Assembly (NCBI RefSeq): GCF_900102875.1
Contig: NZ_FNGH01000003.1
Location: 124,001 to 188,000, forward strand
DNA: 64,000 nt
Source of the DNA: Franzmannia pantelleriensis
GTDB lineage: Bacteria > Pseudomonadota > Gammaproteobacteria > Pseudomonadales > Halomonadaceae
Reading direction: 5' to 3'
Below, one piece after another: positions 1-64,000 of this stretch (positions are counted from its first letter, which is position 1; every line of letters starts with the position of its first letter). The notes beneath the pieces are model-generated. The model did not search any database. It was given only the letters and a program-made list of their open reading frames with translations, and was not told the origin of the DNA. The position numbers and the translations under genes were made by a program.

Positions 1-1041
1 CCGCCAGTGCGACGTGTCCATATCCCCAAGGGAGATGGTCGCGCCACACGGCCGATCGGCATTCCTACCTTCGAAGACAAAGTCTTGCAGCGTGCCGTGG
101 TGGCCCTGCTGGAACCGCTTTATGAGCATGATTTTCTGGACGGCTCGTATGGCTTCCGGCCAGGTCGCTCGGCACACCAGGCGATCCAGACGGTACGGGA
201 TGGGCTGATGTCGATGGGAGGCGGCTGGGTGATCGACCTGGATATCCAAGCCTTCTTCGACACGATCGACCACCAGCACCTGCGTGCGTTTCTACAGCAA
301 CGAGTGAAGGACGGTGTGATCCTGCGTTTGATCGGCAAGTGGCTCAAGGCCGGGGTATTGGAAGCCGGGCAGTGGCAGAAAGGTGAGATAGGCAGCCCAC
401 AAGGCGGGGTCATTTCCCCGTTGTTGGCAAACGTTTATCTCCACTATGTGCTGGATGAGTGGTTTGAGAACGACGTCAAACCGCGCCTGCGAGGACAGAC
501 ATTCTCGGCGAGGTTCGCCGATGATGCTGTGCTGGCATTCAGCAACGAAGCCGATGCCCGCAAGGTGCTGGAGGTGTTGCCCAAGCGCTTCGCGCGCTTC
601 GGGCTCACCCTGCACCCAACCAAGACCCGCCTGGTGCGGTTTCGGCCACACCGTGACAAACGCGCTGAGACCTTCGACTTTCTGGGGTTCACCCACTATT
701 GGGGTAAATCTCGGTACGGTCGGATGGTCATTAAGCGGAAGACTGCTAAGGGGCGGCTCCAGCGAAGCCTTAGGCGAATTGCTCTGTGGTGCCGGTGGAA
801 CCGTCATCTGCCGATTCGTGAGCAGCATAGGCGGTTAAGAAGCAAGGTGCAGGGGCACTATGCCTACTATGGCATCCGGGGCAACATGCGGTCGCTGCGG
901 TCGTTTCGCCAGCACGTGACGGAAACCTGGATTAGGTGGTTGAGGCGGCGATCGCAGAGAGCTTATTTCTCATGGGATAAAGCTTCCCAACTACTTAGCT
1001 TGTTGCCACTGCCACCTGCTCGGATCATGCAGAGGTGTTAG
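1..1041 (+). CDS. ltrA: Group II intron reverse transcriptase/maturase (5' partial)
   Basis: Intron-encoded protein that reverse-transcribes the intron during retrohoming and assists its splicing. The open frame runs in from the window edge, so the N-terminus is missing. Visible RT blocks in order are SYGFRPGRSAHQAI, DLDIQAFFDTIDH, GSPQGGVISPLLANVYLH and the catalytic FADD (about 513-524, F in place of the usual Y). A thumb/maturase X region follows, with HYAYYGIRGN near the C-terminus. The protein ends shortly after that region with no HNH endonuclease domain, so it belongs to the endonuclease-less group of intron proteins. The stop lies 24 bases before RNA domain V, as is usual. The frame appears intact, so the intron may still be active if its 5' part is. 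Confidence 0.9.
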   Translation, partial: PPVRRVHIPKGDGRATRPIGIPTFEDKVLQRAVVALLEPLYEHDFLDGSYGFRPGRSAHQAIQTVRDGLMSMGGGWVIDLDIQAFFDTIDHQHLRAFLQQRVKDGVILRLIGKWLKAGVLEAGQWQKGEIGSPQGGVISPLLANVYLHYVLDEWFENDVKPRLRGQTFSARFADDAVLAFSNEADARKVLEVLPKRFARFGLTLHPTKTRLVRFRPHRDKRAETFDFLGFTHYWGKSRYGRMVIKRKTAKGRLQRSLRRIALWCRWNRHLPIREQHRRLRSKVQGHYAYYGIRGNMRSLRSFRQHVTETWIRWLRRRSQRAYFSWDKASQLLSLLPLPPARIMQRC

Positions 1042-1065
1042 CCTTCAGCAAAACTGATAATTGAG

Positions 1066-1138
1066 GAGCCGGGTGCGTCAATCGCGCATGCCCGGATCTG
1101 TGGGGGGCCGGGTAGAGTAATCTCCCGGTCTACCCGAC
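1066..1138 (+). ncRNA. Group II intron RNA domains V and VI
   Basis: Positions 1066-1100 read GAGCCGGGTGCG, a short loop, then CGCATGCCCGGATCTG. This folds as the conserved domain V hairpin that carries the catalytic triad. A second GC-rich stem-loop (about 1104-1138, with CCGGG/CCCGG and GGGTAGA/TCTACCC pairings) would be domain VI, and the element ends in a pyrimidine-AC-like 3' terminus. Assignment is by pattern; no covariance model was run. Confidence 0.75.
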
Positions 1139-1709
1139 TATTTCTAGCCATTGCAGATGCTTCTGACAAATAGTCCCCCGCCAACTGAACCACATAATGT
1201 TTTAAGCATTTTTGCGGATGGTTAGAAGAAGCAATAAAGCTTAATACGCCGTCTGTTATCTTGTTGTTTCCCCTTTTGTTATTTTCTTTTTCTAAGAATT
1301 GGTTAAAATATTCATAAAGAAGTTCTTCTGTCCACCCCTTCGAAATCTTAACCTCTTCCTCTAAAAAATTAAATGCTTTGTTTTCTAGTATCGGCCTCAT
1401 AATGTCAGCTTTAGATATAGTTTCTTGACTATAGAATCTTTTCATTTCTTCTAGGTCGAAAGATGTTTTAGAATTTGGCAGAAATAGCAGGTCGCTTTCA
1501 TAAATATTCATCAGTAATCTATGGGTCGACAAAGATCCATTAGAAGATAATCCATCGCAACCTATTGTCTTATTGTAGTTGATGTATTGATTGTCATTGA
1601 TTCTTGTTGGTCGGCGATATGGTGTGTTATAGACTAGAACCTCATCCTCTTTAGCATCGTTGAATAACGGGTTGTCCGCATATGAATTGATGATGGCCGT
1701 AATGTCCAT
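1139..1709 (-). pseudogene. Gene interrupted by the group II intron; possible haem-oxygenase-like fold protein
   Basis: About 190 codons remain of a gene starting at ATG 1709, with a good AGGAG site five bases upstream. The last native residues are about LSEASAMARN. Beyond 1139 the frame reads into the intron and stops at 1038, so the product is truncated. The stretch QLAGDYLSEASAMAR resembles a helix seen in PqqC/TenA-like di-iron haem-oxygenase-fold enzymes, but I hold this loosely. The gene is low in GC and divergent from the AraC regulator at 1805, its likely controller, and near an EamA exporter. The 3' part should lie beyond the intron's 5' end, outside the window. Confidence 0.6.
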
Positions 1710-1737
1710 GATGACTCCTGAGTCTGCTGGCTTAATT

Positions 1738-1750
1738 TAGCGATATGCTA
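1738..1750. promoter_or_regulatory. Short inverted repeat between the interrupted gene and araC-type regulator
   Basis: TAGC-GATAT-GCTA lies in the 95-base divergent gap between the gene starting at 1709 and the regulator starting at 1805. It could be a regulator site, but the arms are only four bases and chance occurrence is easy. Confidence 0.2.
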
Positions 1751-1804
1751 TATATTTGAATTTAGTAGGTGTCTGAAGGAAAAAAATGCAATTGGAGACA
1801 AAAA

Positions 1805-2647
1805 ATGTCGATTTTCAGACAGTCGATACTTGCGGAGGCCGGCATCATAAAAGACGATTCTCATATAACAGATGGTTATATAGAGGGCTTTTCTTTACCT
1901 GTCTCTACGTTCAATATCCTATATGAGAAAGGAGCTATCGTTCCTGCTCACTATCATGATAAAGCACAGCTTGTTCGCTTTTTAGATGGCAGTGCTATAA
2001 TTGAAGCAGATGAAAGGGCCTGGACTCTTTCCTCAAATAGCATATTTTGGCTTCCTCCATATGTTAAGCATAAGATGACTTTGCAAAAATCCAGCCTTGT
2101 TCAGGCTATCTATATTGATACCTTTTGCCCATCTGACTATTGCAGTTCAGAGAGCTTGAGGGCTCGAATTGTTATATCTCAGCTTGTTGAAAGTTCATTG
2201 GATGTTATTAGGTGTGCGGGAAATAATTATAAAAATCTAGATTCTTTTCAAAGGTTATCGCATGTTGTGGTTGATGAAATACTCGGAGAGTTTTCACATT
2301 TCAATAGTTTAGAAAATATCAGGAGCAAAATGCTCACTTATGCCTATGATATAGTAGTGGAAGATTTAGAGAAGCGGCAAACATTAGATAGCATATCATC
2401 TCGGTTAAATGTTAGCGCCAAGACTCTTTCAAGAGCGATAAAAAAAGAAACTGGGTTTACCTTTAAAGATTGGCACAGAAATATACTGATGGAGTTCGGA
2501 AAAATAAAGCTAAAGAATGGTGCTCAAGTCACACTAACGGCGAGTCAACTAGGGTATAAGAATACAAGCCAATTTATTTCTGCTTTTAAAGAAGTGGTAG
2601 GTATGACTCCCAAGAAGTATCAACAGCGCTTCCTTTTTTCAGAGTAA
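1805..2647 (+). CDS. AraC-family transcriptional regulator with N-terminal cupin
   Basis: DNA-binding regulator of 280 residues. The N-terminal half looks like a cupin sensor: VPAHYHDKAQLVRFLDGS, then a WLPPYVKH element. The C-terminal hundred residues hold two AraC helix-turn-helix units (LDSISSRLNVSAKTLSRAIK, and TASQLGYKNTSQFISAFKE followed by GMTPKKY). The ATG at 1805 is preferred over an earlier GTG at 1769 because TTGGAG sits seven bases before it. It is divergent from the intron-broken gene and its 3' end overlaps the convergent EamA gene by 28 bases. Base composition is low GC, like its two neighbours, which suggests the three arrived together. The ligand is unknown. Confidence 0.85.
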   Translation: MSIFRQSILAEAGIIKDDSHITDGYIEGFSLPVSTFNILYEKGAIVPAHYHDKAQLVRFLDGSAIIEADERAWTLSSNSIFWLPPYVKHKMTLQKSSLVQAIYIDTFCPSDYCSSESLRARIVISQLVESSLDVIRCAGNNYKNLDSFQRLSHVVVDEILGEFSHFNSLENIRSKMLTYAYDIVVEDLEKRQTLDSISSRLNVSAKTLSRAIKKETGFTFKDWHRNILMEFGKIKLKNGAQVTLTASQLGYKNTSQFISAFKEVVGMTPKKYQQRFLFSE

Positions 2648-3468
2648 AGGCTCTCTAGCGTTACGGCTAACATGACTCCAACTGCTCCGATCACCGTAGC
2701 AATGCCTATCGGCTCGGGGAAAAAAATGGCCACCAGAAAAGGCGCCATAGGTACATCTGAAATACTAACAAGACAAGCTGTTGAAGATTTTATATAACGG
2801 GCTCCTTCGATAAAAAAAATCAGTGCCAGTGCTTGAGTCAATCCAAAAAACACTATAGTGCTCAAATCATGTGTTTCGACATTGAAAAGTGCCCCGCTCA
2901 AAACTCCGATGACTAATAGCTGGACACCCGATATTCCGGTGGAAAATACTAGTGAAGCATGGTGATTATAGCGGCAAAAGACAGCTATTGATGCCATTAG
3001 CAATGTCATGGATAAAGCGAGAATGATACCGTAGAGAGAGCTTCCGCCAGCTCCCCAGCCAACAGAAATGATAATGGATAATAGTGCCAAAAATAGATTT
3101 GGCCATGTGGATTTGTTTACATGCTCCTTTACTATGATAAATGCGATTACGGCCGCTAGCAATGGCGAGAAAGCGTGGATTATTGACACTACGGCCACTG
3201 TAGCGTTGTTCAGCGCGCCAATGTATGTAAGCGTGGCTAAAGTCAGCATCACAGATAAGGTAAAGTTTCCAGGCTGTCTTGTTGTTTTTTGAGCATTCCT
3301 TGATTTTCTAAAAATAACCAATATTACTAAAATGCTTACCATGCCGCGCCAGCTGACTAATGTTAGCGTGTCAAGTTGTAATAATCTTGTGAAAAGGCCA
3401 GCGGAGCTCCACAGTAATGTAGCTAGAAAGACCAGCGAAACCCCTTTTCCTTGGCTGCTTTCAATCAT
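2620..3468 (-). CDS. EamA/DMT-family transporter
   Basis: Inner-membrane drug/metabolite exporter of 282 residues with about ten hydrophobic segments and the typical start of the family (LATLLWSSAGLFTRLL). Two EamA repeats are visible, the second beginning near residue 150. It lies tail to tail with the AraC-type gene and overlaps its last 28 bases. Substrate cannot be told from sequence; together with the interrupted gene and the regulator it could export the product of that gene's pathway, which is inference. GC content is clearly below that of the flanking chromosome. Confidence 0.85.
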   Translation of the reverse strand: MIESSQGKGVSLVFLATLLWSSAGLFTRLLQLDTLTLVSWRGMVSILVILVIFRKSRNAQKTTRQPGNFTLSVMLTLATLTYIGALNNATVAVVSIIHAFSPLLAAVIAFIIVKEHVNKSTWPNLFLALLSIIISVGWGAGGSSLYGIILALSMTLLMASIAVFCRYNHHASLVFSTGISGVQLLVIGVLSGALFNVETHDLSTIVFFGLTQALALIFFIEGARYIKSSTACLVSISDVPMAPFLVAIFFPEPIGIATVIGAVGVMLAVTLESLYSEKRKRC

Positions 3469-3706
3469 TCAATCGGCCTTTATGAAGTTTAGAATATGCT
3501 ACATTTTTTTACTGCATAATAAATGCCATTTTTTAGACATTAAATATCGTTAAATGGCCACTAGGCCGAAATTTATTGGCTTAGCGTGCCTTCCTAGCGT
3601 CTCGAGAGTCGCATGGTGCGTTCCTAGAGGGGCTTAAAGGTGGATATGCCAATATCTACTAGCATGCCGGCTTGGGCATCGCTGTGTCAGTGCCGTGCCA
3701 CGCAAA

Positions 3707-3802
3707 TCATTGAGAATGAAAGAGTTCAGCCCTAAGATGATCAACGAAGCCTTCACAGGCTGCGTTATCCGGAGTGCAGTCTTTGCGAGGCAGGAGCTGT
3801 GG
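3707..3802 (-). pseudogene. IS3-family transposase relic (C-terminal fragment)
   Basis: Minus-strand translation gives PQLLPRKDCTPDNAACEGF, then VDHLRAELFHSQ and a stop. This matches the end of the IS3-type integrase core, where DNA(A/S)CEGFF carries the last acidic catalytic residue. Only about 32 codons are recognisable, with no frame for the rest. The remaining bases from 3549 to 3935 hold nothing else I can assign. Confidence 0.6.
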
Positions 3803-3935
3803 GCACCTCGTTAAAGGCAGTACACCGAATGAGGTGACTCATGGCAGGCAAGCGGCTTAGATAGGGAAAACTCGTACCCGATTCCCCCAGGCATACAGCG
3901 ACGAGGCCTTAGCTCTCTACGTGCGTATGCGCTAA

Positions 3936-5195
3936 TCAATCACCCAAGGTCCGATAGTTCGCCAGCGCTGCAACGTCGAACGGCTGAATAGGCTTGAACA
4001 CTCCCGTCTTGGTCATTTTTCTCCGCAGCTCGAAGTGTTCGAGGGTGGCAGGTGGCTCGATGTCGGCCAGGGCCTTGAAATTGATCTCTCGCCATTGGGG
4101 CTTGGTGACCAAGACACTGTAGAGATAGCTTTCGGTGGGTTGCCCAGTACCGGCGTCGAGTGCCGACATGTAGGCCGATACCAGCGCTACCTGGACGGTT
4201 GGAAGGCGGTGGAATATCTCACCCAGCACCCGCATCGCAACACCATGAGCGTAGTCGCGGTAGAGCATTCGACGCCGAGTGGCGGCGACTTTTTTGACGG
4301 AAACCTTTGCCTGCTTGGCGGCTAGGTTGTACTCCACGCCCGGGAAGTCATCCTCTTCGGGTAACTCAATGTCGATAGCGATGGTGCTGGCATCATCACC
4401 GAGATCGAAGCTCACATTCGTTTCCCTCGGCCACGGGATTTCCCCCAGGTGTTCCTCAAGCACATTAGCCATGGCATCGAGGTTCGTCAGCACTAACTCG
4501 GTCTCTTGCTCGCGACGCTGTCGTTCCTGCTCGTTGAAAGCTCGCGCCGCCGCTTCCCATTCGCTGAAGGCGCGTGCGTATTGCTCAGCCAACCGCTCGT
4601 TCTGTTCTTGTAGCCGCCGTCCCGCCGGCGGCCAGATACGGCTCCACAGCGTCGGCTGGAGAAGAGGTCTGCGCTGAGGCTCAGGCTCGGGAAACACTCG
4701 AGCCTGAAACACTGGTTTGTCTCGTGGCGGCAGAGTTTCAATGTGCACTGTGGCCAGCGCCGATAGATCGGCGTTCAGCTGATCACATGCTTGTTGGAGC
4801 ATATCGCGCATGCCTTCTCCCGCGTACTTGCGCAGTACCCGGAGCTCCGTCTCATCATATGGTTGGCCAGCGTCGTCGGTGATCGCGACCTCACCGTCCT
4901 CATTGACGCGAACACGCGCAACTGCCGAGCCACCAGCCTGGAGCTGCTGCTCGAGTACTTTTCCCGCAGAGGGCGCTCCCGCCTGAGCGCTGGTTGCTCC
5001 CCGGCCACCGCGCTTGTTGAGCTTCTCGCGGAACGATAGACCGGTGCCCGGCAGTCCCACGTTGGCATAAACGCCGCGACTCCCCACGTTTATCTTGGCG
5101 CCACGAGGGCCGATGGAGGCCCCGATCCCGCTCTTGCTGAGGTTTAGGCTAATGCCCGGGGCAATACGTATGCGTCGACGAAATCTAAGTGCCAT
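3936..5195 (-). CDS. DUF4236 domain protein
   Basis: Protein of 419 residues of unknown function. The first 55 residues are a clear DUF4236 domain: MALRFRRRIRIAPGISLNLS, then SKSGIGASIGPRGAKINVGS and the GLPGTGLSF motif. A middle part around residues 180-240 is rich in Glu, Arg and Gln and likely coiled coil. The C-terminal half is a mixed alpha/beta region I do not recognise. Start 5195 is chosen because AGGGAG lies nine bases upstream and DUF4236 proteins begin exactly at MALRFRR. It starts 19 bases after the K+ channel gene stops, so the two are probably co-transcribed. Confidence 0.75.
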   Translation of the reverse strand: MALRFRRRIRIAPGISLNLSKSGIGASIGPRGAKINVGSRGVYANVGLPGTGLSFREKLNKRGGRGATSAQAGAPSAGKVLEQQLQAGGSAVARVRVNEDGEVAITDDAGQPYDETELRVLRKYAGEGMRDMLQQACDQLNADLSALATVHIETLPPRDKPVFQARVFPEPEPQRRPLLQPTLWSRIWPPAGRRLQEQNERLAEQYARAFSEWEAAARAFNEQERQRREQETELVLTNLDAMANVLEEHLGEIPWPRETNVSFDLGDDASTIAIDIELPEEDDFPGVEYNLAAKQAKVSVKKVAATRRRMLYRDYAHGVAMRVLGEIFHRLPTVQVALVSAYMSALDAGTGQPTESYLYSVLVTKPQWREINFKALADIEPPATLEHFELRRKMTKTGVFKPIQPFDVAALANYRTLGD

Positions 5196-5214
5196 TTCCT
5201 GCTCCCTGTCTTTG

Positions 5215-6024
5215 TTACTCATTATTGTCGTCTTCAGCCTGCTCCCGACGCTTCTGCATGGCATCGCTGAAGGCAGCCGCCAGGATGCCGGTCGGCATGG
5301 CGATCATGCCGATGCCGACGATGGCGGTCAGGCCGGCAAACAGCTGCCCAGCCGCGGTTACCGGCGTTACGTCCCCATAGCCCACCGTGGTAAGTGTGGC
5401 CACGCTCCACCACAGCGCCCTGGGAATGCTCCCGAAGGCCTCGGGCTGATGGCTGGCTTCCAGGACATAGATCACGCTGCTGGTGACGATCAGCAGTGCC
5501 ACCGCCACCATCAGGCTGACCGTGAGCTCGTAGCGTCTCCCGCGAACTGCCGAATAGAGGTCGCCGATTGCATTGGAGAAGCGCCCCAGCCTCGCGAGCC
5601 TGAGCAACCGGATTAGCTTGAGTAGACGCAAGGCGAAGGCGTTGACAGCCCCCATGGTGAGGAAGAAAGGCAAGATAGCGAGAAGGTCGATGATCGCCCA
5701 TGGGCTGACCATAAAGCGTAAGCGCCCAGCCAGCCCTCGATAGCGAGGATCTTCGCCGGCCGCGATCACCCGCGCGACGTACTCGACCAAAAACGCCAAG
5801 GCCAGCACTACCTCGGCGATGACGAAGGCGCTGGGAGCCAGCGCCCGGACCAGCGGCTCCGTCTCCAGAATCGTCAGCGCCGTGGCGAGGATGATCAGCA
5901 CGGCGATGAAGCGGTTGGTCATCGACAGCCCAGGGGACTCACGAGCAGTGGGCTCCAGCATCAGGTACAAGCGATGGCGCCAAGCCGCATAGGGGTTGGC
6001 CTTGTGACTATCCGATGGCTGCAT
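5215..6024 (-). CDS. Voltage-gated potassium channel (Kv type)
   Basis: Inner-membrane ion channel of 269 residues with six transmembrane segments. S4 shows the regularly spaced arginines of a voltage sensor (RLLKLIRLLRLARLGR). The pore loop carries the K+ selectivity filter TTVGYGD near residue 217. The end is a hydrophilic, charged tail without an RCK nucleotide-binding domain. An AGGGAG site precedes the ATG at 6024. It is first of a likely two-gene unit with the DUF4236 protein. A role in potassium or membrane-potential balance is expected from the family. Confidence 0.9.
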   Translation of the reverse strand: MQPSDSHKANPYAAWRHRLYLMLEPTARESPGLSMTNRFIAVLIILATALTILETEPLVRALAPSAFVIAEVVLALAFLVEYVARVIAAGEDPRYRGLAGRLRFMVSPWAIIDLLAILPFFLTMGAVNAFALRLLKLIRLLRLARLGRFSNAIGDLYSAVRGRRYELTVSLMVAVALLIVTSSVIYVLEASHQPEAFGSIPRALWWSVATLTTVGYGDVTPVTAAGQLFAGLTAIVGIGMIAMPTGILAAAFSDAMQKRREQAEDDNNE

Positions 6025-6164
6025 GCATCTCCCTATCCCGTCGCCAGCCCGTAGAGCGGATGTTGAAGCACCCGTTGATGGCTAGAATGGGACAAACCAT
6101 CCTTTGGTGCTAGGCTGAAATCCATAACAGCATAACCACAATACCCCTACGCAAGGGATGGCCT

Positions 6165-6497
6165 ATGCCAACGGCTTCCACCGAGCCCCGCATCACCCTG
6201 CACCCGCACGCCCGACGCGTGCGAGTCATCATCGATGGCACCCTGCTTGCCGATACCACCCGTGCCATCGAGCTCCGCGAACGCGGTTACCCGCCGCGCC
6301 AGTATCTCCCCCGCGACGACATACGGATGGACCTGCTGACCAACTCCGATACCGAAACCCACTGCCCCTTCAAGGGTGATGCCAAGTACTTTTCGTTTGA
6401 CGAAAATCAAGACGTGGCGTGGAGTTATGAGCGGCCGGCAGAGGGGATGGAGGAAATAGCAGGTAGGTTGGCGTTTTATGAGGAGATAGTGGAATGA
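6165..6497 (+). CDS. DUF427 domain protein
   Basis: Small cytoplasmic protein of 110 residues that fits DUF427 over its whole length: RVRVIIDGTLLADTTRA, then PRQYLPRDDIRMDLL, then THCPFKGDAKYFS and a closing DVAWSYERP. The family has a tudor-like fold and no settled biochemical role. It stands alone, divergent from the K+ channel, and is the last chromosomal-looking gene before the lower-GC defence island. The 152 bases to the next gene hold nothing I can name. Confidence 0.85.
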   Translation: MPTASTEPRITLHPHARRVRVIIDGTLLADTTRAIELRERGYPPRQYLPRDDIRMDLLTNSDTETHCPFKGDAKYFSFDENQDVAWSYERPAEGMEEIAGRLAFYEEIVE

Positions 6498-6649
6498 CTG
6501 CTGACGACCCTAAGCGGCCATGGGATGTTTATGTTGTCCACTTCATGGAGAACGTCTTGAGGCTGGTTTATTAGTGGAAAGGCTTATTGGCACAAGATAT
6601 ATAGCAACTGATTAATAGGCCTCTTAATCAAAATATTTGGTACCAGCTT

Positions 6650-7837
6650 ATGGAACATTTGGAAGAAGACTCATATCTCGAACAGCTCGACGCATTTTTG
6701 AGCAGGCCAAATCAAGTCTGGTTACTTGGAGCAGGCGCAAGCCTAGATGCAGGGCTGCCGTTGATGGGGCCTCTGACGAATTTTGTCTTAGAGAGGCTTG
6801 AAGGCTCTGATAGTGAACCTCTTATTTCAGCGATCTGGAAAGATTTACTTGAAAGCGCTCACATTGAGCATTTGCTCAGTCACTTAGGTGATTACTACGC
6901 TTTAGCAGAGAGGGCAAAGAGTAAAACAGTAACCATTGATGGAGAAACTTACGATCTGGAAAGTATGATGAAGGCGCATGCAGAGGTGCTCAATCATATA
7001 ACGCATGCTATCCACTGGGGATACAAGTATGACAGAGAAACTGAGACGGGAGAAGTTGGCAACCCTCTTAATTCGATAGTAGATATTGAGCCACATCGTA
7101 AGTTTGTAAGGGCACTACTGGGCACACGCCGCTCTGGAATGGAAAATCGGCGCCCACCTGTGCGTTTCTTCACCACTAATTATGATACGCTGCTGGAAGA
7201 CTCGCTCGCATTAGAGCGACACACGTGTTGGGATGGTTTTTCCGGAGGGGCTATAGCCTATAGAAGCCACCGATATGGTGCTGATGAACCTGGGTTTTCA
7301 CAAAGATATGACGCTCACGTTATGAAGCTTCATGGCTCAATCGATTGGCACCTTGATGATGATGGGAATCTTATAAGAGTCCGCCTCGGAGACAAATATC
7401 CCGGAAATGCCAAACGGGTGATGATCTATCCTCAAGCTACAAAGTATGTTGCAACTCAGCGAGATCCGTTTTCGGCTCAGTTTGACCTATTGCGCCGGAG
7501 TCTTAGCAACAATGGAGGCAATGTTCTAGCAATATGCGGCTATAGCTTTGGAGATGAGCATATCAATCATGAAATTGAACTCTCTATGGAAAGCCCGGGA
7601 AACGATACAACAATTCTTGCCTTTGTGATGGAAACAGATAGAGGACTACCCGAAGCGCTGGACATCTGGCTCAAAGAGCGCTGGGGAAAACGTGTATTTG
7701 TGATGACACAGAAGGGGCTTTACAACGGCAAAATTGGGCCTATTTGTCAACCAGAAGAGGGGTCTGAACGAAGCTGGTGGACTTTCGCAGGTGTAACCAA
7801 TCTTCTCGAAAACGGACCTGGAGGTGCTGCGAAATGA
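6650..7837 (+). CDS. sir2: SIR2-like NADase subunit of a SIR2-HerA defence system
   Basis: Protein of 395 residues with a SIR2-like NAD-binding fold. Visible are the glycine motif WLLGAGAS (residues 24-31), FFTTNYDTLLE (about 173) and KLHGSIDWH (about 226), where the histidine is the expected catalytic residue. GYSFGDEHIN follows near 298. In known SIR2-HerA systems this subunit hydrolyses NAD+ when phage is sensed and assembles with the HerA ATPase into a large complex. Its stop overlaps the herA start (ATGA), so the two are translationally coupled. GC is lower than in the flanking chromosome. Confidence 0.85.
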   Translation: MEHLEEDSYLEQLDAFLSRPNQVWLLGAGASLDAGLPLMGPLTNFVLERLEGSDSEPLISAIWKDLLESAHIEHLLSHLGDYYALAERAKSKTVTIDGETYDLESMMKAHAEVLNHITHAIHWGYKYDRETETGEVGNPLNSIVDIEPHRKFVRALLGTRRSGMENRRPPVRFFTTNYDTLLEDSLALERHTCWDGFSGGAIAYRSHRYGADEPGFSQRYDAHVMKLHGSIDWHLDDDGNLIRVRLGDKYPGNAKRVMIYPQATKYVATQRDPFSAQFDLLRRSLSNNGGNVLAICGYSFGDEHINHEIELSMESPGNDTTILAFVMETDRGLPEALDIWLKERWGKRVFVMTQKGLYNGKIGPICQPEEGSERSWWTFAGVTNLLENGPGGAAK

Positions 7838-9684
7838 CGGATTTCAAACCAGTTGAAGCGCTGCGAATCGGAAATATCGTTGAAGTCGCTGGGACTTCGA
7901 TACGTGTTGAGCTAAGCGGTGAAGTTTCTGAGTTGACTCGTAGTTATGATGGGCGTATTTACCCCATCGGCCAGATAGGTAGCATTGTAAAAATTCATTT
8001 TGGACGTAAGCTTATATTTGGCTTTGTTACCTTGCTGCGTATGCGGTCAGAAGATTTGATTGAGCATGGTACAGCAGTGCCACCGGATTCTGATCAGCGG
8101 ATAATGGAAGTAGAGCTATTCGCTGAAGGTGTCTGGGATATGCCAAAGGGAAGATTAAATTTCTCCCGTGGTGTTTCTACTTACCCTTTACCTCAGCAAG
8201 GTGCATATTTGCTGACCCGAGAAGAGGCAACGGGGCTATTCCAATCCGCAGAAGGTGATAGGCCTGATGATGGAAATAATCCGCTAGTCCCATTCGGTCA
8301 CTACGTGGGCACAGAAGCTGCCCCCTGCCGAGCAAATATTGACAAGATGTTTGGCATGCACTGTGCGGTTCTAGGCTCGACGGGTTCAGGTAAGTCGGGT
8401 GCCGTGGCTGCACTGCTACATAGTGTATTGGAGCACAAAGCTAATGGTGAAGACTCTCTTAAGCCAAACATCATTATCATTGATCCCCACGGTGAATATG
8501 GCGCCGGATTCGAGGAGCAAGCTGTTGTCTATCGAGCCTATGATCCGATTGGGTCAGAGGGTGTTGAAGGAGCTCCCATCAAGTTACCTTACTGGTTGAT
8601 GAGCGCAGATGAGTTCAGGCACCTCGTTATCGGTAAGACGGAACAGGAAGCCACCTCCCAGAACAACATTATCTATAAGGCAGTCACCCATGCCCGAATG
8701 GTTGCCGCAGGTCTTGCAATACCAGCACCTGATGATTATGGAAGCCCTGCGCCCGAAGGCGGTCGCTCACATGATGAGTCACAGCCAGTAGATGGTGTGG
8801 ATGAAGCAAAACTATTGGAATTTGATCGAGACAAGCCTCGACCATTTTGTCTTGTAGAGTTTGAGCGTCATATTAGATACTTACAAGCAGGAAGGGTTCA
8901 GGGCAGTCAGGTAAATAAGGTTACCGATTCTGAATTCAATCAAAAATTCAAATCACTCTTAGATAAGCTTTCGGTGCTGCGCAGAGACCCGAGGATTCAT
9001 TTCTTAATGGGTAACTGGGACCTGGAGTCGCCATCCTTATCTTCAGTTATCAATCAGCTAGTCGGGCAGCCAGGAAGTGGTCAAGCAGATGATAATAAGA
9101 TCAAGATATTGGATATTTCTGGCTTACCTAACGAGGTTGCCGGTCCACTAACAGCGATGTTGGCAAGGCTGCTATTCCAATACAAGCTTTATCAAACGGC
9201 AGATGAGCGAGCAAAAGATCCGATCTTGCTCGTTTGTGAAGAGGCTCATCGATATGTGCCGGACCGAGGGGAGGCCCAATACGCCTCAGCTCAAACAGCG
9301 GTACGTAGAGTTGCCAGAGAAGGCAGGAAGTATGGCCTTGGATTGATGTTGGTGAGTCAACGACCAGCTGATATTGAGAGTACCGTTATCTCCCAATGCG
9401 GTACTTGGCTAGTGCTTCGATTGACCAACCATTCAGATCAACAACATGTTGCGCGTTTTCTGCCCGATGGCCTAGCAGGGATGGTTCGTACGTTACCCAA
9501 CTTGGCACAGCAGGAAGCAATTTTCGTTGGTGAAGGAGCATCGTTACCTTCTCGAGTTCGTATTAAAGACCTCGCCAAAGAAAAGCTCCCCCGATCCCAA
9601 AGTGTGAAATTCGCTAGGGGGTGGCATGGAGAAGGTTTATCCGCAGAAGAACTTGGTAGAGTTGCGGAGCGCATGGTGGGCTAA
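7834..9684 (+). CDS. herA: HerA-type ATPase of the SIR2-HerA defence system
   Basis: Hexameric DNA-translocase-type ATPase of 616 residues. The N-terminus (LRIGNIVEVAGTSIRVEL, then IGQIGSIVKI) is a HAS-barrel domain. The ATPase core has Walker A GSTGSGKSG near residue 180, Walker B IIIIDPHGEYG near 213 and the EEAHRYVP motif near 469, followed by SQRPADIESTV. The start at 7834 overlaps the sir2 stop, and the earlier in-frame ATG at 7777 lies inside sir2. A role with the SIR2 subunit in abortive anti-phage defence follows from the published pairing of these families. It ends 123 bases before hamA, and no promoter is obvious to me in that gap. Confidence 0.85.
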   Translation: MTDFKPVEALRIGNIVEVAGTSIRVELSGEVSELTRSYDGRIYPIGQIGSIVKIHFGRKLIFGFVTLLRMRSEDLIEHGTAVPPDSDQRIMEVELFAEGVWDMPKGRLNFSRGVSTYPLPQQGAYLLTREEATGLFQSAEGDRPDDGNNPLVPFGHYVGTEAAPCRANIDKMFGMHCAVLGSTGSGKSGAVAALLHSVLEHKANGEDSLKPNIIIIDPHGEYGAGFEEQAVVYRAYDPIGSEGVEGAPIKLPYWLMSADEFRHLVIGKTEQEATSQNNIIYKAVTHARMVAAGLAIPAPDDYGSPAPEGGRSHDESQPVDGVDEAKLLEFDRDKPRPFCLVEFERHIRYLQAGRVQGSQVNKVTDSEFNQKFKSLLDKLSVLRRDPRIHFLMGNWDLESPSLSSVINQLVGQPGSGQADDNKIKILDISGLPNEVAGPLTAMLARLLFQYKLYQTADERAKDPILLVCEEAHRYVPDRGEAQYASAQTAVRRVAREGRKYGLGLMLVSQRPADIESTVISQCGTWLVLRLTNHSDQQHVARFLPDGLAGMVRTLPNLAQQEAIFVGEGASLPSRVRIKDLAKEKLPRSQSVKFARGWHGEGLSAEELGRVAERMVG

Positions 9685-9807
9685 CCATGGAGTGGTTAGA
9701 AGCCCCAGGTACTACCTGTAGTGATCATTAGTGGCATTGTTGCATGCGTTAGGGATGGGCTGATTAATCACAGTTGAACAGTTGGGGGGAAGAGGAATGG
9801 GCTCACG

Positions 9808-10620
9808 ATGAGAGACTTGGACATCGATATCAGCGCCATCGCACCATGTTTTGCTGACGAGCACCAGTCTCCCTACGTGCTAGTCTGCGTGTCTGACGAG
9901 CACGCGGCTGCTTGGGCGGATGTACTCGGTGTGCCAGTTCGTCAGTGCTACATCGACGATGCTCTACTCGAGGCGAGGGCGCAGGAGACGGGTCGTACCA
10001 AATCAGAGATCGTCGCCGCTAAGCTGCCGGATCGCGGCTCTACCATGGCAGGTGACTTCGGGGAGATCCTGGTCTTTCTATACCATGCAGCCGTCGAGCC
10101 AGGAACAGAACTAATCGGCCCGAAGAAGTGGCGCCTGAAGCAGGACCGGACGAAGCCGGCGCCATACTCTGATGTTGTTCACTTCGTACTTCCGAACTGG
10201 CCCCAACCCTCCGGGCAAGACCGGATCCTGTGCTCTGAGGTCAAAACGAAGTCAACGGCCGGCGACTCCTCACCGGTCAAGGCGGCGATTATGGACTGCG
10301 AGAAAGACCGGACGAGTCGATTGGCGAAGACCCTTGTCTGGCTGAAGGAACGTGCACTCATCGACGACCTCGGCACCACCACAGTCGATCACTTGGAGCG
10401 TTTCATCAAGGCTACCGACCATCCGCCTGCCCAGAAGCAGTTTCGGGCGGTGGCTATTATATGCGCAAGTCTGGTAGACGAGGAACTCGAGGACACCCCT
10501 GATGAAGAACCGGCAGACCACACGGTGGTCGTGATCGTCGTTCCGAGTTTGAAGCAGCGCTACGAAGAGGTATTTGATGCTGTACATACGACCGTCCTAG
10601 AGACTGGGGAAGGGACATGA
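9808..10620 (+). CDS. hamA: HamA, DUF1837 effector nuclease of the Hachiman system
   Basis: Protein of 270 residues matching the DUF1837/HamA family. A PD-(D/E)XK-like active site is visible: GDFGEIL (Glu86), SDVVHF (Asp122) and SEVKTKS (Glu144, Lys146). In Hachiman, HamA is held inactive by the helicase HamB and degrades DNA when HamB senses damaged or invading DNA. Its stop overlaps the hamB start (ATGA), so production of the pair is coupled. GC content and codon use differ from the SIR2-HerA genes just upstream, which suggests the two systems arrived separately. Confidence 0.8.
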   Translation: MRDLDIDISAIAPCFADEHQSPYVLVCVSDEHAAAWADVLGVPVRQCYIDDALLEARAQETGRTKSEIVAAKLPDRGSTMAGDFGEILVFLYHAAVEPGTELIGPKKWRLKQDRTKPAPYSDVVHFVLPNWPQPSGQDRILCSEVKTKSTAGDSSPVKAAIMDCEKDRTSRLAKTLVWLKERALIDDLGTTTVDHLERFIKATDHPPAQKQFRAVAIICASLVDEELEDTPDEEPADHTVVVIVVPSLKQRYEEVFDAVHTTVLETGEGT

Positions 10621-13604
10621 GGGAGACTCTTGCCAAGTGGGTTAGTGACGCGGACGCTCTCCACCATGTGGAGCGATTCGGATTCTCGCAGCTACCGCTC
10701 CAGTTAGACTATCTGCGTTCGCGAGGCGACGACTACTACATTTCGCTCGTCGGCGAGCTCTTTGAACGGCTTCATGAGCCGTACAGGGATTCTGTCGACT
10801 GGTCGCGCTTGGGCAACGCGATCACTCAGGCAGGAGGCGTCGGGGTCGATCAGGCACTGGCCTATCGCGGGATCTTGTCACCAGAAGCCGCTGTCTTCGC
10901 GGCGGCGGCATTCTACTTCGGGGGCTATTCTGCGTCGGCATACTTGACGCTCAAAGCAGCGGATCCGAATGCCCTCGGAGAGATACAGCGAGCGTGCCAT
11001 GAGCTACTTTCGAGGCCATCGACGATCCAGTCGGCTCGCGTGCGGGCTCTTGTCGGCGCCGTGCGAGGCGGTGACCTCGAGGCAATCCGGTCGCAGATTG
11101 AGCATGCTGCTGAGATGGAGGCATCGGCGCTGCAAACCAATCCGGATGAATGGGTAGGATGGCGCCTGTTCCAACGGATGCTCTCTAGGTTCGCGCAAAC
11201 CAACATCCGTGCCGTCCTCCCAGATGGCGAGGCGGAATTCTGGGATCCCCTCGTTCGGTCGCTCCTCAACCGGGATCCGCCGACATGGGACTTTTTCCCT
11301 TCCCAGATAGATGCCATTAGGAGCGGGCTGCTGGGAGGTATGGCCTCCTTCTCCATCCAGATGCCGACGGGCGCTGGTAAGACAGCACTCTCGGAGACGC
11401 TACTCTTCTATCATCTGAACCGGCACCCGCAGGATGTGGCAATCCTACTTGTTCCCTTTCGCTCACTCGCAGCGGAACTGCGCGGCAGTCTTGTCAAGCG
11501 CCTTGGCCGCATGGGTCTACCAGCTCGATGCGCATATGGGGGGACTGTGCCCACAGGCGGTGAAGTACGAGACCTGGATAATACGCGGGCGCTAGTTGCA
11601 ACACCGGAAGCGTTGTCGGGTCTGCTTAGCGCAGAACCGGGCTTTTTCTCCCGAATCTCCCTCGTGATATGCGATGAAGGGCACCTCCTCGACGGTAAGG
11701 CCCGCGGGGTAGGGCTGGAATTGCTGCTCGCTCGAATGAGAGCCCGCGAGAGCGGCCCGCCAAAGTTCGTCTTTGTGTCCGCTATCGTACCGAATATCGA
11801 AGAGATCAATGCGTGGCTAGGCGGCACGGATGCAACGGTCGTCCGCAGCGACTACCGCCCAGCTCACGCTGATTTCGCAGCGCTTCGTGTTGCCGGCAAG
11901 AACGCCAAAGCGACTGTCGCGCTACAGCTTCATCCGCACCATCATGCATCCACTTTCTCGATCGAGCGTTTTCTGAGCCGCGATGACTTTCGCTATCGTA
12001 ATGCTTCGACAGGTCGGCTGAATACATACTCATTCAACTCCGTGAAAGCTCAGGCCATCGCCGCAGCAAGAAAGGCGCTATCGATGGGGGCGGTTGCTGT
12101 GTTCGCGGCCAACAAGCGTGGCAACCAGGGTGCTGTAGGTCTCGCCGATGAGTTGCTATCGCAACTGGCGAATCCATTGCCCATGCCCGCTCCATTTCAG
12201 TTTGTCGACGATGCCGCAAAGCTTCAGGCCGCCGTAGAGTATTTCACCCTTGAGTACGGCGCATCATGGGTCGGAACACGAACACTCGCGGCAGGAGCCG
12301 TTCTGCATCACGGGGACATTCCGCAGGAAAGCCGTGAAGTTGTGGAAGCGTTAGTTCGCAAGGAGGATGTTCGACTCGCGATCTGCACGAGCACGTTGGC
12401 GGAGGGGGTCAATCTACCAATCAGAACGCTGGTCTTGTACTCGGTACAACGCCGCGGTCCAGACGGGGCCGCGGAGAACCTGCTCGCACGCGACATCAAG
12501 AATCTCGTTGGACGTGCAGGGCGAGCTGGGGCAACAACCAAGGGCCTTGTCATCTGCGCCAACCCTGCGCAATGGCCGTTGGTGGCCCCTGTGGCTCAGC
12601 AGCAGCCGGGCGAGCGCGTTTCTGGTGCACTGATCGAGCTGATGGGACGCCTTCAGGCTGCACTCAACCAGCGGAGCATCACGCTTACGAATGACATCCT
12701 TGAAGGCGCGACCGCGCTCCACACCCTGATCGACGGCATCGATGCAACACTCATCGACCTTGCGGCAGAAGAGCTGGGGGAGGACGAGCTGATACGGATC
12801 GCCGGTGAACTGTCGAGTCAGACCTTTGCGGCCAGCCAGGCTCAGCCCGAGACAACGGCTCTCATGAAACATGTATTCGAGCTACGTGCTCGACGGGTGT
12901 CAGCAATCAAGGGGGCAGGACGACTCGGGTGGATTCGAGAAACGGGTACGCGCGTCCGGATGCTGGAGTCGGTGGAAGTGAAGCTGCTGCCCATGCGGGA
13001 GAGTTGGGATGACATCGCAGTTGCAACCGACCCGGAGCTGACAGAGACGCTGCTGATGTGGGCATGGGACCTTCCCGAAGTGACTGAGGTAGTCAAGGAG
13101 GCGTACAGGGATGCATCCCCGTCACGTTCGGACTTTGTCCGGGTCCTCGATGCTTGGATCGACGGTCAGCCCCTAGTCGAGCTAGCTCGAAGAGCGGGGA
13201 TCGATATCGACACGATGCTGGGTGTTCACGCTAGGGTGATCAGCCACGTCCTTCAGGTAGTGGTCGAACAGGCCGTTGGCTTGCTCAAGAAGCTACTCGA
13301 GGAGAACGAGCGTGAGCTATCGCAAGCCGTGGTCGATTTTCCTGAGCACCTGCGTTTTGGTGTCCCTACGCTAGCAGCTAGGGTTCTTGCGGCCGGCGGT
13401 GTCCGGCACCGGCGAGCTGCTGTTGCCCTTGGCCGAAGCTCCGAACTTGCTGCGATTGGGGAGGACGGTCGAGCTTCTGTGTTTCCCACGGCCCGACGCC
13501 TTCTCGATGATGAGGAACGATGGTTGCCAGTGATGGGGCGCCTAGTGTTGGAGAATACTCGTGAGGACTTGCGAGAAAGCAGTGATCCTGATGATGGAGT
13601 GTGA
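10617..13604 (+). CDS. hamB: HamB, helicase of the Hachiman system
   Basis: Superfamily 2 helicase of 995 residues. Walker A MPTGAGKTALSE lies near residue 249, the DEGH box (VICDEGHLLDG) near 352, FVSAIVPN (motif III) near 388, and motif VI NLVGRAGRAG near 630. Motif ATPEALSGL precedes the DEGH box. A long helical C-terminal part follows. With HamA this is a complete two-gene Hachiman module as known from the literature, where HamB acts as sensor and restrains the nuclease. It overlaps hamA by four bases. Confidence 0.85.
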   Translation: MRETLAKWVSDADALHHVERFGFSQLPLQLDYLRSRGDDYYISLVGELFERLHEPYRDSVDWSRLGNAITQAGGVGVDQALAYRGILSPEAAVFAAAAFYFGGYSASAYLTLKAADPNALGEIQRACHELLSRPSTIQSARVRALVGAVRGGDLEAIRSQIEHAAEMEASALQTNPDEWVGWRLFQRMLSRFAQTNIRAVLPDGEAEFWDPLVRSLLNRDPPTWDFFPSQIDAIRSGLLGGMASFSIQMPTGAGKTALSETLLFYHLNRHPQDVAILLVPFRSLAAELRGSLVKRLGRMGLPARCAYGGTVPTGGEVRDLDNTRALVATPEALSGLLSAEPGFFSRISLVICDEGHLLDGKARGVGLELLLARMRARESGPPKFVFVSAIVPNIEEINAWLGGTDATVVRSDYRPAHADFAALRVAGKNAKATVALQLHPHHHASTFSIERFLSRDDFRYRNASTGRLNTYSFNSVKAQAIAAARKALSMGAVAVFAANKRGNQGAVGLADELLSQLANPLPMPAPFQFVDDAAKLQAAVEYFTLEYGASWVGTRTLAAGAVLHHGDIPQESREVVEALVRKEDVRLAICTSTLAEGVNLPIRTLVLYSVQRRGPDGAAENLLARDIKNLVGRAGRAGATTKGLVICANPAQWPLVAPVAQQQPGERVSGALIELMGRLQAALNQRSITLTNDILEGATALHTLIDGIDATLIDLAAEELGEDELIRIAGELSSQTFAASQAQPETTALMKHVFELRARRVSAIKGAGRLGWIRETGTRVRMLESVEVKLLPMRESWDDIAVATDPELTETLLMWAWDLPEVTEVVKEAYRDASPSRSDFVRVLDAWIDGQPLVELARRAGIDIDTMLGVHARVISHVLQVVVEQAVGLLKKLLEENERELSQAVVDFPEHLRFGVPTLAARVLAAGGVRHRRAAVALGRSSELAAIGEDGRASVFPTARRLLDDEERWLPVMGRLVLENTREDLRESSDPDDGV

Positions 13605-13623
13605 TCCAGCCTGGGGCCGCAGT

Positions 13624-13696
13624 CCTAACAACAGCATGCAACGGACAGCGCTGGGCGCCGCCGCTGATATTGAGCTTTTGCAAGCAGCTGTTGGGC
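13624..13696. repeat. attC-like imperfect inverted repeat after hamB
   Basis: The 73 bases begin CCTAACAACAGCATGCAAC and end GCAAGCAGCTGTTGGGC, which are near reverse complements of each other. The end matches the integron core-site form GTTRRRY; the start is one base off RYYYAAC. Central bases are GC-rich. It could be an integron recombination site or another mobile hairpin. No integrase gene is in the window. Confidence 0.35.
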
Positions 13697-13739
13697 TATT
13701 CATAGGTGGTCTGCAACACGCAAACTGGAGAGTGCCTTG

Positions 13740-15395
13740 GTGAAGCCACGCCCGACCAAACTGCAAGTGCATCAGGTCAACTGCTTCTACAACTATACAG
13801 CGGGCCTTGACGTCATGGATGTGGACCTTCTCAAGACCGCGACGAATCTTCTCAAATCCGGAATGGTCCAAACTGTCTGTTTCTCAGACTTGAAATGCGT
13901 CTACCTTGACGCGGAAGGTGCCGTCCAGCTTGAATGGCTTCGACCGCAAGGGCGTCAGTGGGATTCCCGCTGGACGGTTAAATTTAGCGAAAATCTGCCA
14001 GACTACACAGCTAAGGACCTCATTTTCTGCCTGGAGCTTTCATTCCATGAACAACGCATCGAGGGTGCAGAGGCAAGGCAGCTCCCCCCTCATCTCCGGG
14101 CGGCGCTACCCCCCGTGGTTCTGGAGCGCGACGACTGGACCCTTCCTATACATCCATGGCTCAAACTTTATTCTGACGGAATCATAGTCATTAGCTTCCA
14201 GCTCGACACCACGTGGAGCAACCTAGACGAGGCGGATTTCATTCAAGAAGTCGTCAACCTCTTTCAAAATTATTTCAATCGCGTTTGGGTCCAGGCAGAC
14301 CTTCAGCGCATGGATGCTGAACAGATTATACCTTGCGCATATGAGAGAGAGCTCTCCATTGGTGGCCAGGGAGTCATTGGACGAAAGTCGCAAAAGTTGG
14401 TGAAGGAGCTGCGCCGAAAGGGGCGAGCGGTGCTCGATGACTCTCTTCGAAAGGAGGGACAAACCTTTGAGATTGATGGGAAATATTGGGTTCTTCACCA
14501 AATCGCCGGTTCAGAGGATCAAGCGAAATGGGAGGCCACAATTGATCTTTGCCGGTCCATCTATGTTAGCGCTGTGGCAGGTCTGGCAGTGGCTAGAGAC
14601 AGAAAGAAGGGCAAACGGCCGGCACGAGTACAGCTATGGCAAGGCCGACCCTCTATTTCGTTGATGCGCTTTGTCGACCAGCCCGATTCCAAGGAGAAAC
14701 TGCTGAAGGAATTCGGTCCGTCGATATCCCGCGTGCTCTCGCGATCCGCCGAAATAGTGGCCACCCCGGACTTGCCACCCGACATGCGCCCTTTCGAGGA
14801 CTACTGCTTCCATGGTAATCGAGCGCTCCTCCTTTGGACGTGGCTAAGAGCAACAGATACGCCGGATGATGCCTGGGAGGACGCTAACACCCAGACTCAT
14901 ATTTTGGAGAATCAGGCCAGAGCAGAGCACTTCGAGTATCATAACCTGCGAATTGCGCGCGCATGCGCGACAGCGAGCTCTCCACCATCGGATGAGCACT
15001 TGATTGAAGCTTACGAAGTCTTGGCCGGGGCCGAATCTGTAATCCACCATTCGAGCCAAGCAGGGGAAATCACAGATGCTCTTTACTACTTGCTAGCTGC
15101 ATCCGGAACAACTGGGCTCGTAGAATCGGGAAAGGAGCAGGCACGCTGGCACTTGGACGAACGTCGATACCGAACCGAGAAGAAACGAGCTCAAATTGAT
15201 CGTTGGCTAGCGGGTGTGTTTGGGTTCGTAGGAGTCGCCGGTTTGGCGGACCTTGTAGTTCAACCGTTCCTGACAGGTGCGTTTCCCGACCGTGGAGATG
15301 CCTGGACCGGCCTGACTGCCTTTGCTCTATCCCTCGTTGTGGTCGGTTTCCTTACCGCGATCATTTGGGTCACCAATAAACTTCGACGCGAATGA
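13740..15395 (+). CDS. Unrecognised 551-aa protein with two C-terminal membrane segments
   Basis: I do not recognise this family. The N-terminal 480 residues look soluble and mixed alpha/beta. Residues of about 470-490 are highly charged (WHLDERRYRTEKKRAQIDRW), as in a helix leading into the membrane. Two hydrophobic segments follow at about 493-513 and 525-545, with a short basic tail. This soluble-body plus two-C-terminal-helix layout resembles CorA-like channels, but no GMN motif is present. The GTG at 13740 has GGAG nine bases upstream; TTG at 13737 is also possible. Its place directly after Hachiman and an attC-like repeat makes a membrane-acting defence effector a fair guess. Confidence 0.6.
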   Translation: MKPRPTKLQVHQVNCFYNYTAGLDVMDVDLLKTATNLLKSGMVQTVCFSDLKCVYLDAEGAVQLEWLRPQGRQWDSRWTVKFSENLPDYTAKDLIFCLELSFHEQRIEGAEARQLPPHLRAALPPVVLERDDWTLPIHPWLKLYSDGIIVISFQLDTTWSNLDEADFIQEVVNLFQNYFNRVWVQADLQRMDAEQIIPCAYERELSIGGQGVIGRKSQKLVKELRRKGRAVLDDSLRKEGQTFEIDGKYWVLHQIAGSEDQAKWEATIDLCRSIYVSAVAGLAVARDRKKGKRPARVQLWQGRPSISLMRFVDQPDSKEKLLKEFGPSISRVLSRSAEIVATPDLPPDMRPFEDYCFHGNRALLLWTWLRATDTPDDAWEDANTQTHILENQARAEHFEYHNLRIARACATASSPPSDEHLIEAYEVLAGAESVIHHSSQAGEITDALYYLLAASGTTGLVESGKEQARWHLDERRYRTEKKRAQIDRWLAGVFGFVGVAGLADLVVQPFLTGAFPDRGDAWTGLTAFALSLVVVGFLTAIIWVTNKLRRE

Positions 15396-15472
15396 CTACC
15401 AATCAAGGTTACTGCTCGCTAATAAGTTACTCGACCCGACTCTCACTACGTTCAGAGAGGATCAGCTCCACC

Positions 15473-15522
15473 GCTACATCAAGCGTCACTAAACGTCCGC
15501 TCCTGGCCGTAAGCGGTAATTC
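15473..15522. repeat. 50-bp direct repeat, copy 1
   Basis: The sequence starts GCTACATCAAGCGTCACTAA, continues ACGTCCGCTCCTGGCC and ends AAGCGGTAATTC. It is closely similar to 17292-17340. A small hairpin (CCGCT/AGCGG) lies inside. The two copies bound a roughly 1.8-kb AT-rich segment with orphan genes. The rest of 15396-15547 shows nothing else. Confidence 0.6.
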
Positions 15523-15559
15523 AAGTTAGCATTTTAGGGAGGGATATATTGCTCGATGG

Positions 15560-15982
15560 TTGATTAGTTTGTGTGGGGATCATTTTGATCTTGAAGAGTT
15601 TCCTCGATGGTTTCCCGATGGTGATGTTTTTTCATTTGAGGAGAATGGCTGCGAATATCTTTCGGGGTCTGCTTTCGAATCGCATGAAGAGTTTTCTAAA
15701 ATCTATGATATGTCGCTTCAAGTCATTGATGAGTTATCGGCTATAATATCTCTTTTACGCCAGGGGCATCGTAGGTCCGCGGATTTAGAAGTAATTAAAG
15801 AGACAGATCATGGTAAGCGCGCAAGGTATAGTTCTGCATCCACTGTTATTACTTTTCTGTCGAAAGTAACGTCAGCCACTGTTGTCGATGGACAGAGTTT
15901 AGAGGATCTTGCTGTAACGCATGAGCAAGAGCTGCTTTCTGTCGTTATTCATAACTATCATTTGCGGGCAGCGCTGGATTAA
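15560..15982 (+). CDS. Hypothetical protein, possibly DUF4279-like
   Basis: Small acidic protein of about 140 residues in AT-rich DNA. The start is unclear: TTG at 15560 has no ribosome site, while AGGGAGG at 15536-15542 is well placed for an ATT codon at 15548 in the same frame, which would add four residues. The beginning (ISLCGDHFDLEEFPRWFPDG) loosely recalls DUF4279 proteins, which open with a GDDFDPEE-like motif; I give this little weight. Its stop overlaps a short frame at 15982. Codon use and GC suggest recent transfer. Confidence 0.45.
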   Translation: MISLCGDHFDLEEFPRWFPDGDVFSFEENGCEYLSGSAFESHEEFSKIYDMSLQVIDELSAIISLLRQGHRRSADLEVIKETDHGKRARYSSASTVITFLSKVTSATVVDGQSLEDLAVTHEQELLSVVIHNYHLRAALD

Positions 15983-16056
15983 TGGGGGCTCTTAAAACAT
16001 GGCCTCGTCTTTATAGAATACTTGAGGAGGTTGAGAGGCACCTCGGAAAAAGTTAA
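15982..16056 (+). CDS. Possible 24-codon ORF coupled to the gene before
   Basis: The ATG overlaps the preceding stop (TAATG). The frame reads MGALKTWPRLYRILEEVERH and ends LGKS. The coupling and the helical, charged sequence suggest either a tiny peptide or the start of a decayed gene; there is no family evidence. Confidence 0.2.
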   Translation: MGALKTWPRLYRILEEVERHLGKS

Positions 16057-16068
16057 TAAAAGTGGGCT

Positions 16069-16221
16069 ATGCTGCTTTCAAGCAGACGCGAACGTCTTAC
16101 TCATTCTGCAAATTGTGCAAAAGTGGATGGAAAAGACGCTCGACATGCTGCCGGAAAGTTCAATGCGCCCAATGACCCCATGAGTCTAAAAGAAGCTGGT
16201 AGTTTTTTTCAAATATTATAA
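16069..16221 (+). CDS. Possible 50-codon ORF in AT-rich segment
   Basis: The frame from ATG 16069 ends at TAA 16219-16221 and contains AKVDGKDARHAAGKFNAPND. Composition looks protein-like, but no clear ribosome site or family is seen. Nothing else is assigned between 15983 and 16470. Confidence 0.2.
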   Translation: MLLSSRRERLTHSANCAKVDGKDARHAAGKFNAPNDPMSLKEAGSFFQIL

Positions 16222-16470
16222 TCAAAGCAATGATTAATGCGTCTTCCTAATGGTATATATGGATTTATGATGTGTGACTGTTCCATATGTGCGCTATTGG
16301 CAAAATATGGAACTTCAGGCTATGCTGATGGGGTGCGCGCTGAATCTGACGAACCAAAGAGGATGTCTTGGAATATTCAGCATGCACGATCATTGTCATT
16401 GTGGCAGGGAGCGGTTGTTGTCGTCGTGTGGATAGCTTTTACTTAACATCATGGTTTCAATAGAGGTAGA

Positions 16471-16498
16471 TTGGGAGGCATGCGGTGTTCTGTATAAT
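16471..16498 (+). promoter_or_regulatory. Candidate sigma-70 promoter for the 16579 gene
   Basis: TTGGGA at 16471-16476 and a perfect TATAAT at 16493-16498 are separated by 16 bases. The ATG at 16579 lies 80 bases downstream. Confidence 0.4.
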
Positions 16499-16578
16499 AC
16501 ATACTGTATGTGTGTGCGTGTTCATCTAAGACCATAGCGCATTTTTCAATATCTGTTAGGCGAATCAAAGGGGGCGAT

Positions 16579-17223
16579 ATGACTATTAAGGATTGGGTGA
16601 CACTCATTGCCGCGATTATCGCTACCATATTATCTATATGGACCTTTTCTCGCACACTTTCTTTGGAAAGGAAGATGCGATACGAACCATATTTTCAGAG
16701 GTTTTGGTTTGATTGGTCTACAAGGATGTCGAGCCATCTTAAGCTGACAAATGATTGGTTGTCTAGGTTTGAGAAAGAAGAAAGTAGTAGTGGTTTTTTT
16801 CCTAACGTATCAAGCCGAGATGTTGATATTAAATTGGATGAACAGGCAGCAAGATTTGACAGGATCTTTTCAAGGGTGGTTGAGAAATATGAAATAAAAT
16901 TCAATGCACTAAAAGCCGAAGTTGTTTCGTTTAACAAGCTTTTGTATCCCATATCTGAAGAGTATGCTATCTATTCGTCTGTCGGCGAGCCGGAAGACAT
17001 CCAGCGGATGCTACGTGAATCTGTGTGGCCAGTAGTTGATAAATATCTTGGTTCACATGAAGAAAAAAAGATCGTCGACCTAAAGAGTGATAGAAAATAT
17101 AAGAGAGACCTTGCGGTGTGTAAGGAAAAGGTCAAGAAATGCCTAACAGAGTTTCGCAGCGCTCACAATGAAATGTCATGTCATTATAAGTTATTGTCAG
17201 CAAAGTATGACGTTAATGATTAG
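16579..17223 (+). CDS. Hypothetical membrane-anchored coiled-coil protein
   Basis: Protein of 214 residues, not recognised. One N-terminal membrane helix (WVTLIAAIIATILSIWTF, residues 5-22) is followed by a long charged helical body rich in Lys and Glu, including an RFEKEESSSG segment near 60 and a basic C-terminal part. The likely topology is a single anchor with the body in the cytoplasm. The ATG at 16579 has AAGGGGG seven bases upstream and is preferred over the frame's earlier ATG at 16510. The DNA is AT-rich and lies inside the direct-repeat-bounded segment at the edge of the defence island. Confidence 0.55.
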   Translation: MTIKDWVTLIAAIIATILSIWTFSRTLSLERKMRYEPYFQRFWFDWSTRMSSHLKLTNDWLSRFEKEESSSGFFPNVSSRDVDIKLDEQAARFDRIFSRVVEKYEIKFNALKAEVVSFNKLLYPISEEYAIYSSVGEPEDIQRMLRESVWPVVDKYLGSHEEKKIVDLKSDRKYKRDLAVCKEKVKKCLTEFRSAHNEMSCHYKLLSAKYDVND

Positions 17224-17233
17224 GTTGGCGATA

Positions 17234-17315
17234 TTGCCTAACACTGCGCTCAACCAGAGCGCTCGTTTTATCGCGGCTGGATAATTTGAATGCTACATAA
17301 GCGTTACCTAAACGT
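17234..17315. repeat. Second attC-like inverted repeat
   Basis: It starts GCCTAACACTGCGCTCAACC, matching the RYYYAAC core form, and its right arm (TTTGAATGC, then AAGCGTTACC) is partly complementary to it. The right core does not fit GTTRRRY, so this is weaker than the 13624 site. Confidence 0.25.
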
Positions 17316-17340
17316 CCGGTTCTGGCCGAAAGCCGACTTC
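17292..17340. repeat. 50-bp direct repeat, copy 2
   Basis: It starts GCTACATAAGCGTTACCTAA, continues ACGTCCGGTTCTGGCC and ends AAAGCCGACTTC. It aligns with copy 1 at 15473 with a handful of changes and two one-base shifts. Confidence 0.6.
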
Positions 17341-17362
17341 ACCAGAACTGGTGGAGTCGGCT
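17331..17362. terminator. Stem-loop downstream of recD
   Basis: AGCCGACT (17331-17338) pairs with AGTCGGCT (17355-17362), and an inner ACCAG/CTGGT stem lies between them. It begins four bases beyond the recD stop on the minus strand. No T-run follows, so it may act as an RNA-end stabiliser instead. Confidence 0.5.
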
Positions 17363-17366
17363 CTCA

Positions 17367-19868
17367 TCACAACATCCCTAGCCCGCTCACCCTCACAACT
17401 TTCGTCGTCACCGCCTCATCCAGCATCCCGCGTCCCGTCTCCACCAGCGTGAGCCAGTCCCTCGCACGGGTGATGCCGGTGTAGACCAGCTCCCGGGTGA
17501 GGATGGGGTTGGGGGCGTCGGGGAGTAGCAGGGCGGTGTGGGTGAATTCCGAGCCCTGGGATTTGTGTACCGTCATGGCGAAGACGGTTTCCACCGCTTG
17601 CAGGCGGCTGGGTAGCACCCACTTGATGTCGCCGCTGCCGTCGCTGGCGGGGAAGGCAACACGCAGCAGGGTGCGGGCGGGGGTATCGGTGGCGCTGCGG
17701 GCCTCGGGTACGGCGAGGGTGATACCGATATCGCCGTTCATCAGCCCCAGGCCGTAGTCGTTACGGGTGACGAGCACCGGGCGGCCTTCGAACCAGCCTT
17801 GTTCCAGTTCCAGGTCGCTGGCCTTGAGCCAGCCGGCGCGTCGCAGGGCGCGGCCGATGCGCGGGTTCAGCCCTTCGATGCCCCAGGGGCCTTTTCTGAG
17901 CGCACACAGCAGCTGAAAGTGGCCGTGGGCAGCGAGCAACTGGCGGGCCCAGTCGTCATAGGGCTGGCGGGCTTCGCCTTCGCCGAAGTAGGGCTGGGCG
18001 GGGCGCAGTTGCTGCATCACGTTCAGGTAGTGGGCGTAGCCGCGGGGAGGGGCGATGGGCTCGCCGCGGCGGTCGTGGCGGCCTTCGCCGCCGTTGATGA
18101 AGCCTGCCGGGTTGCCGTTTACCACCAGCCGGTCCAGCGCCGGGTCATCGGCGTCTGCCAAGCGTAGCCGGGCGAGGTCGGCATATTCCTGCTGGAACAC
18201 TTGGCTGACCGCGCGTCTTTTCTCTTTTTGCCCATGCTCGGGTGCGAGCGGGCGGTTGACGGCTTCGGCGAGCTGGCCGATGCCGCTCTGCGCATCGAAG
18301 CGGTGGCTCACCCGCAGCATGGCGATGGCCTGATCCAACGGCTGGCCGTCTGCGTCCTGGTACTGCGCGGGGATCGACGTGCCGGTCACGGCTTCCAGCC
18401 ACTCGGTGGTGGCCGGGGTGTAGTGTCCGCCTTCGGCACGCTGACACAGGTCGCCGAGTACGGCGCCGGCTTCCACTGAGGCGAGCTGGTCCTTGTCGCC
18501 GAGCAGGATCAGCCGCGCCTTGGGCGGCAGGGCGGTGAGCACGGCGGCCATCATCTCGATATCCACCATCGAGGCTTCGTCGATCACCAGGGCGTCCAGC
18601 GCCAGCGGGTTGCCGGCGTGGTGGCGGAAGTGGCGGGTATCCGGCCGTGAGCCGAGCAGTCTATGTAGCGTGGTCACCTCGGTGGGAATGCTGTCGCGCA
18701 GGGTCGAGATATCCACACCCTGTTGGCCCACGGCGACGGCCAGTTCCACCAGCGAGAGGTTCTGCACCTGCTTGGCGATGGATTCGTTGAGCCGTGCGGC
18801 GGCTTTGCCGGTGGGGGCGGCCAGGCGGATGCGCAGCGGGCGCGGGGCCTGGTTGGCAGTGGGCTCGCCCAGGGCCAGTGCCTGCAGCAGGGCGAGCAGT
18901 TTGACCACGGTGGTGGTCTTGCCGGTGCCGGGGCCGCCGGTGATCACCGTGAAGTGGGCCTGGGCGGCGAGGGCGCAGGCGGTTTTTTGCCAGTCCAGTT
19001 CGGTGGTGGTGAAGAGGGCGGAGAGGGCGGTGGCCAAGGTGGTGGTATCGGGGCGCCTGGCGGCGCCATCGCGACTGAAGTCGCTCCCACACTGGTTGGT
19101 GGGGCCATCATCGCGACTGAAATCGCTCCCACATTGGTTGGTGGGGGCATCATCGCGACTGAAATCGCTCCCACGCTGGTTGGTGGGGGCATCATCGCGA
19201 CTGAAGTCGCTCCCACACTGGTTGGTGGGGGCATCATCGCGACTGAAGTCGCTCCTACATTGGTTGATGGAGACATTTGGGAGGCGGGCGCCGATCAGTC
19301 CACGGATGTCTTGCTCGTACTGCCAGTAGCGGCGCAGGTAGAGCCGGGTGTTGCCGCTGTGCTCGGTGCGTACCAGCGGGGTGTTGCCTTGGCCATTGCC
19401 GTCGGCGATCAGCAGTGGGTGGTCCAGGGCGGTGCGCCAGGTGGCGAGCTGGAGCTCGGCGAGAACCTCGCTGGGCAGCGGCGGCGGGTCGCTGAGGTCG
19501 TCGCCTTCCGGGGGCAGCGAGAGCGCCAGGTCGGGGGCGGCCAGGGTCTGGGCGAGGTCGAGGCAGACGTGGCCGCGGCCGAGCTGGTGGCTGGCCAGCG
19601 CCGCGGCGAGCAGCAGCAGGGGCGGTGCGTCGTCGACCTCGCGGTGCAGGAATACCGCCAGTGCCCGGTCCAGCGCGCGCAGCCAGCCGCGCTCCACCCA
19701 GCGGTCGAGCAGGGCGGTAAGCGCGGCCACATCGTGCAGCTCGGCGCTGGCGTCTTCGTCCTGAGCGGACGCCTGTACGACCTCCTCGGGACGGGGCGCG
19801 TCGTCAAGCAGACCCCCGAACAGGTCGGGCGTCGGATCGTTGTGAGTGTCCTTGCTGCCTTTGCTCAT
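17367..19868 (-). CDS. recD: Exodeoxyribonuclease V alpha subunit RecD with in-frame repeat insertion
   Basis: The 5'-3' helicase subunit of RecBCD, which resects double-strand breaks and degrades foreign linear DNA. Of 833 residues, Walker A FTVITGGPGTGKTTTV lies near 312, Walker B ALVIDEASMVD follows, and the C-terminal AMTVHKSQGSEF motif is intact. Between the N-terminal domain and the helicase core, residues of about 198-267 are five repeats of a 14-residue unit (NQCGSDFSRDDAPT), encoded by a 42-bp tandem array. The insertion lies in a linker, so function may be kept. The recD start overlaps the recB stop by four bases. Longer than the roughly 610-residue E. coli protein. Confidence 0.9.
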   Translation of the reverse strand: MSKGSKDTHNDPTPDLFGGLLDDAPRPEEVVQASAQDEDASAELHDVAALTALLDRWVERGWLRALDRALAVFLHREVDDAPPLLLLAAALASHQLGRGHVCLDLAQTLAAPDLALSLPPEGDDLSDPPPLPSEVLAELQLATWRTALDHPLLIADGNGQGNTPLVRTEHSGNTRLYLRRYWQYEQDIRGLIGARLPNVSINQCRSDFSRDDAPTNQCGSDFSRDDAPTNQRGSDFSRDDAPTNQCGSDFSRDDGPTNQCGSDFSRDGAARRPDTTTLATALSALFTTTELDWQKTACALAAQAHFTVITGGPGTGKTTTVVKLLALLQALALGEPTANQAPRPLRIRLAAPTGKAAARLNESIAKQVQNLSLVELAVAVGQQGVDISTLRDSIPTEVTTLHRLLGSRPDTRHFRHHAGNPLALDALVIDEASMVDIEMMAAVLTALPPKARLILLGDKDQLASVEAGAVLGDLCQRAEGGHYTPATTEWLEAVTGTSIPAQYQDADGQPLDQAIAMLRVSHRFDAQSGIGQLAEAVNRPLAPEHGQKEKRRAVSQVFQQEYADLARLRLADADDPALDRLVVNGNPAGFINGGEGRHDRRGEPIAPPRGYAHYLNVMQQLRPAQPYFGEGEARQPYDDWARQLLAAHGHFQLLCALRKGPWGIEGLNPRIGRALRRAGWLKASDLELEQGWFEGRPVLVTRNDYGLGLMNGDIGITLAVPEARSATDTPARTLLRVAFPASDGSGDIKWVLPSRLQAVETVFAMTVHKSQGSEFTHTALLLPDAPNPILTRELVYTGITRARDWLTLVETGRGMLDEAVTTKVVRVSGLGML
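19067..19276 (-). repeat. Five tandem 42-bp REP-like units inside recD
   Basis: The hairpin GCGACT-TC-AGTCGC (in coding sense, followed by GCGATGATGCCCCC) recurs with plus-strand starts at 19071, 19113, 19155, 19197 and 19239, an exact 42-base period. Units 2 and 3 have a single change in one arm. Because 42 is a multiple of three and no unit holds a stop, the reading frame of recD continues through all five. Confidence 0.9.
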
Positions 19869-22800
19869 GCCGGCGTCTCCGTGTCAGTCGGCGCCTGGGC
19901 GGCGGCGTGACCCTTGCCCTGGAACAGCGCGTCCATGGCCTCGATCAGCTCGCGGGGCGGGCGCTCAGCGTAGACGCCGCGGCTCTCTGACATTCCGCCC
20001 CTTAAAAAGACGGTAAGCGAGCCGCCGATATGCCGGTCGTAGTCGTAGTCCTGCAGGCGCGCCTTGAGCAGCCGGTGCAGGGCCAGCAGGTAGAGCGCGT
20101 ACTGCAGGTCGTAGCGCTTGGCGGCCACCGCCTGGCGCATGGCATCGGTGCTATAGGCGCTGTCGCCCGGCCCCAGGTGGTTGGATTTCCAGTCGGCCAC
20201 GTAGTAGCGCCCCTGATGCTCGAACACCAGGTCGATGAAGCCCTTGAGCATGCCGTTGAGGGTGTCGGCATCCAGCGCCGCACGCGGCGTGGGGCGGGCG
20301 CCGGGGAGTGTGTAAGCACTTACGAGGGCGTCCAGGCGGCGGGTGTCAACGCGGCTGGCGGCGAACCAGAATTCCATCTCTACCTGGTAGTGGGTCAGCG
20401 TGTCGAGCCGCAGGCTGCCGGCGTCATCGGGGAGCGGCAGCGGCATTCCCAGCAGGGCGCCGAACCAGTCGTGCAGGGTGGGCAGCCACTGCGACCAGCC
20501 GCGCAGGTTGCAGCGCCGCGCCAGGGCGTCCTCGCGGGCCGCGGGGTCGGCGGCGGCGCGGGCGAAGCCCTGTTCGCCGGCCCATTCCATGATGCCGTGG
20601 AGGAAGGTGCCGGGGCCGGGCCCCCTTGGGAACCGATGCAGCGAGGGCAGCGGCTCGCTCTGGCCGCTGTCGCGGGGCTCCTCGAGCACTTCCAGGGCGG
20701 TGGCTTCCATGGCGGTGGCGGGCTCCGGCAGGCCGCTGCTGTCGCTCGGCGGCCCCGCGCTGCCATGCGGGGTAGCCGGTAAGTCAGTCCTTACTGGGGC
20801 GGCCATGCTGTCGGCAGCCAGGGGCTCGGGGGCCTCGCCGGAGAGGCGCAGCGCCGAGTAGCTGGCGATCCACCAGTGCTCGCGGGCGGCGCGCTGGGGC
20901 CTGCGCGCCTCGCCCAGGGCCGGGGCGTCGCTGCCCAGGTCGATGACCTGGGCGTGGGCCTGGGGTGCCGGCTCGATCTGGATGGCTGGGCAGGCCTCGT
21001 GGCCTTCGCCCTTGAGCCGGGACAGCGCCGCGCCGAGGCCAGCTGTGGAAATGGCTTCGCCGTTAGTAAGTACTTGCCCCATGGCACTGCCTTCCAGGCC
21101 CTTGAGGGGCGCCATGCCCAGCCAGGTGGCGTGGCGGGCGCGGGTCAGGGCGACGTAGAGCTTGCGCAGGTCTTCGCCGAGGCGCTCGCGGTCGACCACG
21201 GCGAGCATCTGCTCGTCGGCCTCGAGGCTGATGCGCAGCCGGCCGTCGGCATCGTGCCAGCGCAGCGGGGCGTCGTCGGCCTTGGTGGGGCGGTGGCCGC
21301 AGATGAAGGGCAGGAACACCAGTGGGTACTCCAGGCCCTTGGACTTGTGGATGGTGATCACCTGCACCAGGTCGGCGTCGCTTTCCAGGCGCAGCTTGTG
21401 GGTGTCGCCCTGGCCGTCGGGGTTGGCGATGGACTCTGCCAGGAAGCGGATCAGGGCGTGCTCGCCGTCGAGCTCCTGGCTGGCCTGCTGCAGCAGTTCG
21501 CCGAGATGCAGAAGATCAGTCAGGGAGCGTTCGCCTTCCGAGGCCGGCCCGCCGGCGAGCAGCCGGGTGGCGATAGCGAAGTCGTTGATCAGCCGCCGCA
21601 CCAGCGGCAGTACACCCTGGCGCTGCCACAGGGTGTGGTAGTCGCGAAACTGCATCACCCGGCCTTCCCAGGCCAGTTCATCGGTCTTCAATTGGTCGAG
21701 GTCGGCGATCTCCAGCCCCAGCGCAGGCATGGCCAGGGCGGTGTGCAGCTTGCGGGCGTCGTCGGGCTCGGCGCAGGCGTGCAGCCAGGCCTCCAACTGC
21801 GGGGCGATGGGGGAGGCGAAGACCTTGTCCTTGTCGGAGAGGTAGACGCTCTTCACCCCGCGCCGGGCCAGGGCCTGGCGGATGGCCCGCGCCTCGCCGA
21901 GGCCGTTGACCAGCACCGCCATGTCGGATGGCTTGAGCGGCTGTAGCCCACCCTGTTCATGCTGGAAGCCCGCGCTGCCGTGCTTCCCCTCGTTGAGCAG
22001 TTCGACCATGTGTGAGGCGCAGCGCTCGGCCATGACGCCGTGGTAGGCGGTCTTGGAGAGCGGTTCGTCGCTGTCGAGCTGCCATAGGGTCATGGCGGGC
22101 AGCGGCTGGCCGCGGCGGGTCAGTACGTCCTTGCGGCCCTTGGCGCCTACCGGCAGGAAGGGAACAGGGTTCCCTTCGGGCGACTTGAACAGAAAGGCCC
22201 CCGGCGGGTGACGCTCGGCAAATGCGAAGCAGCGGTTGACCGCCTCGACCATGGCGGTGCTGGAGCGGAAGTTGGTGCCCAGGGTGACATGACGGCCGGC
22301 GGTGTCGCGGCGGGCGCGCAGGTAGGTATGGATGTCGGCGCCGCGGAAGGCGTAGATCGCCTGCTTGGGGTCGCCGATCAGGAAGACGCCGCTCTCGCGG
22401 CGGTTCTCGGCGATGCGGTAGACGCAGTCGAAAATGCGGTACTGCACCGGGTCGGTGTCCTGGAATTCGTCGACCAGGGCGACCGGGAACTGGCGGCGGA
22501 TCTGGGCGCTCAGCGCGTCGCTATTGGGGCCGGCCAGCGCCCGGTCGAGGTGGGTCAGCAGCTCGTTGGGGCCCATCTCGGCGCGGCGCTCCTGCTCGCG
22601 GTCGAGCCGGGTGCGGCACCAGTGCACGGCGTGGGTGAGCAGGTCGGCGTAGGGGCTTGGCAGGGCGTTGAGTTCGTCCTGCAGCGCTTCCAGTGCGGCC
22701 AGCGCCGGGTGGTTGGGCGGCTCGCCCTTGAGCCAGATATCCGCCATACCCTGGGGCGTGAGGCGCTTCCAGGCGGCGTCGGTCAGTGCGGGCCAGGTGG

Positions 22801-23671
22801 CGTCACTCTGGCACCACTCGCGCAGCGCACCCAGCCAGTTGGCGCGGCTGCGGGCATTGAAGCTCTGGCCCTTGAAGGCCTTGCGCTGGGCGGCCTCTTC
22901 GAACAGCGCCTCGCACTCGTCGACCCAGGTGGCCCACGGCGCCTTGAGCTCGGCCAGGCGCTGGGCGGTTTCACGCTGGGCGTTGGCCAGCGTCTCGGCC
23001 GGCGGCGGGGCGTTGCCGTCCAGCGCGGCGCACTCGGGCATCAGGCCGCGCACGGCGGCGTGCAGCGCCTCGGGGGATTGCCAGTAGCGCACCACGGCGG
23101 CCAGTTCCTCGGCGCCGAGGGGGTAGTAGAAGCTGCGCCAGTAGTCGCGCACTACCTCGAGCTCCAGCTCGCTCTGGTCGTTCTCCAGGTTCAGCGAGAA
23201 CAGGCTGCCGCTGTCGAAGGCGTGCTCGCGCAGCATGCGATAGCACCAGCTGTGGATGGTGGAGACGGCGGCCTCGTCCATCCACTCGGCAGCGAGCTGT
23301 AGGCGGCGGGCGCAGGCGGGCCAGGTGGCTGCATCGTAGTGATCGCGTAGTTGCAGAAGTAGCTCATCGCCCTCGGCACCTTCCGCCGGTTGCAGAAAGA
23401 CATTCGCTGCCTCGACCAGCCGCGCGCGAATCCGCTCGCGCAGTTCCTGGGTGGCGGCGTTGGTGAAGGTGACGACGAGGATTTCGGGCGGCGTGAGCGG
23501 GCGCTCGAAGGCAGCGTCGTCTTCGGCGGAGCGGGCGCCGAGTACCAGGCGCACGTAGAGCAGGGCGATGGTGAAGGTCTTGCCCGTGCCGGCGCTGGCT
23601 TCGATGAGTCGGCTGCCGTGAAGCGGAAACGACAATGGATCTAGCGCTACTGGCTGCGCGACGTCGCTCAT
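19865..23671 (-). CDS. recB: Exodeoxyribonuclease V beta subunit RecB
   Basis: The 3'-5' helicase and nuclease subunit of RecBCD, 1268 residues. Walker A IEASAGTGKTFT is at residues 22-33, the DEFQDTDPVQYRIFD Walker B block near 415, and VQVITIHKSKGLEYPLVF near 770. The C-terminal RecB nuclease motif reads GFIDLVFEHQ, then YYVADWKSNHLG near 1155, with the Asp and Lys of the catalytic site. A proline-, serine- and glutamate-rich linker near 970-1020 precedes the nuclease. AAGGA lies nine bases before the ATG. It overlaps recD by four bases; upstream, recC is separated from it by a toxin-antitoxin pair. Confidence 0.95.
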   Translation of the reverse strand: MSDVAQPVALDPLSFPLHGSRLIEASAGTGKTFTIALLYVRLVLGARSAEDDAAFERPLTPPEILVVTFTNAATQELRERIRARLVEAANVFLQPAEGAEGDELLLQLRDHYDAATWPACARRLQLAAEWMDEAAVSTIHSWCYRMLREHAFDSGSLFSLNLENDQSELELEVVRDYWRSFYYPLGAEELAAVVRYWQSPEALHAAVRGLMPECAALDGNAPPPAETLANAQRETAQRLAELKAPWATWVDECEALFEEAAQRKAFKGQSFNARSRANWLGALREWCQSDATWPALTDAAWKRLTPQGMADIWLKGEPPNHPALAALEALQDELNALPSPYADLLTHAVHWCRTRLDREQERRAEMGPNELLTHLDRALAGPNSDALSAQIRRQFPVALVDEFQDTDPVQYRIFDCVYRIAENRRESGVFLIGDPKQAIYAFRGADIHTYLRARRDTAGRHVTLGTNFRSSTAMVEAVNRCFAFAERHPPGAFLFKSPEGNPVPFLPVGAKGRKDVLTRRGQPLPAMTLWQLDSDEPLSKTAYHGVMAERCASHMVELLNEGKHGSAGFQHEQGGLQPLKPSDMAVLVNGLGEARAIRQALARRGVKSVYLSDKDKVFASPIAPQLEAWLHACAEPDDARKLHTALAMPALGLEIADLDQLKTDELAWEGRVMQFRDYHTLWQRQGVLPLVRRLINDFAIATRLLAGGPASEGERSLTDLLHLGELLQQASQELDGEHALIRFLAESIANPDGQGDTHKLRLESDADLVQVITIHKSKGLEYPLVFLPFICGHRPTKADDAPLRWHDADGRLRISLEADEQMLAVVDRERLGEDLRKLYVALTRARHATWLGMAPLKGLEGSAMGQVLTNGEAISTAGLGAALSRLKGEGHEACPAIQIEPAPQAHAQVIDLGSDAPALGEARRPQRAAREHWWIASYSALRLSGEAPEPLAADSMAAPVRTDLPATPHGSAGPPSDSSGLPEPATAMEATALEVLEEPRDSGQSEPLPSLHRFPRGPGPGTFLHGIMEWAGEQGFARAAADPAAREDALARRCNLRGWSQWLPTLHDWFGALLGMPLPLPDDAGSLRLDTLTHYQVEMEFWFAASRVDTRRLDALVSAYTLPGARPTPRAALDADTLNGMLKGFIDLVFEHQGRYYVADWKSNHLGPGDSAYSTDAMRQAVAAKRYDLQYALYLLALHRLLKARLQDYDYDRHIGGSLTVFLRGGMSESRGVYAERPPRELIEAMDALFQGKGHAAAQAPTDTETPA

Positions 23672-23836
23672 GCGCTATCTTCCTTGACGGCGTAAGGGCT
23701 AGCGCATTTCGCTACGAGGCCACACAGGCCTACAGGGCGGTCACCCTGGACCACCACGGCGCTAGAGAGAAGAAGGGCAGCAGAAAGCGACATGGACGAC
23801 CTCAAGAAACTTGAGCAGACCCACATGGTTGGTGAT

Positions 23837-24124
23837 TCACGCGCTCTTGTCGAGGCGTACCACATCGGGCTGGTCGCGTTGCTCTGCCTGCCATAGCTCA
23901 TAGGCGGTTTGGCGGGCCATCCAGTGGCGTGCGGTACTCACGCCCGCCCGCTCGAGACGTACTGCCAGATCGGGGCTGATGCCGCCATGCTCATTGACGA
24001 CTCGGGACAGCGCGACGCGTGTCACGCCGAGGCGTTTCGCGGCTTCGGTGATGCTGAGTCCCAATGGCTCGAGTACGTCCTCGCGCAGACTCTCTCCAGG
24101 GTGTGGGGGATTGAACATAGCCAT
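23837..24124 (-). CDS. higA: HigA/VapI-type antitoxin
   Basis: DNA-binding antitoxin of 95 residues with the usual opening of the family ([18 protein letters not shown]) and an XRE helix-turn-helix ([20 protein letters not shown]), then [13 protein letters not shown]. It neutralises the HigB toxin encoded just upstream and should repress the pair. GAGG lies nine bases before ATG 24124. The toxin-first order is the normal higBA arrangement. The 165 bases down to recB show nothing I can name. Confidence 0.9.
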
Positions 24125-24174
24125 GATTCGTTACCTCTGAAGATGATGAAAATGGGGGTACGCCCGCTCTCTGG

Positions 24175-24453
24175 TCAGTGATAGTCCTCGTAGTTCACCA
24201 CCTCGACATTGCGTCCTATGAATCTCCACGTGATGCGCCAATTACCGCTGACCTGTACCGACCAGGTTCCCTTTCTATCGCCCTTGAGTTCGTGGAGGTT
24301 GTAGCCAGGCAGGTCCATGTCTTCCGGGGTTTCTGCATCGTCCAGGCCGGCTAGTATGCGGCGTAGCTTCTTGACGTGATCCTGCTGCACGCCCTTCGTT
24401 GCACCCTTCTCGTACAGGGCCTTGAGGCCCTTGTGTTTGAAGCTAATGATCAT
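24175..24453 (-). CDS. higB: HigB/RelE-type toxin (plasmid maintenance killer family)
   Basis: Ribosome-dependent mRNA endonuclease-type toxin of 92 residues. MIISFKHKGLKALYEKGATK, the LDLPGYNLHELKG-like middle (here MDLPGYNLHELKG) and the end GNWRITWRF, then VEVVNYEDYH, are characteristic. An in-frame extension upstream to 24702 is rejected because family members start at MIxSFxxKGL. It is followed after 50 bases by higA. A 28-bp palindrome lies just upstream of the start. Confidence 0.9.
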   Translation of the reverse strand: MIISFKHKGLKALYEKGATKGVQQDHVKKLRRILAGLDDAETPEDMDLPGYNLHELKGDRKGTWSVQVSGNWRITWRFIGRNVEVVNYEDYH

Positions 24454-24480
24454 GCCGTCTCTCACGTCAGCGCACGATAA

Positions 24481-24508
24481 TTGTATGGTGTATATATACA
24501 CTATACAA
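24481..24508. promoter_or_regulatory. 28-bp near-perfect palindrome, likely HigA operator
   Basis: TTGTATGGTGTATA and TATACACTATACAA form the two halves; only one base pair is broken. It lies 28 bases upstream of the higB start and contains TATATA, so repressor binding would cover the promoter. Assignment to HigA is inferred from position. Confidence 0.6.
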
Positions 24509-24670
24509 GTCTCGCTCCATGATGTCGGCCATCGCCGCACGATACCAGCAGGATGATGGCACAGAAGCCCATGATATCCCGGGCCTTGAGGCCGGCGATG
24601 GCGAGGGCGGGCAGGTAGCAGGATGCCGTGACGCCCTTGATGGCGAGCTTTGTGCGCAGGCTGCGGTCGA
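24501..24670 (-). pseudogene. C-terminal relic of a membrane transporter, perhaps AtoE-type
   Basis: Minus-strand translation between higB and recC gives KLAIKGVTASCYLPALAIAG, then LKARDIMGFCAIILLVS and a stop at 24501. The LKARDIMG(Y/F)C element recalls the end of short-chain fatty acid transporters. No start or upstream part remains. The rest of 24671-24765 shows nothing. Confidence 0.35.
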
Positions 24671-24765
24671 CTGTGCAAGAGAGCGGGCTGTTTGGTCGCC
24701 AAGACCCCTCCTGACGCTAGTCACGCGCTTATTTCCCTCTCTTGTCGTCTTTCTTGTCCCCCTTC

Positions 24766-27700
24766 TTATCCCCCTTTCACCGCCAGGTGCACCGGGGCGA
24801 GCAGACGCTCGGTCAGGTCGGCGAAGCCGCCGGCGTCGTGGCGGGCTTCATAGAGCGCGGTAAAGCTGGGCCAGCGGTGGGCCAGGTAGGGGTTACGATC
24901 CACGTCGCCAGCGTTGTAGTCGTCGCCTTCGTAGGTCTTGCGAGCGGCGTGCCAGGCGTCGCTGTCGCGCTCACTCTCCGGCGTTCCCAGCTTGCTGAGC
25001 CACACGAAGGCGGTGCCGATGGCCAGCGGTAGCGGTGCGTCCATGCCGGCCTGCCACGCCTTGATGATGTCGCGCAGCTGCTCCCGAGCCAGCGCCGGGT
25101 CGAGGGGCGGCAGCGTCACGTTTCCCGCCTTGGAGAGCAGCTGGGTGGTCATGGGCTCGCCCTCCAGGTGCCCGGCCAGATGGGCGACCCAGGGCCGCAG
25201 CAGGTGGTGCCAGTGGTACTTGCCCTTCTTGACCAGGCTGCTGCTGGAGAGCAGCAGGCGGCAGCGCTGGCCGTTGGCGTCGCGGCGCAGTTCGTCGAGC
25301 CAGTCCTCGAGGGGCGGGGCGCCGGGCAGGTTGAGGCGCACCGGCTCGGGCTCTGCAATGGCCTGGGGCCACTGCTCGAGGGCCGCCTCATAGGCCTCGA
25401 ACAGCTCCGGCATCGGCTCGATCAGCTGCTCGCGCATGCGTTCGCCGAAGGCGCCCATGGCCAGCACGCCCTGGCCCTGCAGGCGGTCGAGGGCGGCGAG
25501 CATGGCCGGCTCGCGGGGCTGGCCGGCGTCCACAGCGCGGCGCTGCTCCTGGATCAGCAGGTCCTGCAGCTGCCAGTTGGCGAGGCCGTCGAGGGTGAAG
25601 GGTTCGTGGTCGAGGCTGGTGAGGTCCTCCTGGTCGAGAAACACCTGCAGGCGGGTATTGAAGAAGGCTCTGGCCGGGTCGCGCAGGAAGTTGCCGAGTT
25701 GAGCCAGGGTCAGCGGCGCGTCCTGCTCGAAGGCAGAGAGAGCGGGCGTGCGCTGTTCGCGATCCGCGGTCGGCCTGGTGTGGTGCACCTCGTGCCACTC
25801 GTGGGCATAGCTGAACAGCCGCTGGTCGGCGACGCTGCGTTCGGCCTGCTGCGCCTCGCTGGGGAAGTAGCTGCGGCTGAACGGCTGCAGCGGGTGCTCG
25901 GTGGTGAGGGCGTCGAGCAGGTCGCTGTCGTCGCTAGTGCGCCAGCCGGCTTGAAGGTGATCGCGCAGCTGGCCGACCAGCACCGAGGGCGGCTTTTCGC
26001 TGTTGTCGACGATGCTGCGGCCCACCCAGCTGACGTAGAGCTGGTCGCGGGCCGAGAGCAGCGCCTCGAGGAACAGGTAGCGGTCGTCCTCGCGGCGTGA
26101 GCGGTCGCCGGGGCGGTAGTCGCCGTTCATCAGGTCGAAGTCCATCGGCGGGTGGCTGCGGGGGTAGTCGCCGTCGTTCATGCCCAGCAGGCACACGCGC
26201 TTGAAGGGGATGGCGCGCATCGGCATCAAGGTGGCGAAGTTGACCGCGCCGGCCATGAAGCGCTGGGAGAGGCTGTGCTCGTCGATCTGCGCCAGCCAGT
26301 GCTCGCGCACCACCGAGAGCGGCAGGTCGCGGGTCAGCCCGGCCTCCTCGGCGCTCTCCTGCCAGGTCTGCAGCGCCTGCTCGAGCTGCGCCAGCATCAG
26401 GCTGTCCTGGGCGTCGTCGCCGCTGAAGCTCTCCTCGAGCAGCTGGCGCAGGCGCTGTACCCAGCCGTTCACGTCGGTGGGCTCGCGCAGGGCGTGCCAC
26501 TGGCGCTCCAGGCGCTCCAGCAGGCTGGCCAGGGGGCCGGCCAACTGGGCGTCGAGGCCGCCGATGTCGTCGAACGGCTCGATGCCCTGCCAGGGGCCGG
26601 TGGCCGCCTCACCCACGGCGTAGCCGAGCAGCAGCCGGCGCAGGCCGAAGGCCCAGGTGTTCTGCTCCATGCCGCCGGGCAGGTCGAGGCTGGCGCGCTG
26701 CTGGCCGTGCAGGCCCCAGCGGATGCCGGCGCCTTCGATCCAGCGGCGCAAGGTCGGCAGGTCGTCTTCGTCGATGCCGAAGCGGGCGCGCAGCGCCGGC
26801 ACGTCGATCAGGTCGAGCAGCTCGCTCACCGAGAGGCGCAGCTCCGGCAGGCGCAGCAGGGTTTCCAGGGCGATCAGCAGCGGCAGGCGGTGGCGGCTGC
26901 CCTGGTCGGAGAGGGTGTAGGGAATGTGCCGCGGGTCCTCCGGGGCGCTGTGGCCCCGCGCATATTGCCCAAACACGGCCTGCACATGCGGCGCGTAGTG
27001 GTCGATGTCCGGCACCATCACGATGATGTCCCGCGGGCGCAGCTGCGGGTCGGCGCTGAAGGCGGCCAGCAGCTGGTCGTGGAGGATCTCCACTTCACGC
27101 TGGGGGCTGTGGGCGACATGAAAGACGATCGAGTCATCGGCCTGGGCGTCGACCGCCGGCCAGGCCTCGCGGGTCTCGTGCAGCGGGCGCAGCTCGCGGA
27201 TGTCGTCCTGCAGTTGGTTGAGCAGGCGCGCCTGACCGCGGCTATTGACGAAGGGTTCGAACAGGTCGATGCGCAGCGCGTTGGCGGCGAACAGGCCAGC
27301 GTACTGCTGGCTGTCGTCGTGCTCGTCGAGCAGGCGCAGGTAGTCGCGGCCCTGCTTGCCCCAGGCGGCCAGCAGCGGCTGGGCGTGGAGGTGCAGGCTC
27401 TCCGCGCCGTCACCATTAGCGTCAGCGTCGCCCAGGCCGAGCACGTCGAGGCGCGCCGGCATGCCCGGCTTGCGCTGCTGGCGGTAGCGCTGGGCACGGA
27501 GCAGGTCCTTGTGCTCGATGATATCCGCCCAGTAGTGCTGGCAGGGGTTGTGCACGCACAGCACCACCTGACAGCAGCGGGCGATGGCGGCCAGTGCCTC
27601 CAGCGCCTGCTGGGGCAGCGAGGAGATACCGAACACCATCACCCGGCGCGGCAGGCCGGGCGGCCGGTCGTTGGCGTCGAGCCGGGCCGCGGCGTCGATG

Positions 27701-28371
27701 AAACGGCGGTGCACCATGGCGCGGCTGGAGGCGATGCCCTCGTCGCCCACGTCTTCGATCAGCGCGCGCCACAGGGCCGGTTGCCAGCGCTGGGTGTCGG
27801 GAAGCGTCTGGGCGTGGCCGCGGGGGGCGATCAGCACGTCGTCGCCGCGGCCCCAGGCGTCGAGCCAGTCGGCACGGTAGACCTGGTACTGGTCGAACAG
27901 GTCGGCCAGGCGCTCGGCGAGCTGATAGTGCTTGCGAAGGTCGTCGTCGTGGGCGAGGAACTGGCGCAGCGGGGCGAAGGCGTCGCGCTCCATCAGCGCC
28001 GGCAGCAGGCGCAGCAGCCGCCACAGCAGGTGGGACTTGTCGAAGGGCGAGGTGGCCGGCACCGCGTGGGGATCCTGTTCCACGTGGTTGAGCACCGCGC
28101 GATAGGCCTGCCACAGGAAGCGTGCCGGCAGGGTGATATCCAGCGCCGCGGCAATGCCCGAGCCGCCGGTGCCGTCGTCGCGCTCGTCGGCGGCCAGCGC
28201 CAGCTTGAGCCACTGGCTGATGCCGTTGCTCTGCACCAGGATCGTCTCGTTCTCCAGCGGGCCGAGGGGGTGGCGCTTCATCCACTCCACCGCCACGCCG
28301 CGCAGGTCCTCCAGGCGATTGCCATGGATGACCATGAAGCCGGGAGTGAGGGGCGTGGTGGCGAACGGCAT
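24766..28371 (-). CDS. recC: Exodeoxyribonuclease V gamma subunit RecC
   Basis: Chi-recognising, DNA-splitting subunit of RecBCD, 1201 residues. The start (TTPLTPGFMVIHGNRLEDLR, then ILVQSNGISQWLKLALA), MVFGISSLPQQALEALAAIA near 285, and RVCLLGMNDGDYPRSHPPMD near 735 are typical of RecC, whose helicase-like folds have lost the ATP sites. ATG 28371 is chosen because AGGA lies upstream and the earlier in-frame ATG lacks a site. The gene is upstream of recB and recD on the same strand but split from them by about 1.1 kb holding higBA and a transporter relic. Confidence 0.95.
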   Translation of the reverse strand: MPFATTPLTPGFMVIHGNRLEDLRGVAVEWMKRHPLGPLENETILVQSNGISQWLKLALAADERDDGTGGSGIAAALDITLPARFLWQAYRAVLNHVEQDPHAVPATSPFDKSHLLWRLLRLLPALMERDAFAPLRQFLAHDDDLRKHYQLAERLADLFDQYQVYRADWLDAWGRGDDVLIAPRGHAQTLPDTQRWQPALWRALIEDVGDEGIASSRAMVHRRFIDAAARLDANDRPPGLPRRVMVFGISSLPQQALEALAAIARCCQVVLCVHNPCQHYWADIIEHKDLLRAQRYRQQRKPGMPARLDVLGLGDADANGDGAESLHLHAQPLLAAWGKQGRDYLRLLDEHDDSQQYAGLFAANALRIDLFEPFVNSRGQARLLNQLQDDIRELRPLHETREAWPAVDAQADDSIVFHVAHSPQREVEILHDQLLAAFSADPQLRPRDIIVMVPDIDHYAPHVQAVFGQYARGHSAPEDPRHIPYTLSDQGSRHRLPLLIALETLLRLPELRLSVSELLDLIDVPALRARFGIDEDDLPTLRRWIEGAGIRWGLHGQQRASLDLPGGMEQNTWAFGLRRLLLGYAVGEAATGPWQGIEPFDDIGGLDAQLAGPLASLLERLERQWHALREPTDVNGWVQRLRQLLEESFSGDDAQDSLMLAQLEQALQTWQESAEEAGLTRDLPLSVVREHWLAQIDEHSLSQRFMAGAVNFATLMPMRAIPFKRVCLLGMNDGDYPRSHPPMDFDLMNGDYRPGDRSRREDDRYLFLEALLSARDQLYVSWVGRSIVDNSEKPPSVLVGQLRDHLQAGWRTSDDSDLLDALTTEHPLQPFSRSYFPSEAQQAERSVADQRLFSYAHEWHEVHHTRPTADREQRTPALSAFEQDAPLTLAQLGNFLRDPARAFFNTRLQVFLDQEDLTSLDHEPFTLDGLANWQLQDLLIQEQRRAVDAGQPREPAMLAALDRLQGQGVLAMGAFGERMREQLIEPMPELFEAYEAALEQWPQAIAEPEPVRLNLPGAPPLEDWLDELRRDANGQRCRLLLSSSSLVKKGKYHWHHLLRPWVAHLAGHLEGEPMTTQLLSKAGNVTLPPLDPALAREQLRDIIKAWQAGMDAPLPLAIGTAFVWLSKLGTPESERDSDAWHAARKTYEGDDYNAGDVDRNPYLAHRWPSFTALYEARHDAGGFADLTERLLAPVHLAVKGG

Positions 28372-28498
28372 GGTGGTGACTTCCTGCGGGGGCAAGGCCT
28401 CATGGTGCCGCAAATCAGTAGGCGGTGAAATGCCGATGAGTCGCCCGAATGCCTTGGTAGGCCATGCCGATATGATGCTGCAGTGTATCGTGTGATAA

Positions 28499-28523
28499 AC
28501 GGGCCACCCATTGGGTGGCCCGT
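28499..28523. terminator. Stem-loop after the small exported protein gene
   Basis: ACGGGCCACCC and GGGTGGCCCGT form a perfect 11-bp stem with a three-base loop. It lies 53 bases beyond the stop of the gene at 28576-28944. The same stem recurs after the paralogous gene at 46.8 kb. Confidence 0.7.
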
Positions 28524-28575
28524 GTTACGAGGATTGCGCGTTGCTAGAACGCCTTGACGCTAGGCCATGCCGCTA

Positions 28576-28944
28576 CTAGCCACTGGTACCGGTTCTGAGT
28601 TGCAGATCCTCGGCGAGGGTGCTGTTATCGCTACTGGTGGAATACTCGCTATTATCCGCCGAGCCGACGAACTCAATATTGTGGCGATGCAGGCCTTCAC
28701 GGGTGCCGCCAATCATCGGGTTGCCCACCTTGGATGGGAGGTGATCATTTGACGCGGCGCGATGCATGGCGTCTTGATCCTTTTCCACCTGAACGAAACG
28801 GAACCCCTCTCGGGTACCGCCCTCGGCTGGGCTGCCAATCTCGACGCGTGTGTGGGTTCCTTCAACCGCAGCAGCTTGGGCCACCAGGCCCAGGGTAAGC
28901 ATGCTGGCAGCAATGGTTTGGGCGATGATAGTGGTGTATTTCAT
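28576..28944 (-). CDS. Small exported protein with two GGTREG motifs (paralogue A)
   Basis: Predicted periplasmic or secreted protein of 122 residues, family not recognised. A signal peptide (MKYTTIIAQTI, hydrophobic core, then LVAQAAA) is followed by two copies of a motif of the form VG(S/N)P-x-x-GGTREG-x-(H/R), at residues 35-49 and 72-86. The tail is rich in Ser, Thr and Asp. GAGAGG precedes the ATG. A paralogue with the same signal peptide and motif spacing lies at 46890-47261, and each is followed by the same terminator stem. GGTxEG repeats could bind a ligand or metal, but this is speculation. Confidence 0.7.
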   Translation of the reverse strand: MKYTTIIAQTIAASMLTLGLVAQAAAVEGTHTRVEIGSPAEGGTREGFRFVQVEKDQDAMHRAASNDHLPSKVGNPMIGGTREGLHRHNIEFVGSADNSEYSTSSDNSTLAEDLQLRTGTSG

Positions 28945-29237
28945 GATGTTTACCTCTCTTCTTTAGATGATATCGCCATGTCGCTTAATCCAAGTCCTGC
29001 GACATGTCGGCCGTTAAAACCGCTTGTCACTTCCATGTACGGCCGGTCGAGAGGCGTAGATGCAGTTTCGTGAGATTTTTTTCTTGGGCCGTTGACGCGT
29101 CTGATATCAGTCGCTGGCTAGCCAGTGATGTTGTGGCGCGCGGTGCCATGTGTGTCCCGGTCGAACGCGTCCAGCAGCCAACGCCCAACTTCCTGGTGGG
29201 CGGCATGGCGCTGCTGCTGTGGTGACCCGCTGAGGGG
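28945..29237. other. Intergenic region without a recognised feature
   Basis: The 293 bases hold the upstream region of paralogue A (ribosome site at its edge) and no frame with family similarity. Confidence 0.5.
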
Positions 29238-29753
29238 TCAGATCAGGGCGAGGGGCACCTCGCCTGCCTCGTGGGCGAGCAGCCACTGCTTGCGGCCAAG
29301 GCCGCCAGCGTAGCCGGTCAGCCGCCCGTCGCTGCCGATCACCCGGTGGCAGGGCACCACGATGGCGATGGGGTTCTTGCCGTTGGCCGCTCCCACGGCG
29401 CGCTGGCCGCCCTTGCAGCGCAGCTGTTCGGCGATCTCGGCTTAGCAGCGAGTCTCGCCGAAGGGGATGCTGGCCAGTGCCTCCCAGACGCGGCGTTGGA
29501 AGTCGGTGCCCTGCGGTGCCAGTGGCAGGTCGAAGTCGCGACGAGCGCCTGTGAAGTACGCCTCGAGCTGCTCCTTGGCCCGCGCGGTCAGCTCGCCCGG
29601 TCGGGGCGCATCGTCCTCGCTGGCGACGAACGCGACCTCGGTGAGGCCATCGTGATTGGCGCGGAGGAGGATCAGGCCCAGGGCATCGGCACAGGGAGGG
29701 TGGTAGTAATCCACCATGAAGCCGGGAGTCAGGGAAGCGTCGGCAAGCGGCAT
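29238..29753 (-). pseudogene. ogt: Methylated-DNA-cysteine methyltransferase gene with internal stop
   Basis: The frame encodes an Ogt/MGMT repair protein that would transfer the methyl group of O6-methylguanine to a cysteine. It begins MPLADASLTPGFMVDYYHP (AGAGG six bases upstream) and runs to SIPFGETRC, where a TAA at 29442-29444 replaces the expected tyrosine codon. The same frame then continues [32 protein letters not shown] (catalytic Cys) and [13 protein letters not shown] to a normal stop at 29238. Everything else is intact, so a single base change explains the break. The 105-residue product lacks the active site. Confidence 0.85.
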
Positions 29754-29910
29754 GGGCATCCTCTGCAAATGGCGGGCAGTTGTCCCTGGATGTTGCATGA
29801 GCAACGCCGGCAGGTCCACGGTGTCGTCATGATGCTTTTTTGATAATGCGTCTCGTTTGTTTCATGATGTATCGCTAACCATGTCATCGCAACGTGATGC
29901 TGCCTGTCCT

Positions 29911-30417
29911 ATGCCCACTTCACCACGCTCGCTGCTAAAGATGTTTCTCGGGGAACGCCCGCGACTGGTCCAGCGGATCAACCGTCTCGTCGACAACGAG
30001 GCCGAAGCCGAAGATCTGGCTCAGGATACCTTCGTCAAGCTATGGCATCGCCAGCCGAGGGCAGATGATTCCGTAGGGCTGCTCTATCGTACCGCGCACA
30101 ATCTGGCCCTCGATCATCTGCGTGCCCAGAAGGTACGCCAGCGTCACCAGGAGGGGGCTCAGGCAGAGGAGCAGGATGACGCGCATCCTAGTCCCGAGGC
30201 GATTGCCGCCACGTTGGAACGCTGGGGTGGCCTGACGGCGGAGTTGGACGCACTGCCGGCGCGTACGCGGCGTATTTTCCTGCTCAACCGCATCGAGGGC
30301 GAGACCTATGCCGCCATTGCCGAGCGGTTGGGGGTGTCGGTGAGCACCGTGGAGAAGGAGATGATGCGAGCGATGCGGGTATGTCGCCAGTGGCAACGTC
30401 GGCATGACGAGGAATGA
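29911..30417 (+). CDS. hasI: ECF sigma factor of the FecI/HasI type
   Basis: RNA polymerase sigma factor that should direct transcription of the haem uptake genes. Region 2 shows LVDNEAEAEDLAQDTFVKLW, then LLYRTAHNLALDHLRAQKV; region 4 shows LPARTRRIFLLNRIEG, then YAAIAERLGVSVSTVEKEMM. ATG 29911 fits family length best; in-frame ATGs at 29857 and 29881 are also possible and none has a strong ribosome site. A weak Fur-like GATAATG lies at 29842. It is followed by a FecR-type anti-sigma gene and haem oxygenase on the same strand, which marks it as the has-locus regulator. Confidence 0.85.
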   Translation: MPTSPRSLLKMFLGERPRLVQRINRLVDNEAEAEDLAQDTFVKLWHRQPRADDSVGLLYRTAHNLALDHLRAQKVRQRHQEGAQAEEQDDAHPSPEAIAATLERWGGLTAELDALPARTRRIFLLNRIEGETYAAIAERLGVSVSTVEKEMMRAMRVCRQWQRRHDEE

Positions 30418-30485
30418 GGGAGTTTGGCAACTGACGCGTTATTAGAAAAGACAACCACAAGTGCCGAAACAGTGATGAGCGTGCG

Positions 30486-31502
30486 ATGAGGAGATGTTCC
30501 AAGGTGGCGTTACCTTCACAGGAGACGCTCGACGATGAAGCCATGGCCTGGTTTCTGCGCCTGAGAGACCCCTCTGCCAACGAGGCGGATCGGCGTGATT
30601 TCGAGGCGTGGCTGGCGCGGAGCGAGCGTCATGCCGAGGCCTACGCAGAGGCGGAGCGACTCTGGCAAGCGGTGGAAGCGCCGGCCAAATTACTCGCCGA
30701 GCGCGAAGCGAGTGCCCGCCCGGCCTCGTCGCACCAATCCTGGCCGTCGGCCGCGGCAGCATGCCTGCTGCTGACGCTACTGCTCGGCTTCGGCGCCTGG
30801 CGCGATCCCGGTCTGTTCGACAGGTGGATGGCAGACTTGGCCACGGCGCCGGGGCATAGCCAGCAGGTGACGCTGGAAGATGGCACCCGGCTGTTTCTCG
30901 ATGCCGATAGCGCCGTGGATATCGAGATGACGGATGGCGGACGGCAGCTGACGCTGCGCCGAGGCCGGCTGTGGGTGGATGTGACCCATGAGCCGACGCG
31001 CTCCTTCTCGGTATTGGCCGGCGAGGCGAGAACCGAGGTATTGGGCACGCGCTTTGCCGTAGAGCGTCGCGCCGGTGATGTCCGTGTCACCGTGGAGGAG
31101 GGGCGTGTCGCCGTCTCCCATGGCCAGGGTGGCGGCAGCGCCGAGCAGGAGGTGCTGGGTGCCGACCAGATGATCGAGCTCCAGCGTGGCGCAGCCCTTG
31201 GGGTGCCCAGCGAGATCGATGCCAGGGGCCGGCTAGCCTGGGCCCGCGGCCAGCTGCTGTTAGACCAGACCGCACTCGACGAGGTGGCCGTGCAGCTCGA
31301 GCGCATGCTGCCGGGGCGTGTGGTGGTCAGCGGCGATGAGGCGGGGGCCTATCGGCTTTCCGGTAGCTTTCCCGCCCATGATCCCGACGCCATTCTCGAT
31401 GCCCTGGAAACCAGCCTGGGGATAACCGTCAGGCGGCTGCCAGGCGTTACCTGGCTGGCGTCGCCAGCGCATCCTACCCAGCAAACTGTCCCTTCCCTAT
31501 GA
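30486..31502 (+). CDS. hasS: FecR/HasS-type anti-sigma factor
   Basis: Inner-membrane regulator of 338 residues that holds the sigma factor until the outer-membrane receptor signals haem-HasA binding. The N-terminal FecR_N part (EAMAWFLRLRDPSANEADRR, then FEAWLARSERHAEAYAEAE) is cytoplasmic. One membrane helix (AAAACLLLTLLLGFGAW) follows near residue 85-101. The periplasmic FecR domain has the typical VTLEDGTRLFLDADSAVDI and FSVLAGEARTEVLGTRFAV. The C-terminal end carries a secretin/TonB short-N-like region (QTALDEVAVQLERMLPGRVV). It lies 68 bases after hasI and 10 bases before hemO. Confidence 0.85.
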   Translation: MRRCSKVALPSQETLDDEAMAWFLRLRDPSANEADRRDFEAWLARSERHAEAYAEAERLWQAVEAPAKLLAEREASARPASSHQSWPSAAAACLLLTLLLGFGAWRDPGLFDRWMADLATAPGHSQQVTLEDGTRLFLDADSAVDIEMTDGGRQLTLRRGRLWVDVTHEPTRSFSVLAGEARTEVLGTRFAVERRAGDVRVTVEEGRVAVSHGQGGGSAEQEVLGADQMIELQRGAALGVPSEIDARGRLAWARGQLLLDQTALDEVAVQLERMLPGRVVVSGDEAGAYRLSGSFPAHDPDAILDALETSLGITVRRLPGVTWLASPAHPTQQTVPSL

Positions 31503-31512
31503 CGAGGCCCTC

Positions 31513-32121
31513 ATGGAAACCGTAACCCCGCCAGAGCAGACCACCGTTCAGCCACTCAGCAAGCGCCTCAAGCATGCCACCCGAGAGCAGCATGAGCGGG
31601 TCGATCACGCGATCATGACGCTGCGCCCTTTTGACGACCTGGAAGGCTATGCGCGCTTCTTGCGGGTGCAATATGGCTTTCAACAGCGCTGCCTGCCCTG
31701 CTATCGCCATCCGCAGCTGGCCGACTGGATCGCCGACCTGGGCCCGCGCTGCCGATACGCCGCCGTGGTACGCGACTGCCAGGACTTTAACGTCGACGCC
31801 GAACGGCAGGCAAAGGCCAAGCCGTTGGCAGCGCCGACAAGTGAGGCGGCGTCCTATCTGCTGGGTTGGCTGTATGTGAACGAGGGCTCCAATCTGGGGG
31901 CGGCCTTTCTGTTCAAACGCGCCGCCGCGTTAGGGCTGACTGCCAATTACGGGGCGCGCCACCTGGCGCCCAGTGACGATGGCCGCGGCCTGCACTGGCG
32001 CAACTTTACCCAGCAGCTGGATGCGATAGCGCTAAGCGAGGCAGACATCGCCCAGGCGATCGCCGGGGCCAAGGAGGCTTTCGCCTATGTCGAAACGCAG
32101 GCACGTTCGCTGGCGCGTTGA
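31513..32121 (+). CDS. hemO: Biliverdin-producing haem oxygenase
   Basis: Cytoplasmic haem oxygenase of 202 residues that opens haem to biliverdin, CO and Fe2+. LSKRLKHATREQHERVD near residue 16 holds the proximal haem histidine, and LGWLYVNEGSNLGAAFLFKR near 117 is the conserved distal helix with the glycine kink. A GAGG site lies five bases before the ATG. It sits 10 bases after the anti-sigma gene and so probably belongs to the hasI-hasS transcript, linking regulation of haem capture with haem breakdown. The divergent-looking VapBC and Nudix genes then separate it from hasR. Confidence 0.85.
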   Translation: METVTPPEQTTVQPLSKRLKHATREQHERVDHAIMTLRPFDDLEGYARFLRVQYGFQQRCLPCYRHPQLADWIADLGPRCRYAAVVRDCQDFNVDAERQAKAKPLAAPTSEAASYLLGWLYVNEGSNLGAAFLFKRAAALGLTANYGARHLAPSDDGRGLHWRNFTQQLDAIALSEADIAQAIAGAKEAFAYVETQARSLAR

Positions 32122-32155
32122 GATGCCGCCGATCGGCGGTCGCTGGCTGGCGCGG

Positions 32156-32575
32156 TTAGTGCCCATCCGGTGGATCAGAATGCCAATTGATGATGTTCAA
32201 TTCTGGAACGCGCGAGAACTCTTTCACATTGCGAGTTACCAGTGGCGCACGATGATGCAGTGCGGTGGCAGCGATCAAGGTGTCCATTGGCCCTATGGGC
32301 TTGCCTTGACGTTCAAGACTGACTCGCAGGCTCGCGGCCACGTCGGCGCATCCATCGTCGAAAGGCAGTTTCCATACCGATTGCAACAAGGTGTCCAGTG
32401 CTTGCAAACGAGGGCACGACGCTTCGTCGGGCAATCGGTTTAAGCCGTACTTCAGTTCGTATACGACAATGGCCGGAACAGCCAAGTCGGAGGGTTTGAG
32501 CGCCAGCATGCGTGTCACGACCTGCGGGTCGCCCCGGAAGTAGTAACTAATGGTGTTGCTATCGAGCACTAGCAT
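32156..32575 (-). CDS. vapC: VapC-type PIN-domain toxin
   Basis: PIN-domain ribonuclease of 139 residues. The acidic residues of the active site are visible in MLVLDSNTISYYFRGD (Asp5), VYELKYGLNRL (Glu) and IGPMDTLIAATALHHRAPLV, followed by TRNVKEFSRVPEL. It degrades RNA unless bound by its antitoxin. The ATG at 32575 overlaps the antitoxin stop (TGATG), so the pair is coupled. Family placement is firm; the target RNA is not known. Confidence 0.9.
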   Translation of the reverse strand: MLVLDSNTISYYFRGDPQVVTRMLALKPSDLAVPAIVVYELKYGLNRLPDEASCPRLQALDTLLQSVWKLPFDDGCADVAASLRVSLERQGKPIGPMDTLIAATALHHRAPLVTRNVKEFSRVPELNIINWHSDPPDGH

Positions 32576-32808
32576 CAAAACCCTATTCTTTGCACGTCGT
32601 TTGCTGGGTCCTGGGCGGGTGCGTCTTCACGCAGGGGAAAGTCAGGGAACTTGCCGGCCAGCGCTCGGCAGGAGTCCGGCCATTGATCATGGGCATGACG
32701 ACGGATTAACTCCGCTACCCAGCGGCTTTTCGACTGACCCGAGGCCTTGGCCTGTGCATTGACCATCGCTTCCGTGTCTGCATCGAGATATAGCGTGATC
32801 TGCGGCAT
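32575..32808 (-). CDS. vapB: VapB-type antitoxin with ribbon-helix-helix-like N-terminus
   Basis: Antitoxin of 77 residues. MPQITLYLDADTEAMVNAQA, then ASGQSKSRWVAELIRRH is a ribbon-helix-helix DNA-binding region, and the acidic C-terminal tail would wrap the VapC toxin. ATG 32808 has GGGAG seven bases upstream; a longer frame from 32859 starts inside the promoter. Its stop overlaps the vapC start. Confidence 0.85.
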   Translation of the reverse strand: MPQITLYLDADTEAMVNAQAKASGQSKSRWVAELIRRHAHDQWPDSCRALAGKFPDFPLREDAPAQDPANDVQRIGF

Positions 32809-32846
32809 GGTTTTTCTCCCACTGAAGGGCAGGCAACTCTTCGAAA

Positions 32847-32875
32847 AGTATATGCCCACTTATACTGTTGGGCAA
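32847..32875 (-). promoter_or_regulatory. Promoter of vapBC
   Basis: Read on the minus strand, TTGCCC (32875-32870) and TATACT (32852-32847) are separated by 17 bases, with ATG 39 bases downstream. TGCCC/GGGCA elements inside could be the VapB operator. Confidence 0.55.
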
Positions 32876-32913
32876 TTGCCCGGAGGCATCCCTCTATCGT
32901 CGGAGCCAACCTG

Positions 32914-33330
32914 CTAACGGCGGGGAGCCAAGCCCGCAGCGCGTAGGTGATCGAGCAGTGCTGCGACCAGCGGCATGCTGCTTATCTGATCGGCAGGCAC
33001 CCAGCGCACCTCGGCGGCGTCATCGCCGGCTTGCAGCACACCGCCGATGGGGCTAGCGGCGAAGTCATGCAGTTCGTAAACGATGTCGTCATCCCAGGCC
33101 AGCTGTGCCGTCCAGAGCCGCTGGCCAACCTCGACGCGCAACCCCGTCTCCTCGAACGCCTCGCGAGCGGCGGCGTCACGCAAACTCTCTCCTGGATCGA
33201 CCTTGCCACCGGGCACCGACCATAAGCCCGCTTCGGGCGGGTTAAGGCGTTTCACCATCAGGATGGCGCCATCCTCGCGCTGAATGACCGCGCAAGCGGC
33301 TTGTATCGTTCTCGGCACACTGCCCTCCAT
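32914..33330 (-). CDS. Nudix hydrolase
   Basis: Nucleoside-diphosphate-type hydrolase of 138 residues. The Nudix box is complete: GGKVDPGESLRDAAAREAFE followed by ETGL, which places the metal-binding glutamates. The overall form (AACAVIQREDGAILMVKRLN, then GLWSVPGGKVDPGE) resembles MutT/ADP-ribose-type enzymes, but substrate cannot be told. ATG 33330 is taken over the GTG at 33345; neither has a strong ribosome site. It lies on the minus strand between vapBC and hasR. Confidence 0.85.
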   Translation of the reverse strand: MEGSVPRTIQAACAVIQREDGAILMVKRLNPPEAGLWSVPGGKVDPGESLRDAAAREAFEETGLRVEVGQRLWTAQLAWDDDIVYELHDFAASPIGGVLQAGDDAAEVRWVPADQISSMPLVAALLDHLRAAGLAPRR

Positions 33331-33453
33331 CGATGCTCGAGCCACCCCGAGCCAAACTTACCCCTAGCGTAACGCCGACGCGCTCCCCGCTGCGCCACTA
33401 TTTCAGCCCATGTTGCGAGAATCGTTGAGGAACCTCCCTGCCTTGGACGTTAT

Positions 33454-33478
33454 TTGAATGAGAAGCACAATCATTCAA
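33454..33478. promoter_or_regulatory. Inverted repeat upstream of hasR, possible Fur site
   Basis: TTGAATGA (33454-33461) and TCATTCAA (33471-33478) are perfect inverted arms with nine bases between them, 29 bases before the hasR ATG. The arms resemble the outer parts of Fur boxes, and iron control of hasR is expected. A site for another regulator is equally possible. Confidence 0.45.
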
Positions 33479-33506
33479 TAAATTACAGTGCGGAGGGGGA
33501 ATTCAC

Positions 33507-36497
33507 ATGCAGCATGAACAGCGAGGGAGGCTGCCCAGCGCGGGTAAGAGCCACTATCGCAAGGTTGCTGAGGGGGTCGGCATCGTCACGATGCTGGCGA
33601 TTTTCGTGGCGCTCGTCGGGCTGCGCGAGGCCCATGGGCAGTCGGGGGCGAACAGAGAAGCGATGGGGCAGGGGGAGAGCCAGCCGCTCGCCCAGCAGCG
33701 CTACCGCTTTGACTTGCCCGAGCAGTCGTTGCTCTACTCACTCGGCGAATTTACCGCCATCACCAATATCTCGGTGCTGCGTCCGGATGCCCAGGCCATC
33801 GATGCCATGGCGCCGGCCATCAGCGGCGAGATGAGCGCTGATGAGGCGCTAAGACACCTGCTGAGTGGCACCGGGCTGGACATCGAGTACAGCAACCAGC
33901 GCACCGCGGAAATCGTCGAGCCGCAGCCGGCGACGATGACCAGCACCGGCGACCAAGTGGCGTTCAGCACCCTGACGGTCGAAGCCGACCGCATCGGCGA
34001 CGACTGGGTCTACCATGAACCGCGCTCGGTGAGCGTGATCAGCCGCGAGCAGATCGATCGCCGGCCTCCTCGCCATGCCGCTGATATGTTGGAAGAGACT
34101 CCTGGGGTGTATAGCGCAGTGAGTGCGCAGGACCCTGGTCTATCGGTCAATATTCGCGGCATGCAGGATTTTGGGCGTGTCAACACCATGATCGATGGCA
34201 TGCGACAAAACTTTAATGAGAACGCCCACCAGCAGCGCAATGGCAATCTCTACGTTGATTCCGAGCTTCTCAGCAGTGTTGTCATCGACAAGGGGCCGAG
34301 TTCCGGTATGCATGGGGCTGGCGCTATTGCTGGTAGCGCCAATTTCAGAACACTCGATTACGACGACATCATCATGGAAGGCAACGATGTCGGCGTGCGC
34401 TTAAGGGCCAACACCGGCCTTGGCAGCGAGGGTAACGGAGTCAATTTCATCGGTAGTGCCGCGGTGGCCGGACGTTTTGGCGACCGCTGGGAGTTGTTGG
34501 CGGCGAAAAGCCGGCGCAGCTTCGGCGATTATAGCCCTGGAATGCGAGGAGGGGATAGTGAGTTTCTGGATACCGGTGTTCAGGATCATTTTGAAGGACG
34601 TGATACGACCCAGGTCGTCGACCGCATCAGCTTTTCCGACTACACCCAGGAGTCTACACTACTCAAGGCTCGTCTAGGTTTGACGCAAAGTCAATCTTTG
34701 CAATTTTCCTATGTGGGTACTGAACTTGGCTACAATAATGTTTCTGATCGTAAGATTGTAAACCCTGTCGATGGTAGTTCGATTGATGGAGAAGATGCTT
34801 GGGATAAATACGGTGACGCCGAGGCAAAAACCCAGTCTTTTGGTCTAGACTACAGGTTTGATCCGAAATCTTCTCTGGTGGATCTCAGCGCCCTGATCTA
34901 TTACGTCGATACCCAGAATGAACGCTATACACAGTCGGGAAGACCGGTGTTTGAAGGTGATGTCAATATGACGGAGGCAGCGTGGAGCAGTGGCTTGTGC
35001 GATCAAACACCATTCCCCGAAGATTGGCAAAATGAATGCGCTGCCGGACTTGGATCTAATGTACTGACGCAGATCGAGACTTATGGCATCGCCCTTGAGA
35101 ATACCGCGCACTTCTCGCTGGGAAGTTTGGATGGATTTTCTCTCAATCATGGCATCGAGTATTTCCAGGACCGCGGTGATGCAGATACTGTCAGGGACCG
35201 CGAAGGAAGTGTCGTTGATGTAGCCGAGAACAGCCTGCAGCCCAATGGACGGAGAAGTATTACCAGTATCTTTGGTAACCTGACATGGGAGGACGATACT
35301 TATACTCTTGGTGCTGGACTCCGCTACGATTATTACCGTCTAAAAGGTGATACCCAGGTTCCGGGAACGGAGTGGACATACACGTCGCGCCAAGAACAAT
35401 TCGATGAAAGGTGGACCCCTGAAGAGCAGCAGATGCTGCGCGATACCGGATGGTACGACTATTACTACAATTCGAACTGGATTGCGCCAAAGTGGGAGTC
35501 TCAGCGGGGGGTATATGAATATGAAGTCGACAATAGCATGGACAAGCTACTGCCGACTCTGCAGGCTGCCTATCGCCCCAACGACTGGCTGGAACTGTTT
35601 ACCAGTTGGGGGAGAGGCTGGCGTCCACCGGCATTGACCGAGTCGCTGATGGAGGGTAGCCATCCCAGTGACCCCTTCGCCACCATGTATCCCAACCCCT
35701 ATGCCGAGCCAGAAACCACGCGTAGCTGGGAAGTGGGTATTAATACCGCATTCCAGGATGTCTTTACCGGAGATGACCGGCTATTTGCCAAACTGTCCTA
35801 CTACGACACCAAGGCCCACAACTACCTGATTACCAGTATGGTCAATACCCTGCCCGGTGACACGGGTGGGTTGGGTAATACTATGTTCATCAACAACCAG
35901 ATGCCGATGAAATTTCGTGGTGTCGAGCTGGAACTCGATTACGATGCTGGCATCTGGTACTCGCGGCTCAACTATACCCATGTGCTGGGAGGAGATCAGG
36001 ATTTTTGTCAGAAACAGTATCCATTGGGCAGTCATTGGGTAAGAGATGATATGCCTGACGAGGATGGTAACTATTCTGAAAATCATCAGTGGGCGATAGA
36101 TGGTGGTTACGACTCCTACGAAGACTATCTGGACCAGCGCCTAGTGTGCGCTTCAGGAGGACAGGCTGCGCAATTCGGTATGAACAGTGCTCGCAATGTG
36201 CCCATGGACCGCGGCAGTTGGACTCTGGGGACACGGCTGTTCGACCGCAGCCTGGATATGGGGGTGCGCCTCAATTATAGCGCTGATGGCGGGCCGGACG
36301 ACTTCGATACGCCCATCTGGCCCGGCTACACCACCTGGGATCTCTACGCCAGCTATCGTGTCAATCCCCATGTACTGCTGCGTGCCTCGGTGGAGAACTT
36401 GCGCGACGAGAATTACGTCACTGGCTACTCAGATATATTCTCCAAGACCTATGGTCCCGGCCGTACGGCGATTGCAGGAGTGGAACTTCAGTTCTGA
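33507..36497 (+). CDS. hasR: TonB-dependent haem/hemophore receptor HasR with signalling domain
   Basis: Outer-membrane receptor of 996 residues that takes haem from HasA or haemoproteins. A long signal region ends near AHGQSG (residue 42-47). Residues 66-138 form an STN signalling domain (RYRFDLPEQSLLYSLGEFTA), which would contact the anti-sigma factor. The plug (SVISREQIDRRPPRHAADML) and a 22-strand barrel follow. GRGWRPPALTESLMEGSHP with NPYAEPETTRSWEVG corresponds to the FRAP/NPNL haem-receptor boxes with a histidine between. The chain ends in phenylalanine as outer-membrane barrels do. GC dips in part of the barrel. hasA follows after 138 bases. Confidence 0.9.
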   Translation: MQHEQRGRLPSAGKSHYRKVAEGVGIVTMLAIFVALVGLREAHGQSGANREAMGQGESQPLAQQRYRFDLPEQSLLYSLGEFTAITNISVLRPDAQAIDAMAPAISGEMSADEALRHLLSGTGLDIEYSNQRTAEIVEPQPATMTSTGDQVAFSTLTVEADRIGDDWVYHEPRSVSVISREQIDRRPPRHAADMLEETPGVYSAVSAQDPGLSVNIRGMQDFGRVNTMIDGMRQNFNENAHQQRNGNLYVDSELLSSVVIDKGPSSGMHGAGAIAGSANFRTLDYDDIIMEGNDVGVRLRANTGLGSEGNGVNFIGSAAVAGRFGDRWELLAAKSRRSFGDYSPGMRGGDSEFLDTGVQDHFEGRDTTQVVDRISFSDYTQESTLLKARLGLTQSQSLQFSYVGTELGYNNVSDRKIVNPVDGSSIDGEDAWDKYGDAEAKTQSFGLDYRFDPKSSLVDLSALIYYVDTQNERYTQSGRPVFEGDVNMTEAAWSSGLCDQTPFPEDWQNECAAGLGSNVLTQIETYGIALENTAHFSLGSLDGFSLNHGIEYFQDRGDADTVRDREGSVVDVAENSLQPNGRRSITSIFGNLTWEDDTYTLGAGLRYDYYRLKGDTQVPGTEWTYTSRQEQFDERWTPEEQQMLRDTGWYDYYYNSNWIAPKWESQRGVYEYEVDNSMDKLLPTLQAAYRPNDWLELFTSWGRGWRPPALTESLMEGSHPSDPFATMYPNPYAEPETTRSWEVGINTAFQDVFTGDDRLFAKLSYYDTKAHNYLITSMVNTLPGDTGGLGNTMFINNQMPMKFRGVELELDYDAGIWYSRLNYTHVLGGDQDFCQKQYPLGSHWVRDDMPDEDGNYSENHQWAIDGGYDSYEDYLDQRLVCASGGQAAQFGMNSARNVPMDRGSWTLGTRLFDRSLDMGVRLNYSADGGPDDFDTPIWPGYTTWDLYASYRVNPHVLLRASVENLRDENYVTGYSDIFSKTYGPGRTAIAGVELQF

Positions 36498-36532
36498 GAG
36501 CGTGGTGATGCATGTCGCCATGCTCGAGGAGG

Positions 36533-36552
36533 ATGCCGAAATCTCTCGGCAT
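36533..36552. terminator. Small stem-loop between hasR and hasA
   Basis: ATGCCGA and TCGGCAT pair over seven bases with a six-base loop. There is no T-run, so it is more likely an RNA-processing or attenuation hairpin than a full terminator. Confidence 0.35.
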
Positions 36553-36635
36553 AAAGGTGGGGCATAGGAATTATGCCTCGGAACTCTCGGCGGGTGTTTT
36601 GTCGAGTTAGAGTGACCAAATAAGGAGTAACGATC

Positions 36636-37205
36636 ATGAGCATTAGCTACGACTACGATCAGGCCAACTTTCCTGATATCTTTCCACCCCCCTCTACGCT
36701 TGAGGAACTGTTGGTAGGATTCGAGGATTACGGTGTTTCGGGTGAGCATCCCGGCAATACCGGTGGGTTCTATACGAATGGCTCTCCATCCGGTTTGTCG
36801 GGCGATACCTATGCCATGGCTCTCGATGGTGGCGACTTTGCCTTCTCTGCCGTAGGAGACCTCTCCTACGACTTCGCCCAGCATGCGCTATACGGCACTC
36901 TCGAGGAACTGACTCTGGGAGGTGGGTTGAACAGCGATGGTACGGTGTCCAGCGACTTCATCACCTTCACCTTCGAAAATCCGCTGACTGCCGATCAGTC
37001 CGAAGGTCGTGACAACGACATCCACGACGTTATCTGGGGTCTGATGAACGGCTCCGTGGATGGGGCGGAAGACAGCGCCGGCACACCGAATGGTGGAGGC
37101 CTTCTGGCGGTACTGGACGATGCCGGCCTTCTCGATGATCCGATTCCGGCGCCAACCACCGGCGTAGCCAGCACCAGCGACCTCGACGTCGCCCTGGCTG
37201 CCTGA
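36636..37205 (+). CDS. hasA: Secreted hemophore HasA
   Basis: Extracellular haem-binding protein of 189 residues that carries haem to HasR. Similarity to Serratia/Pseudomonas HasA is clear in GGFYTNGSPSGLSGDTYAM, GDLSYDFAQHALYGTLEELT and VIWGLMNGSVDGAE. Tyr78 and His83 match the haem tyrosine and its partner histidine; His38 sits in the loop where the second ligand lies. There is no N-terminal signal peptide. The C-terminus is a type I secretion signal, ending in small and hydrophobic residues (DLDVALAA). A strong AAGGAG precedes the ATG. It is followed by two hairpins, then hasDEF. Confidence 0.9.
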   Translation: MSISYDYDQANFPDIFPPPSTLEELLVGFEDYGVSGEHPGNTGGFYTNGSPSGLSGDTYAMALDGGDFAFSAVGDLSYDFAQHALYGTLEELTLGGGLNSDGTVSSDFITFTFENPLTADQSEGRDNDIHDVIWGLMNGSVDGAEDSAGTPNGGGLLAVLDDAGLLDDPIPAPTTGVASTSDLDVALAA

Positions 37206-37226
37206 GCATCGCCACATAATAAAAAA

Positions 37227-37247
37227 GGCAAGGGGAGTCCCCTTGCC
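37227..37247. terminator. Stem-loop directly after hasA
   Basis: GGCAAGGGG-AGT-CCCCTTGCC is a perfect nine-base stem with a three-base loop, preceded by an A-run. It starts 22 bases after the hasA stop. Partial termination here would give more hasA than hasDEF mRNA. Confidence 0.7.
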
Positions 37248-37259
37248 GCAACCTTTGAT

Positions 37260-37294
37260 CACCGCGCCACGGGCCTTGTGCCCGGGGCGCGGTG
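37260..37294. terminator. Second stem-loop between hasA and hasD
   Basis: CACCGCGCC (37260-37268) pairs with GGCGCGGTG (37286-37294), with an inner GGGC/GCCC stem. Two strong hairpins in a row suggest a deliberate expression step between hemophore and exporter genes. Confidence 0.55.
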
Positions 37295-37430
37295 CCTTGG
37301 CATTGTCGCCAGCAGTGGTGCGATGTCAAGCCTGGCTACCGTGACCCTGTGATGAGCGGAACAGATACATGAGCGGGCCCCGACGGGGGCGCGCCGAGTT
37401 TCCACGACGCTTATTTAGGGGCAGCCCATC

Positions 37431-39179
37431 ATGAAACCTTCGCGCGGCGAGCCGCGTAACGAAATACGCCAGGCGCTGGGGGCCTATCGCGGCGGCTTTC
37501 GCAGCGTTGGCGTCTATAGCGCAGTGATCAATCTGCTGATGCTGGTGCCGCCGCTCTACATGCTGCAGGTCTACGACCGGGTGCTGGCCTCGGGCAATAC
37601 CACCACGCTGCTGCTGCTGACGCTGATGGCGGTGGGGCTGCTGGCGCTGATGGGGGCGCTGGAGTATGTGCGCAGCCTGGTGGTGATCCAGGTCGGCGAG
37701 CGCATGGATGAGCGGCTCGGCGAGCGGGCCTATACGGCAGCCTTCGAGCGCGGCCTGGCCGGCCAGGGTGCCCAGGCCGGCCAGGCCACCCGGGATCTCG
37801 ACTCGCTGCGCCAGTTCATCACCGGCAACGCCATCTTTGCCTTCTTCGATGCTCCATGGTTTCCCCTCTATCTATTGGTGATGTTCCTGTTCCACCCCTG
37901 GATCGGCTGCCTGGCACTGGCGGGCGCGGTGCTACTGGTCGGCCTGGCGTGGCTCAACGAGCGGCTCTCCCAGCCGCCGCTGCGTGAAGCGGGCGGCCTG
38001 TCGGTGCAGGCCGCCAGTACCGCCGAGGCGCAATTGCGCCATGCCGAGGCCATCGAAGCCATGGGCATGCTGGGTGCGCTGTCGCGGCGTTGGGCGCGGC
38101 TGCATGGTGGTTTCGTCGCCCTGCAGGGGCTGGCCAGCGAGCGCACGGCGTTGATCACCGCGGCATCGAAGAGCCTGCGCGTGGCGCTGCAGTCGCTGGT
38201 GCTGGGCTTGGGCGCCTGGCTGGCGGTGGGCGGCGCCATCAGCCCGGGCACCATGATCGCGGGATCGATCCTGATGGGACGCGTGCTGGGGCCTATCGAC
38301 CAGGTGATCAACGCCTGGCGGCAGTGGAGCACCACGCGCCTGGCGTATCAGCGTCTGGCGGTGCTGCTGGAGGCGCATCCTGCTCGCGCAACGGGCATGG
38401 CGCTACCCGCGCCGCGGGGCGAGGTGGCGGTAGAGGCCGTCAGCGCGATGCCGCCGGGAGGGCGCAAACCGACTCTGATGCAGATCGATGTTCGCCTGGC
38501 GCCGGGCGATGCGCTGGGGGTGGTGGGCCCCTCCGGTTCCGGCAAGTCGACCCTGGCGCGGCTGCTGGTGGGCGTATGGCGGCCCCAGGTGGGCACGGTG
38601 CGGCTGGATGGCGCCGCCATCCAGCACTGGGACAAGGCCCAGTTAGGGCCCCACATCGGCTACCTGCCCCAGGACGTGGAATTGTTTGCCGGCAGCGTGG
38701 CTGAGAATATTGCGCGCTTTGCCGAGCCGGATTCGGCCCAGGTCATTACCGCCGCCAAGGCGGCTGGGGTGCATGAGTTGATCCTGTCGCTGCCCCAGGG
38801 CTACGACACGCCGCTGGGCGACGGCGGCGTGGGGCTCTCCGGCGGCCAGCGGCAACGCATCGGCCTGGCCCGGGCGCTCTACGGCCCGCCATCGCTGGTG
38901 GTGCTCGATGAGCCCAATGCCAACCTCGACGACGCTGGCGAACAGGCGTTGCTGGCAGCCCTGCAGTGGCTGCGTGAGCGCAAGGTGACGGTGGTGCTGA
39001 TCACCCATCGGCCTCAGGTGCTCAAGGCCACCACCCACCTGCTAGCGCTGAAGGACGGCCGGCAGACGCGGTTCGGCCCGACCCAGGAGGTACTGCAGGC
39101 GGGGGCGTCACGTCAGGCCGCTGCCCGCGGTGCGACCCTGATGACGCACAGCCCCTACCAGATGGAGAACAGCGCATGA
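37431..39179 (+). CDS. hasD: Type I secretion ABC transporter HasD
   Basis: Inner-membrane permease/ATPase of 582 residues that powers HasA export. The membrane domain occupies roughly residues 20-310 ([20 protein letters not shown] and [20 protein letters not shown] are typical of PrtD/HasD). The ATPase has Walker [10 protein letters not shown] near 367, signature LSGGQRQR near 470 and Walker [14 protein letters not shown] near 489. There is no N-terminal C39 peptidase domain, which fits a substrate with a C-terminal signal. Its stop overlaps the hasE start (ATGA). Confidence 0.9.
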
Positions 39180-40537
39180 GCCTATCTCCCGATACGGCGC
39201 ATGGCGCCGAGACCGGCACTGCCATCGCGTCGGCCACGCCGGACTGGCAAGCGATGGCGCAGCGGCGGCGGCGCCCGCGTCGCCTGGGCGGCTGGCTGCT
39301 GCTGACGGGCTTCGTAGCCTTCGTGGTGTGGGCGGCCCTGGCACCGTTGGACAACGGCGTTGCGGTCCCCGCCACCGTGGTGGTGTCGGGCAACCGCCAG
39401 GCGGTGGAGCACCCCAGCGGCGGCATCGTCGAGCGCCTGTGGGTGCGCGAGGGCGACCACGTCACCCAGGGCCAGGTGCTGGTCAGCCTGGATGCGACCC
39501 GCCATACCAGCGAGGTAGACGTATTGCGTGGCCAGTACAGCACCGTCCTGGCGGAGATCGCCCGCCTCGAGGCGGAGCGCGATGGCCTCGCCAGCATCGA
39601 TTACCCCGCCGAGCTGACCGAGCAGGCAGACCCGGAACGGCTGACCGTGCTGGCGCTGCATCGCCAGCTGTTTGAGAGCCGCCAGGCCTCGCTCGCCTCG
39701 GAACTGGCGGGGCTGGACGCCAGTTTGGCAGGCCAGCGCGCCCAGGCCAGCGGGCTCGAAGCATCGCTGACGCAGAAGCGCCGACGGCTGGCGCTGCTGG
39801 GCGAACAGCGCGACAACCTGCGCGGCCTGGCGGAAGAGGGTTATATCCCGCGCAACCGCCTGCTGGAGGTCGAGAGCCAGTACGCCCAACTGCAGGGCGA
39901 GCTGGTCGCCGACCGCGGCACCCTGGAGCAGACCCAACGCCAGATCGATGAACTCCAGCTGCGCATGACCCAGCGCCGCGAGGAGTATCAGCGCGACGTA
40001 CGCGACGCCTTGACCCAGGCACGCTCACGCATGAGTGAGCTGGCCGGCCGCCTGGCCACGGCGGAGTTCGAGCTGGCGCATACCCAGCTACGCGCCCCGG
40101 CCGCAGGCATCGTGGTGGGCTTGGCCCAGCACACCGAAGGCGGCGTGGTGGCGCCGGGCGGCCGCCTGATGGAGATCGTGCCCGAGCATGAGCCACTGCT
40201 GGTGGAGGGCCAGCTGCCGGTGGAGCATATCGACCGGGTGCATGCCGGGCTGCCGGTGGAGCTGGCCTTTACCGCCTTCGAGCGCAGCACCACGCCGCGG
40301 GTGCCTGGCGAAGTGGCCCAGGTCTCCGCCGACCGGCTGGTCGATGAGCGCAGCGGCGAGCCCTACTATCGCCTGCGGGTGGAGGTGGCAGCGCAGGACC
40401 TGGAGGGGCTGGGCAGTGACGCCCTGCGTGCCGGCATGCCGGTGGAGGCTTTCGTGCGCAGCGGTGAGCGTACGCTGCTCAACTACCTGTTCAAGCCGCT
40501 GCTGGATCGCGCCCGCACCGCCTGGGGGGATGCCTGA
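39176..40537 (+). CDS. hasE: Type I secretion membrane-fusion protein HasE
   Basis: HlyD-family periplasmic adaptor of 453 residues linking HasD to the outer-membrane tube. One N-terminal membrane helix ([20 protein letters not shown], residues 37-56) is followed by a biotinyl-lipoyl half ([20 protein letters not shown]), a long alpha-hairpin rich in Gln, Arg and Glu, and the second half-motif ([20 protein letters not shown]). The end shows the beta-barrel part of the family. It overlaps hasD by four bases and hasF by one. Confidence 0.9.
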
Positions 40538-41886
40538 TGGATAAGTTGGTTTGCCGCGTGCTCGCTGCCTGGCTGCTGGTGACCGGGAGCGCATTGCTGG
40601 CCCTGCCCGCCATGGCGCTGGATTTCCGCCAGGCCTATGAGCTGGCGCTGCAGCACGACCCGACCTGGCAGGCGGCCCGCAGCGAGAGCGCCGCGGGCAG
40701 CCACGAGCAGGCGCTGGGGCGTGCGGCGCTGCTGCCCAATCTGAGCTACCGCTATAGCCGCATGCGCAACGACGCGGAGATTCGCCAGGACACGCCTGTG
40801 GGGCCGACCCGGCAGAACCTGGCGTATTCCAGCTACTCCTCCGGCTTCACCCTGACCCAGCCGCTGTTCGATGCGGCGGCATTCGCTCAGTATCGTGAGG
40901 GCAAGGCACGCGCCGAGGCCGCCGGCTTGACCCTGGAGCGGGCGCGCCAGGCGCTGGCGGTGCGCGTGCTGCAGGCGTATACCGACGCCCTCTATGCCGA
41001 GGAGGAGGTGGTGCTGATGCGCGCCCATGGCCGGGCCCTGGAAGAGGAGGCCGAGCGCAGCCGGCGCTTCGTGGCGGGCGGCGAGGGTACCCGCACCGAC
41101 CAGATGGAGATCGAGGCCCAGCGGCGGCTGGTGGAGGCGCAGCTGATCGAGGCCGAGGACCGCCGCCAGGATGCCCGCAATGCCCTGGCTGTGTTGATTG
41201 GCCACTCGCCCGGCGCTGCGCTGGCGCCGCTACGCGACGATGCACGGTTGCAAACGCCGGCCCTGCCGCCGCTGGACGAGTGGCGCGAGCGCGCCGTGGC
41301 CCATAACCCCGAGCTTGCCGCCCAGCGTAGCCTGCTGGAAGCCACCCGGCAGCAGCGAAACCAACAGCGCGCCGGCCACTTGCCCAGTGTACGGCTGGTG
41401 GCGCGCAGCCAGATCACCGACTCCAACGCCGAGAACCAGGTGGGGCAGCGCTACGACACCGACAGCATCGGCGTGGAAGTGCAGGTGCCGCTCTACGCTG
41501 GCGGGCGCGTGCGCGCCGCCAGCCGCCAGGCCAGCGACAGCCTGGAGCAGGCCCGCTTCGAGCTCGACGGCGCCATGGCCGAACTGCTCAACGACGTCGA
41601 GTGCCAGTACCGCATGACCCTGAGCAGCCAGCGGCGCATCGAGGCCTACCGCGACGCCGTGGCCGCCGCCGAAGCGCGGCTCGATGCCACCCGGCGCAGC
41701 ATCCTCGGCGGCGAGCGTACCAACCTCGATGCCCTCAACGCCGAACAGCAGCACGTCGAAGCCCAGCGCGACCTGGCCCGCGCCCGCTACGACTACCTGC
41801 TCGCCTGGCTGTCGCTGCGCTGGCAGGCGGGCGTGCTCGACGCTGGCGATATCGAACGAGTGGCGGGGGCTTTCGGTGCAGGTTAG
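40537..41886 (+). CDS. hasF: TolC-family outer-membrane export protein HasF
   Basis: Outer-membrane channel-tunnel protein of 449 residues, completing the HasDEF exporter. A signal peptide ends at ALPAMA (residue 27). The two outer-membrane efflux repeats are visible: DFRQAYELALQHDPTWQAAR begins the first, and LDEWRERAVAHNPELAAQRS the second, with GVEVQVPLYAGGRVRAAS matching the family. The start codon overlaps the hasE stop (TGATG). It is the last gene of the has operon and runs convergent with a cytochrome b561 gene 12 bases away. Confidence 0.9.
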   Translation: MDKLVCRVLAAWLLVTGSALLALPAMALDFRQAYELALQHDPTWQAARSESAAGSHEQALGRAALLPNLSYRYSRMRNDAEIRQDTPVGPTRQNLAYSSYSSGFTLTQPLFDAAAFAQYREGKARAEAAGLTLERARQALAVRVLQAYTDALYAEEEVVLMRAHGRALEEEAERSRRFVAGGEGTRTDQMEIEAQRRLVEAQLIEAEDRRQDARNALAVLIGHSPGAALAPLRDDARLQTPALPPLDEWRERAVAHNPELAAQRSLLEATRQQRNQQRAGHLPSVRLVARSQITDSNAENQVGQRYDTDSIGVEVQVPLYAGGRVRAASRQASDSLEQARFELDGAMAELLNDVECQYRMTLSSQRRIEAYRDAVAAAEARLDATRRSILGGERTNLDALNAEQQHVEAQRDLARARYDYLLAWLSLRWQAGVLDAGDIERVAGAFGAG

Positions 41887-41898
41887 GCGCGGGTTTGG

Positions 41899-42480
41899 TT
41901 AAGTGTCGCGTGTGGCCTGGGGTGAGCCCAGCATGCGCGCCAGGATGCCATCCTTGAGCCACAGGCGATGGGCCAGTGCCATCGCCACATGGCCAGCGAT
42001 CAGTGCCAGCAGCAGCCAGGCCAGGGGGCTGTGCAGCAGATCAGCAGGCGCCATCATCCAGGCAATTTCGCGCTCCGCCTCCGGCAGCAGTTCCATGCCA
42101 TAGAAGATCAGGTGGCCGCCCCGGCCATACTGGCGCAGGATGGCCAGCGCCGGTATCAGGATCAACAGCGTATAGAAGGCCAGGTGCACGCTCCTAGCCA
42201 GCAATCCCCCCACGCCTGGTGGGCGGGGCGGTCGGTGATGGCGCTGGCGGTAGGCCCAGATGGCGCGCAGCAGCGTCGTCACCAGCAGCATGGCGCCCAG
42301 TGAGCCATGAGGGCCGATCCTTGCCAGCAGCAGGGTGACGGGGTGCTCACCGAATCCCTTCCAGGCCAGCAGTACGCCGAATAGCAGTATCACTTGCGCC
42401 GCCGTCAGCCAGTGGAGGAGACGGCTGATGAGGCCATAGCGATCCGGGGTATCCCGCCAGCGATTGGCCGGTGTTGTCAT
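41899..42480 (-). CDS. Cytochrome b561-family membrane protein
   Basis: Inner-membrane dihaem cytochrome of 193 residues with four membrane helices. Haem histidines expected for the family are in RLLHWLTAAQVILLFGV, GPHGSLGAMLLV and LLHSPLAWLLLALIAGHVAM. It would pass electrons from the quinone pool or to superoxide. The longer frame from 42711 overlaps the preceding gene in another frame, so ATG 42480 is used. It follows the siderophore-interacting protein gene by 22 bases on the same strand and may share its transcript. Confidence 0.85.
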   Translation of the reverse strand: MTTPANRWRDTPDRYGLISRLLHWLTAAQVILLFGVLLAWKGFGEHPVTLLLARIGPHGSLGAMLLVTTLLRAIWAYRQRHHRPPRPPGVGGLLARSVHLAFYTLLILIPALAILRQYGRGGHLIFYGMELLPEAEREIAWMMAPADLLHSPLAWLLLALIAGHVAMALAHRLWLKDGILARMLGSPQATRDT

Positions 42481-42502
42481 GCTTCGAGGTTCCACGCGAT
42501 GT

Positions 42503-43432
42503 TCAGTCGTCGGTCTTGCCCAGGCGCCAATAGCCCATGCTGGTGACGCACTGCTTGGGCAGGCCGCACTCGTTGACCAGATAGCGGCGAATATTCCGGG
42601 TGACCCTGGTTTCGGCCGCCACCCAGGCGTAGAAGGGCGCATTGTCGTCGAGACTCGCGGGCTCCCACAGGGCGGCGTCGTCTTCATCGAGCCCCTCGCT
42701 GGAGCCTCCATGAGGTTTACCGCCCAGGGCGCGGATCTCCTGGTGCAGGTCGATGTCGCGGACGGCCCGCATCAGCAGGTCGCCATGTACGCAACCCGGC
42801 TCGCTATCGCGGGTCAACCAGCGCAGCTTGGCGGGGGGAGAGAGGGGCTGGATATCCTCGCTACGCGGCACTTCGATCAAGGCCTCTACCTGTGGGGCGA
42901 GGGGCAGGTCGTCGAGTGTCTCGAAGATGCCGGCGGCCGCCGGCAGGGCGGTCTCATCGGCGATAATTAGGATGCGCCGGACGCCCCGCGGTGGCTTCCA
43001 CTCATAGCCGAGCTTTTCGCCTCCGGCATTGGCCAGCGGGGCGGTCATCGCCAGGCGGTCGCCGGGGCGGGCGCGCATCGCCCAGCGCGAGGCGGGGCCG
43101 TTGTCGCCATGCAGCACGAACTCGACATCGACTTCGCCGCGTGCCGGGCGCAGTGCGCGAATGGTGTAGGTGCGCATAGGAGGGCGCTCGGCGTCTGGCA
43201 GGGCACGATAGGCGCCGAACCAGTCGTGCTCTTCCAGCTTGGCGATCTCGAACAGCGCGTCTAGGCCGTTGGCGTCCTTGGGAAAGAACAGTTTGATGCG
43301 TTGGTCCGGCGCGTGAGTGGCCATCTGGCCAACCTGGGGCCCGGTGAAGGTGAACCTGACAAGCGATGGGCTGACCTGGGTACGGCGTGCCAGGGTGATA
43401 TCGAAAAGGCGATAGCTCGTGCGTCCAGCCAT
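42503..43432 (-). CDS. Siderophore-interacting protein (NAD(P)H-dependent ferric-siderophore reductase)
   Basis: Cytoplasmic flavoprotein of 309 residues of the ViuB/SIP family, which reduces ferric siderophores to release iron. The FAD part shows RTYTIRALRPARGEVDVEFV and LHGDNGPASRWAMRARPGD; the C-terminal half shows ILIIADETALPAAAGI and a WVAAETRVTRNIRRYLVNE element. GGGAG lies nine bases before ATG 43432. A Fur-like box overlaps the upstream region, so iron repression is likely. The cytochrome b561 gene follows. Confidence 0.9.
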   Translation of the reverse strand: MAGRTSYRLFDITLARRTQVSPSLVRFTFTGPQVGQMATHAPDQRIKLFFPKDANGLDALFEIAKLEEHDWFGAYRALPDAERPPMRTYTIRALRPARGEVDVEFVLHGDNGPASRWAMRARPGDRLAMTAPLANAGGEKLGYEWKPPRGVRRILIIADETALPAAAGIFETLDDLPLAPQVEALIEVPRSEDIQPLSPPAKLRWLTRDSEPGCVHGDLLMRAVRDIDLHQEIRALGGKPHGGSSEGLDEDDAALWEPASLDDNAPFYAWVAAETRVTRNIRRYLVNECGLPKQCVTSMGYWRLGKTDD

Positions 43433-43474
43433 AGTGGATGACTCCCATGGTGAGGTGGGAATACTATCATTGGT

Positions 43475-43493
43475 AGTAATGATTCTCAATTAT
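43475..43493. promoter_or_regulatory. Fur-box-like site upstream of the siderophore-interacting protein gene
   Basis: TAATGATTCTCA (43477-43488) matches twelve bases in a row of the common Fur-box variant GATAATGATTCTCATTATC; the right arm is shifted by one base. It lies 42 bases upstream of the gene start, where iron-bound Fur would block transcription. Confidence 0.6.
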
Positions 43494-43574
43494 ATTGGGT
43501 ATGATGAATAACCCCGCCTGGAACGTTAACTCTCATGGGTATTGGATGAACCGTAGGTTAACGAGGCGATGGTA

Positions 43575-43946
43575 ATGGTGCGATTGTTATGGGTGGCATT
43601 GGCGGCATTGAGCTTTGCTGTGGGCTTTCTGGGCCTGTTTCTGCCGCTACTGCCGACCACGGAGTTCATGCTGGCGGCGGTCTACTGCGCCTCTCGCGGC
43701 TCGCCGCGCTTCGAGGCCTGGATTCGCTCGCGGCGCTATGTCGGGCCACTGCTCGAGAACTGGGAAAGGGAGCGGGCGATCCCACGGCGAGCCAAGTTCG
43801 TCGCCGTGGGAATGATCGGCGCCAGCATGGTGATGATCCTGCTGCACCTCGGTGAGGGCTGGCTGCGCTGGGCGATCGTGGCGCTACTGGTGGCGGTGGC
43901 GGCCTGGCTGATTACGCGACCGGAGCCCTCGGCGCCCTCGCGCTGA
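43575..43946 (+). CDS. ybaN: YbaN-family (DUF454) inner-membrane protein
   Basis: Small membrane protein of 123 residues with DUF454 features: FLGLFLPLLPTTEFMLAAVY, then ASRGSPRFEAWIRSRRYVGP and LLENWERERAIPRRAK. Three hydrophobic segments are seen. The family has no settled function; genes of this type often lie next to iron or haem genes. ATG 43575 has GAGG eight bases upstream, better than the ATG at 43569. It is divergent from the siderophore-interacting protein gene, and the Fur-like box between them could serve both. Confidence 0.85.
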   Translation: MVRLLWVALAALSFAVGFLGLFLPLLPTTEFMLAAVYCASRGSPRFEAWIRSRRYVGPLLENWERERAIPRRAKFVAVGMIGASMVMILLHLGEGWLRWAIVALLVAVAAWLITRPEPSAPSR

Positions 43947-43955
43947 ACCTGAGTA

Positions 43956-44126
43956 TCACTGCCGACGCCGTAGCACCATATCGGCGTGATAGAGCACAAC
44001 GTCGACGAACTCTCCATCGGCGGTGAAACCGCTGTCATCCCAGTACTCGATGTAACTGCCAGTCACGCGGTAGCGGCCTTGGTAGGCGCTCTCACGCTCG
44101 CCACGGGCTTCGTCGTAGCGGTTGAC
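43956..44126 (-). pseudogene. Atu4866-domain gene fragment (C-terminal part)
   Basis: Immediately after the SDR stop, in the same frame, the minus strand reads NRYDEARGERESAYQGRYRV, TGSYIEYWDDSGFTADGEFV and DVVLYHADMVLRRRQ, then a stop. This is the C-terminal part of the small Atu4866 (lipocalin-like) family. No start codon or N-terminal half is present, so a deletion seems to have joined it to the SDR end. Confidence 0.6.
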
Positions 44127-44849
44127 TCATGCCGGGCTTGCGGTGGGGCGAACCACGATATCGCTGGTGTCCACCTCATCGGGCTGGCCGATGACGTGAG
44201 CGATGGCAGCGGCGATGGCGTCGGGCTTGAGGGCGATCTGGCGGAAACTCTGCATCGCTTCGGCGGCGCTGGCATCGGTGATGGTATTGGCCAGTTCCGA
44301 CTCCACCACGCCGGGATAGACGCAGGTGACGCGGAGATTGTCATGCTCCTGGCGCAGCCCGTCGGAAATCGCCCGCACGGCGTACTTGGTGGCGCAGTAG
44401 ACGGCGCCGGTAGGCACCACGTAGAGGCCGCCGATGGAGGAAATGTTGATCACCTGCCCACTGCCCTGGGCCTGCATGGTCGGTAGCACGGCGGCGATGC
44501 CGTGGAGCACGCCGCGGATGTTGACGTCGATCATGCGGTCCCACTCGTCAACCTTGAGCGAGGCCAGGGGCGAGAGCGGCATGACGCCGGCATTGTTGAT
44601 GATCACGTCGATGCGACCATGAAGCGCCAGCGCGGCATCGGCAAAGGCCTGGACATCCTCCCGCCGAGTGACGTCCAGCGCGCGATACTCCACGCTGCCG
44701 CCTTCACAGCGAATGGCCTGGGCCAGTGCTTCCAGCCTGTCGGTGCGGCGTGCGCCGATGACCAGCCGATGGCCTTGTTTGGCCAGCAGTCGTGCGGTGG
44801 CTTCGCCAATGCCGCTGCTGGCGCCGGTGAGAAGAATGACCTTATTCAT
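44127..44849 (-). CDS. Short-chain dehydrogenase/reductase
   Basis: NAD(P)-dependent oxidoreductase of 240 residues. The cofactor motif TGASSGIG is at residues 8-15, NNAG at about 88, and the catalytic Ser in NISSIGG with YCATK at about 153-157. The end IVVRPTASPA is typical of the classical SDR subgroup of the YdfG kind. GGAG lies eight bases before ATG 44849. An AraC regulator is transcribed away from it 230 bases upstream and may control it. Substrate unknown. Confidence 0.85.
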   Translation of the reverse strand: MNKVILLTGASSGIGEATARLLAKQGHRLVIGARRTDRLEALAQAIRCEGGSVEYRALDVTRREDVQAFADAALALHGRIDVIINNAGVMPLSPLASLKVDEWDRMIDVNIRGVLHGIAAVLPTMQAQGSGQVINISSIGGLYVVPTGAVYCATKYAVRAISDGLRQEHDNLRVTCVYPGVVESELANTITDASAAEAMQSFRQIALKPDAIAAAIAHVIGQPDEVDTSDIVVRPTASPA

Positions 44850-45079
44850 TAGCATGACTCCGTATGGGGGCTTGGGACGACCCTGTTGCGGGGCTCGGAT
44901 AATCGATCCACGAGCAAGAGCGTCATGCAGGAAAGCCTAAGGGGGCACCGGCAAGGCCGACAGGGTCATTCCTCTGAAACTATTGCCTGTTTCTATTGAT
45001 GAGTTGTATTGGTGATTGAATAGGGCGAATCTTGTTGCCTAAACATGTATTGCGCCGGCGAGGCGATGGAGGGGGCGGA

Positions 45080-46024
45080 ATGCCGACAAGGATAAACCCC
45101 GCCGTTCAGGAACGAATGATCGAACTGCTGTATCGGCTAGCGCCGCAAGAGGGGTATACCCAGTCGCTGTTGAACGAAGTGCGCTTCATGCGCTCGGACC
45201 GCCCGCTGAAACTCACCCCGGTGCTCTACGAGCCGAGCATCGTGATCGTGTGCCAAGGGCGCAAGTGGGGGTACCTGGGCGATGACGTGTATCTCTACGA
45301 TGCCCTGCACTATCTCGTGCTGTCGGTGCCCCTGCCCTTCGCCTCGGATACCGAGGCCAGCCCCGAGGAGCCGCTGCTGGCCATGTCGATTCGGCTGGAT
45401 ATGGCCGTGTTGGCCGAGCTGGCCTTCATGCTGGATCAGGCGCACGCATGTTCAGAGTCGATACCACGGGGCATGCTCTCGACGCCGCTTGGGGAGTCCA
45501 TGGCGGATGCCACGCGCCGGCTTCTCGAGGCTCTCTCTTCGCCCACCGAGGCGCAGGTGCTGGCGCCGGGGATCGTGCGGGAGATCTACTACCGGGTGCT
45601 GGTTGGTGAGCGGGGCGGCAGCGTGCGCGCGGCACTGGCCCAGCAGGGCCAGTTCGGCCGGATTGCCAAGGCCCTGCAGCGCATCCACGCAGATTACGCC
45701 GACGCCCTCGAGGTGGGCCGCCTGGCAAGCGATGTCGGCATGAGCACGGCGGCCTTTCACGTGCACTTCAAGGCGGTGACGCAAACCTCGCCCCTGCAGT
45801 ACATCAAGTCGACCCGACTACACCAGGCGCGACTGCTGATGATCCGGGATGGCCTGCCGGCCGCGGCCGCCGCCACACGGGTGGGCTACGAGAGCCCTTC
45901 GCAGTTCAGTCGCGAGTTCAAGCGCCTGTTCGGGCGGCCGCCGGGCGAGGAGGTGCGCGAAATGAAGGCTTCGCTGGCGCTGCAGCCCCCGCCGCAGGCC
46001 GCTGGCATGTCACTGGCGCATTGA
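45080..46024 (+). CDS. AraC-family regulator with AraC_N domain
   Basis: Transcriptional regulator of 314 residues. The N-terminal AraC_N sensor shows LKLTPVLYEPSIVIVCQGRK, then DALHYLVLSVPLPF. The C-terminal helix-turn-helix pair reads VGRLASDVGMSTAAFHVHFK and AAATRVGYESPSQFSREFKR, ending FGRPPGEE. ATG 45080 follows GGAGGGGGCGGA, a strong site; the earlier frame start at 45032 is a TTG without one. It is divergent from the SDR gene, its probable target. Confidence 0.85.
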   Translation: MPTRINPAVQERMIELLYRLAPQEGYTQSLLNEVRFMRSDRPLKLTPVLYEPSIVIVCQGRKWGYLGDDVYLYDALHYLVLSVPLPFASDTEASPEEPLLAMSIRLDMAVLAELAFMLDQAHACSESIPRGMLSTPLGESMADATRRLLEALSSPTEAQVLAPGIVREIYYRVLVGERGGSVRAALAQQGQFGRIAKALQRIHADYADALEVGRLASDVGMSTAAFHVHFKAVTQTSPLQYIKSTRLHQARLLMIRDGLPAAAAATRVGYESPSQFSREFKRLFGRPPGEEVREMKASLALQPPPQAAGMSLAH

Positions 46025-46048
46025 GGGGCTCAGTCGTGTCGGCGCAGG

Positions 46049-46651
46049 CTACAGCTCGCCGGCCAGCTTCTTCTCCACCAGCTCGAGGCGGTCCTGGCCC
46101 CAGAACGGTTCGCCATCGACGTCGTACCAGGGGGCACCGAAGCAGCCGGCGGCAATCGCTTGCTCGCAGGCGTCATCGAGGCGTTTCTGCCCCGGCTCGG
46201 CTTCCGACGCCTCGAGGAGGGCCGGCCCATTCAGGCCAAGCGCCGTGGCAATGTCACCCAAGGTGGCGAGATCGGCCACGTTACGCTCTTCATGCCAGCA
46301 GGCCCGCAGGATAGCCAGTGACAACTGGGCGATGTCGTGCCCTTGTGCCTTGGCGGTCAACACCAGGCGGGCAGCCGGGCGATCATCGGTGGGAAAGTGC
46401 CGTGGCTCCACGTTGAGCGGCACGCCACGCAGCTGCGGCCAGCGTTTCAACTCCGCCATTCGATAGGCCTGACGCTCGGGTGCTCGCTTGGGGAGCGGCA
46501 GCCCGCCGGTGCGCGGGAAGACCGCGCTCAAGGTAACCGGTACATAGTCGAGCGTGGCCGCGTATCGCGCGGCGAGCTCGCCGATCTTGGCGTGGCCCAG
46601 GTAGGACCAGGGAGAGACCTGGCTGAAGTAGTAAGTAATGTGCTTGGGCAT
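46049..46651 (-). CDS. DsbA-family 2-hydroxychromene-2-carboxylate isomerase-like protein
   Basis: Thioredoxin-fold protein of 200 residues in the DsbA/HCCA-isomerase (kappa-GST-like) family. ITYYFSQVSPWSYLGHAKIG holds the serine that replaces the redox cysteine, and GCFGAPWYDVDGEPFWGQDR is the conserved end of these enzymes. In aromatic degradation such enzymes use glutathione to isomerise an intermediate; here no such pathway is adjacent. AGGGAA precedes ATG 46651. Confidence 0.85.
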   Translation of the reverse strand: MPKHITYYFSQVSPWSYLGHAKIGELAARYAATLDYVPVTLSAVFPRTGGLPLPKRAPERQAYRMAELKRWPQLRGVPLNVEPRHFPTDDRPAARLVLTAKAQGHDIAQLSLAILRACWHEERNVADLATLGDIATALGLNGPALLEASEAEPGQKRLDDACEQAIAAGCFGAPWYDVDGEPFWGQDRLELVEKKLAGEL

Positions 46652-46825
46652 GGTGGTTCCCTGTGCTTCGGCCGCTGGCATCAGCGGGCGCTGGGCTCAG
46701 TGTAGCTGTGATAGCGCCCGTTGCGGTCTGCCATGGGGAGGCGTGTTTTTGCTGCCGCGTTGGCCATAAGCCAGATTCCATGCTGATAGGACCTGCGTCG
46801 CAGAGAGGAGGGCCCCAATACGCAG

Positions 46826-46851
46826 ACGGGCCACCCAAGTGGGTGGCCCGT
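46826..46851. terminator. Stem-loop after the second GGTREG protein gene
   Basis: ACGGGCCACCC-AAGT-GGGTGGCCCGT, a perfect 11-bp stem, 38 bases beyond the stop of the gene at 46890. It has the same stem as the terminator after paralogue A at 28499. Confidence 0.7.
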
Positions 46852-46889
46852 TATGGCTATGCCGGGCTGTTGCGCTAGTGGCACTGAGC

Positions 46890-47261
46890 TTAGCCGCGGG
46901 TGCCTTGCGTCGGATTGTCGACGCTGGGGCCGGCATGCAAGGACTGGGCGACATCCCGATCAGCAGCCTGGTTGATCTCGACCTCGACGCGCTGGCGGTG
47001 GACGCCTTCCCGCGTGCCACCGAGTGCCGGGCTGCCGACCTCGAAGGTGGTGCGATAGTGGCCTGCGCCGTAGTGCTCGCTGGACGGGTTATCCTCGGCA
47101 GCGACGCGGTACTCGTGGACGCCTTCCTGTGTGCCGCCGAGGGCAGGACTACCAACCTCGAAGCGTACCTGGGTGGCGTTGGCGGCAGTGGCTTGGGCGG
47201 CCAGGCCCATGACCAGGGCGCCGGCGGTGATGGTCTGCATGATGATGGTGGTGTACTTCAT
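46890..47261 (-). CDS. Small exported protein with two GGTREG motifs (paralogue B)
   Basis: Protein of 123 residues, closely related in layout to the gene at 28576-28944. The signal peptide starts MKYTTIIMQTITAG and ends LAAQATAANA. Motif copies are EVGSPALGGTQEGVH (residues 35-49) and EVGSPALGGTREGVHR (74-89), 39 residues apart, each followed by an RV-type strand. The tail is hydrophilic and ends in TQGTRG. ATG 47261 is set by GAGAGGG upstream and by the shared MKYTTII start; an in-frame extension to 47420 is rejected. No function is known to me. Confidence 0.7.
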   Translation of the reverse strand: MKYTTIIMQTITAGALVMGLAAQATAANATQVRFEVGSPALGGTQEGVHEYRVAAEDNPSSEHYGAGHYRTTFEVGSPALGGTREGVHRQRVEVEINQAADRDVAQSLHAGPSVDNPTQGTRG

Positions 47262-47537
47262 GGTGATAACCCTCTCGTTGAATGACATATCCGTCTTGCC
47301 GGGCTTGCCTGTTGCGGCGACCTGATGGGCGTTGCCCGTGGATGCCCGGGGGACAGCATGTCGGTCGTGACGACCGTGAGAGAGATGATAGGGGGGGATG
47401 GCCATCACCAGTAGGCGCATTTATCGCGGAGAATTGCTCAATCCTGCTAATTTTCATTGAGTGCGGTTCTGGCCGAGATATATCGCCATGTTTAATAAGC
47501 TTTCTGGATGATCGTAATTGTCAGATTCTATGATGGA

Positions 47538-48368
47538 TCAACGACTCCAGAGTTGGAAGGTGAGGTAGCTTCGCCAGGGAGCGGCACGCTGGGGGGCGGC
47601 GTCTTGCAGCGCCGGCAACGCCTTGCGGATCCCCAGGTCGCCGGCTAGCCAGATATCCGGGTGTGAAGCGCCGCGCAGCGCGGCGTAGTCGGCGCTCCAT
47701 GGGCCGATGCCCTTGAGGGTGGTCCAGGTACGCGGATCCTCACTCGCCTCTCCGCAGGCATGCCAGGCGGCGAAACGGCGCAGCGTCTGCCGCCGGGCAT
47801 CGGGCATGCCGAGGAAAGCCAACTCGCTCGCCGCGATCTGCGCTGCGCTGGGGAAATGGCGTTGCCCATCCGGCTCCAGGTCGCCCAGTTCGCTCACCAG
47901 TGTGGTGGTCAGCCGGCGCGCGGCGGCCACCGACACCTGCTGGCCGAGGATCGCCCGCACCCCGGCCTCGAACGGCGACCAGATGCCGGGCAGGCGCAGT
48001 CCTTCCACCAGTGCCAGCCCCGGCAGCGCCTCGGCCAGGTGAGACTCGATCAGTGTCGTGTCGGCATCGAGATCGAGCAGCCGGCGAATATTGCCCACCA
48101 GCGGCTCGAGCCGCGTTGGATCGTCGTAACTCAGGTGGACCTCGAAGGCGTGGCGCTCGGGGTGGTGCACGGCAGTAAAGCGGCCGCGCGCCTTTCCCCA
48201 GCGAATGGTGCGGCCGTAGTGGTCGGCACCGACCCACTCCAGCCCATCGATGGCACGATGCGCATAGAAGTCGCGCAGTGTTTGCCAGGCATAGGGTGGA
48301 TGGTAGGTGAGTTCGACACGCACCGGGCCGGCAGGAGCGTCGATGTGGCCGCTTGTGTCATCTGGCAT
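47538..48368 (-). CDS. alkA: DNA-3-methyladenine glycosylase II (AlkA type)
   Basis: Base-excision repair glycosylase of 276 residues that removes alkylated purines. An AlkA_N part (RVELTYHPPYAWQTLRDFYA) precedes the HhH-GPD domain. GVRAILGQQVSVAAARRLTT and the hairpin LKGIGPWSADYAALRG are followed by the catalytic aspartate in WLAGDLGIRKAL. No Ada domain is fused. The other alkylation repair gene in the window, ogt, is broken. Confidence 0.9.
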   Translation of the reverse strand: MPDDTSGHIDAPAGPVRVELTYHPPYAWQTLRDFYAHRAIDGLEWVGADHYGRTIRWGKARGRFTAVHHPERHAFEVHLSYDDPTRLEPLVGNIRRLLDLDADTTLIESHLAEALPGLALVEGLRLPGIWSPFEAGVRAILGQQVSVAAARRLTTTLVSELGDLEPDGQRHFPSAAQIAASELAFLGMPDARRQTLRRFAAWHACGEASEDPRTWTTLKGIGPWSADYAALRGASHPDIWLAGDLGIRKALPALQDAAPQRAAPWRSYLTFQLWSR

Positions 48369-48743
48369 CTAGGGACTCCCGCATGCTGGTCATCGTCGGC
48401 GCTAGTGTAGCGTGAAATATCGACATTATGTGGCAATGTTCATCACGCCTTTATTAGGAAAAATCCGTGCTAACGGATATATCGCCGGGTAATTGACAAA
48501 GATTTCCCAGGAATCGGCAAGTGCCATGATCGCTTGCCCTCTAGGCTCTTAACAGGAGTTAAAAGCCATTGGCGATACGGTTAATCAGCATATCTTTAGC
48601 AGGCAAATATAAACGCAAGTGTGCTTGTCGACTGACTCGTCAAATGGCCGCTGAGGACTCCTGGAATGCGAGGTAATCCGTCGCCCAAAGCGGTTGCTAT
48701 CTCCTGTCTTAACAAGAACATGAAGAGTACTGAGGAACTAATG
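48369..48743. other. Upstream region of the tct operon
   Basis: No gene is visible. GGCAAG (48516-48521) and CTTGCC (48533-48538) form an inverted repeat with an 11-base spacer that could be a regulator site. TTGACA occurs at 48493 but no matching -10 is found at the right distance. Confidence 0.4.
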
Positions 48744-49730
48744 ATGACGCCTAAAATGTCGAAAATGAGCGTGGCCGTCAGTGCCGCCATGATTTCCACT
48801 GCCATGATGGCCACCTCTGTTGCTGCGTCGGATGCAGAGTCACTTCTGGGAAGCGATCCCATCCGAATTGTGATGCCTTATGGTGCTGGGGGAAGTACCG
48901 ACATTACCGCACGTATTATTGCCGCCAATGCCGCGGAATATTGCGGGACGCGTATCGATGTTGTCAGCATGCCGGGGGCCGGTGGCATGGAGGGGCTGCA
49001 GTTCGTGGCCGATGCTGAACCTAACGGCCATACCATTCTGATGGCGGACTACTCCGCGACCATTACCCAGACCCTCACCGAAGACACCGACTGGGAGGTG
49101 GAGGACTGGGTGCCGATCGTTCACCTCACCGACTGGAAGCCCACTGTTTACGTCAAGGCCGACCATCCTATCCAGAGCATCGAGGATTGGGTCGAAATGG
49201 CCGAAGCCGAGCCCAATACGCTGGTATTCGGTCACGCCGATCCACTGAGCCTGGTGCACCTGCCGCTGGTACTGCTGGAGATGGAAACCGGCATCGAGAA
49301 TGTGCATTTGCCGACCACCGGTGGCGGCGAAACCCGCACCATGATTCTCGGTGGCCACGCCCACCTCGGCATGACACTACCGCCATCCATTGTGTCCAAC
49401 GTTGAAGAGGGCGAAGTCACGGCCATCGGTGTGTTTGCCGATGAGCGCTCCGACGTATTGCCCGACGTGCCGACCTTCCAGGAGGCCGGCTACGACGTTT
49501 CCTTCGAAGCGCCGCTGCTGGTGTACACCTACTCGGATGTTTCCGATGAAATCCAGCAGGCCCTTTCGGACTGCATCATGGCCGGCCTTGAAACCGAGAC
49601 CGCTCAAACCATGTCCAGTCAGGCCTCGGCAGGGCTGAACAACGTTCAGGGCCGTGAAAGCGCACAGCAGATCTACCGCGACACCACCGTGCGGGTTGAA
49701 GAAGTGCTCGCCGCCATCGAGCAAGACTGA
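48744..49730 (+). CDS. tctC: Tripartite tricarboxylate transporter solute-binding protein (TctC/Bug type)
   Basis: Periplasmic binding protein of 328 residues. The signal region is MSVAVSAAMISTAMMATSVA with cleavage near VAASDA. The mature part has the family's IRIVMPYGAGGSTDITARII, VSMPGAGGMEGLQFVADAEP and DVPTFQEAGYDV. It delivers a carboxylate to the membrane proteins TctA and TctB. ATG 48744 has GAGG eight bases upstream; ATG 48741 is nearly as good. A strong terminator separates it from tctA, so more binding protein than permease would be made. Confidence 0.9.
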   Translation: MTPKMSKMSVAVSAAMISTAMMATSVAASDAESLLGSDPIRIVMPYGAGGSTDITARIIAANAAEYCGTRIDVVSMPGAGGMEGLQFVADAEPNGHTILMADYSATITQTLTEDTDWEVEDWVPIVHLTDWKPTVYVKADHPIQSIEDWVEMAEAEPNTLVFGHADPLSLVHLPLVLLEMETGIENVHLPTTGGGETRTMILGGHAHLGMTLPPSIVSNVEEGEVTAIGVFADERSDVLPDVPTFQEAGYDVSFEAPLLVYTYSDVSDEIQQALSDCIMAGLETETAQTMSSQASAGLNNVQGRESAQQIYRDTTVRVEEVLAAIEQD

Positions 49731-49742
49731 CGCTGATCGCAC

Positions 49743-49767
49743 AGGAAGCCGGCTCTGCCGGCTTCCT
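49743..49767 (+). terminator. Stem-loop between tctC and tctA
   Basis: AGGAAGCCGGC-TCT-GCCGGCTTCCT is a perfect 11-bp stem followed by TTTG, 13 bases after the tctC stop. It probably gives partial termination. Confidence 0.75.
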
Positions 49768-49806
49768 TTGTCTGCGTGATACTTTCTGGCTCCTCGGAGA
49801 GCACCG

Positions 49807-51321
49807 ATGCTAGACCTTGTCATTGAGGCCAGTGCGCTGGCCTTTCATCCGTATGTGTTGATGTATGTGATGCTAGGGGTGCTGCTGGGCATCACCCTGG
49901 GCGCGATTCCTGGCCTGTCCGGCGATATGGCCATCGCTCTGCTACTGCCTTTCGTATTCTTTCTGGAGCCGGCCATGGCCATGGGCCTGCTGGTGGGTAT
50001 CTATAAAGGGGGGCTATTCGGGGGTTCGATCGCCGCCATCTCATTCGGTGTGCCCGGCACTCCGGGGGCTGCGGCGACCAGCATCGACGGCTACCAGGCC
50101 AAGCTCAAGGGCAAGCCAAGCAAGGCGCTGCACACGGCGCTCTATTCCTCGGTGATCGGCGATACCACCAGTGACCTGGTGTTGATCTTCATTGCGGTGC
50201 CACTGGCCGCGGTGGCGCTGAGCTTTGGGCCCATCGAGTTCTTCGCTCTCTACGCCTTCTCGCTGATGCTGATCGCCGCCCTCAGCCAGGGCATGGTGGC
50301 CAAGGGGCTTGCGGTGGCGGCTATCGGCGTGCTGCTGGCGATGATCGGGCGCGACCCGATTACCGGCTCGGCGCGGTTGACCTTCGGTATGCCCGGGCTG
50401 TCGGGCGGCTTGAGCCTGATCCCGGTGTTGATCGGTATCTTCGCGATTTCCGAAGTGGTGGTGCAGGGTGCCAAGCTGTGGCGGCGCAAGGTCGACGACC
50501 TGATGGACGACGTGGCCGAACAGGCCAGCCTGCTGCAGGGGTACGATATCCGCAAGGATCAGCTCAGCTGGAAGGAGTTCAAGGCCACGCTCAAGGCGAC
50601 CTACATCGGCGCGGCGGTGGGCACCTTCATCGGCGCGCTGCCCGGCGCAGGGCAGTCGCTGGCGGCCTTTATGAGCTACGGCCTGGCACAGCGCTTCTCG
50701 AAAACGCCGGAAGAGTTCGGCAAGGGTTCGCTGGAGGGAATAGCCAGCGCCGAGTCGGGCAACAGTGCCACCGCGGGTTCGACCTTCATTCCGCTGTTCG
50801 CCTTCGGGATTCCTGGTAGTGCCACGGCGGCGCTGTTCGGTGCGGCCTTCATTCTGATGGGCATGACGCCGGGGCCGAGCCTGCTCAACGATAATACCGA
50901 GATCATCTATGCGCTTTTCTTCACGCTGATCTTCGCCAACCTGGTGAACCTGGTGCTGGGCAAGATTCTGCTGCCCTACTACTCGCGGATCGCCATGATC
51001 CAGCCTGGCTACCTGATACCCGCCGTGTTCATCCTGGCCATCGTCGGCACCTACGCCGCCAATAACTCGGTGGTGGATGTGTGGGTGCTGCTGTTCGCCG
51101 GGGTGTTGGGGGTGACACTGCGTCTTCTCAAGTTCCCGCTGGCGCCGCTGGTGCTGGGCTTCATCATCGGCCCAGGTGCCGAGCGTGCCCTGCGCCAGTC
51201 GATGATCATGGGCGGCGGTGACTGGTGGGTGCTGGTCAAGAGCCCGATTGCCATCGGCTTCTATGTGGCGGCGGTCGCGCTGATCCTGCTATTCACCTTT
51301 GCACTGAGGGCCAAGAAATGA
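49807..51321 (+). CDS. tctA: Tripartite tricarboxylate transporter large membrane subunit TctA
   Basis: Inner-membrane permease of 504 residues with about eleven helices. The two conserved glycine-rich loops are seen: LGAIPGLSGDMAIALLLPF with FGVPGTPGAAATSIDGYQAK in the first half, and IGALPGAGQSLAAFMSYGLA with ASAESGNSATAGSTFIPLFA and FGIPGSATAAL in the second. With TctB and TctC it takes up a di- or tricarboxylate driven by an ion gradient. Its stop overlaps tctB by four bases. Confidence 0.95.
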   Translation: MLDLVIEASALAFHPYVLMYVMLGVLLGITLGAIPGLSGDMAIALLLPFVFFLEPAMAMGLLVGIYKGGLFGGSIAAISFGVPGTPGAAATSIDGYQAKLKGKPSKALHTALYSSVIGDTTSDLVLIFIAVPLAAVALSFGPIEFFALYAFSLMLIAALSQGMVAKGLAVAAIGVLLAMIGRDPITGSARLTFGMPGLSGGLSLIPVLIGIFAISEVVVQGAKLWRRKVDDLMDDVAEQASLLQGYDIRKDQLSWKEFKATLKATYIGAAVGTFIGALPGAGQSLAAFMSYGLAQRFSKTPEEFGKGSLEGIASAESGNSATAGSTFIPLFAFGIPGSATAALFGAAFILMGMTPGPSLLNDNTEIIYALFFTLIFANLVNLVLGKILLPYYSRIAMIQPGYLIPAVFILAIVGTYAANNSVVDVWVLLFAGVLGVTLRLLKFPLAPLVLGFIIGPGAERALRQSMIMGGGDWWVLVKSPIAIGFYVAAVALILLFTFALRAKK

Positions 51322-51803
51322 ACCGCACCATGGTAAGAGAGCTGCTGTCGGTGGCCTTGATGCTGTCGCTTGGGGTGGCCGGCCTAGTGCATATCCAGTA
51401 CGGCAACTGGCGGGTGGCGCCGCTGGTGCCGTCCTACATCATGCCGCAGACGGCCTACTACTTTCTGATTGCCTCCGGGATCTGGGTGCTGGCCATGCTG
51501 GGCCTGGAGGCCCGGCGTCGCCGTCAGGGCCATGGGGCCGATGAGGGGCCGGCGCAGGATCTGGTGGCGATTGGACTGGCGTCGGGGCTGATGTTGGGAG
51601 GCGCCGTCGTGTACTTCTGGATGGTGCTCAACCTGGGGCTGATCGTCTCGACCTACCTCTATAATGCCCTGTTGATCGCCGTGCTGGCGCCAGGCGCCAG
51701 GACCATCAGTATCCTGGTCGTACCGCTGCTGGTGGCGGCGGTGGTTTGGCTGCTGTTCATCCAGATGATCGGTATTACGCTACCGCCCTCGTTGCTGTTC
51801 TGA
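51318..51803 (+). CDS. tctB: Tripartite tricarboxylate transporter small membrane subunit TctB
   Basis: Inner-membrane protein of 161 residues with four hydrophobic helices, matching the poorly conserved TctB family in size, position and LGLIVSTYLYNALLIAVLAP. The ATG overlaps the tctA stop (ATGA). The gene order C-A-B differs from the more common C-B-A. A TRAP transporter follows after 111 bases. Confidence 0.8.
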   Translation: MNRTMVRELLSVALMLSLGVAGLVHIQYGNWRVAPLVPSYIMPQTAYYFLIASGIWVLAMLGLEARRRRQGHGADEGPAQDLVAIGLASGLMLGGAVVYFWMVLNLGLIVSTYLYNALLIAVLAPGARTISILVVPLLVAAVVWLLFIQMIGITLPPSLLF

Positions 51804-51914
51804 GACCGAGCGGCACCCAGCGGCCGGCGTCTGGCGCGGCAGGTGGGTGCCATCAACGCTGGCGCTGAGGTAACCTTGTCGGGCTGTCACTATTCCGATA
51901 AACACGAGGCTCTC

Positions 51915-52901
51915 ATGCGCCCCTTCAAGACGCTGACACTGGCCGTTTTGGCCACCACCTTCGCTGCTGCTTCGCTTTCCGCCCAGGCGCGGGAATTCCG
52001 GTTGGGATTGATTACGCCACCTCAACATATGTGGTCCCAGGAGGCCGAGGCCTTCGCCGAGACCCTCGCCGAACGCTCCGACGGCGAGCACAGCGTCAGT
52101 GTCTATCCGGCCCAGCAGCTGGGCAACGAGGCGCAGATGGTCCAGCAGCTGCAGACCGGCGCGCTGGACATGGCCTTTTTGACCATCGCCGAGATCTCCA
52201 ACCGGGTGCCGGACTTCGGCGCTCTCTACGCGCCGTACCTGGTCGATGGCGTCGACCACGCTGCGCGTTTGCTGCAGTCCGATGCTGCCAATGCGCTGCT
52301 CGACCAGTTGCCCAGCGGCGTCGGCATGGTCGGCATGGGCTATGGCATGGTGGGCATGCGCCAGGTGCTGTCGCGCTCGCCCATCGAGAGCGTCGACGAT
52401 ATGCGCGGCCAGCGTCTGCGCATCACGCCGTTCGAGCCGATTCGCGACTTCTACACCGCCACTGGTGCCGCCCCGGCACCGCTGCCGCTGCTCGAGGTCT
52501 ACGATGCGCTGGCCAACGGCCAGGTCGATGCCATCGACATGGATTTCGATTCGATCCTGATTCTCAAATTCCATGAGCAGGCCGATAACCTGCTGATCTC
52601 CAACCACATGATGTTCCCCATGGTGGGGGTGGTCTCAGGCCGGGTGTGGAACGAGCTGGACGAGGACGACCAGACGCTGATCCGTACCGCCATGGCCGAA
52701 CACCTCGACAACGTGATCACCGGCTTCCAGCAGAAGGACGCCGAGCAGGAGCAGGAGATCCGCGCGCTCGACCTCAATATCGTCGAGGCCGACGCCGCGT
52801 TCTTCAGCGACGCCATCGCCGAGTGGGAAGGTATCTGGGCCGACAAGGCGCCGTCCCTCGAGGCGCTGCGTGAGGAAGCCGAGCGCCTGCGCGAGGAGTG
52901 A
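51915..52901 (+). CDS. dctP: TRAP transporter solute-binding protein DctP
   Basis: Periplasmic binding protein of 328 residues. The signal peptide (MRPFKTLTLAVLATTFAAAS) ends near SAQARE. FRLGLITPPQHMWSQEAEAF, SVYPAQQLGNEAQMVQQLQT and the substrate arginine region MRGQRLRITPFEPIRDFY mark the DctP family. CGAGG lies five bases before the ATG. Its stop overlaps the dctQ start (GTGA). The ligand is probably an organic acid; it cannot be fixed from sequence. Confidence 0.9.
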   Translation: MRPFKTLTLAVLATTFAAASLSAQAREFRLGLITPPQHMWSQEAEAFAETLAERSDGEHSVSVYPAQQLGNEAQMVQQLQTGALDMAFLTIAEISNRVPDFGALYAPYLVDGVDHAARLLQSDAANALLDQLPSGVGMVGMGYGMVGMRQVLSRSPIESVDDMRGQRLRITPFEPIRDFYTATGAAPAPLPLLEVYDALANGQVDAIDMDFDSILILKFHEQADNLLISNHMMFPMVGVVSGRVWNELDEDDQTLIRTAMAEHLDNVITGFQQKDAEQEQEIRALDLNIVEADAAFFSDAIAEWEGIWADKAPSLEALREEAERLREE

Positions 52902-53464
52902 ACGAGCGCGCCATGCTGTCACGCCTCTCATTGGGACTGGCCAGGATCGAAGAGATCGCCGCGGCAGCGCTTGCTGCCACGGTGACCTTGCTGATCCTGG
53001 TCAATATCGCCTTTCGCGCCGCGGGTAGCCCGCTCTACTGGATCAGCGAGCTGGCCATCTACGCGATGATCTGGATGACCTTCCTGATCGCCTCGGCGGT
53101 GCTCAAGCGCCGCCAAGGGATTGCCGTGACGCTGATTAGCGATGCGTTGCCGGGCCGCTCGCGGCGCTGGCTTTCGCTGTTCGTCGACCTGACCGTGCTG
53201 ACCTTCGCGCTACTCATGCTGTGGCTGTGCTGGCGTTGGTATCAGCCATTGGCGCTGTGGCGTGCCGGCTTCGATACCCAGGCCTTCCAGGGCCAGACCT
53301 TCAACTTCATCTACGCCGAGAATACCTCGACCCTGGGCATCAGGAAGTTCTGGGTGTGGTTGATCATGCCGCTGTTCGCCGTGTCGCTGACGCTGCATGG
53401 CGTCAGCAACCTGTGGCAGGCGCTGCGCGACCTGCGCGCGCCGGCCGAGGAGCCCAGCCCATGA
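52898..53464 (+). CDS. dctQ: TRAP transporter small membrane subunit DctQ
   Basis: Inner-membrane protein of 188 residues with four helices. SELAIYAMIWMTFLIASAVL is the typical DctQ signature, and FRAAGSPLYWISEL precedes it. The GTG start overlaps the dctP stop and the end overlaps dctM by four bases, so the three are one coupled unit. Confidence 0.9.
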   Translation: MNERAMLSRLSLGLARIEEIAAAALAATVTLLILVNIAFRAAGSPLYWISELAIYAMIWMTFLIASAVLKRRQGIAVTLISDALPGRSRRWLSLFVDLTVLTFALLMLWLCWRWYQPLALWRAGFDTQAFQGQTFNFIYAENTSTLGIRKFWVWLIMPLFAVSLTLHGVSNLWQALRDLRAPAEEPSP

Positions 53465-54726
53465 CCGTGGTGGTGTTTGCCCTCCTGCTGCTCGCGGCGG
53501 TGCCCATTGCGCTGGTGCTGGCGCTCACCGCGGCGTGGTATATCGCCGATTCGGGCAATACGGTGCTGTTCGAGTCCTATCCGCAGCAGCTGTTTGGTGC
53601 CATTGAGAGCTATGGACTGCTGGCAATCCCGCTGTTCATGCTGGCCGGCGAGCTGATGAATGAAGGCGGGGTGACCCGGCGGCTGATCGACCTGGCGCGC
53701 CTGCTGGTGGGAGGCTTTCGCGGTGGGCTGGCCTATATCAATCTGGTCGCCAACATGATGATGGCGGCGATCATCGGCTCGGCGGCGTCACAGATCGCGA
53801 TCATGTCGCGGGCGATGGTGCCGGCCATGGAGCGTGAGGGCTACGACAAGCCCTACAGCGCGGCGATCACTGCCGCCGGCGGTCTGCTGTCGCCGATCAT
53901 CCCGCCCTCGATGCTGTTCGTGCTGTTCGGGGTGATCGCCCAGGTACCGATCGCCGAGATGTTCATCGCTGGCATCCTGCCGGGACTGCTGCTGGGCTTC
54001 AGTTTCTTTCTGGCCATCGCCGTGGTCGGCCTGCTGCAGCAATACCCCAAGGGCAACTGGCCGACCGGCGACGAGGCGCGTCAGGCGCTGCTCATGGGGT
54101 TGCCGGCGCTGTCGATTCCGCTGATCATCATCGGTGGGATTCTGCTCGGGGTGGCGACGCCCACCGAGTCGGCGGCGCTGGCCTCACTGGCGGCGCTGCT
54201 GCTGGGCCGCCTGCTGTATGGCGAGCTCTCGCTCGGCCAGCTGCCACGGGTGCTGACGCGTACCGCGGTCAACGCCGGATTGGTGATCATGCTGATCGCC
54301 GCCGCCGGGGTGTTCGGCTGGGTGGTGACCTATGAGCGCCTGCCACAGATGGCGGCGGCGGCGATTTCGGCGCTGACCACCGACCCCTTCCTGTTCCTGC
54401 TGCTGGTGATCGGTTCGCTGCTGCTGGTGGGCATGATCATCGACGGCATCGCCGCGCTGATCCTGGTGGTGCCGATCCTGTTGCCCATTGCCACCCAGCA
54501 GTTCGACATCAGCCCCTACCAGTTCGGCGTGGTGGTGTGCCTGACCTTGGTGCTCGGCCTGCTCACGCCGCCGGTGGGGGCGGGGCTGTTCATTGCCTCG
54601 TCGATGACCGGCGCCTCGCCGCTGCGCATCTTCCGGGCTCTGATCCCATTTCTGCTCGCAACCCTGGCGACCCTGGTGCTGCTGGCCTGGCAGCCATGGC
54701 TGACCACTGGCCTGATCGGGCGCTGA
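53461..54726 (+). CDS. dctM: TRAP transporter large membrane subunit DctM
   Basis: Inner-membrane sodium-coupled permease of 421 residues with about twelve helices. IESYGLLAIPLFMLAGELMN, IIGSAASQIAIMSRAMVPAM and GGLLSPIIPPSMLFVLFGVI are hallmarks of DctM. It moves the ligand delivered by DctP. The start at 53461 overlaps dctQ (ATGA); an open frame reaching back to 53221 lies within dctQ. A strong terminator follows at 54750. Confidence 0.95.
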   Translation: MTVVVFALLLLAAVPIALVLALTAAWYIADSGNTVLFESYPQQLFGAIESYGLLAIPLFMLAGELMNEGGVTRRLIDLARLLVGGFRGGLAYINLVANMMMAAIIGSAASQIAIMSRAMVPAMEREGYDKPYSAAITAAGGLLSPIIPPSMLFVLFGVIAQVPIAEMFIAGILPGLLLGFSFFLAIAVVGLLQQYPKGNWPTGDEARQALLMGLPALSIPLIIIGGILLGVATPTESAALASLAALLLGRLLYGELSLGQLPRVLTRTAVNAGLVIMLIAAAGVFGWVVTYERLPQMAAAAISALTTDPFLFLLLVIGSLLLVGMIIDGIAALILVVPILLPIATQQFDISPYQFGVVVCLTLVLGLLTPPVGAGLFIASSMTGASPLRIFRALIPFLLATLATLVLLAWQPWLTTGLIGR

Positions 54727-54749
54727 ATAACCAACCGACCTCATAAACG

Positions 54750-54777
54750 CAACGGGCCCTGTTATCAGGGCCCGTTG
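54750..54777. terminator. Terminator between dctM and the DMT exporter
   Basis: CAACGGGCCCT-GTTATC-AGGGCCCGTTG, a perfect 11-bp stem, 23 bases after dctM. It lies between two convergent genes and may serve both. Confidence 0.8.
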
Positions 54778-54848
54778 CCGTTGGTGCCATGCTGGATTCT
54801 CCATTATGGCGATGCCGGCCCATGGAGATAACCGATAACACGATGCCA

Positions 54849-55760
54849 TCAATCTTGCCGCATGCCCATGCCTCCGCGGGGTGGGCGAGCGGCGGTTATG
54901 CTGCCCGCCACCACCAGCAGCGCCGCTACCGGGAGCCTCCAGTCCGGCGCGCTCACCCCTGCCACCACCAGGCTCAGCGTGGCCAGCACGGGCACCGCAT
55001 GGGCCAAGTGGCCGACATGATGTGCCTGGGGATCGCGCATGGCGCGATCCCAGGCCAGCATGGCAATCCCGTAGGGGCCCATTCCCAGAGCGGCGGTCAC
55101 CAGCAGCGTCTCCTGTGAGGGCATGGAGATGGTGCCCTCAAGGGCCAGGCTGGCGATGCCGGTCATTACGCTGGCGATCAGAAGCAGGTGGGGCATACGC
55201 TCACCCAGGTGCCAGGCAGGCACCTGGCAGGCCAGGGAGTAGAGCGCCCAGCACAGTGCCGCGACCGCAGCCAGCAGGTAGCCGCTCCAGGCGCCTGACA
55301 CGCCGCCGGACAGCGCCTGGGGGGCCACCAGCAGCGCTGCGCCGCTGAAGGCCAGAAGCGCCCCGGCCAGGGTGGTGGCCGGCAGCCGCCCCAGCGCCAG
55401 CCGCCGGCTGGCCAGCAGGAACAGTACCGGCCAGGCGTAGAGGATCAGCGACGCCTCTGCAGCGGGTGCCAGGCTGAAGGCGGTAAAGCTGGCGCACACC
55501 GCGCCGACGATCAGTAGCGCCACTCCCAGATAGATCAGTGCTTCCTTGACGTTACGCTTTGCGTTGGGGTTACGACCCTGGCGGGCCATCGGCAGGGTGC
55601 CCAGCGCCCCGGCGAGCAGGGCCAGGGCCGATAGACGCAGCGGCGGCAGCGCTTCGGCCTGGGTGACCAGCAGTGGCACCAACGCCCACAGCACCACCGC
55701 AAGCGCCGCGGCACCGCCGCCAAGCCAGGGCAAGTGAAGGAGTCGGGTGTTCAGCAGCAT
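54849..55760 (-). CDS. DMT-family exporter, YddG-like
   Basis: Inner-membrane transporter of 303 residues with about ten helices and two EamA halves (WALVPLLVTQAEALPPLRL opens the first; SGYLLAAVAALCWALYSLAC the second). The ASFTAFSLAPAAEASLILYA block recalls YddG-type aromatic amino acid exporters. ATG 55760 has GGAG nine bases upstream. It is divergent from a LysR regulator that probably controls it, the usual pairing for an amino acid or metabolite exporter. Confidence 0.8.
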   Translation of the reverse strand: MLLNTRLLHLPWLGGGAAALAVVLWALVPLLVTQAEALPPLRLSALALLAGALGTLPMARQGRNPNAKRNVKEALIYLGVALLIVGAVCASFTAFSLAPAAEASLILYAWPVLFLLASRRLALGRLPATTLAGALLAFSGAALLVAPQALSGGVSGAWSGYLLAAVAALCWALYSLACQVPAWHLGERMPHLLLIASVMTGIASLALEGTISMPSQETLLVTAALGMGPYGIAMLAWDRAMRDPQAHHVGHLAHAVPVLATLSLVVAGVSAPDWRLPVAALLVVAGSITAARPPRGGMGMRQD

Positions 55761-55849
55761 GGCCATGTTCTCCGTGCAGGTGGTGAATGGGGGCTAGGGA
55801 TGACACCGTCATGCTATTCGTTGCAGAATCATCACAATAACGATCTTTA

Positions 55850-55866
55850 TTGATAATATTCATCAA
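55850..55866. promoter_or_regulatory. LysR-type operator between exporter and regulator
   Basis: TTGATAATATTCATCAA is a near-perfect palindrome of the T-N11-A form bound by LysR regulators. It lies 16 bases before the LysR start, in the divergent gap, where it could control both genes. Confidence 0.6.
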
Positions 55867-55881
55867 GGATCATGATGATAT

Positions 55882-56751
55882 ATGCGCGCCTCGACCCTCG
55901 ACCTGAGCCTGCTTCGTACCCTGGTGGCGATCGCTGATACGGGCAGCGTCACTGCAGCTGCGCGGCGTCTGGCCTATACCCAGTCCACGGTCAGCATGCA
56001 GCTGAGCCGGCTCGAGGCGTCGTTGGGCGTAACGCTCCACGAGAAGAAGGGACGGCGGATCCGCTTTACCGCCGACGGCGAGCGGTTGCTGGACCACGCC
56101 CGGCGTCTGCTGACGCTGAACGATGAGGCGCTGACCGACATGCGCGCCAAGCGCGTCACCGGCGCGCTGAACCTGGGCATACCCGAGGACTACGCCAGCC
56201 TGCTGACCTCGGTGTTCTCCTGGTTTCACCAGCTCTATCCTGAAGTGAGCCTGCAGGTGATCTGTGGCACCAGCGTCGATCTGGTCGAACGGGTGCGTGA
56301 CGGCGAGCTGGACCTGGCGCTGGTGACTCGCCAGCGTCGCTCGCCAGGGGGTGAAGTGATCCGCCGTGAGCCGCTGGCCTGGGCCGTGGGGCTTGAGCGC
56401 CAGCCACCGCTCTCCGACCCGCTGCCGCTGGCCCTCTACTCGCAGGGCGCCGACCTGTTCCGCGAGGTAGCCGAGCAGGCACTGGCCGAGGCGGGGCGCG
56501 ACTGGCGAGTGGCTTACACCAGCCAATCCATGGCCGGGCTGGGGCCGGTGGTGCAAGCGGGGTTGGCGATCGTGGTGGTCACGCGCAGCATGCTGGGGCC
56601 CCAGTTGCGCGCGCTGGAGGAGGTGAGTGGGCTGCCACGCCTTCCGACCATTGAACTGGCACTGCATCGTGCCGCCCGCCGGCCCACCGAGCCCGCTCGC
56701 CGCCTGGCCGAGCTGATACGCGAGGAGCTATCGCCCAGCGACGCGGGCTGA
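55882..56751 (+). CDS. LysR-family transcriptional regulator
   Basis: Regulator of 289 residues. The helix-turn-helix reads [20 protein letters not shown], then [20 protein letters not shown]. The C-terminal effector domain starts near [19 protein letters not shown] and is of the periplasmic-binding fold. It is divergent from the DMT exporter with a palindromic site between them. The form is close to regulators of exporter genes, but the effector is unknown. Confidence 0.9.
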
Positions 56752-56867
56752 GCATGGCCGGCGGGGCGCAGAGGCCGAGGCGAGCGACAATAGGTCGAAA
56801 GTCTCAATTCCGAGCGTTACACTCGGGTTTTGGCCGTGAATGCCTCTCGTCAGCGACCGGAGCCGCC

Positions 56868-58361
56868 ATGTTTCCCGAGTTCACCCTGCGCTATGCGCGC
56901 TTTCCCGAACATTTCCATGTCCGCTTCGATCCGGTGCCGGTCAAGGCGCCGCGACTGGTGGCGTTCAATCGACCGCTGGCGGAAGAGCTCGGCTTCGATC
57001 TGAGCGCCTTCGACGAGGTGCAGGCGACCGAGTGGTTCGCCGGCAACCGCGTGCCTGAGGGGGCGGCGCCGCTGGCTCAGGCCTATGCCGGCCACCAGTT
57101 CGGTCACTTCAACCCGCGACTGGGCGATGGCCGGGCGGTACTGCTCGGCGAGGTGACCGACCGCGATGGTCGGCTACGCGATATTCAGCTCAAGGGGGCC
57201 GGCTGCACGCCGTTCTCCCGCGGGGGCGATGGTCGAGCGCCGCTGGGACCGGTACTGCGCGAGTATCTGATCAGCGAGGCGATGCAGGTGCTGGGCGTAC
57301 CCACTACCCGGGCGTTGGCGGCGGTCACCACCGGTGAGCGGGTAATCCGTGACGTACCGGTCCCCGGTGCGGTGCTGACCCGCGTGGCTTCCAGTCATCT
57401 GCGTATCGGCACCTTCCAGTATTTCGCCGCGCGTGGCGACAACGACGCCCTGAGGCAGCTCGCCGATCACGCCATCGAGCGTCACTTTCCGACACTTGCC
57501 GACATCGAGACGCCAGGGAAGCGCTATCTGGCACTGTTCGAGGCGGTGCTGGCGCGCCAGGCGGCGCTGGTGGCCAAGTGGATGGGGCTTGGCTTCATTC
57601 ATGGGGTGATGAACACCGATAACGCCTCGATTGCCGGCGAGACCATCGACTACGGCCCCTGCGCCTTCATGGAGCGCTATGATCCGGCCACGGTGTTCAG
57701 CTCCATCGATGAGGGTGGCCGCTACGCCTATACCAATCAGCCGTGGATTGCGCAGTGGAACCTGGCACGCTTTGCCGAGACGCTGCTGCCGCTGATCGAT
57801 GACGACCAGCAGCGCGCCATCGACAGTGCGACCGAGGTGCTCAAAACGTATACGGCGCTGTACGAAGCCGAGTGGCTGGCGGTGCTGCGCGCCAAGCTGG
57901 GCCTTGGCGAGACGGCGGCCAGTCGTGACGAGGCGGATCGCGAGCTCGCCGACTCGCTGCTCGAGGCAATGCAGGCCGGACGCGCTGACTTCACCCTCAC
58001 GTTTCGACGGCTTTGCGATGCCGCCGAGGGTGACGCGCATGACCACGAGTTGCTGGCGCTGTTCGAACGCAGCGAGCCGATCCAGGCCTGGCTGGCCGAG
58101 TGGCGCCAGCGGCTGGTGCAGGAAGACGCCGAGGCCGGCGAGATCGCGCAGCAGATGCGGGCGGTCAATCCGGCCTATATCCCGCGCAATCATCGCGTCG
58201 AGGAGGCGTTGGCCGCGGCCATCGATGACCAGGACTTCGGGCCCTTCGAGCGGCTGATGGCGGTGTTGGCGAGGCCCTTCGAGGAGCGCCCCGAGGACGC
58301 CGACTACGCACAGCCGGCGCCATCTACCGCGCGGGTGTTTCGCACCTTCTGCGGAACCTAG
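56868..58361 (+). CDS. selO: Protein adenylyltransferase SelO (YdiU family)
   Basis: Pseudokinase-fold enzyme of 497 residues that transfers AMP from ATP to Ser, Thr or Tyr of target proteins, linked to oxidative stress. Conserved blocks are [57 protein letters not shown] and the metal region [20 protein letters not shown]. It ends RTFCGT with the conserved C-terminal cysteine. CGGAG lies five bases before ATG 56868; the frame's earlier start at 56754 has no site. Its last four bases overlap the convergent gene. Confidence 0.95.
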
Positions 58362-59059
58362 CCGACCAACCCCCATTTGCGGGCCGCGACCAGGCACTCC
58401 TCCATCAATGCCAGCACGGTCGCCAGCTGACTCTCGTGAAGGATCAGCTGGGTGTCGCCGCTTTCGGCATCGGTGGGTGGGGTGACGATGGCGAATTCGC
58501 CCTCCTCGAGGTGAAACTCATGGATCTCGCGGATGCCCTCTGGGGTATCGCAGCGGCTGGCGCGGTAGGAGTCGTCTTCACCGTAGGTCAGCCGGTGGTA
58601 GACCTTGAAGAAGGTATACAGCGATAGTCCCCTGGCGAACTCTGGCCAGTGAGCGGGGTTGTGGCGCGTCTCGTCATCGACCGACTGACCCTGCGCCTCG
58701 GCGGCGGCGATCGCCTCGGCGAGCGGGGTGGCAAGCAGTGAGCCGCTAGAGGAGGGGAGTTGGTCACCCCGTTCGGTTGCGCGCTGGTAGCGCTCGGCCA
58801 CTGCCTGGGCGTCGGCCAGCGCGCCGATCCGATGTTCGCTATGCGCCAGCGCGGAGGGTTCCGCGTTGCCATTCTCCCAGCCGTGAATGACCCGGAGCAA
58901 CAGCTGACCCTTGCGCAGCGGGGCCTCGAACAGCGCCTTTAGCGCCACGACCAGGTGCAGCTGGCGCTCCATGGCGTCGTTTTCGAAGGCGCTGTAGGGC
59001 TCGGCGAATAGCGCGTGCAAGCGGCCTGGGGCGTGTTCCTTGGCTTCCTTGAAATGCAT
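58358..59059 (-). CDS. Hypothetical protein
   Basis: Cytoplasmic-looking protein of 233 residues that I do not recognise. No signal peptide or membrane helix is seen. It is acidic, with a helical N-terminal half ([20 protein letters not shown]) and a C-terminal part with [18 protein letters not shown] and [19 protein letters not shown] and codon use match the chromosome. It overlaps the convergent selO by four bases. The start has only a weak ribosome site. Confidence 0.6.
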
Positions 59060-59256
59060 GGTGCAGTCTCGGTGGCGGTGAGTCTTGTTGTCGGCATCGC
59101 ACCTGCAGGCGCGGCAGCATCATTCGTCCATCACATTAGTATCGGCTGCATCGGGCGTCGACTTGAATCGGTCGGCGGCGATTTTGACTTCCAAGAGGAT
59201 GCGACCGATGATGGCCGTCCCGGCCTACGGCCGGGCACACAACCCAACGATTCACT

Positions 59257-59352
59257 GTCGCCAGGGGAGTCCCACCGCACGCGCGGGGGCTGAGAGGGCC
59301 ATGCGCCGACCCTGGAACCTGATCCGGTTCAAACCGGCGGAGGAAGTGCGAC
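59257..59352 (+). ncRNA. TPP riboswitch (THI element)
   Basis: The conserved thi-box parts are present: GGGGAGTCCC, GGGGGCTGAGAGGG, ACCCTGGAACCTGATCCGG, and ACCGGCGGAGGAAG. GTCGC (59257-59261) and GCGAC (59348-59352) form the closing P1 stem. The ATG of the transporter follows at once at 59353, and the GGAGG ribosome site lies inside the 3' part of the aptamer. Thiamine pyrophosphate binding should therefore hide the ribosome site directly. Confidence 0.95.
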
Positions 59353-60753
59353 ATGCCCTATCTGACGTCTGCCGTGCTCGGTGCGGCGCTGCTGTGCTTT
59401 GCTTACCTTGGCCTGCGCGCGCGCCGCGCCGATGGCCCCCTCGATGACTATGTGACGGCGCGTAATTCCCAGGGCGCCCAGACCCTGGGGCTGTCGTTTC
59501 TGGCTTCGAGCATGGGCGCCTGGATCCTGTTTGCGCCTCCCGAGATCGGCGCTTTTGTCGGTCCGCTGGCGCTGGCGGGCTATGCCATCGGCTCGTCTCT
59601 CCCTTTTATCGTGCTGGGCCTGTATGGCCCGGCAATCCGCCAGCGCCTGCCTGAGGGGCGCAGCATCGGCGAGTTTGCCGAGGCGTGCTACGGGGTCGGT
59701 GTGCGACGCTGGGTGTCGCTGGTCTCGGTGGCCTATATGGCCTGTTTCCTGGCCGCCGAGCTCACGGCCATCGGCGCGATTGCCGCGTTACTCTCGGATG
59801 TTCCACCTTCCCTGGTGGTGATTGGGGTGGCGCTGGTGACGCTGCTGTATACCGCGCTGGGCGGGCTGCGTGCGAGCCTCGCCACCGATCGCTGGCAGGC
59901 CTGGCTGCTGCTGGTGCTGTTGGTTTTGGTGGGCGGCGTGGCCCTATGGCGGTTGCCGGAGATGCCGGCGGGTGCAGCGCTGCCGAGCGCGCCACTGGGC
60001 AATTCGCTGTCGGTGGCGCTGACGTTGGTGATCGCGGTCACCGCGGCCAACCTGTTCCACCAGGGCTACTGGCAGCGTGTGTGGTCGGCTCGCGATGACC
60101 GCGCGCTGGGGCAGGGGGCCTGGCTGGGCGCGGGTATCTGCGTGGTGGTGGTGATGCTGATTGGCGGGCTCGGCATGCTGGCGGCGATGAGCGGCATCGC
60201 CCTCGGCGAACCGCCGATCCCGTTCTTTGCACTGCTGGCCGAGGCGCCGGCCTGGCTGGCGCTGCCGGCCCTGGTGCTGGCGGTGACCCTGGTGGCGTCG
60301 AGCGTGGATACCCTGCAGAACGGCATCGCCTCGCTGGTGGTGGCGGATGCCGGCAAACCGGGGTTGTCGATTGGCGGCGCACGGCTGGCCACGGTGGCGC
60401 TGATGGTGCCGGTGGTGGCCGTGGCCCTGCAGGGCTACTCGGTACTGCGGCTGTTCCTGATCGCCGATCTACTGTGCGCGGCCATTGTGGTGCCGGTATT
60501 GCTGGGACTGTGGCGGCGCATGAGCCCGCTGGCCGCGGTGGCCGGTGGCATTGCCGGCATGCTCGGCGCCGTGGTGCCGGGCTGGGTCGCTTCCGGTAGC
60601 CTGAGCGCGGGCCTGCTGGCAGCGAGCTTCCCCGACAGCATTCCCACTCTGGCGCCATTCCTCGGCGCGCTGCTGGCCTCGACCCTGGTCAGCCTGCTGA
60701 TTGCCTGGCGCCGCCCCTCTCACTTCTCCCGCATGCCAAGGAGCGCTTCATGA
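59353..60753 (+). CDS. Sodium:solute symporter, likely thiamine-precursor transporter (ThiV-like)
   Basis: Inner-membrane SSS-family symporter of 466 residues with about thirteen helices. LDDYVTARNSQGAQTLGLSF, SSMGAWILFAPPEIGAFVG and YTALGGLRASLATDRWQAW are typical. A TPP riboswitch ends at its start codon and tenA overlaps its stop, so thiamine or hydroxymethylpyrimidine is the expected substrate, as proposed for ThiV. The assignment of substrate is by context. Confidence 0.85.
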   Translation: MPYLTSAVLGAALLCFAYLGLRARRADGPLDDYVTARNSQGAQTLGLSFLASSMGAWILFAPPEIGAFVGPLALAGYAIGSSLPFIVLGLYGPAIRQRLPEGRSIGEFAEACYGVGVRRWVSLVSVAYMACFLAAELTAIGAIAALLSDVPPSLVVIGVALVTLLYTALGGLRASLATDRWQAWLLLVLLVLVGGVALWRLPEMPAGAALPSAPLGNSLSVALTLVIAVTAANLFHQGYWQRVWSARDDRALGQGAWLGAGICVVVVMLIGGLGMLAAMSGIALGEPPIPFFALLAEAPAWLALPALVLAVTLVASSVDTLQNGIASLVVADAGKPGLSIGGARLATVALMVPVVAVALQGYSVLRLFLIADLLCAAIVVPVLLGLWRRMSPLAAVAGGIAGMLGAVVPGWVASGSLSAGLLAASFPDSIPTLAPFLGALLASTLVSLLIAWRRPSHFSRMPRSAS

Positions 60754-61436
60754 GCACGCTCGAGCAATACCACGACTGGGCCGCGGGGCGTACTGCGTCG
60801 CGCGTCAGCGACTGGCTGAAAGAGATCAGCGAGCCGGACTGGACGGCCACCGTCGAGCATCCGCTGTTCGATGCCCTGGCCGAGGCGCGCCTGCCGGAAG
60901 CCGAGTTTGCCGCCTACATGGTGCAGGACTACGGCTTCGTCGATCCTTTCACGGCACTGATCGGCCATGCCATCGGGCATGCCCCGAGCATGGGCGACCG
61001 GGTGGTGCTGGGGCAGTTCATGGGTATGTTGACCAGCGACGAGAACAGCACCTTCCAGCGCACCTTCGAGACCTTTGGCGTGGCTGGGCAGGCGCCCGAC
61101 TATCTGCCCGAGACGCGGGCGTTTCAGCAGCTGCTGCGCGACACCGGCCAGCGCGGCGGTTATGCCGAGATGCTGGCGGTGCTGGTGGTGACCGAGTGGC
61201 TGTATCTCGGCTGGGCGACGCGCATTACCCGCGCCGAGAGCCTGCATCCGCTCTACGCCGAGTGGATCGACCTGCACGACAGCGCGGCTTTTCAGGACTT
61301 CGTGGCCTGGCTGCGCCGGCGCCTCGACGAAGAGGCGGCGCAGCTCGACCCGGCCGGTTTTGCCGCCATGGCCGCGCGCTTTCGCGACACGGTGACCAAG
61401 GAGCGCGCCTTCCATGACGCGGTCCATTCGCGCTAA
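60750..61436 (+). CDS. tenA: TenA-family thiaminase II-like protein
   Basis: Haem-oxygenase-fold enzyme of 228 residues that hydrolyses aminopyrimidine breakdown products of thiamine for salvage. HPLFDALAEARLPEAEFAAY, MVQDYGFVDPFTALIGHAI and LAVLVVTEWLYLGWATRI match the family. At the site where TenA_C enzymes have the active cysteine (near VVTEWLY) there is none, so it belongs to the TenA_E type that relies on glutamate. The start overlaps the transporter stop (ATGA), putting it under the same riboswitch. Confidence 0.9.
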   Translation: MSTLEQYHDWAAGRTASRVSDWLKEISEPDWTATVEHPLFDALAEARLPEAEFAAYMVQDYGFVDPFTALIGHAIGHAPSMGDRVVLGQFMGMLTSDENSTFQRTFETFGVAGQAPDYLPETRAFQQLLRDTGQRGGYAEMLAVLVVTEWLYLGWATRITRAESLHPLYAEWIDLHDSAAFQDFVAWLRRRLDEEAAQLDPAGFAAMAARFRDTVTKERAFHDAVHSR

Positions 61437-61471
61437 GTGGTACTCCTGTGTTGACGGGCCAAGCCGGGAGG

Positions 61472-61843
61472 TTAGAGGTGGCCTTCCATCATGCCCGACA
61501 TTCCCATCATGCCGATTGTGCCGAACAGTATGCCGCCCGCGGCAACGGCCAGATAGATCAGGATCAGGACACCGAAGATGGTGAAGTAGGTCTTGAGTTT
61601 GCTCAGGGCGAACTTCATGTCACGCGGGTCGCCGCTCTCGAAGACCCTCCCGGCAGTGCTGGCCGCCTGCATCAGCACCCAGCCGGCCCAGATGGGGATC
61701 CAGGCCACGAGCAGGCCGATGATGGAGAGGGCGGTAAGAATACCGGAGAGGATCAGCATCACCCCGGTCAGCTGCATCCAGAACTTGCCGCGGTAGAGTG
61801 GCTCGATGAGGTCACGTACCAGCTCATGAGAGTTGTTGTCCAT
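61472..61843 (-). CDS. Small inner-membrane protein, DUF5362-like
   Basis: Protein of 123 residues with three hydrophobic segments: FWMQLTGVMLILSGILTALS, IIGLLVAWIPIWAGWVLMQA and YFTIFGVLILIYLAVAAGGI. A methionine- and glycine-rich tail (GMMGMSGMMEGHL) ends it. The layout fits the DUF5362 family of unknown function. It is convergent with tenA and divergent from ilvD. Confidence 0.65.
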   Translation of the reverse strand: MDNNSHELVRDLIEPLYRGKFWMQLTGVMLILSGILTALSIIGLLVAWIPIWAGWVLMQAASTAGRVFESGDPRDMKFALSKLKTYFTIFGVLILIYLAVAAGGILFGTIGMMGMSGMMEGHL

Positions 61844-62009
61844 GTCACGTTCCTTGGCGGGTTGCGAGATAGGTCGAAGCGACCGACACTCTAGCAGCCG
61901 ATCAGTCCCCGTACCCCGTTCCGATGCACAGGAAGCCGCTGGTTGTCAGCGCTTGAATTGAGCGCCACTCTCTAGATGTCTTCCCGATTACTGAAGAGGA
62001 AAGTGTTAC

Positions 62010-63698
62010 ATGAGCGATACCCCCGAGGATTCCCGACGCCGCCACTCCGCTCCTGTGGTGGATGGCCCCGGCAAGGCGGCCAGCCGCGCCATGCTGCGTG
62101 CGGTGGGCTTTACCGACAGTGATTTCACCAAGCCCCAGATAGGTATCGCCTCCACCTGGAGCAACCTCACGCCCTGCAATAGCCATATCGACGCCTTGGC
62201 GTGGCGCGCCAGCGACGGTGCCGATGCGGCCGGCGGCAAGGGGGTGATCTTCAACACCATCACCATCTCCGACGGTATCGCCAACGGCACCGAGGGCATG
62301 AAGTACTCGCTGGTATCGCGGGAGGTGATTGCCGACTCCATCGAAACCGTAGCCGGCTGCGAGGGCTTCGACGGCCTGGTGGCCATCGGTGGCTGTGACA
62401 AGAACATGCCGGGCTGCATGATGGGGCTGGCGCGGCTCGACCGGCCCAGTGTGTTCGTTTACGGCGGCACCATCATGCCCGGCGAAGGCCACACCGATAT
62501 CGTTTCGGTGTTCGAGGCCATGGGCGCGCACTCGCGTGGCGATCTCGATCTCATCGAGCTCAAGCAGATCGAGGAGACGGCGATTCCCGGGCCGGGCTCC
62601 TGCGGTGGCATGTATACCGCCAACACCATGGCCTCGGCGATCGAGGCGCTGGGCATGAGCCTGCCGGGCAGTTCGGCGCAGAACGCCGTCTCCGAGGCCA
62701 AGTCCGCCGACTGCGAGGCCGCTGGCGCCGCGGTGCTGGAGCTGCTGGCACGCGATATCAAGCCCTCTGACATCATGACCCGCAAGGCCTTCGAGAATGC
62801 CATCACCGTGGTGATCGCGCTCGGCGGCTCCACCAATGCCGTGCTGCACCTGATCGGCATGGCCAGCACCATTGGCGTCGAGCTGTCGCTCGAGGATTTC
62901 ACCGAGATCGGCAAGCGCGTGCCGGTGCTGGCCGACCTGCGCCCCAGCGGCCACTACATGATGAGTGAGCTGGTGGCCATCGGCGGTATCCAGCCGCTGA
63001 TGAAGATACTGCTGGATGCTGGCATGCTGCACGGCGACTGCCTGACCGTGACCGGCAAGACGCTGGCCGAGAACCTCGCCGGGGTGGCGCCTTACCCTGA
63101 CGATCAGCGCATCATTGCCTCTCTCGAGGCGCCGCAGAAGCCCGAGAGCCATTTGCGCATCCTCTACGGCAACCTGGCGCCTCAGGGCGCAGTGGCCAAG
63201 ATCACCGGCAAAGAGGGCACGCGCTTCTCCGGCAGCGCGCGGGTGTTCGGCTCAGAAGAGGAGGCTCAGGCACGTATCAACGACGGCACCGTGGTGGCCG
63301 GCGACGTGGTGGTGATTCGCTATGAGGGGCCCAAGGGTGGCCCAGGGATGCGTGAGATGCTGACCCCTACCTCGGCGATCATGGGCCGCGGCTTGGGCAG
63401 TCAGGTGGCGTTGATCACCGACGGGCGCTTCTCCGGCGGCAGCCACGGCTTCGTGGTCGGGCATGTTGCCCCGGAAGCCTTCGAGGGTGGGCCCCTGGCA
63501 CTGGTCGAGGACGGCGACACCATTACCATCGACGCCGAGGCCGACATCATCGAGGTTGCTCTCTCCGATGAGGAACTGGCGCGTCGGCGCAGTGCCTGGC
63601 AGCAGCCGGCTCCGCGCTACACCCGCGGCGTGCTGGCCAAGTACGCCAGAACGGTGAGTTCGGCATCGCAGGGCGCGGTGACTGACCTGCCCGAGTAA
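62010..63698 (+). CDS. ilvD: Dihydroxy-acid dehydratase
   Basis: Iron-sulphur enzyme of 562 residues that dehydrates dihydroxy acids to 2-oxo acids in valine, leucine and isoleucine synthesis. Conserved blocks are [33 protein letters not shown] and [20 protein letters not shown] (three cluster cysteines), and [20 protein letters not shown]. The length is that of the shorter, 2Fe-2S type. GAGG lies ten bases before ATG 62010. A small CCCGA/TCGGG hairpin spans its stop. Confidence 0.95.
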
Positions 63699-63703
63699 TC
63701 GGG

Positions 63704-64000
63704 CTAGCAGCTCTGGCGGTTGATGGTGTGCCTCAGCCGCAGGTAGCTGCGTAGCCGCCGGGCGAGGATATCGATGCCGATATTGAGCAGGGCGGTGATC
63801 AGGATCAGCACCATGGCACGGTCGAAGCGGATCTCCTGAATGGCGCTGTCGACGTAGAAGCCGAGGGTGGCGATGCCGAGAATGCCAAGGATGGCAGTCT
63901 CGCGCATGATGATCTCCCAGCGGTAGAACAGCAGCGCCAGGAACGGGCCGTAGACCCGTGGCGCCACTTCATAGGCGTAGCGGTCGAGGCCGTGCGGCGC
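63704..64000 (-). CDS. phnE: PhnE-like phosphonate ABC transporter permease (N-terminus outside window)
   Basis: The frame runs in from the right window edge and ends at 63704. About 98 C-terminal residues are visible. EVAPRVYGPFLALLFYRWE, MRETAILGILGIATLGFYVD and SAIQEIRFDRAMVLILITAL match the end of phosphonate/phosphite transport permeases. Partners should lie beyond the window. Confidence 0.85.
   Translation of the reverse strand, partial: APHGLDRYAYEVAPRVYGPFLALLFYRWEIIMRETAILGILGIATLGFYVDSAIQEIRFDRAMVLILITALLNIGIDILARRLRSYLRLRHTINRQSC

Follow-up and report, generated by a model that had tools for sequence, protein, structure and literature searches.

The window analysed here is a 64,000-nucleotide stretch of the salt-loving Franzmannia pantelleriensis (contig NZ_FNGH01000003.1) that carries recD on the minus strand, with recB and recC upstream of it on the same strand. 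The RecD frame contains 0 internal stops and matched the profile TIGR01447 with 549 bits (cut-off 310, NCBIfam profile search), and an array of hairpins lies in frame between its RecD_N domain (Pfam, residues 59-169) and the SF1 helicase domains that follow. The features of the gene are:

17367..19868, minus strand: recD, exodeoxyribonuclease V alpha subunit, 833 aa, intact frame (TIGR01447, Pfam, Foldseek)
19067..19270, minus strand: tandem array, five in-frame copies of a 42-bp unit made of a REP and ~20 bp of flanking linker (TRF)
19237..19258, minus strand: REP copy 1 in gene order, GTAGGAGCGACTTCAGTCGCGA (hairpin matches)
19195..19216, minus strand: REP copy 2, GTGGGAGCGACTTCAGTCGCGA (hairpin matches)
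19153..19174, minus strand: REP copy 3, GTGGGAGCGATTTCAGTCGCGA, stem wobble (hairpin matches)
19111..19132, minus strand: REP copy 4, GTGGGAGCGATTTCAGTCGCGA, stem wobble (hairpin matches)
19069..19090, minus strand: REP copy 5, GTGGGAGCGACTTCAGTCGCGA (hairpin matches)
19052..19067, minus strand: second hairpin, GGCGCC-GCCA-GGCGCC, after the last REP (belongs to a compound element in relatives)

TRF analysis of 19067-19270 gave a period of 42 with 4.9 copies, 93% matches and 0% indels, and the copies are spaced by 42, 42, 42 and 42 bp. For the 19-mer GGAGCGACTTCAGTCGCGA the window contains exactly five matches (0-1 mismatch), starting at 19069, 19111, 19153, 19195 and 19237, all of them on the minus strand within the array; 0.04 matches are expected in the shuffled window and no shuffle reached five. 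The original prediction of five in-frame hairpin copies with an exact 42-base period was thereby borne out by TRF, by the 19-mer matches and by the intact frame. The hairpin had been given as GCGACT-TC-AGTCGC, which is correct as to the palindrome but not as to its exact form: the stem is GCGAC-TTCA-GTCGC, 5 bp with a loop of 4 nt, and two of the five copies read GCGAT-TTCA-GTCGC, where a T-G wobble leaves the encoded Asp unchanged (GAC/GAT). The array translates as NQ-C[RG]SDFSRDDAPT-NQ... at RecD residues about 203-267, a repeat peptide with a 14-residue unit (stretch CGSDFSRDDAPTNQ). Directly before the first REP lies ATGTCTCCATCAACCAA, whose resemblance to the inter-copy spacer ATGCCCCCACCAACCAG suggests that duplication of a REP together with its flank, rather than five insertions, built the array. 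Within the genome and genus of the window, recD alone has the GGCGCC tail hairpin in intact form. Two plus-strand ORFs over the array (18723-19910 and 18493-19329) lie opposite recD, have no domain support and were not accepted as genes. On the plus strand, the array spacers (19067-19270) also contain GTTGGTGG, which resembles the Chi octamer of Haemophilus.

An AlphaFold2 model of this RecD, obtained from a 44-sequence alignment, had a mean pLDDT of 82.8, with runs below 50 only at residues 1-37 and 200-265. Its best Foldseek matches were the E. coli RecD chains 8b1t_D and 5ld2_D (TM-score 0.83-0.89 by target length). The second of the low-confidence runs corresponds to:

19071..19271, minus strand: codons of residues 200-265, predicted disordered, between helix 179-195 and helix 275-285 (AlphaFold2 pLDDT <50)

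In the model the insert is a disordered loop joining the N-domain and the helicase core, and the flanking domains likewise agree with the predicted position of the array in the linker before that core. The window RecD shares its fold and catalytic motifs with E. coli RecD (1w36, 5ld2), whereas the region from N-domain to helicase core is short in the E. coli protein and spans about 80 disordered residues here.

The unit of the array is dispersed in the genome. Searching the 4.40-Mb genome for the tagged hairpin with up to 3 mismatches yielded 108 matches, against 0 for the reversed pattern, so that the further copies anticipated elsewhere in the genome were indeed found. A GTRG tetranucleotide stands immediately 5' of the palindrome in GTAGGAGCGACTTCAGTCGCGA and GTGGGAGCGACTTCAGTCGCGA, as in the GTAG class, and the dispersed copies are almost all intergenic, often as opposite-facing pairs. 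Gene context was scored in sampled stretches around the genome matches for 129 REP-like hairpins: 121 lie outside the interior of any plausible coding ORF, three are near the ends of two doubtful ORFs lacking a family match, and the five recD copies are the only ones that sit well within a clear gene. The view that such a unit is normally found between genes therefore holds for this dispersed, largely intergenic REP. Two other ORFs of this genome that apparently contain REPs were not counted as genes (no Pfam or NCBIfam match), nor was one ORF of G014 with an apparent REP (no match, Pfam only). The genome encodes one REP-associated tyrosine transposase (RAYT; NF047646, 140 bits against a cut-off of 80; C18:101483-101893), which is ringed by REPs at positions 101197, 101245, 101352, 101916 and 102006 of contig C18. 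With its tag, its dispersed copies, their intergenic bias and a RAYT among the REPs, the recD unit is a GTAG-class REP. Like REPINs and RAYT-TnpA-REP systems (PMC8266576), the family has GTAG 5' of the hairpin, an HuH transposase gene among the REPs and opposite-orientation copies elsewhere in the genome; unlike the inverted pair of a REPIN, all five recD copies run head-to-tail in a single orientation, and their mobilisation is putative.

REPs are strongly clustered on contig C18 (G000; L125-L131), with the RAYT in the same cluster region, and direct repeats of ~100-130 bp in that cluster hold inverted REP pairs. In G008 (L142-L160), G013 and G014, the stems of the REP heads are very diverse within each genome and perfectly paired, with tag, loop and tail constant; hairpin correction or RAYT-level selection could be the cause.

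The comparison covered 80 RecD loci of other species and four genomes of the same genus. Within the genus, the unit is present once in Halomonas sp. ML-15, twice at 78-bp spacing in H. socia (G002, CP048812, a complete genome in a single contig), three times in G003 (single contig), about three times in H. salipaludis, where the first copy is truncated, and five times in the RecD of the window. All unit spacings in these five RecDs are multiples of 3. GTAG invariably tags the first copy and GTGG the later ones, suggesting an old duplication followed by species-specific expansion. A check of close relatives for absence or other copy numbers of the unit had been suggested; relatives do lack it or have it in other numbers, the variation seen being between species.

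In a linker census of 79 RecDs with usable anchors, REPs were present in 25 of the 66 from Halomonadaceae and in 0 of the 13 others. The hairpins at this place are in part unrelated to one another: Billgrantia montanilacus and one MAG have three copies of CRRKLQLTTGADRRPD in the linker, B. endophytica has four of CRRTALPHDGADRRPD, and Halomonas, Bisbaumannia, Aidingimonas and Vreelandella have single or double elements. An inverted REP pair, partly duplicated, occupies the linker of Modicisalibacter coralii. The RecD of L059 has an inverted pair from another REP family, and L049, L050, L060 and L064 contain two dissimilar elements each. In several genomes, the recD insert matches the genome's own dispersed REP family. 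The first 31 bases of the recD element of G012 and its 16-bp tail hairpin recur elsewhere in that genome, and the inserts of G013 (H. campaniensis 5AG) and G014 (H. ramblicola) match dispersed families with dozens of copies, whose architecture GTAGGAG-stem-CGAYT-GGCGCCnnnAGGCGCC is common to the recD inserts. Among ~48 dispersed elements examined in the latter two genomes, one lies in a doubtful ORF and the others are intergenic. The same place is thus used in relatives, often by different hairpins, which makes this a recurring pattern rather than a one-off. A protein repeat conserved in distant RecDs, combined with absence of the unit elsewhere in the genome, would have spoken against a REP origin; the repeat peptide is absent from 13/13 RecDs outside Halomonadaceae, and other insert-bearing lineages retain the hairpin architecture with a different peptide; a conserved protein repeat is accordingly rejected.

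Mapped on a RecD tree from which the linker had been left out, the state of the insert changes ~16 times; one gain alone entails 23 losses, and the exclusion of loss entails 17 gains. These counts are rough, since support is weak at many nodes. Linkers that are empty have a uniform length that matches the outgroups, mostly 38-49 residues from anchor to anchor. Compared across these sequences, repeated gain rather than loss appears to fit best, and an old insert kept in part of Halomonadaceae is possible. One REP might have entered the RecD linker of the Halomonadaceae ancestor, followed by many losses and by homogenisation with the REPs of each genome through gene conversion or hairpin correction, and such a history would account for the strand, frame and near-identical position that are constant across the family, for the conserved head-plus-tail architecture, and for stems that vary and nevertheless pair (99/110 positions, 19 heads). 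It would also suit the restriction to recD of the tail in the window's genus and of the head-plus-tail combination in Vreelandella, which suggests that part of the inserts are of old date or derive from families that have been lost elsewhere. We nonetheless consider a single ancestral insertion unlikely, given the 23 losses, empty linkers that resemble those of outgroups, the dissimilar elements within each of L049, L050, L060 and L064, and the REP pair of another family in L059. Neither a target-site duplication nor a same-species empty site was seen among the RecDs compared. A RAYT above cut-off was present in 17/25 genomes with an occupied linker and 3/26 with an empty one (51 genomes, Fisher p 4.5e-5; L121:1342-1905), but significance was lost under phylogenetic pairing and the association was dropped as evidence.

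In the linker (site 1), 46/46 forward hairpins share the coding strand and a single frame, NGT RGG AGN. Six-frame translation of 13 elements showed that the used frame is stop-free and hydrophilic in each; the remaining frames contain stops, are hydrophobic or close to neutral, or are basic and used less frequently. A further insertion site was found in a loop that is empty in the window:

18672..18788, minus strand: second RecD loop (site 2), residues about 361-399, occupied in relatives by REPs or by another palindromic element

Site 2 contains REPs in eight relatives (L050, L054, L058, L060, L061, L063, L081 and L082) in the frame xxG TGG GAG, unlike that of site 1, and in this frame GTAG would give a TAG stop. 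All eight tags at site 2 are GTGG, compared with 24 GTAG and 21 GTGG at site 1; by our arithmetic, the chance of drawing eight GTGG from the site 1 pool is ~0.005, the eight being not fully independent. That site 2 has GTGG exclusively, in a frame that GTAG would close, is the strongest evidence for filtering of the inserts as coding sequence; together with the frame bias at site 1 it bears indirectly on whether the elements are translated. Site 2, having another frame, would also need an origin of its own if the linker inserts descended from one ancestral event. The recurrent use of the linker across the family and the second site were both missed by the original prediction.

The other palindromic element, CGGAGTTTAC-n-GTAAATGAGCA, is about 110 bp long, dispersed, and present in frame at site 2 of three relatives. 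The window's genome has 6 copies (C11, C21:205066, C23, C24, C35), at least mostly intergenic. It is likewise in frame in two other subunits, RecB (G045) and RecC (G014), whose identity NCBIfam confirmed; the loci are L249 (G045 recB and recD), L248 (G014 recC) and L250 (G035 recD). Three imperfect GTAAGnnCTTAC palindromes in recB of the window (20312, 20783 and 21066; within 770 bp) were considered as an in-frame element and are probably due to chance, the genome count being 4+7 against 7+6 for the reversed control.

We propose, as the probable course of events, that a GTAG-class REP entered the length-tolerant RecD linker, was filtered by frame, expanded in steps of 3n bp and was tolerated, and that this recurred in Halomonadaceae. 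A REP, as a non-autonomous hairpin mobilised by RAYT/TnpA-REP, would have entered the linker that joins the N-terminal domain of RecD to the helicase core, with RAYT as the putative inserting agent. The insert would have been retained because its strand and frame are open and hydrophilic. Expansion of the 42-bp unit, comprising the REP and ~20 bp of flanking linker, would then have proceeded by 3n-bp tandem duplication, probably through slippage or unequal recombination, and the translated 14-residue repeats would form a disordered loop that RecD tolerates. The same linker would have been struck repeatedly by lineage-specific REPs across the family, and the second loop as well. The insert is probably near-neutral, and tolerance is our default reading of the effect of the array on RecBCD; a function is possible, if unsupported. 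The host gene had been described as essential-type, a description that does not hold, recD being non-essential in E. coli.

Selection for the inserts offers another account: the disordered tether might alter coupling between N-domain and helicase, recD translation might be tuned by hairpins in the mRNA, or variation in the loop might allow escape from phage inhibitors of RecBCD. In its favour, RecBCD seems to be almost the only place of clear intragenic insertion in the three genomes sampled, RecD takes inserts in two loops, and relatives have another element in frame in RecB and in RecC. The array also folds better than shuffles (z -3.6 as RNA, -3.7 as DNA), but a strong hairpin fold is expected of any REP array, and a conserved RNA element in the recD mRNA was rejected on that ground. 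The peptide is not conserved between lineages, the linker is empty in many close relatives, and we regard selection as doubtful, even though the repair-gene bias was judged hard to call fortuitous in the main text of Di Nocera, De Gregorio and Rocco (2013; PMC3733652). An assembly artefact or a chance protein repeat is highly improbable: 210 bp of near-identical repeats in a genome of 40 contigs are prone to short-read mis-assembly, but the frame is intact through every copy, the single-contig G003 and H. socia have 3 and 2 copies, and the unit is a genome-wide repeat.

Insertion of this kind is already known, in-frame REPs in repair genes including recBCD having been reported in 2013. According to the main text of PMC3733652, GTAG REPs are mostly intergenic with some in frame in genes, repair genes are over-represented among REP-bearing ORFs (recBCD is named, and altered repair is speculated upon), and recB of two Xanthomonas species has different REPs at about the same place; recD and Halomonas are unnamed there. 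The REPs described here are alike in being GTAG-tagged hairpins, mainly intergenic and some in frame in repair genes. They differ, as far as that text goes, in that several REP families occupy one RecD linker across 25 species-level genomes, in the tandem expansion by 3n, and in a second loop that by its frame is open to GTGG tags only. Rickettsia palindromic elements (RPEs, as presented in the same text) are likewise small palindromic repeats placed in frame within functional genes. The genes that carry RPEs are many and unrelated, whereas the clear in-frame cases in the three Halomonas-type genomes sampled are almost restricted to RecBCD. We found no earlier report of recD with REPs or of Halomonas REPs in the open-access literature, and the recurrent multi-family occupation of the RecD linker, the second site with its tag/frame rule, and the second element in RecB, RecC and RecD are apparently new with respect to the literature searched.

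The Halomonadaceae RecDs provide a clear natural series, from empty linkers to 1, 2, 3 and 5 copies, with several REP families and two sites within a single protein, that bears on whether REP insertions in repair genes are frame-filtered accidents or selected. The tag/frame rule is sequence evidence for the filtering of elements as coding sequence, and RecD, one linker of which is used repeatedly, is well suited to such tests. It is conceivable, though we hold it to be rather improbable, that Halomonadaceae RecBCD is a preferred, selected landing place for unrelated palindromic elements, recruited in one lineage after another as disordered loops that change RecBCD behaviour; if so, helicase coupling, recombination rate or the binding of phage inhibitors would be altered.
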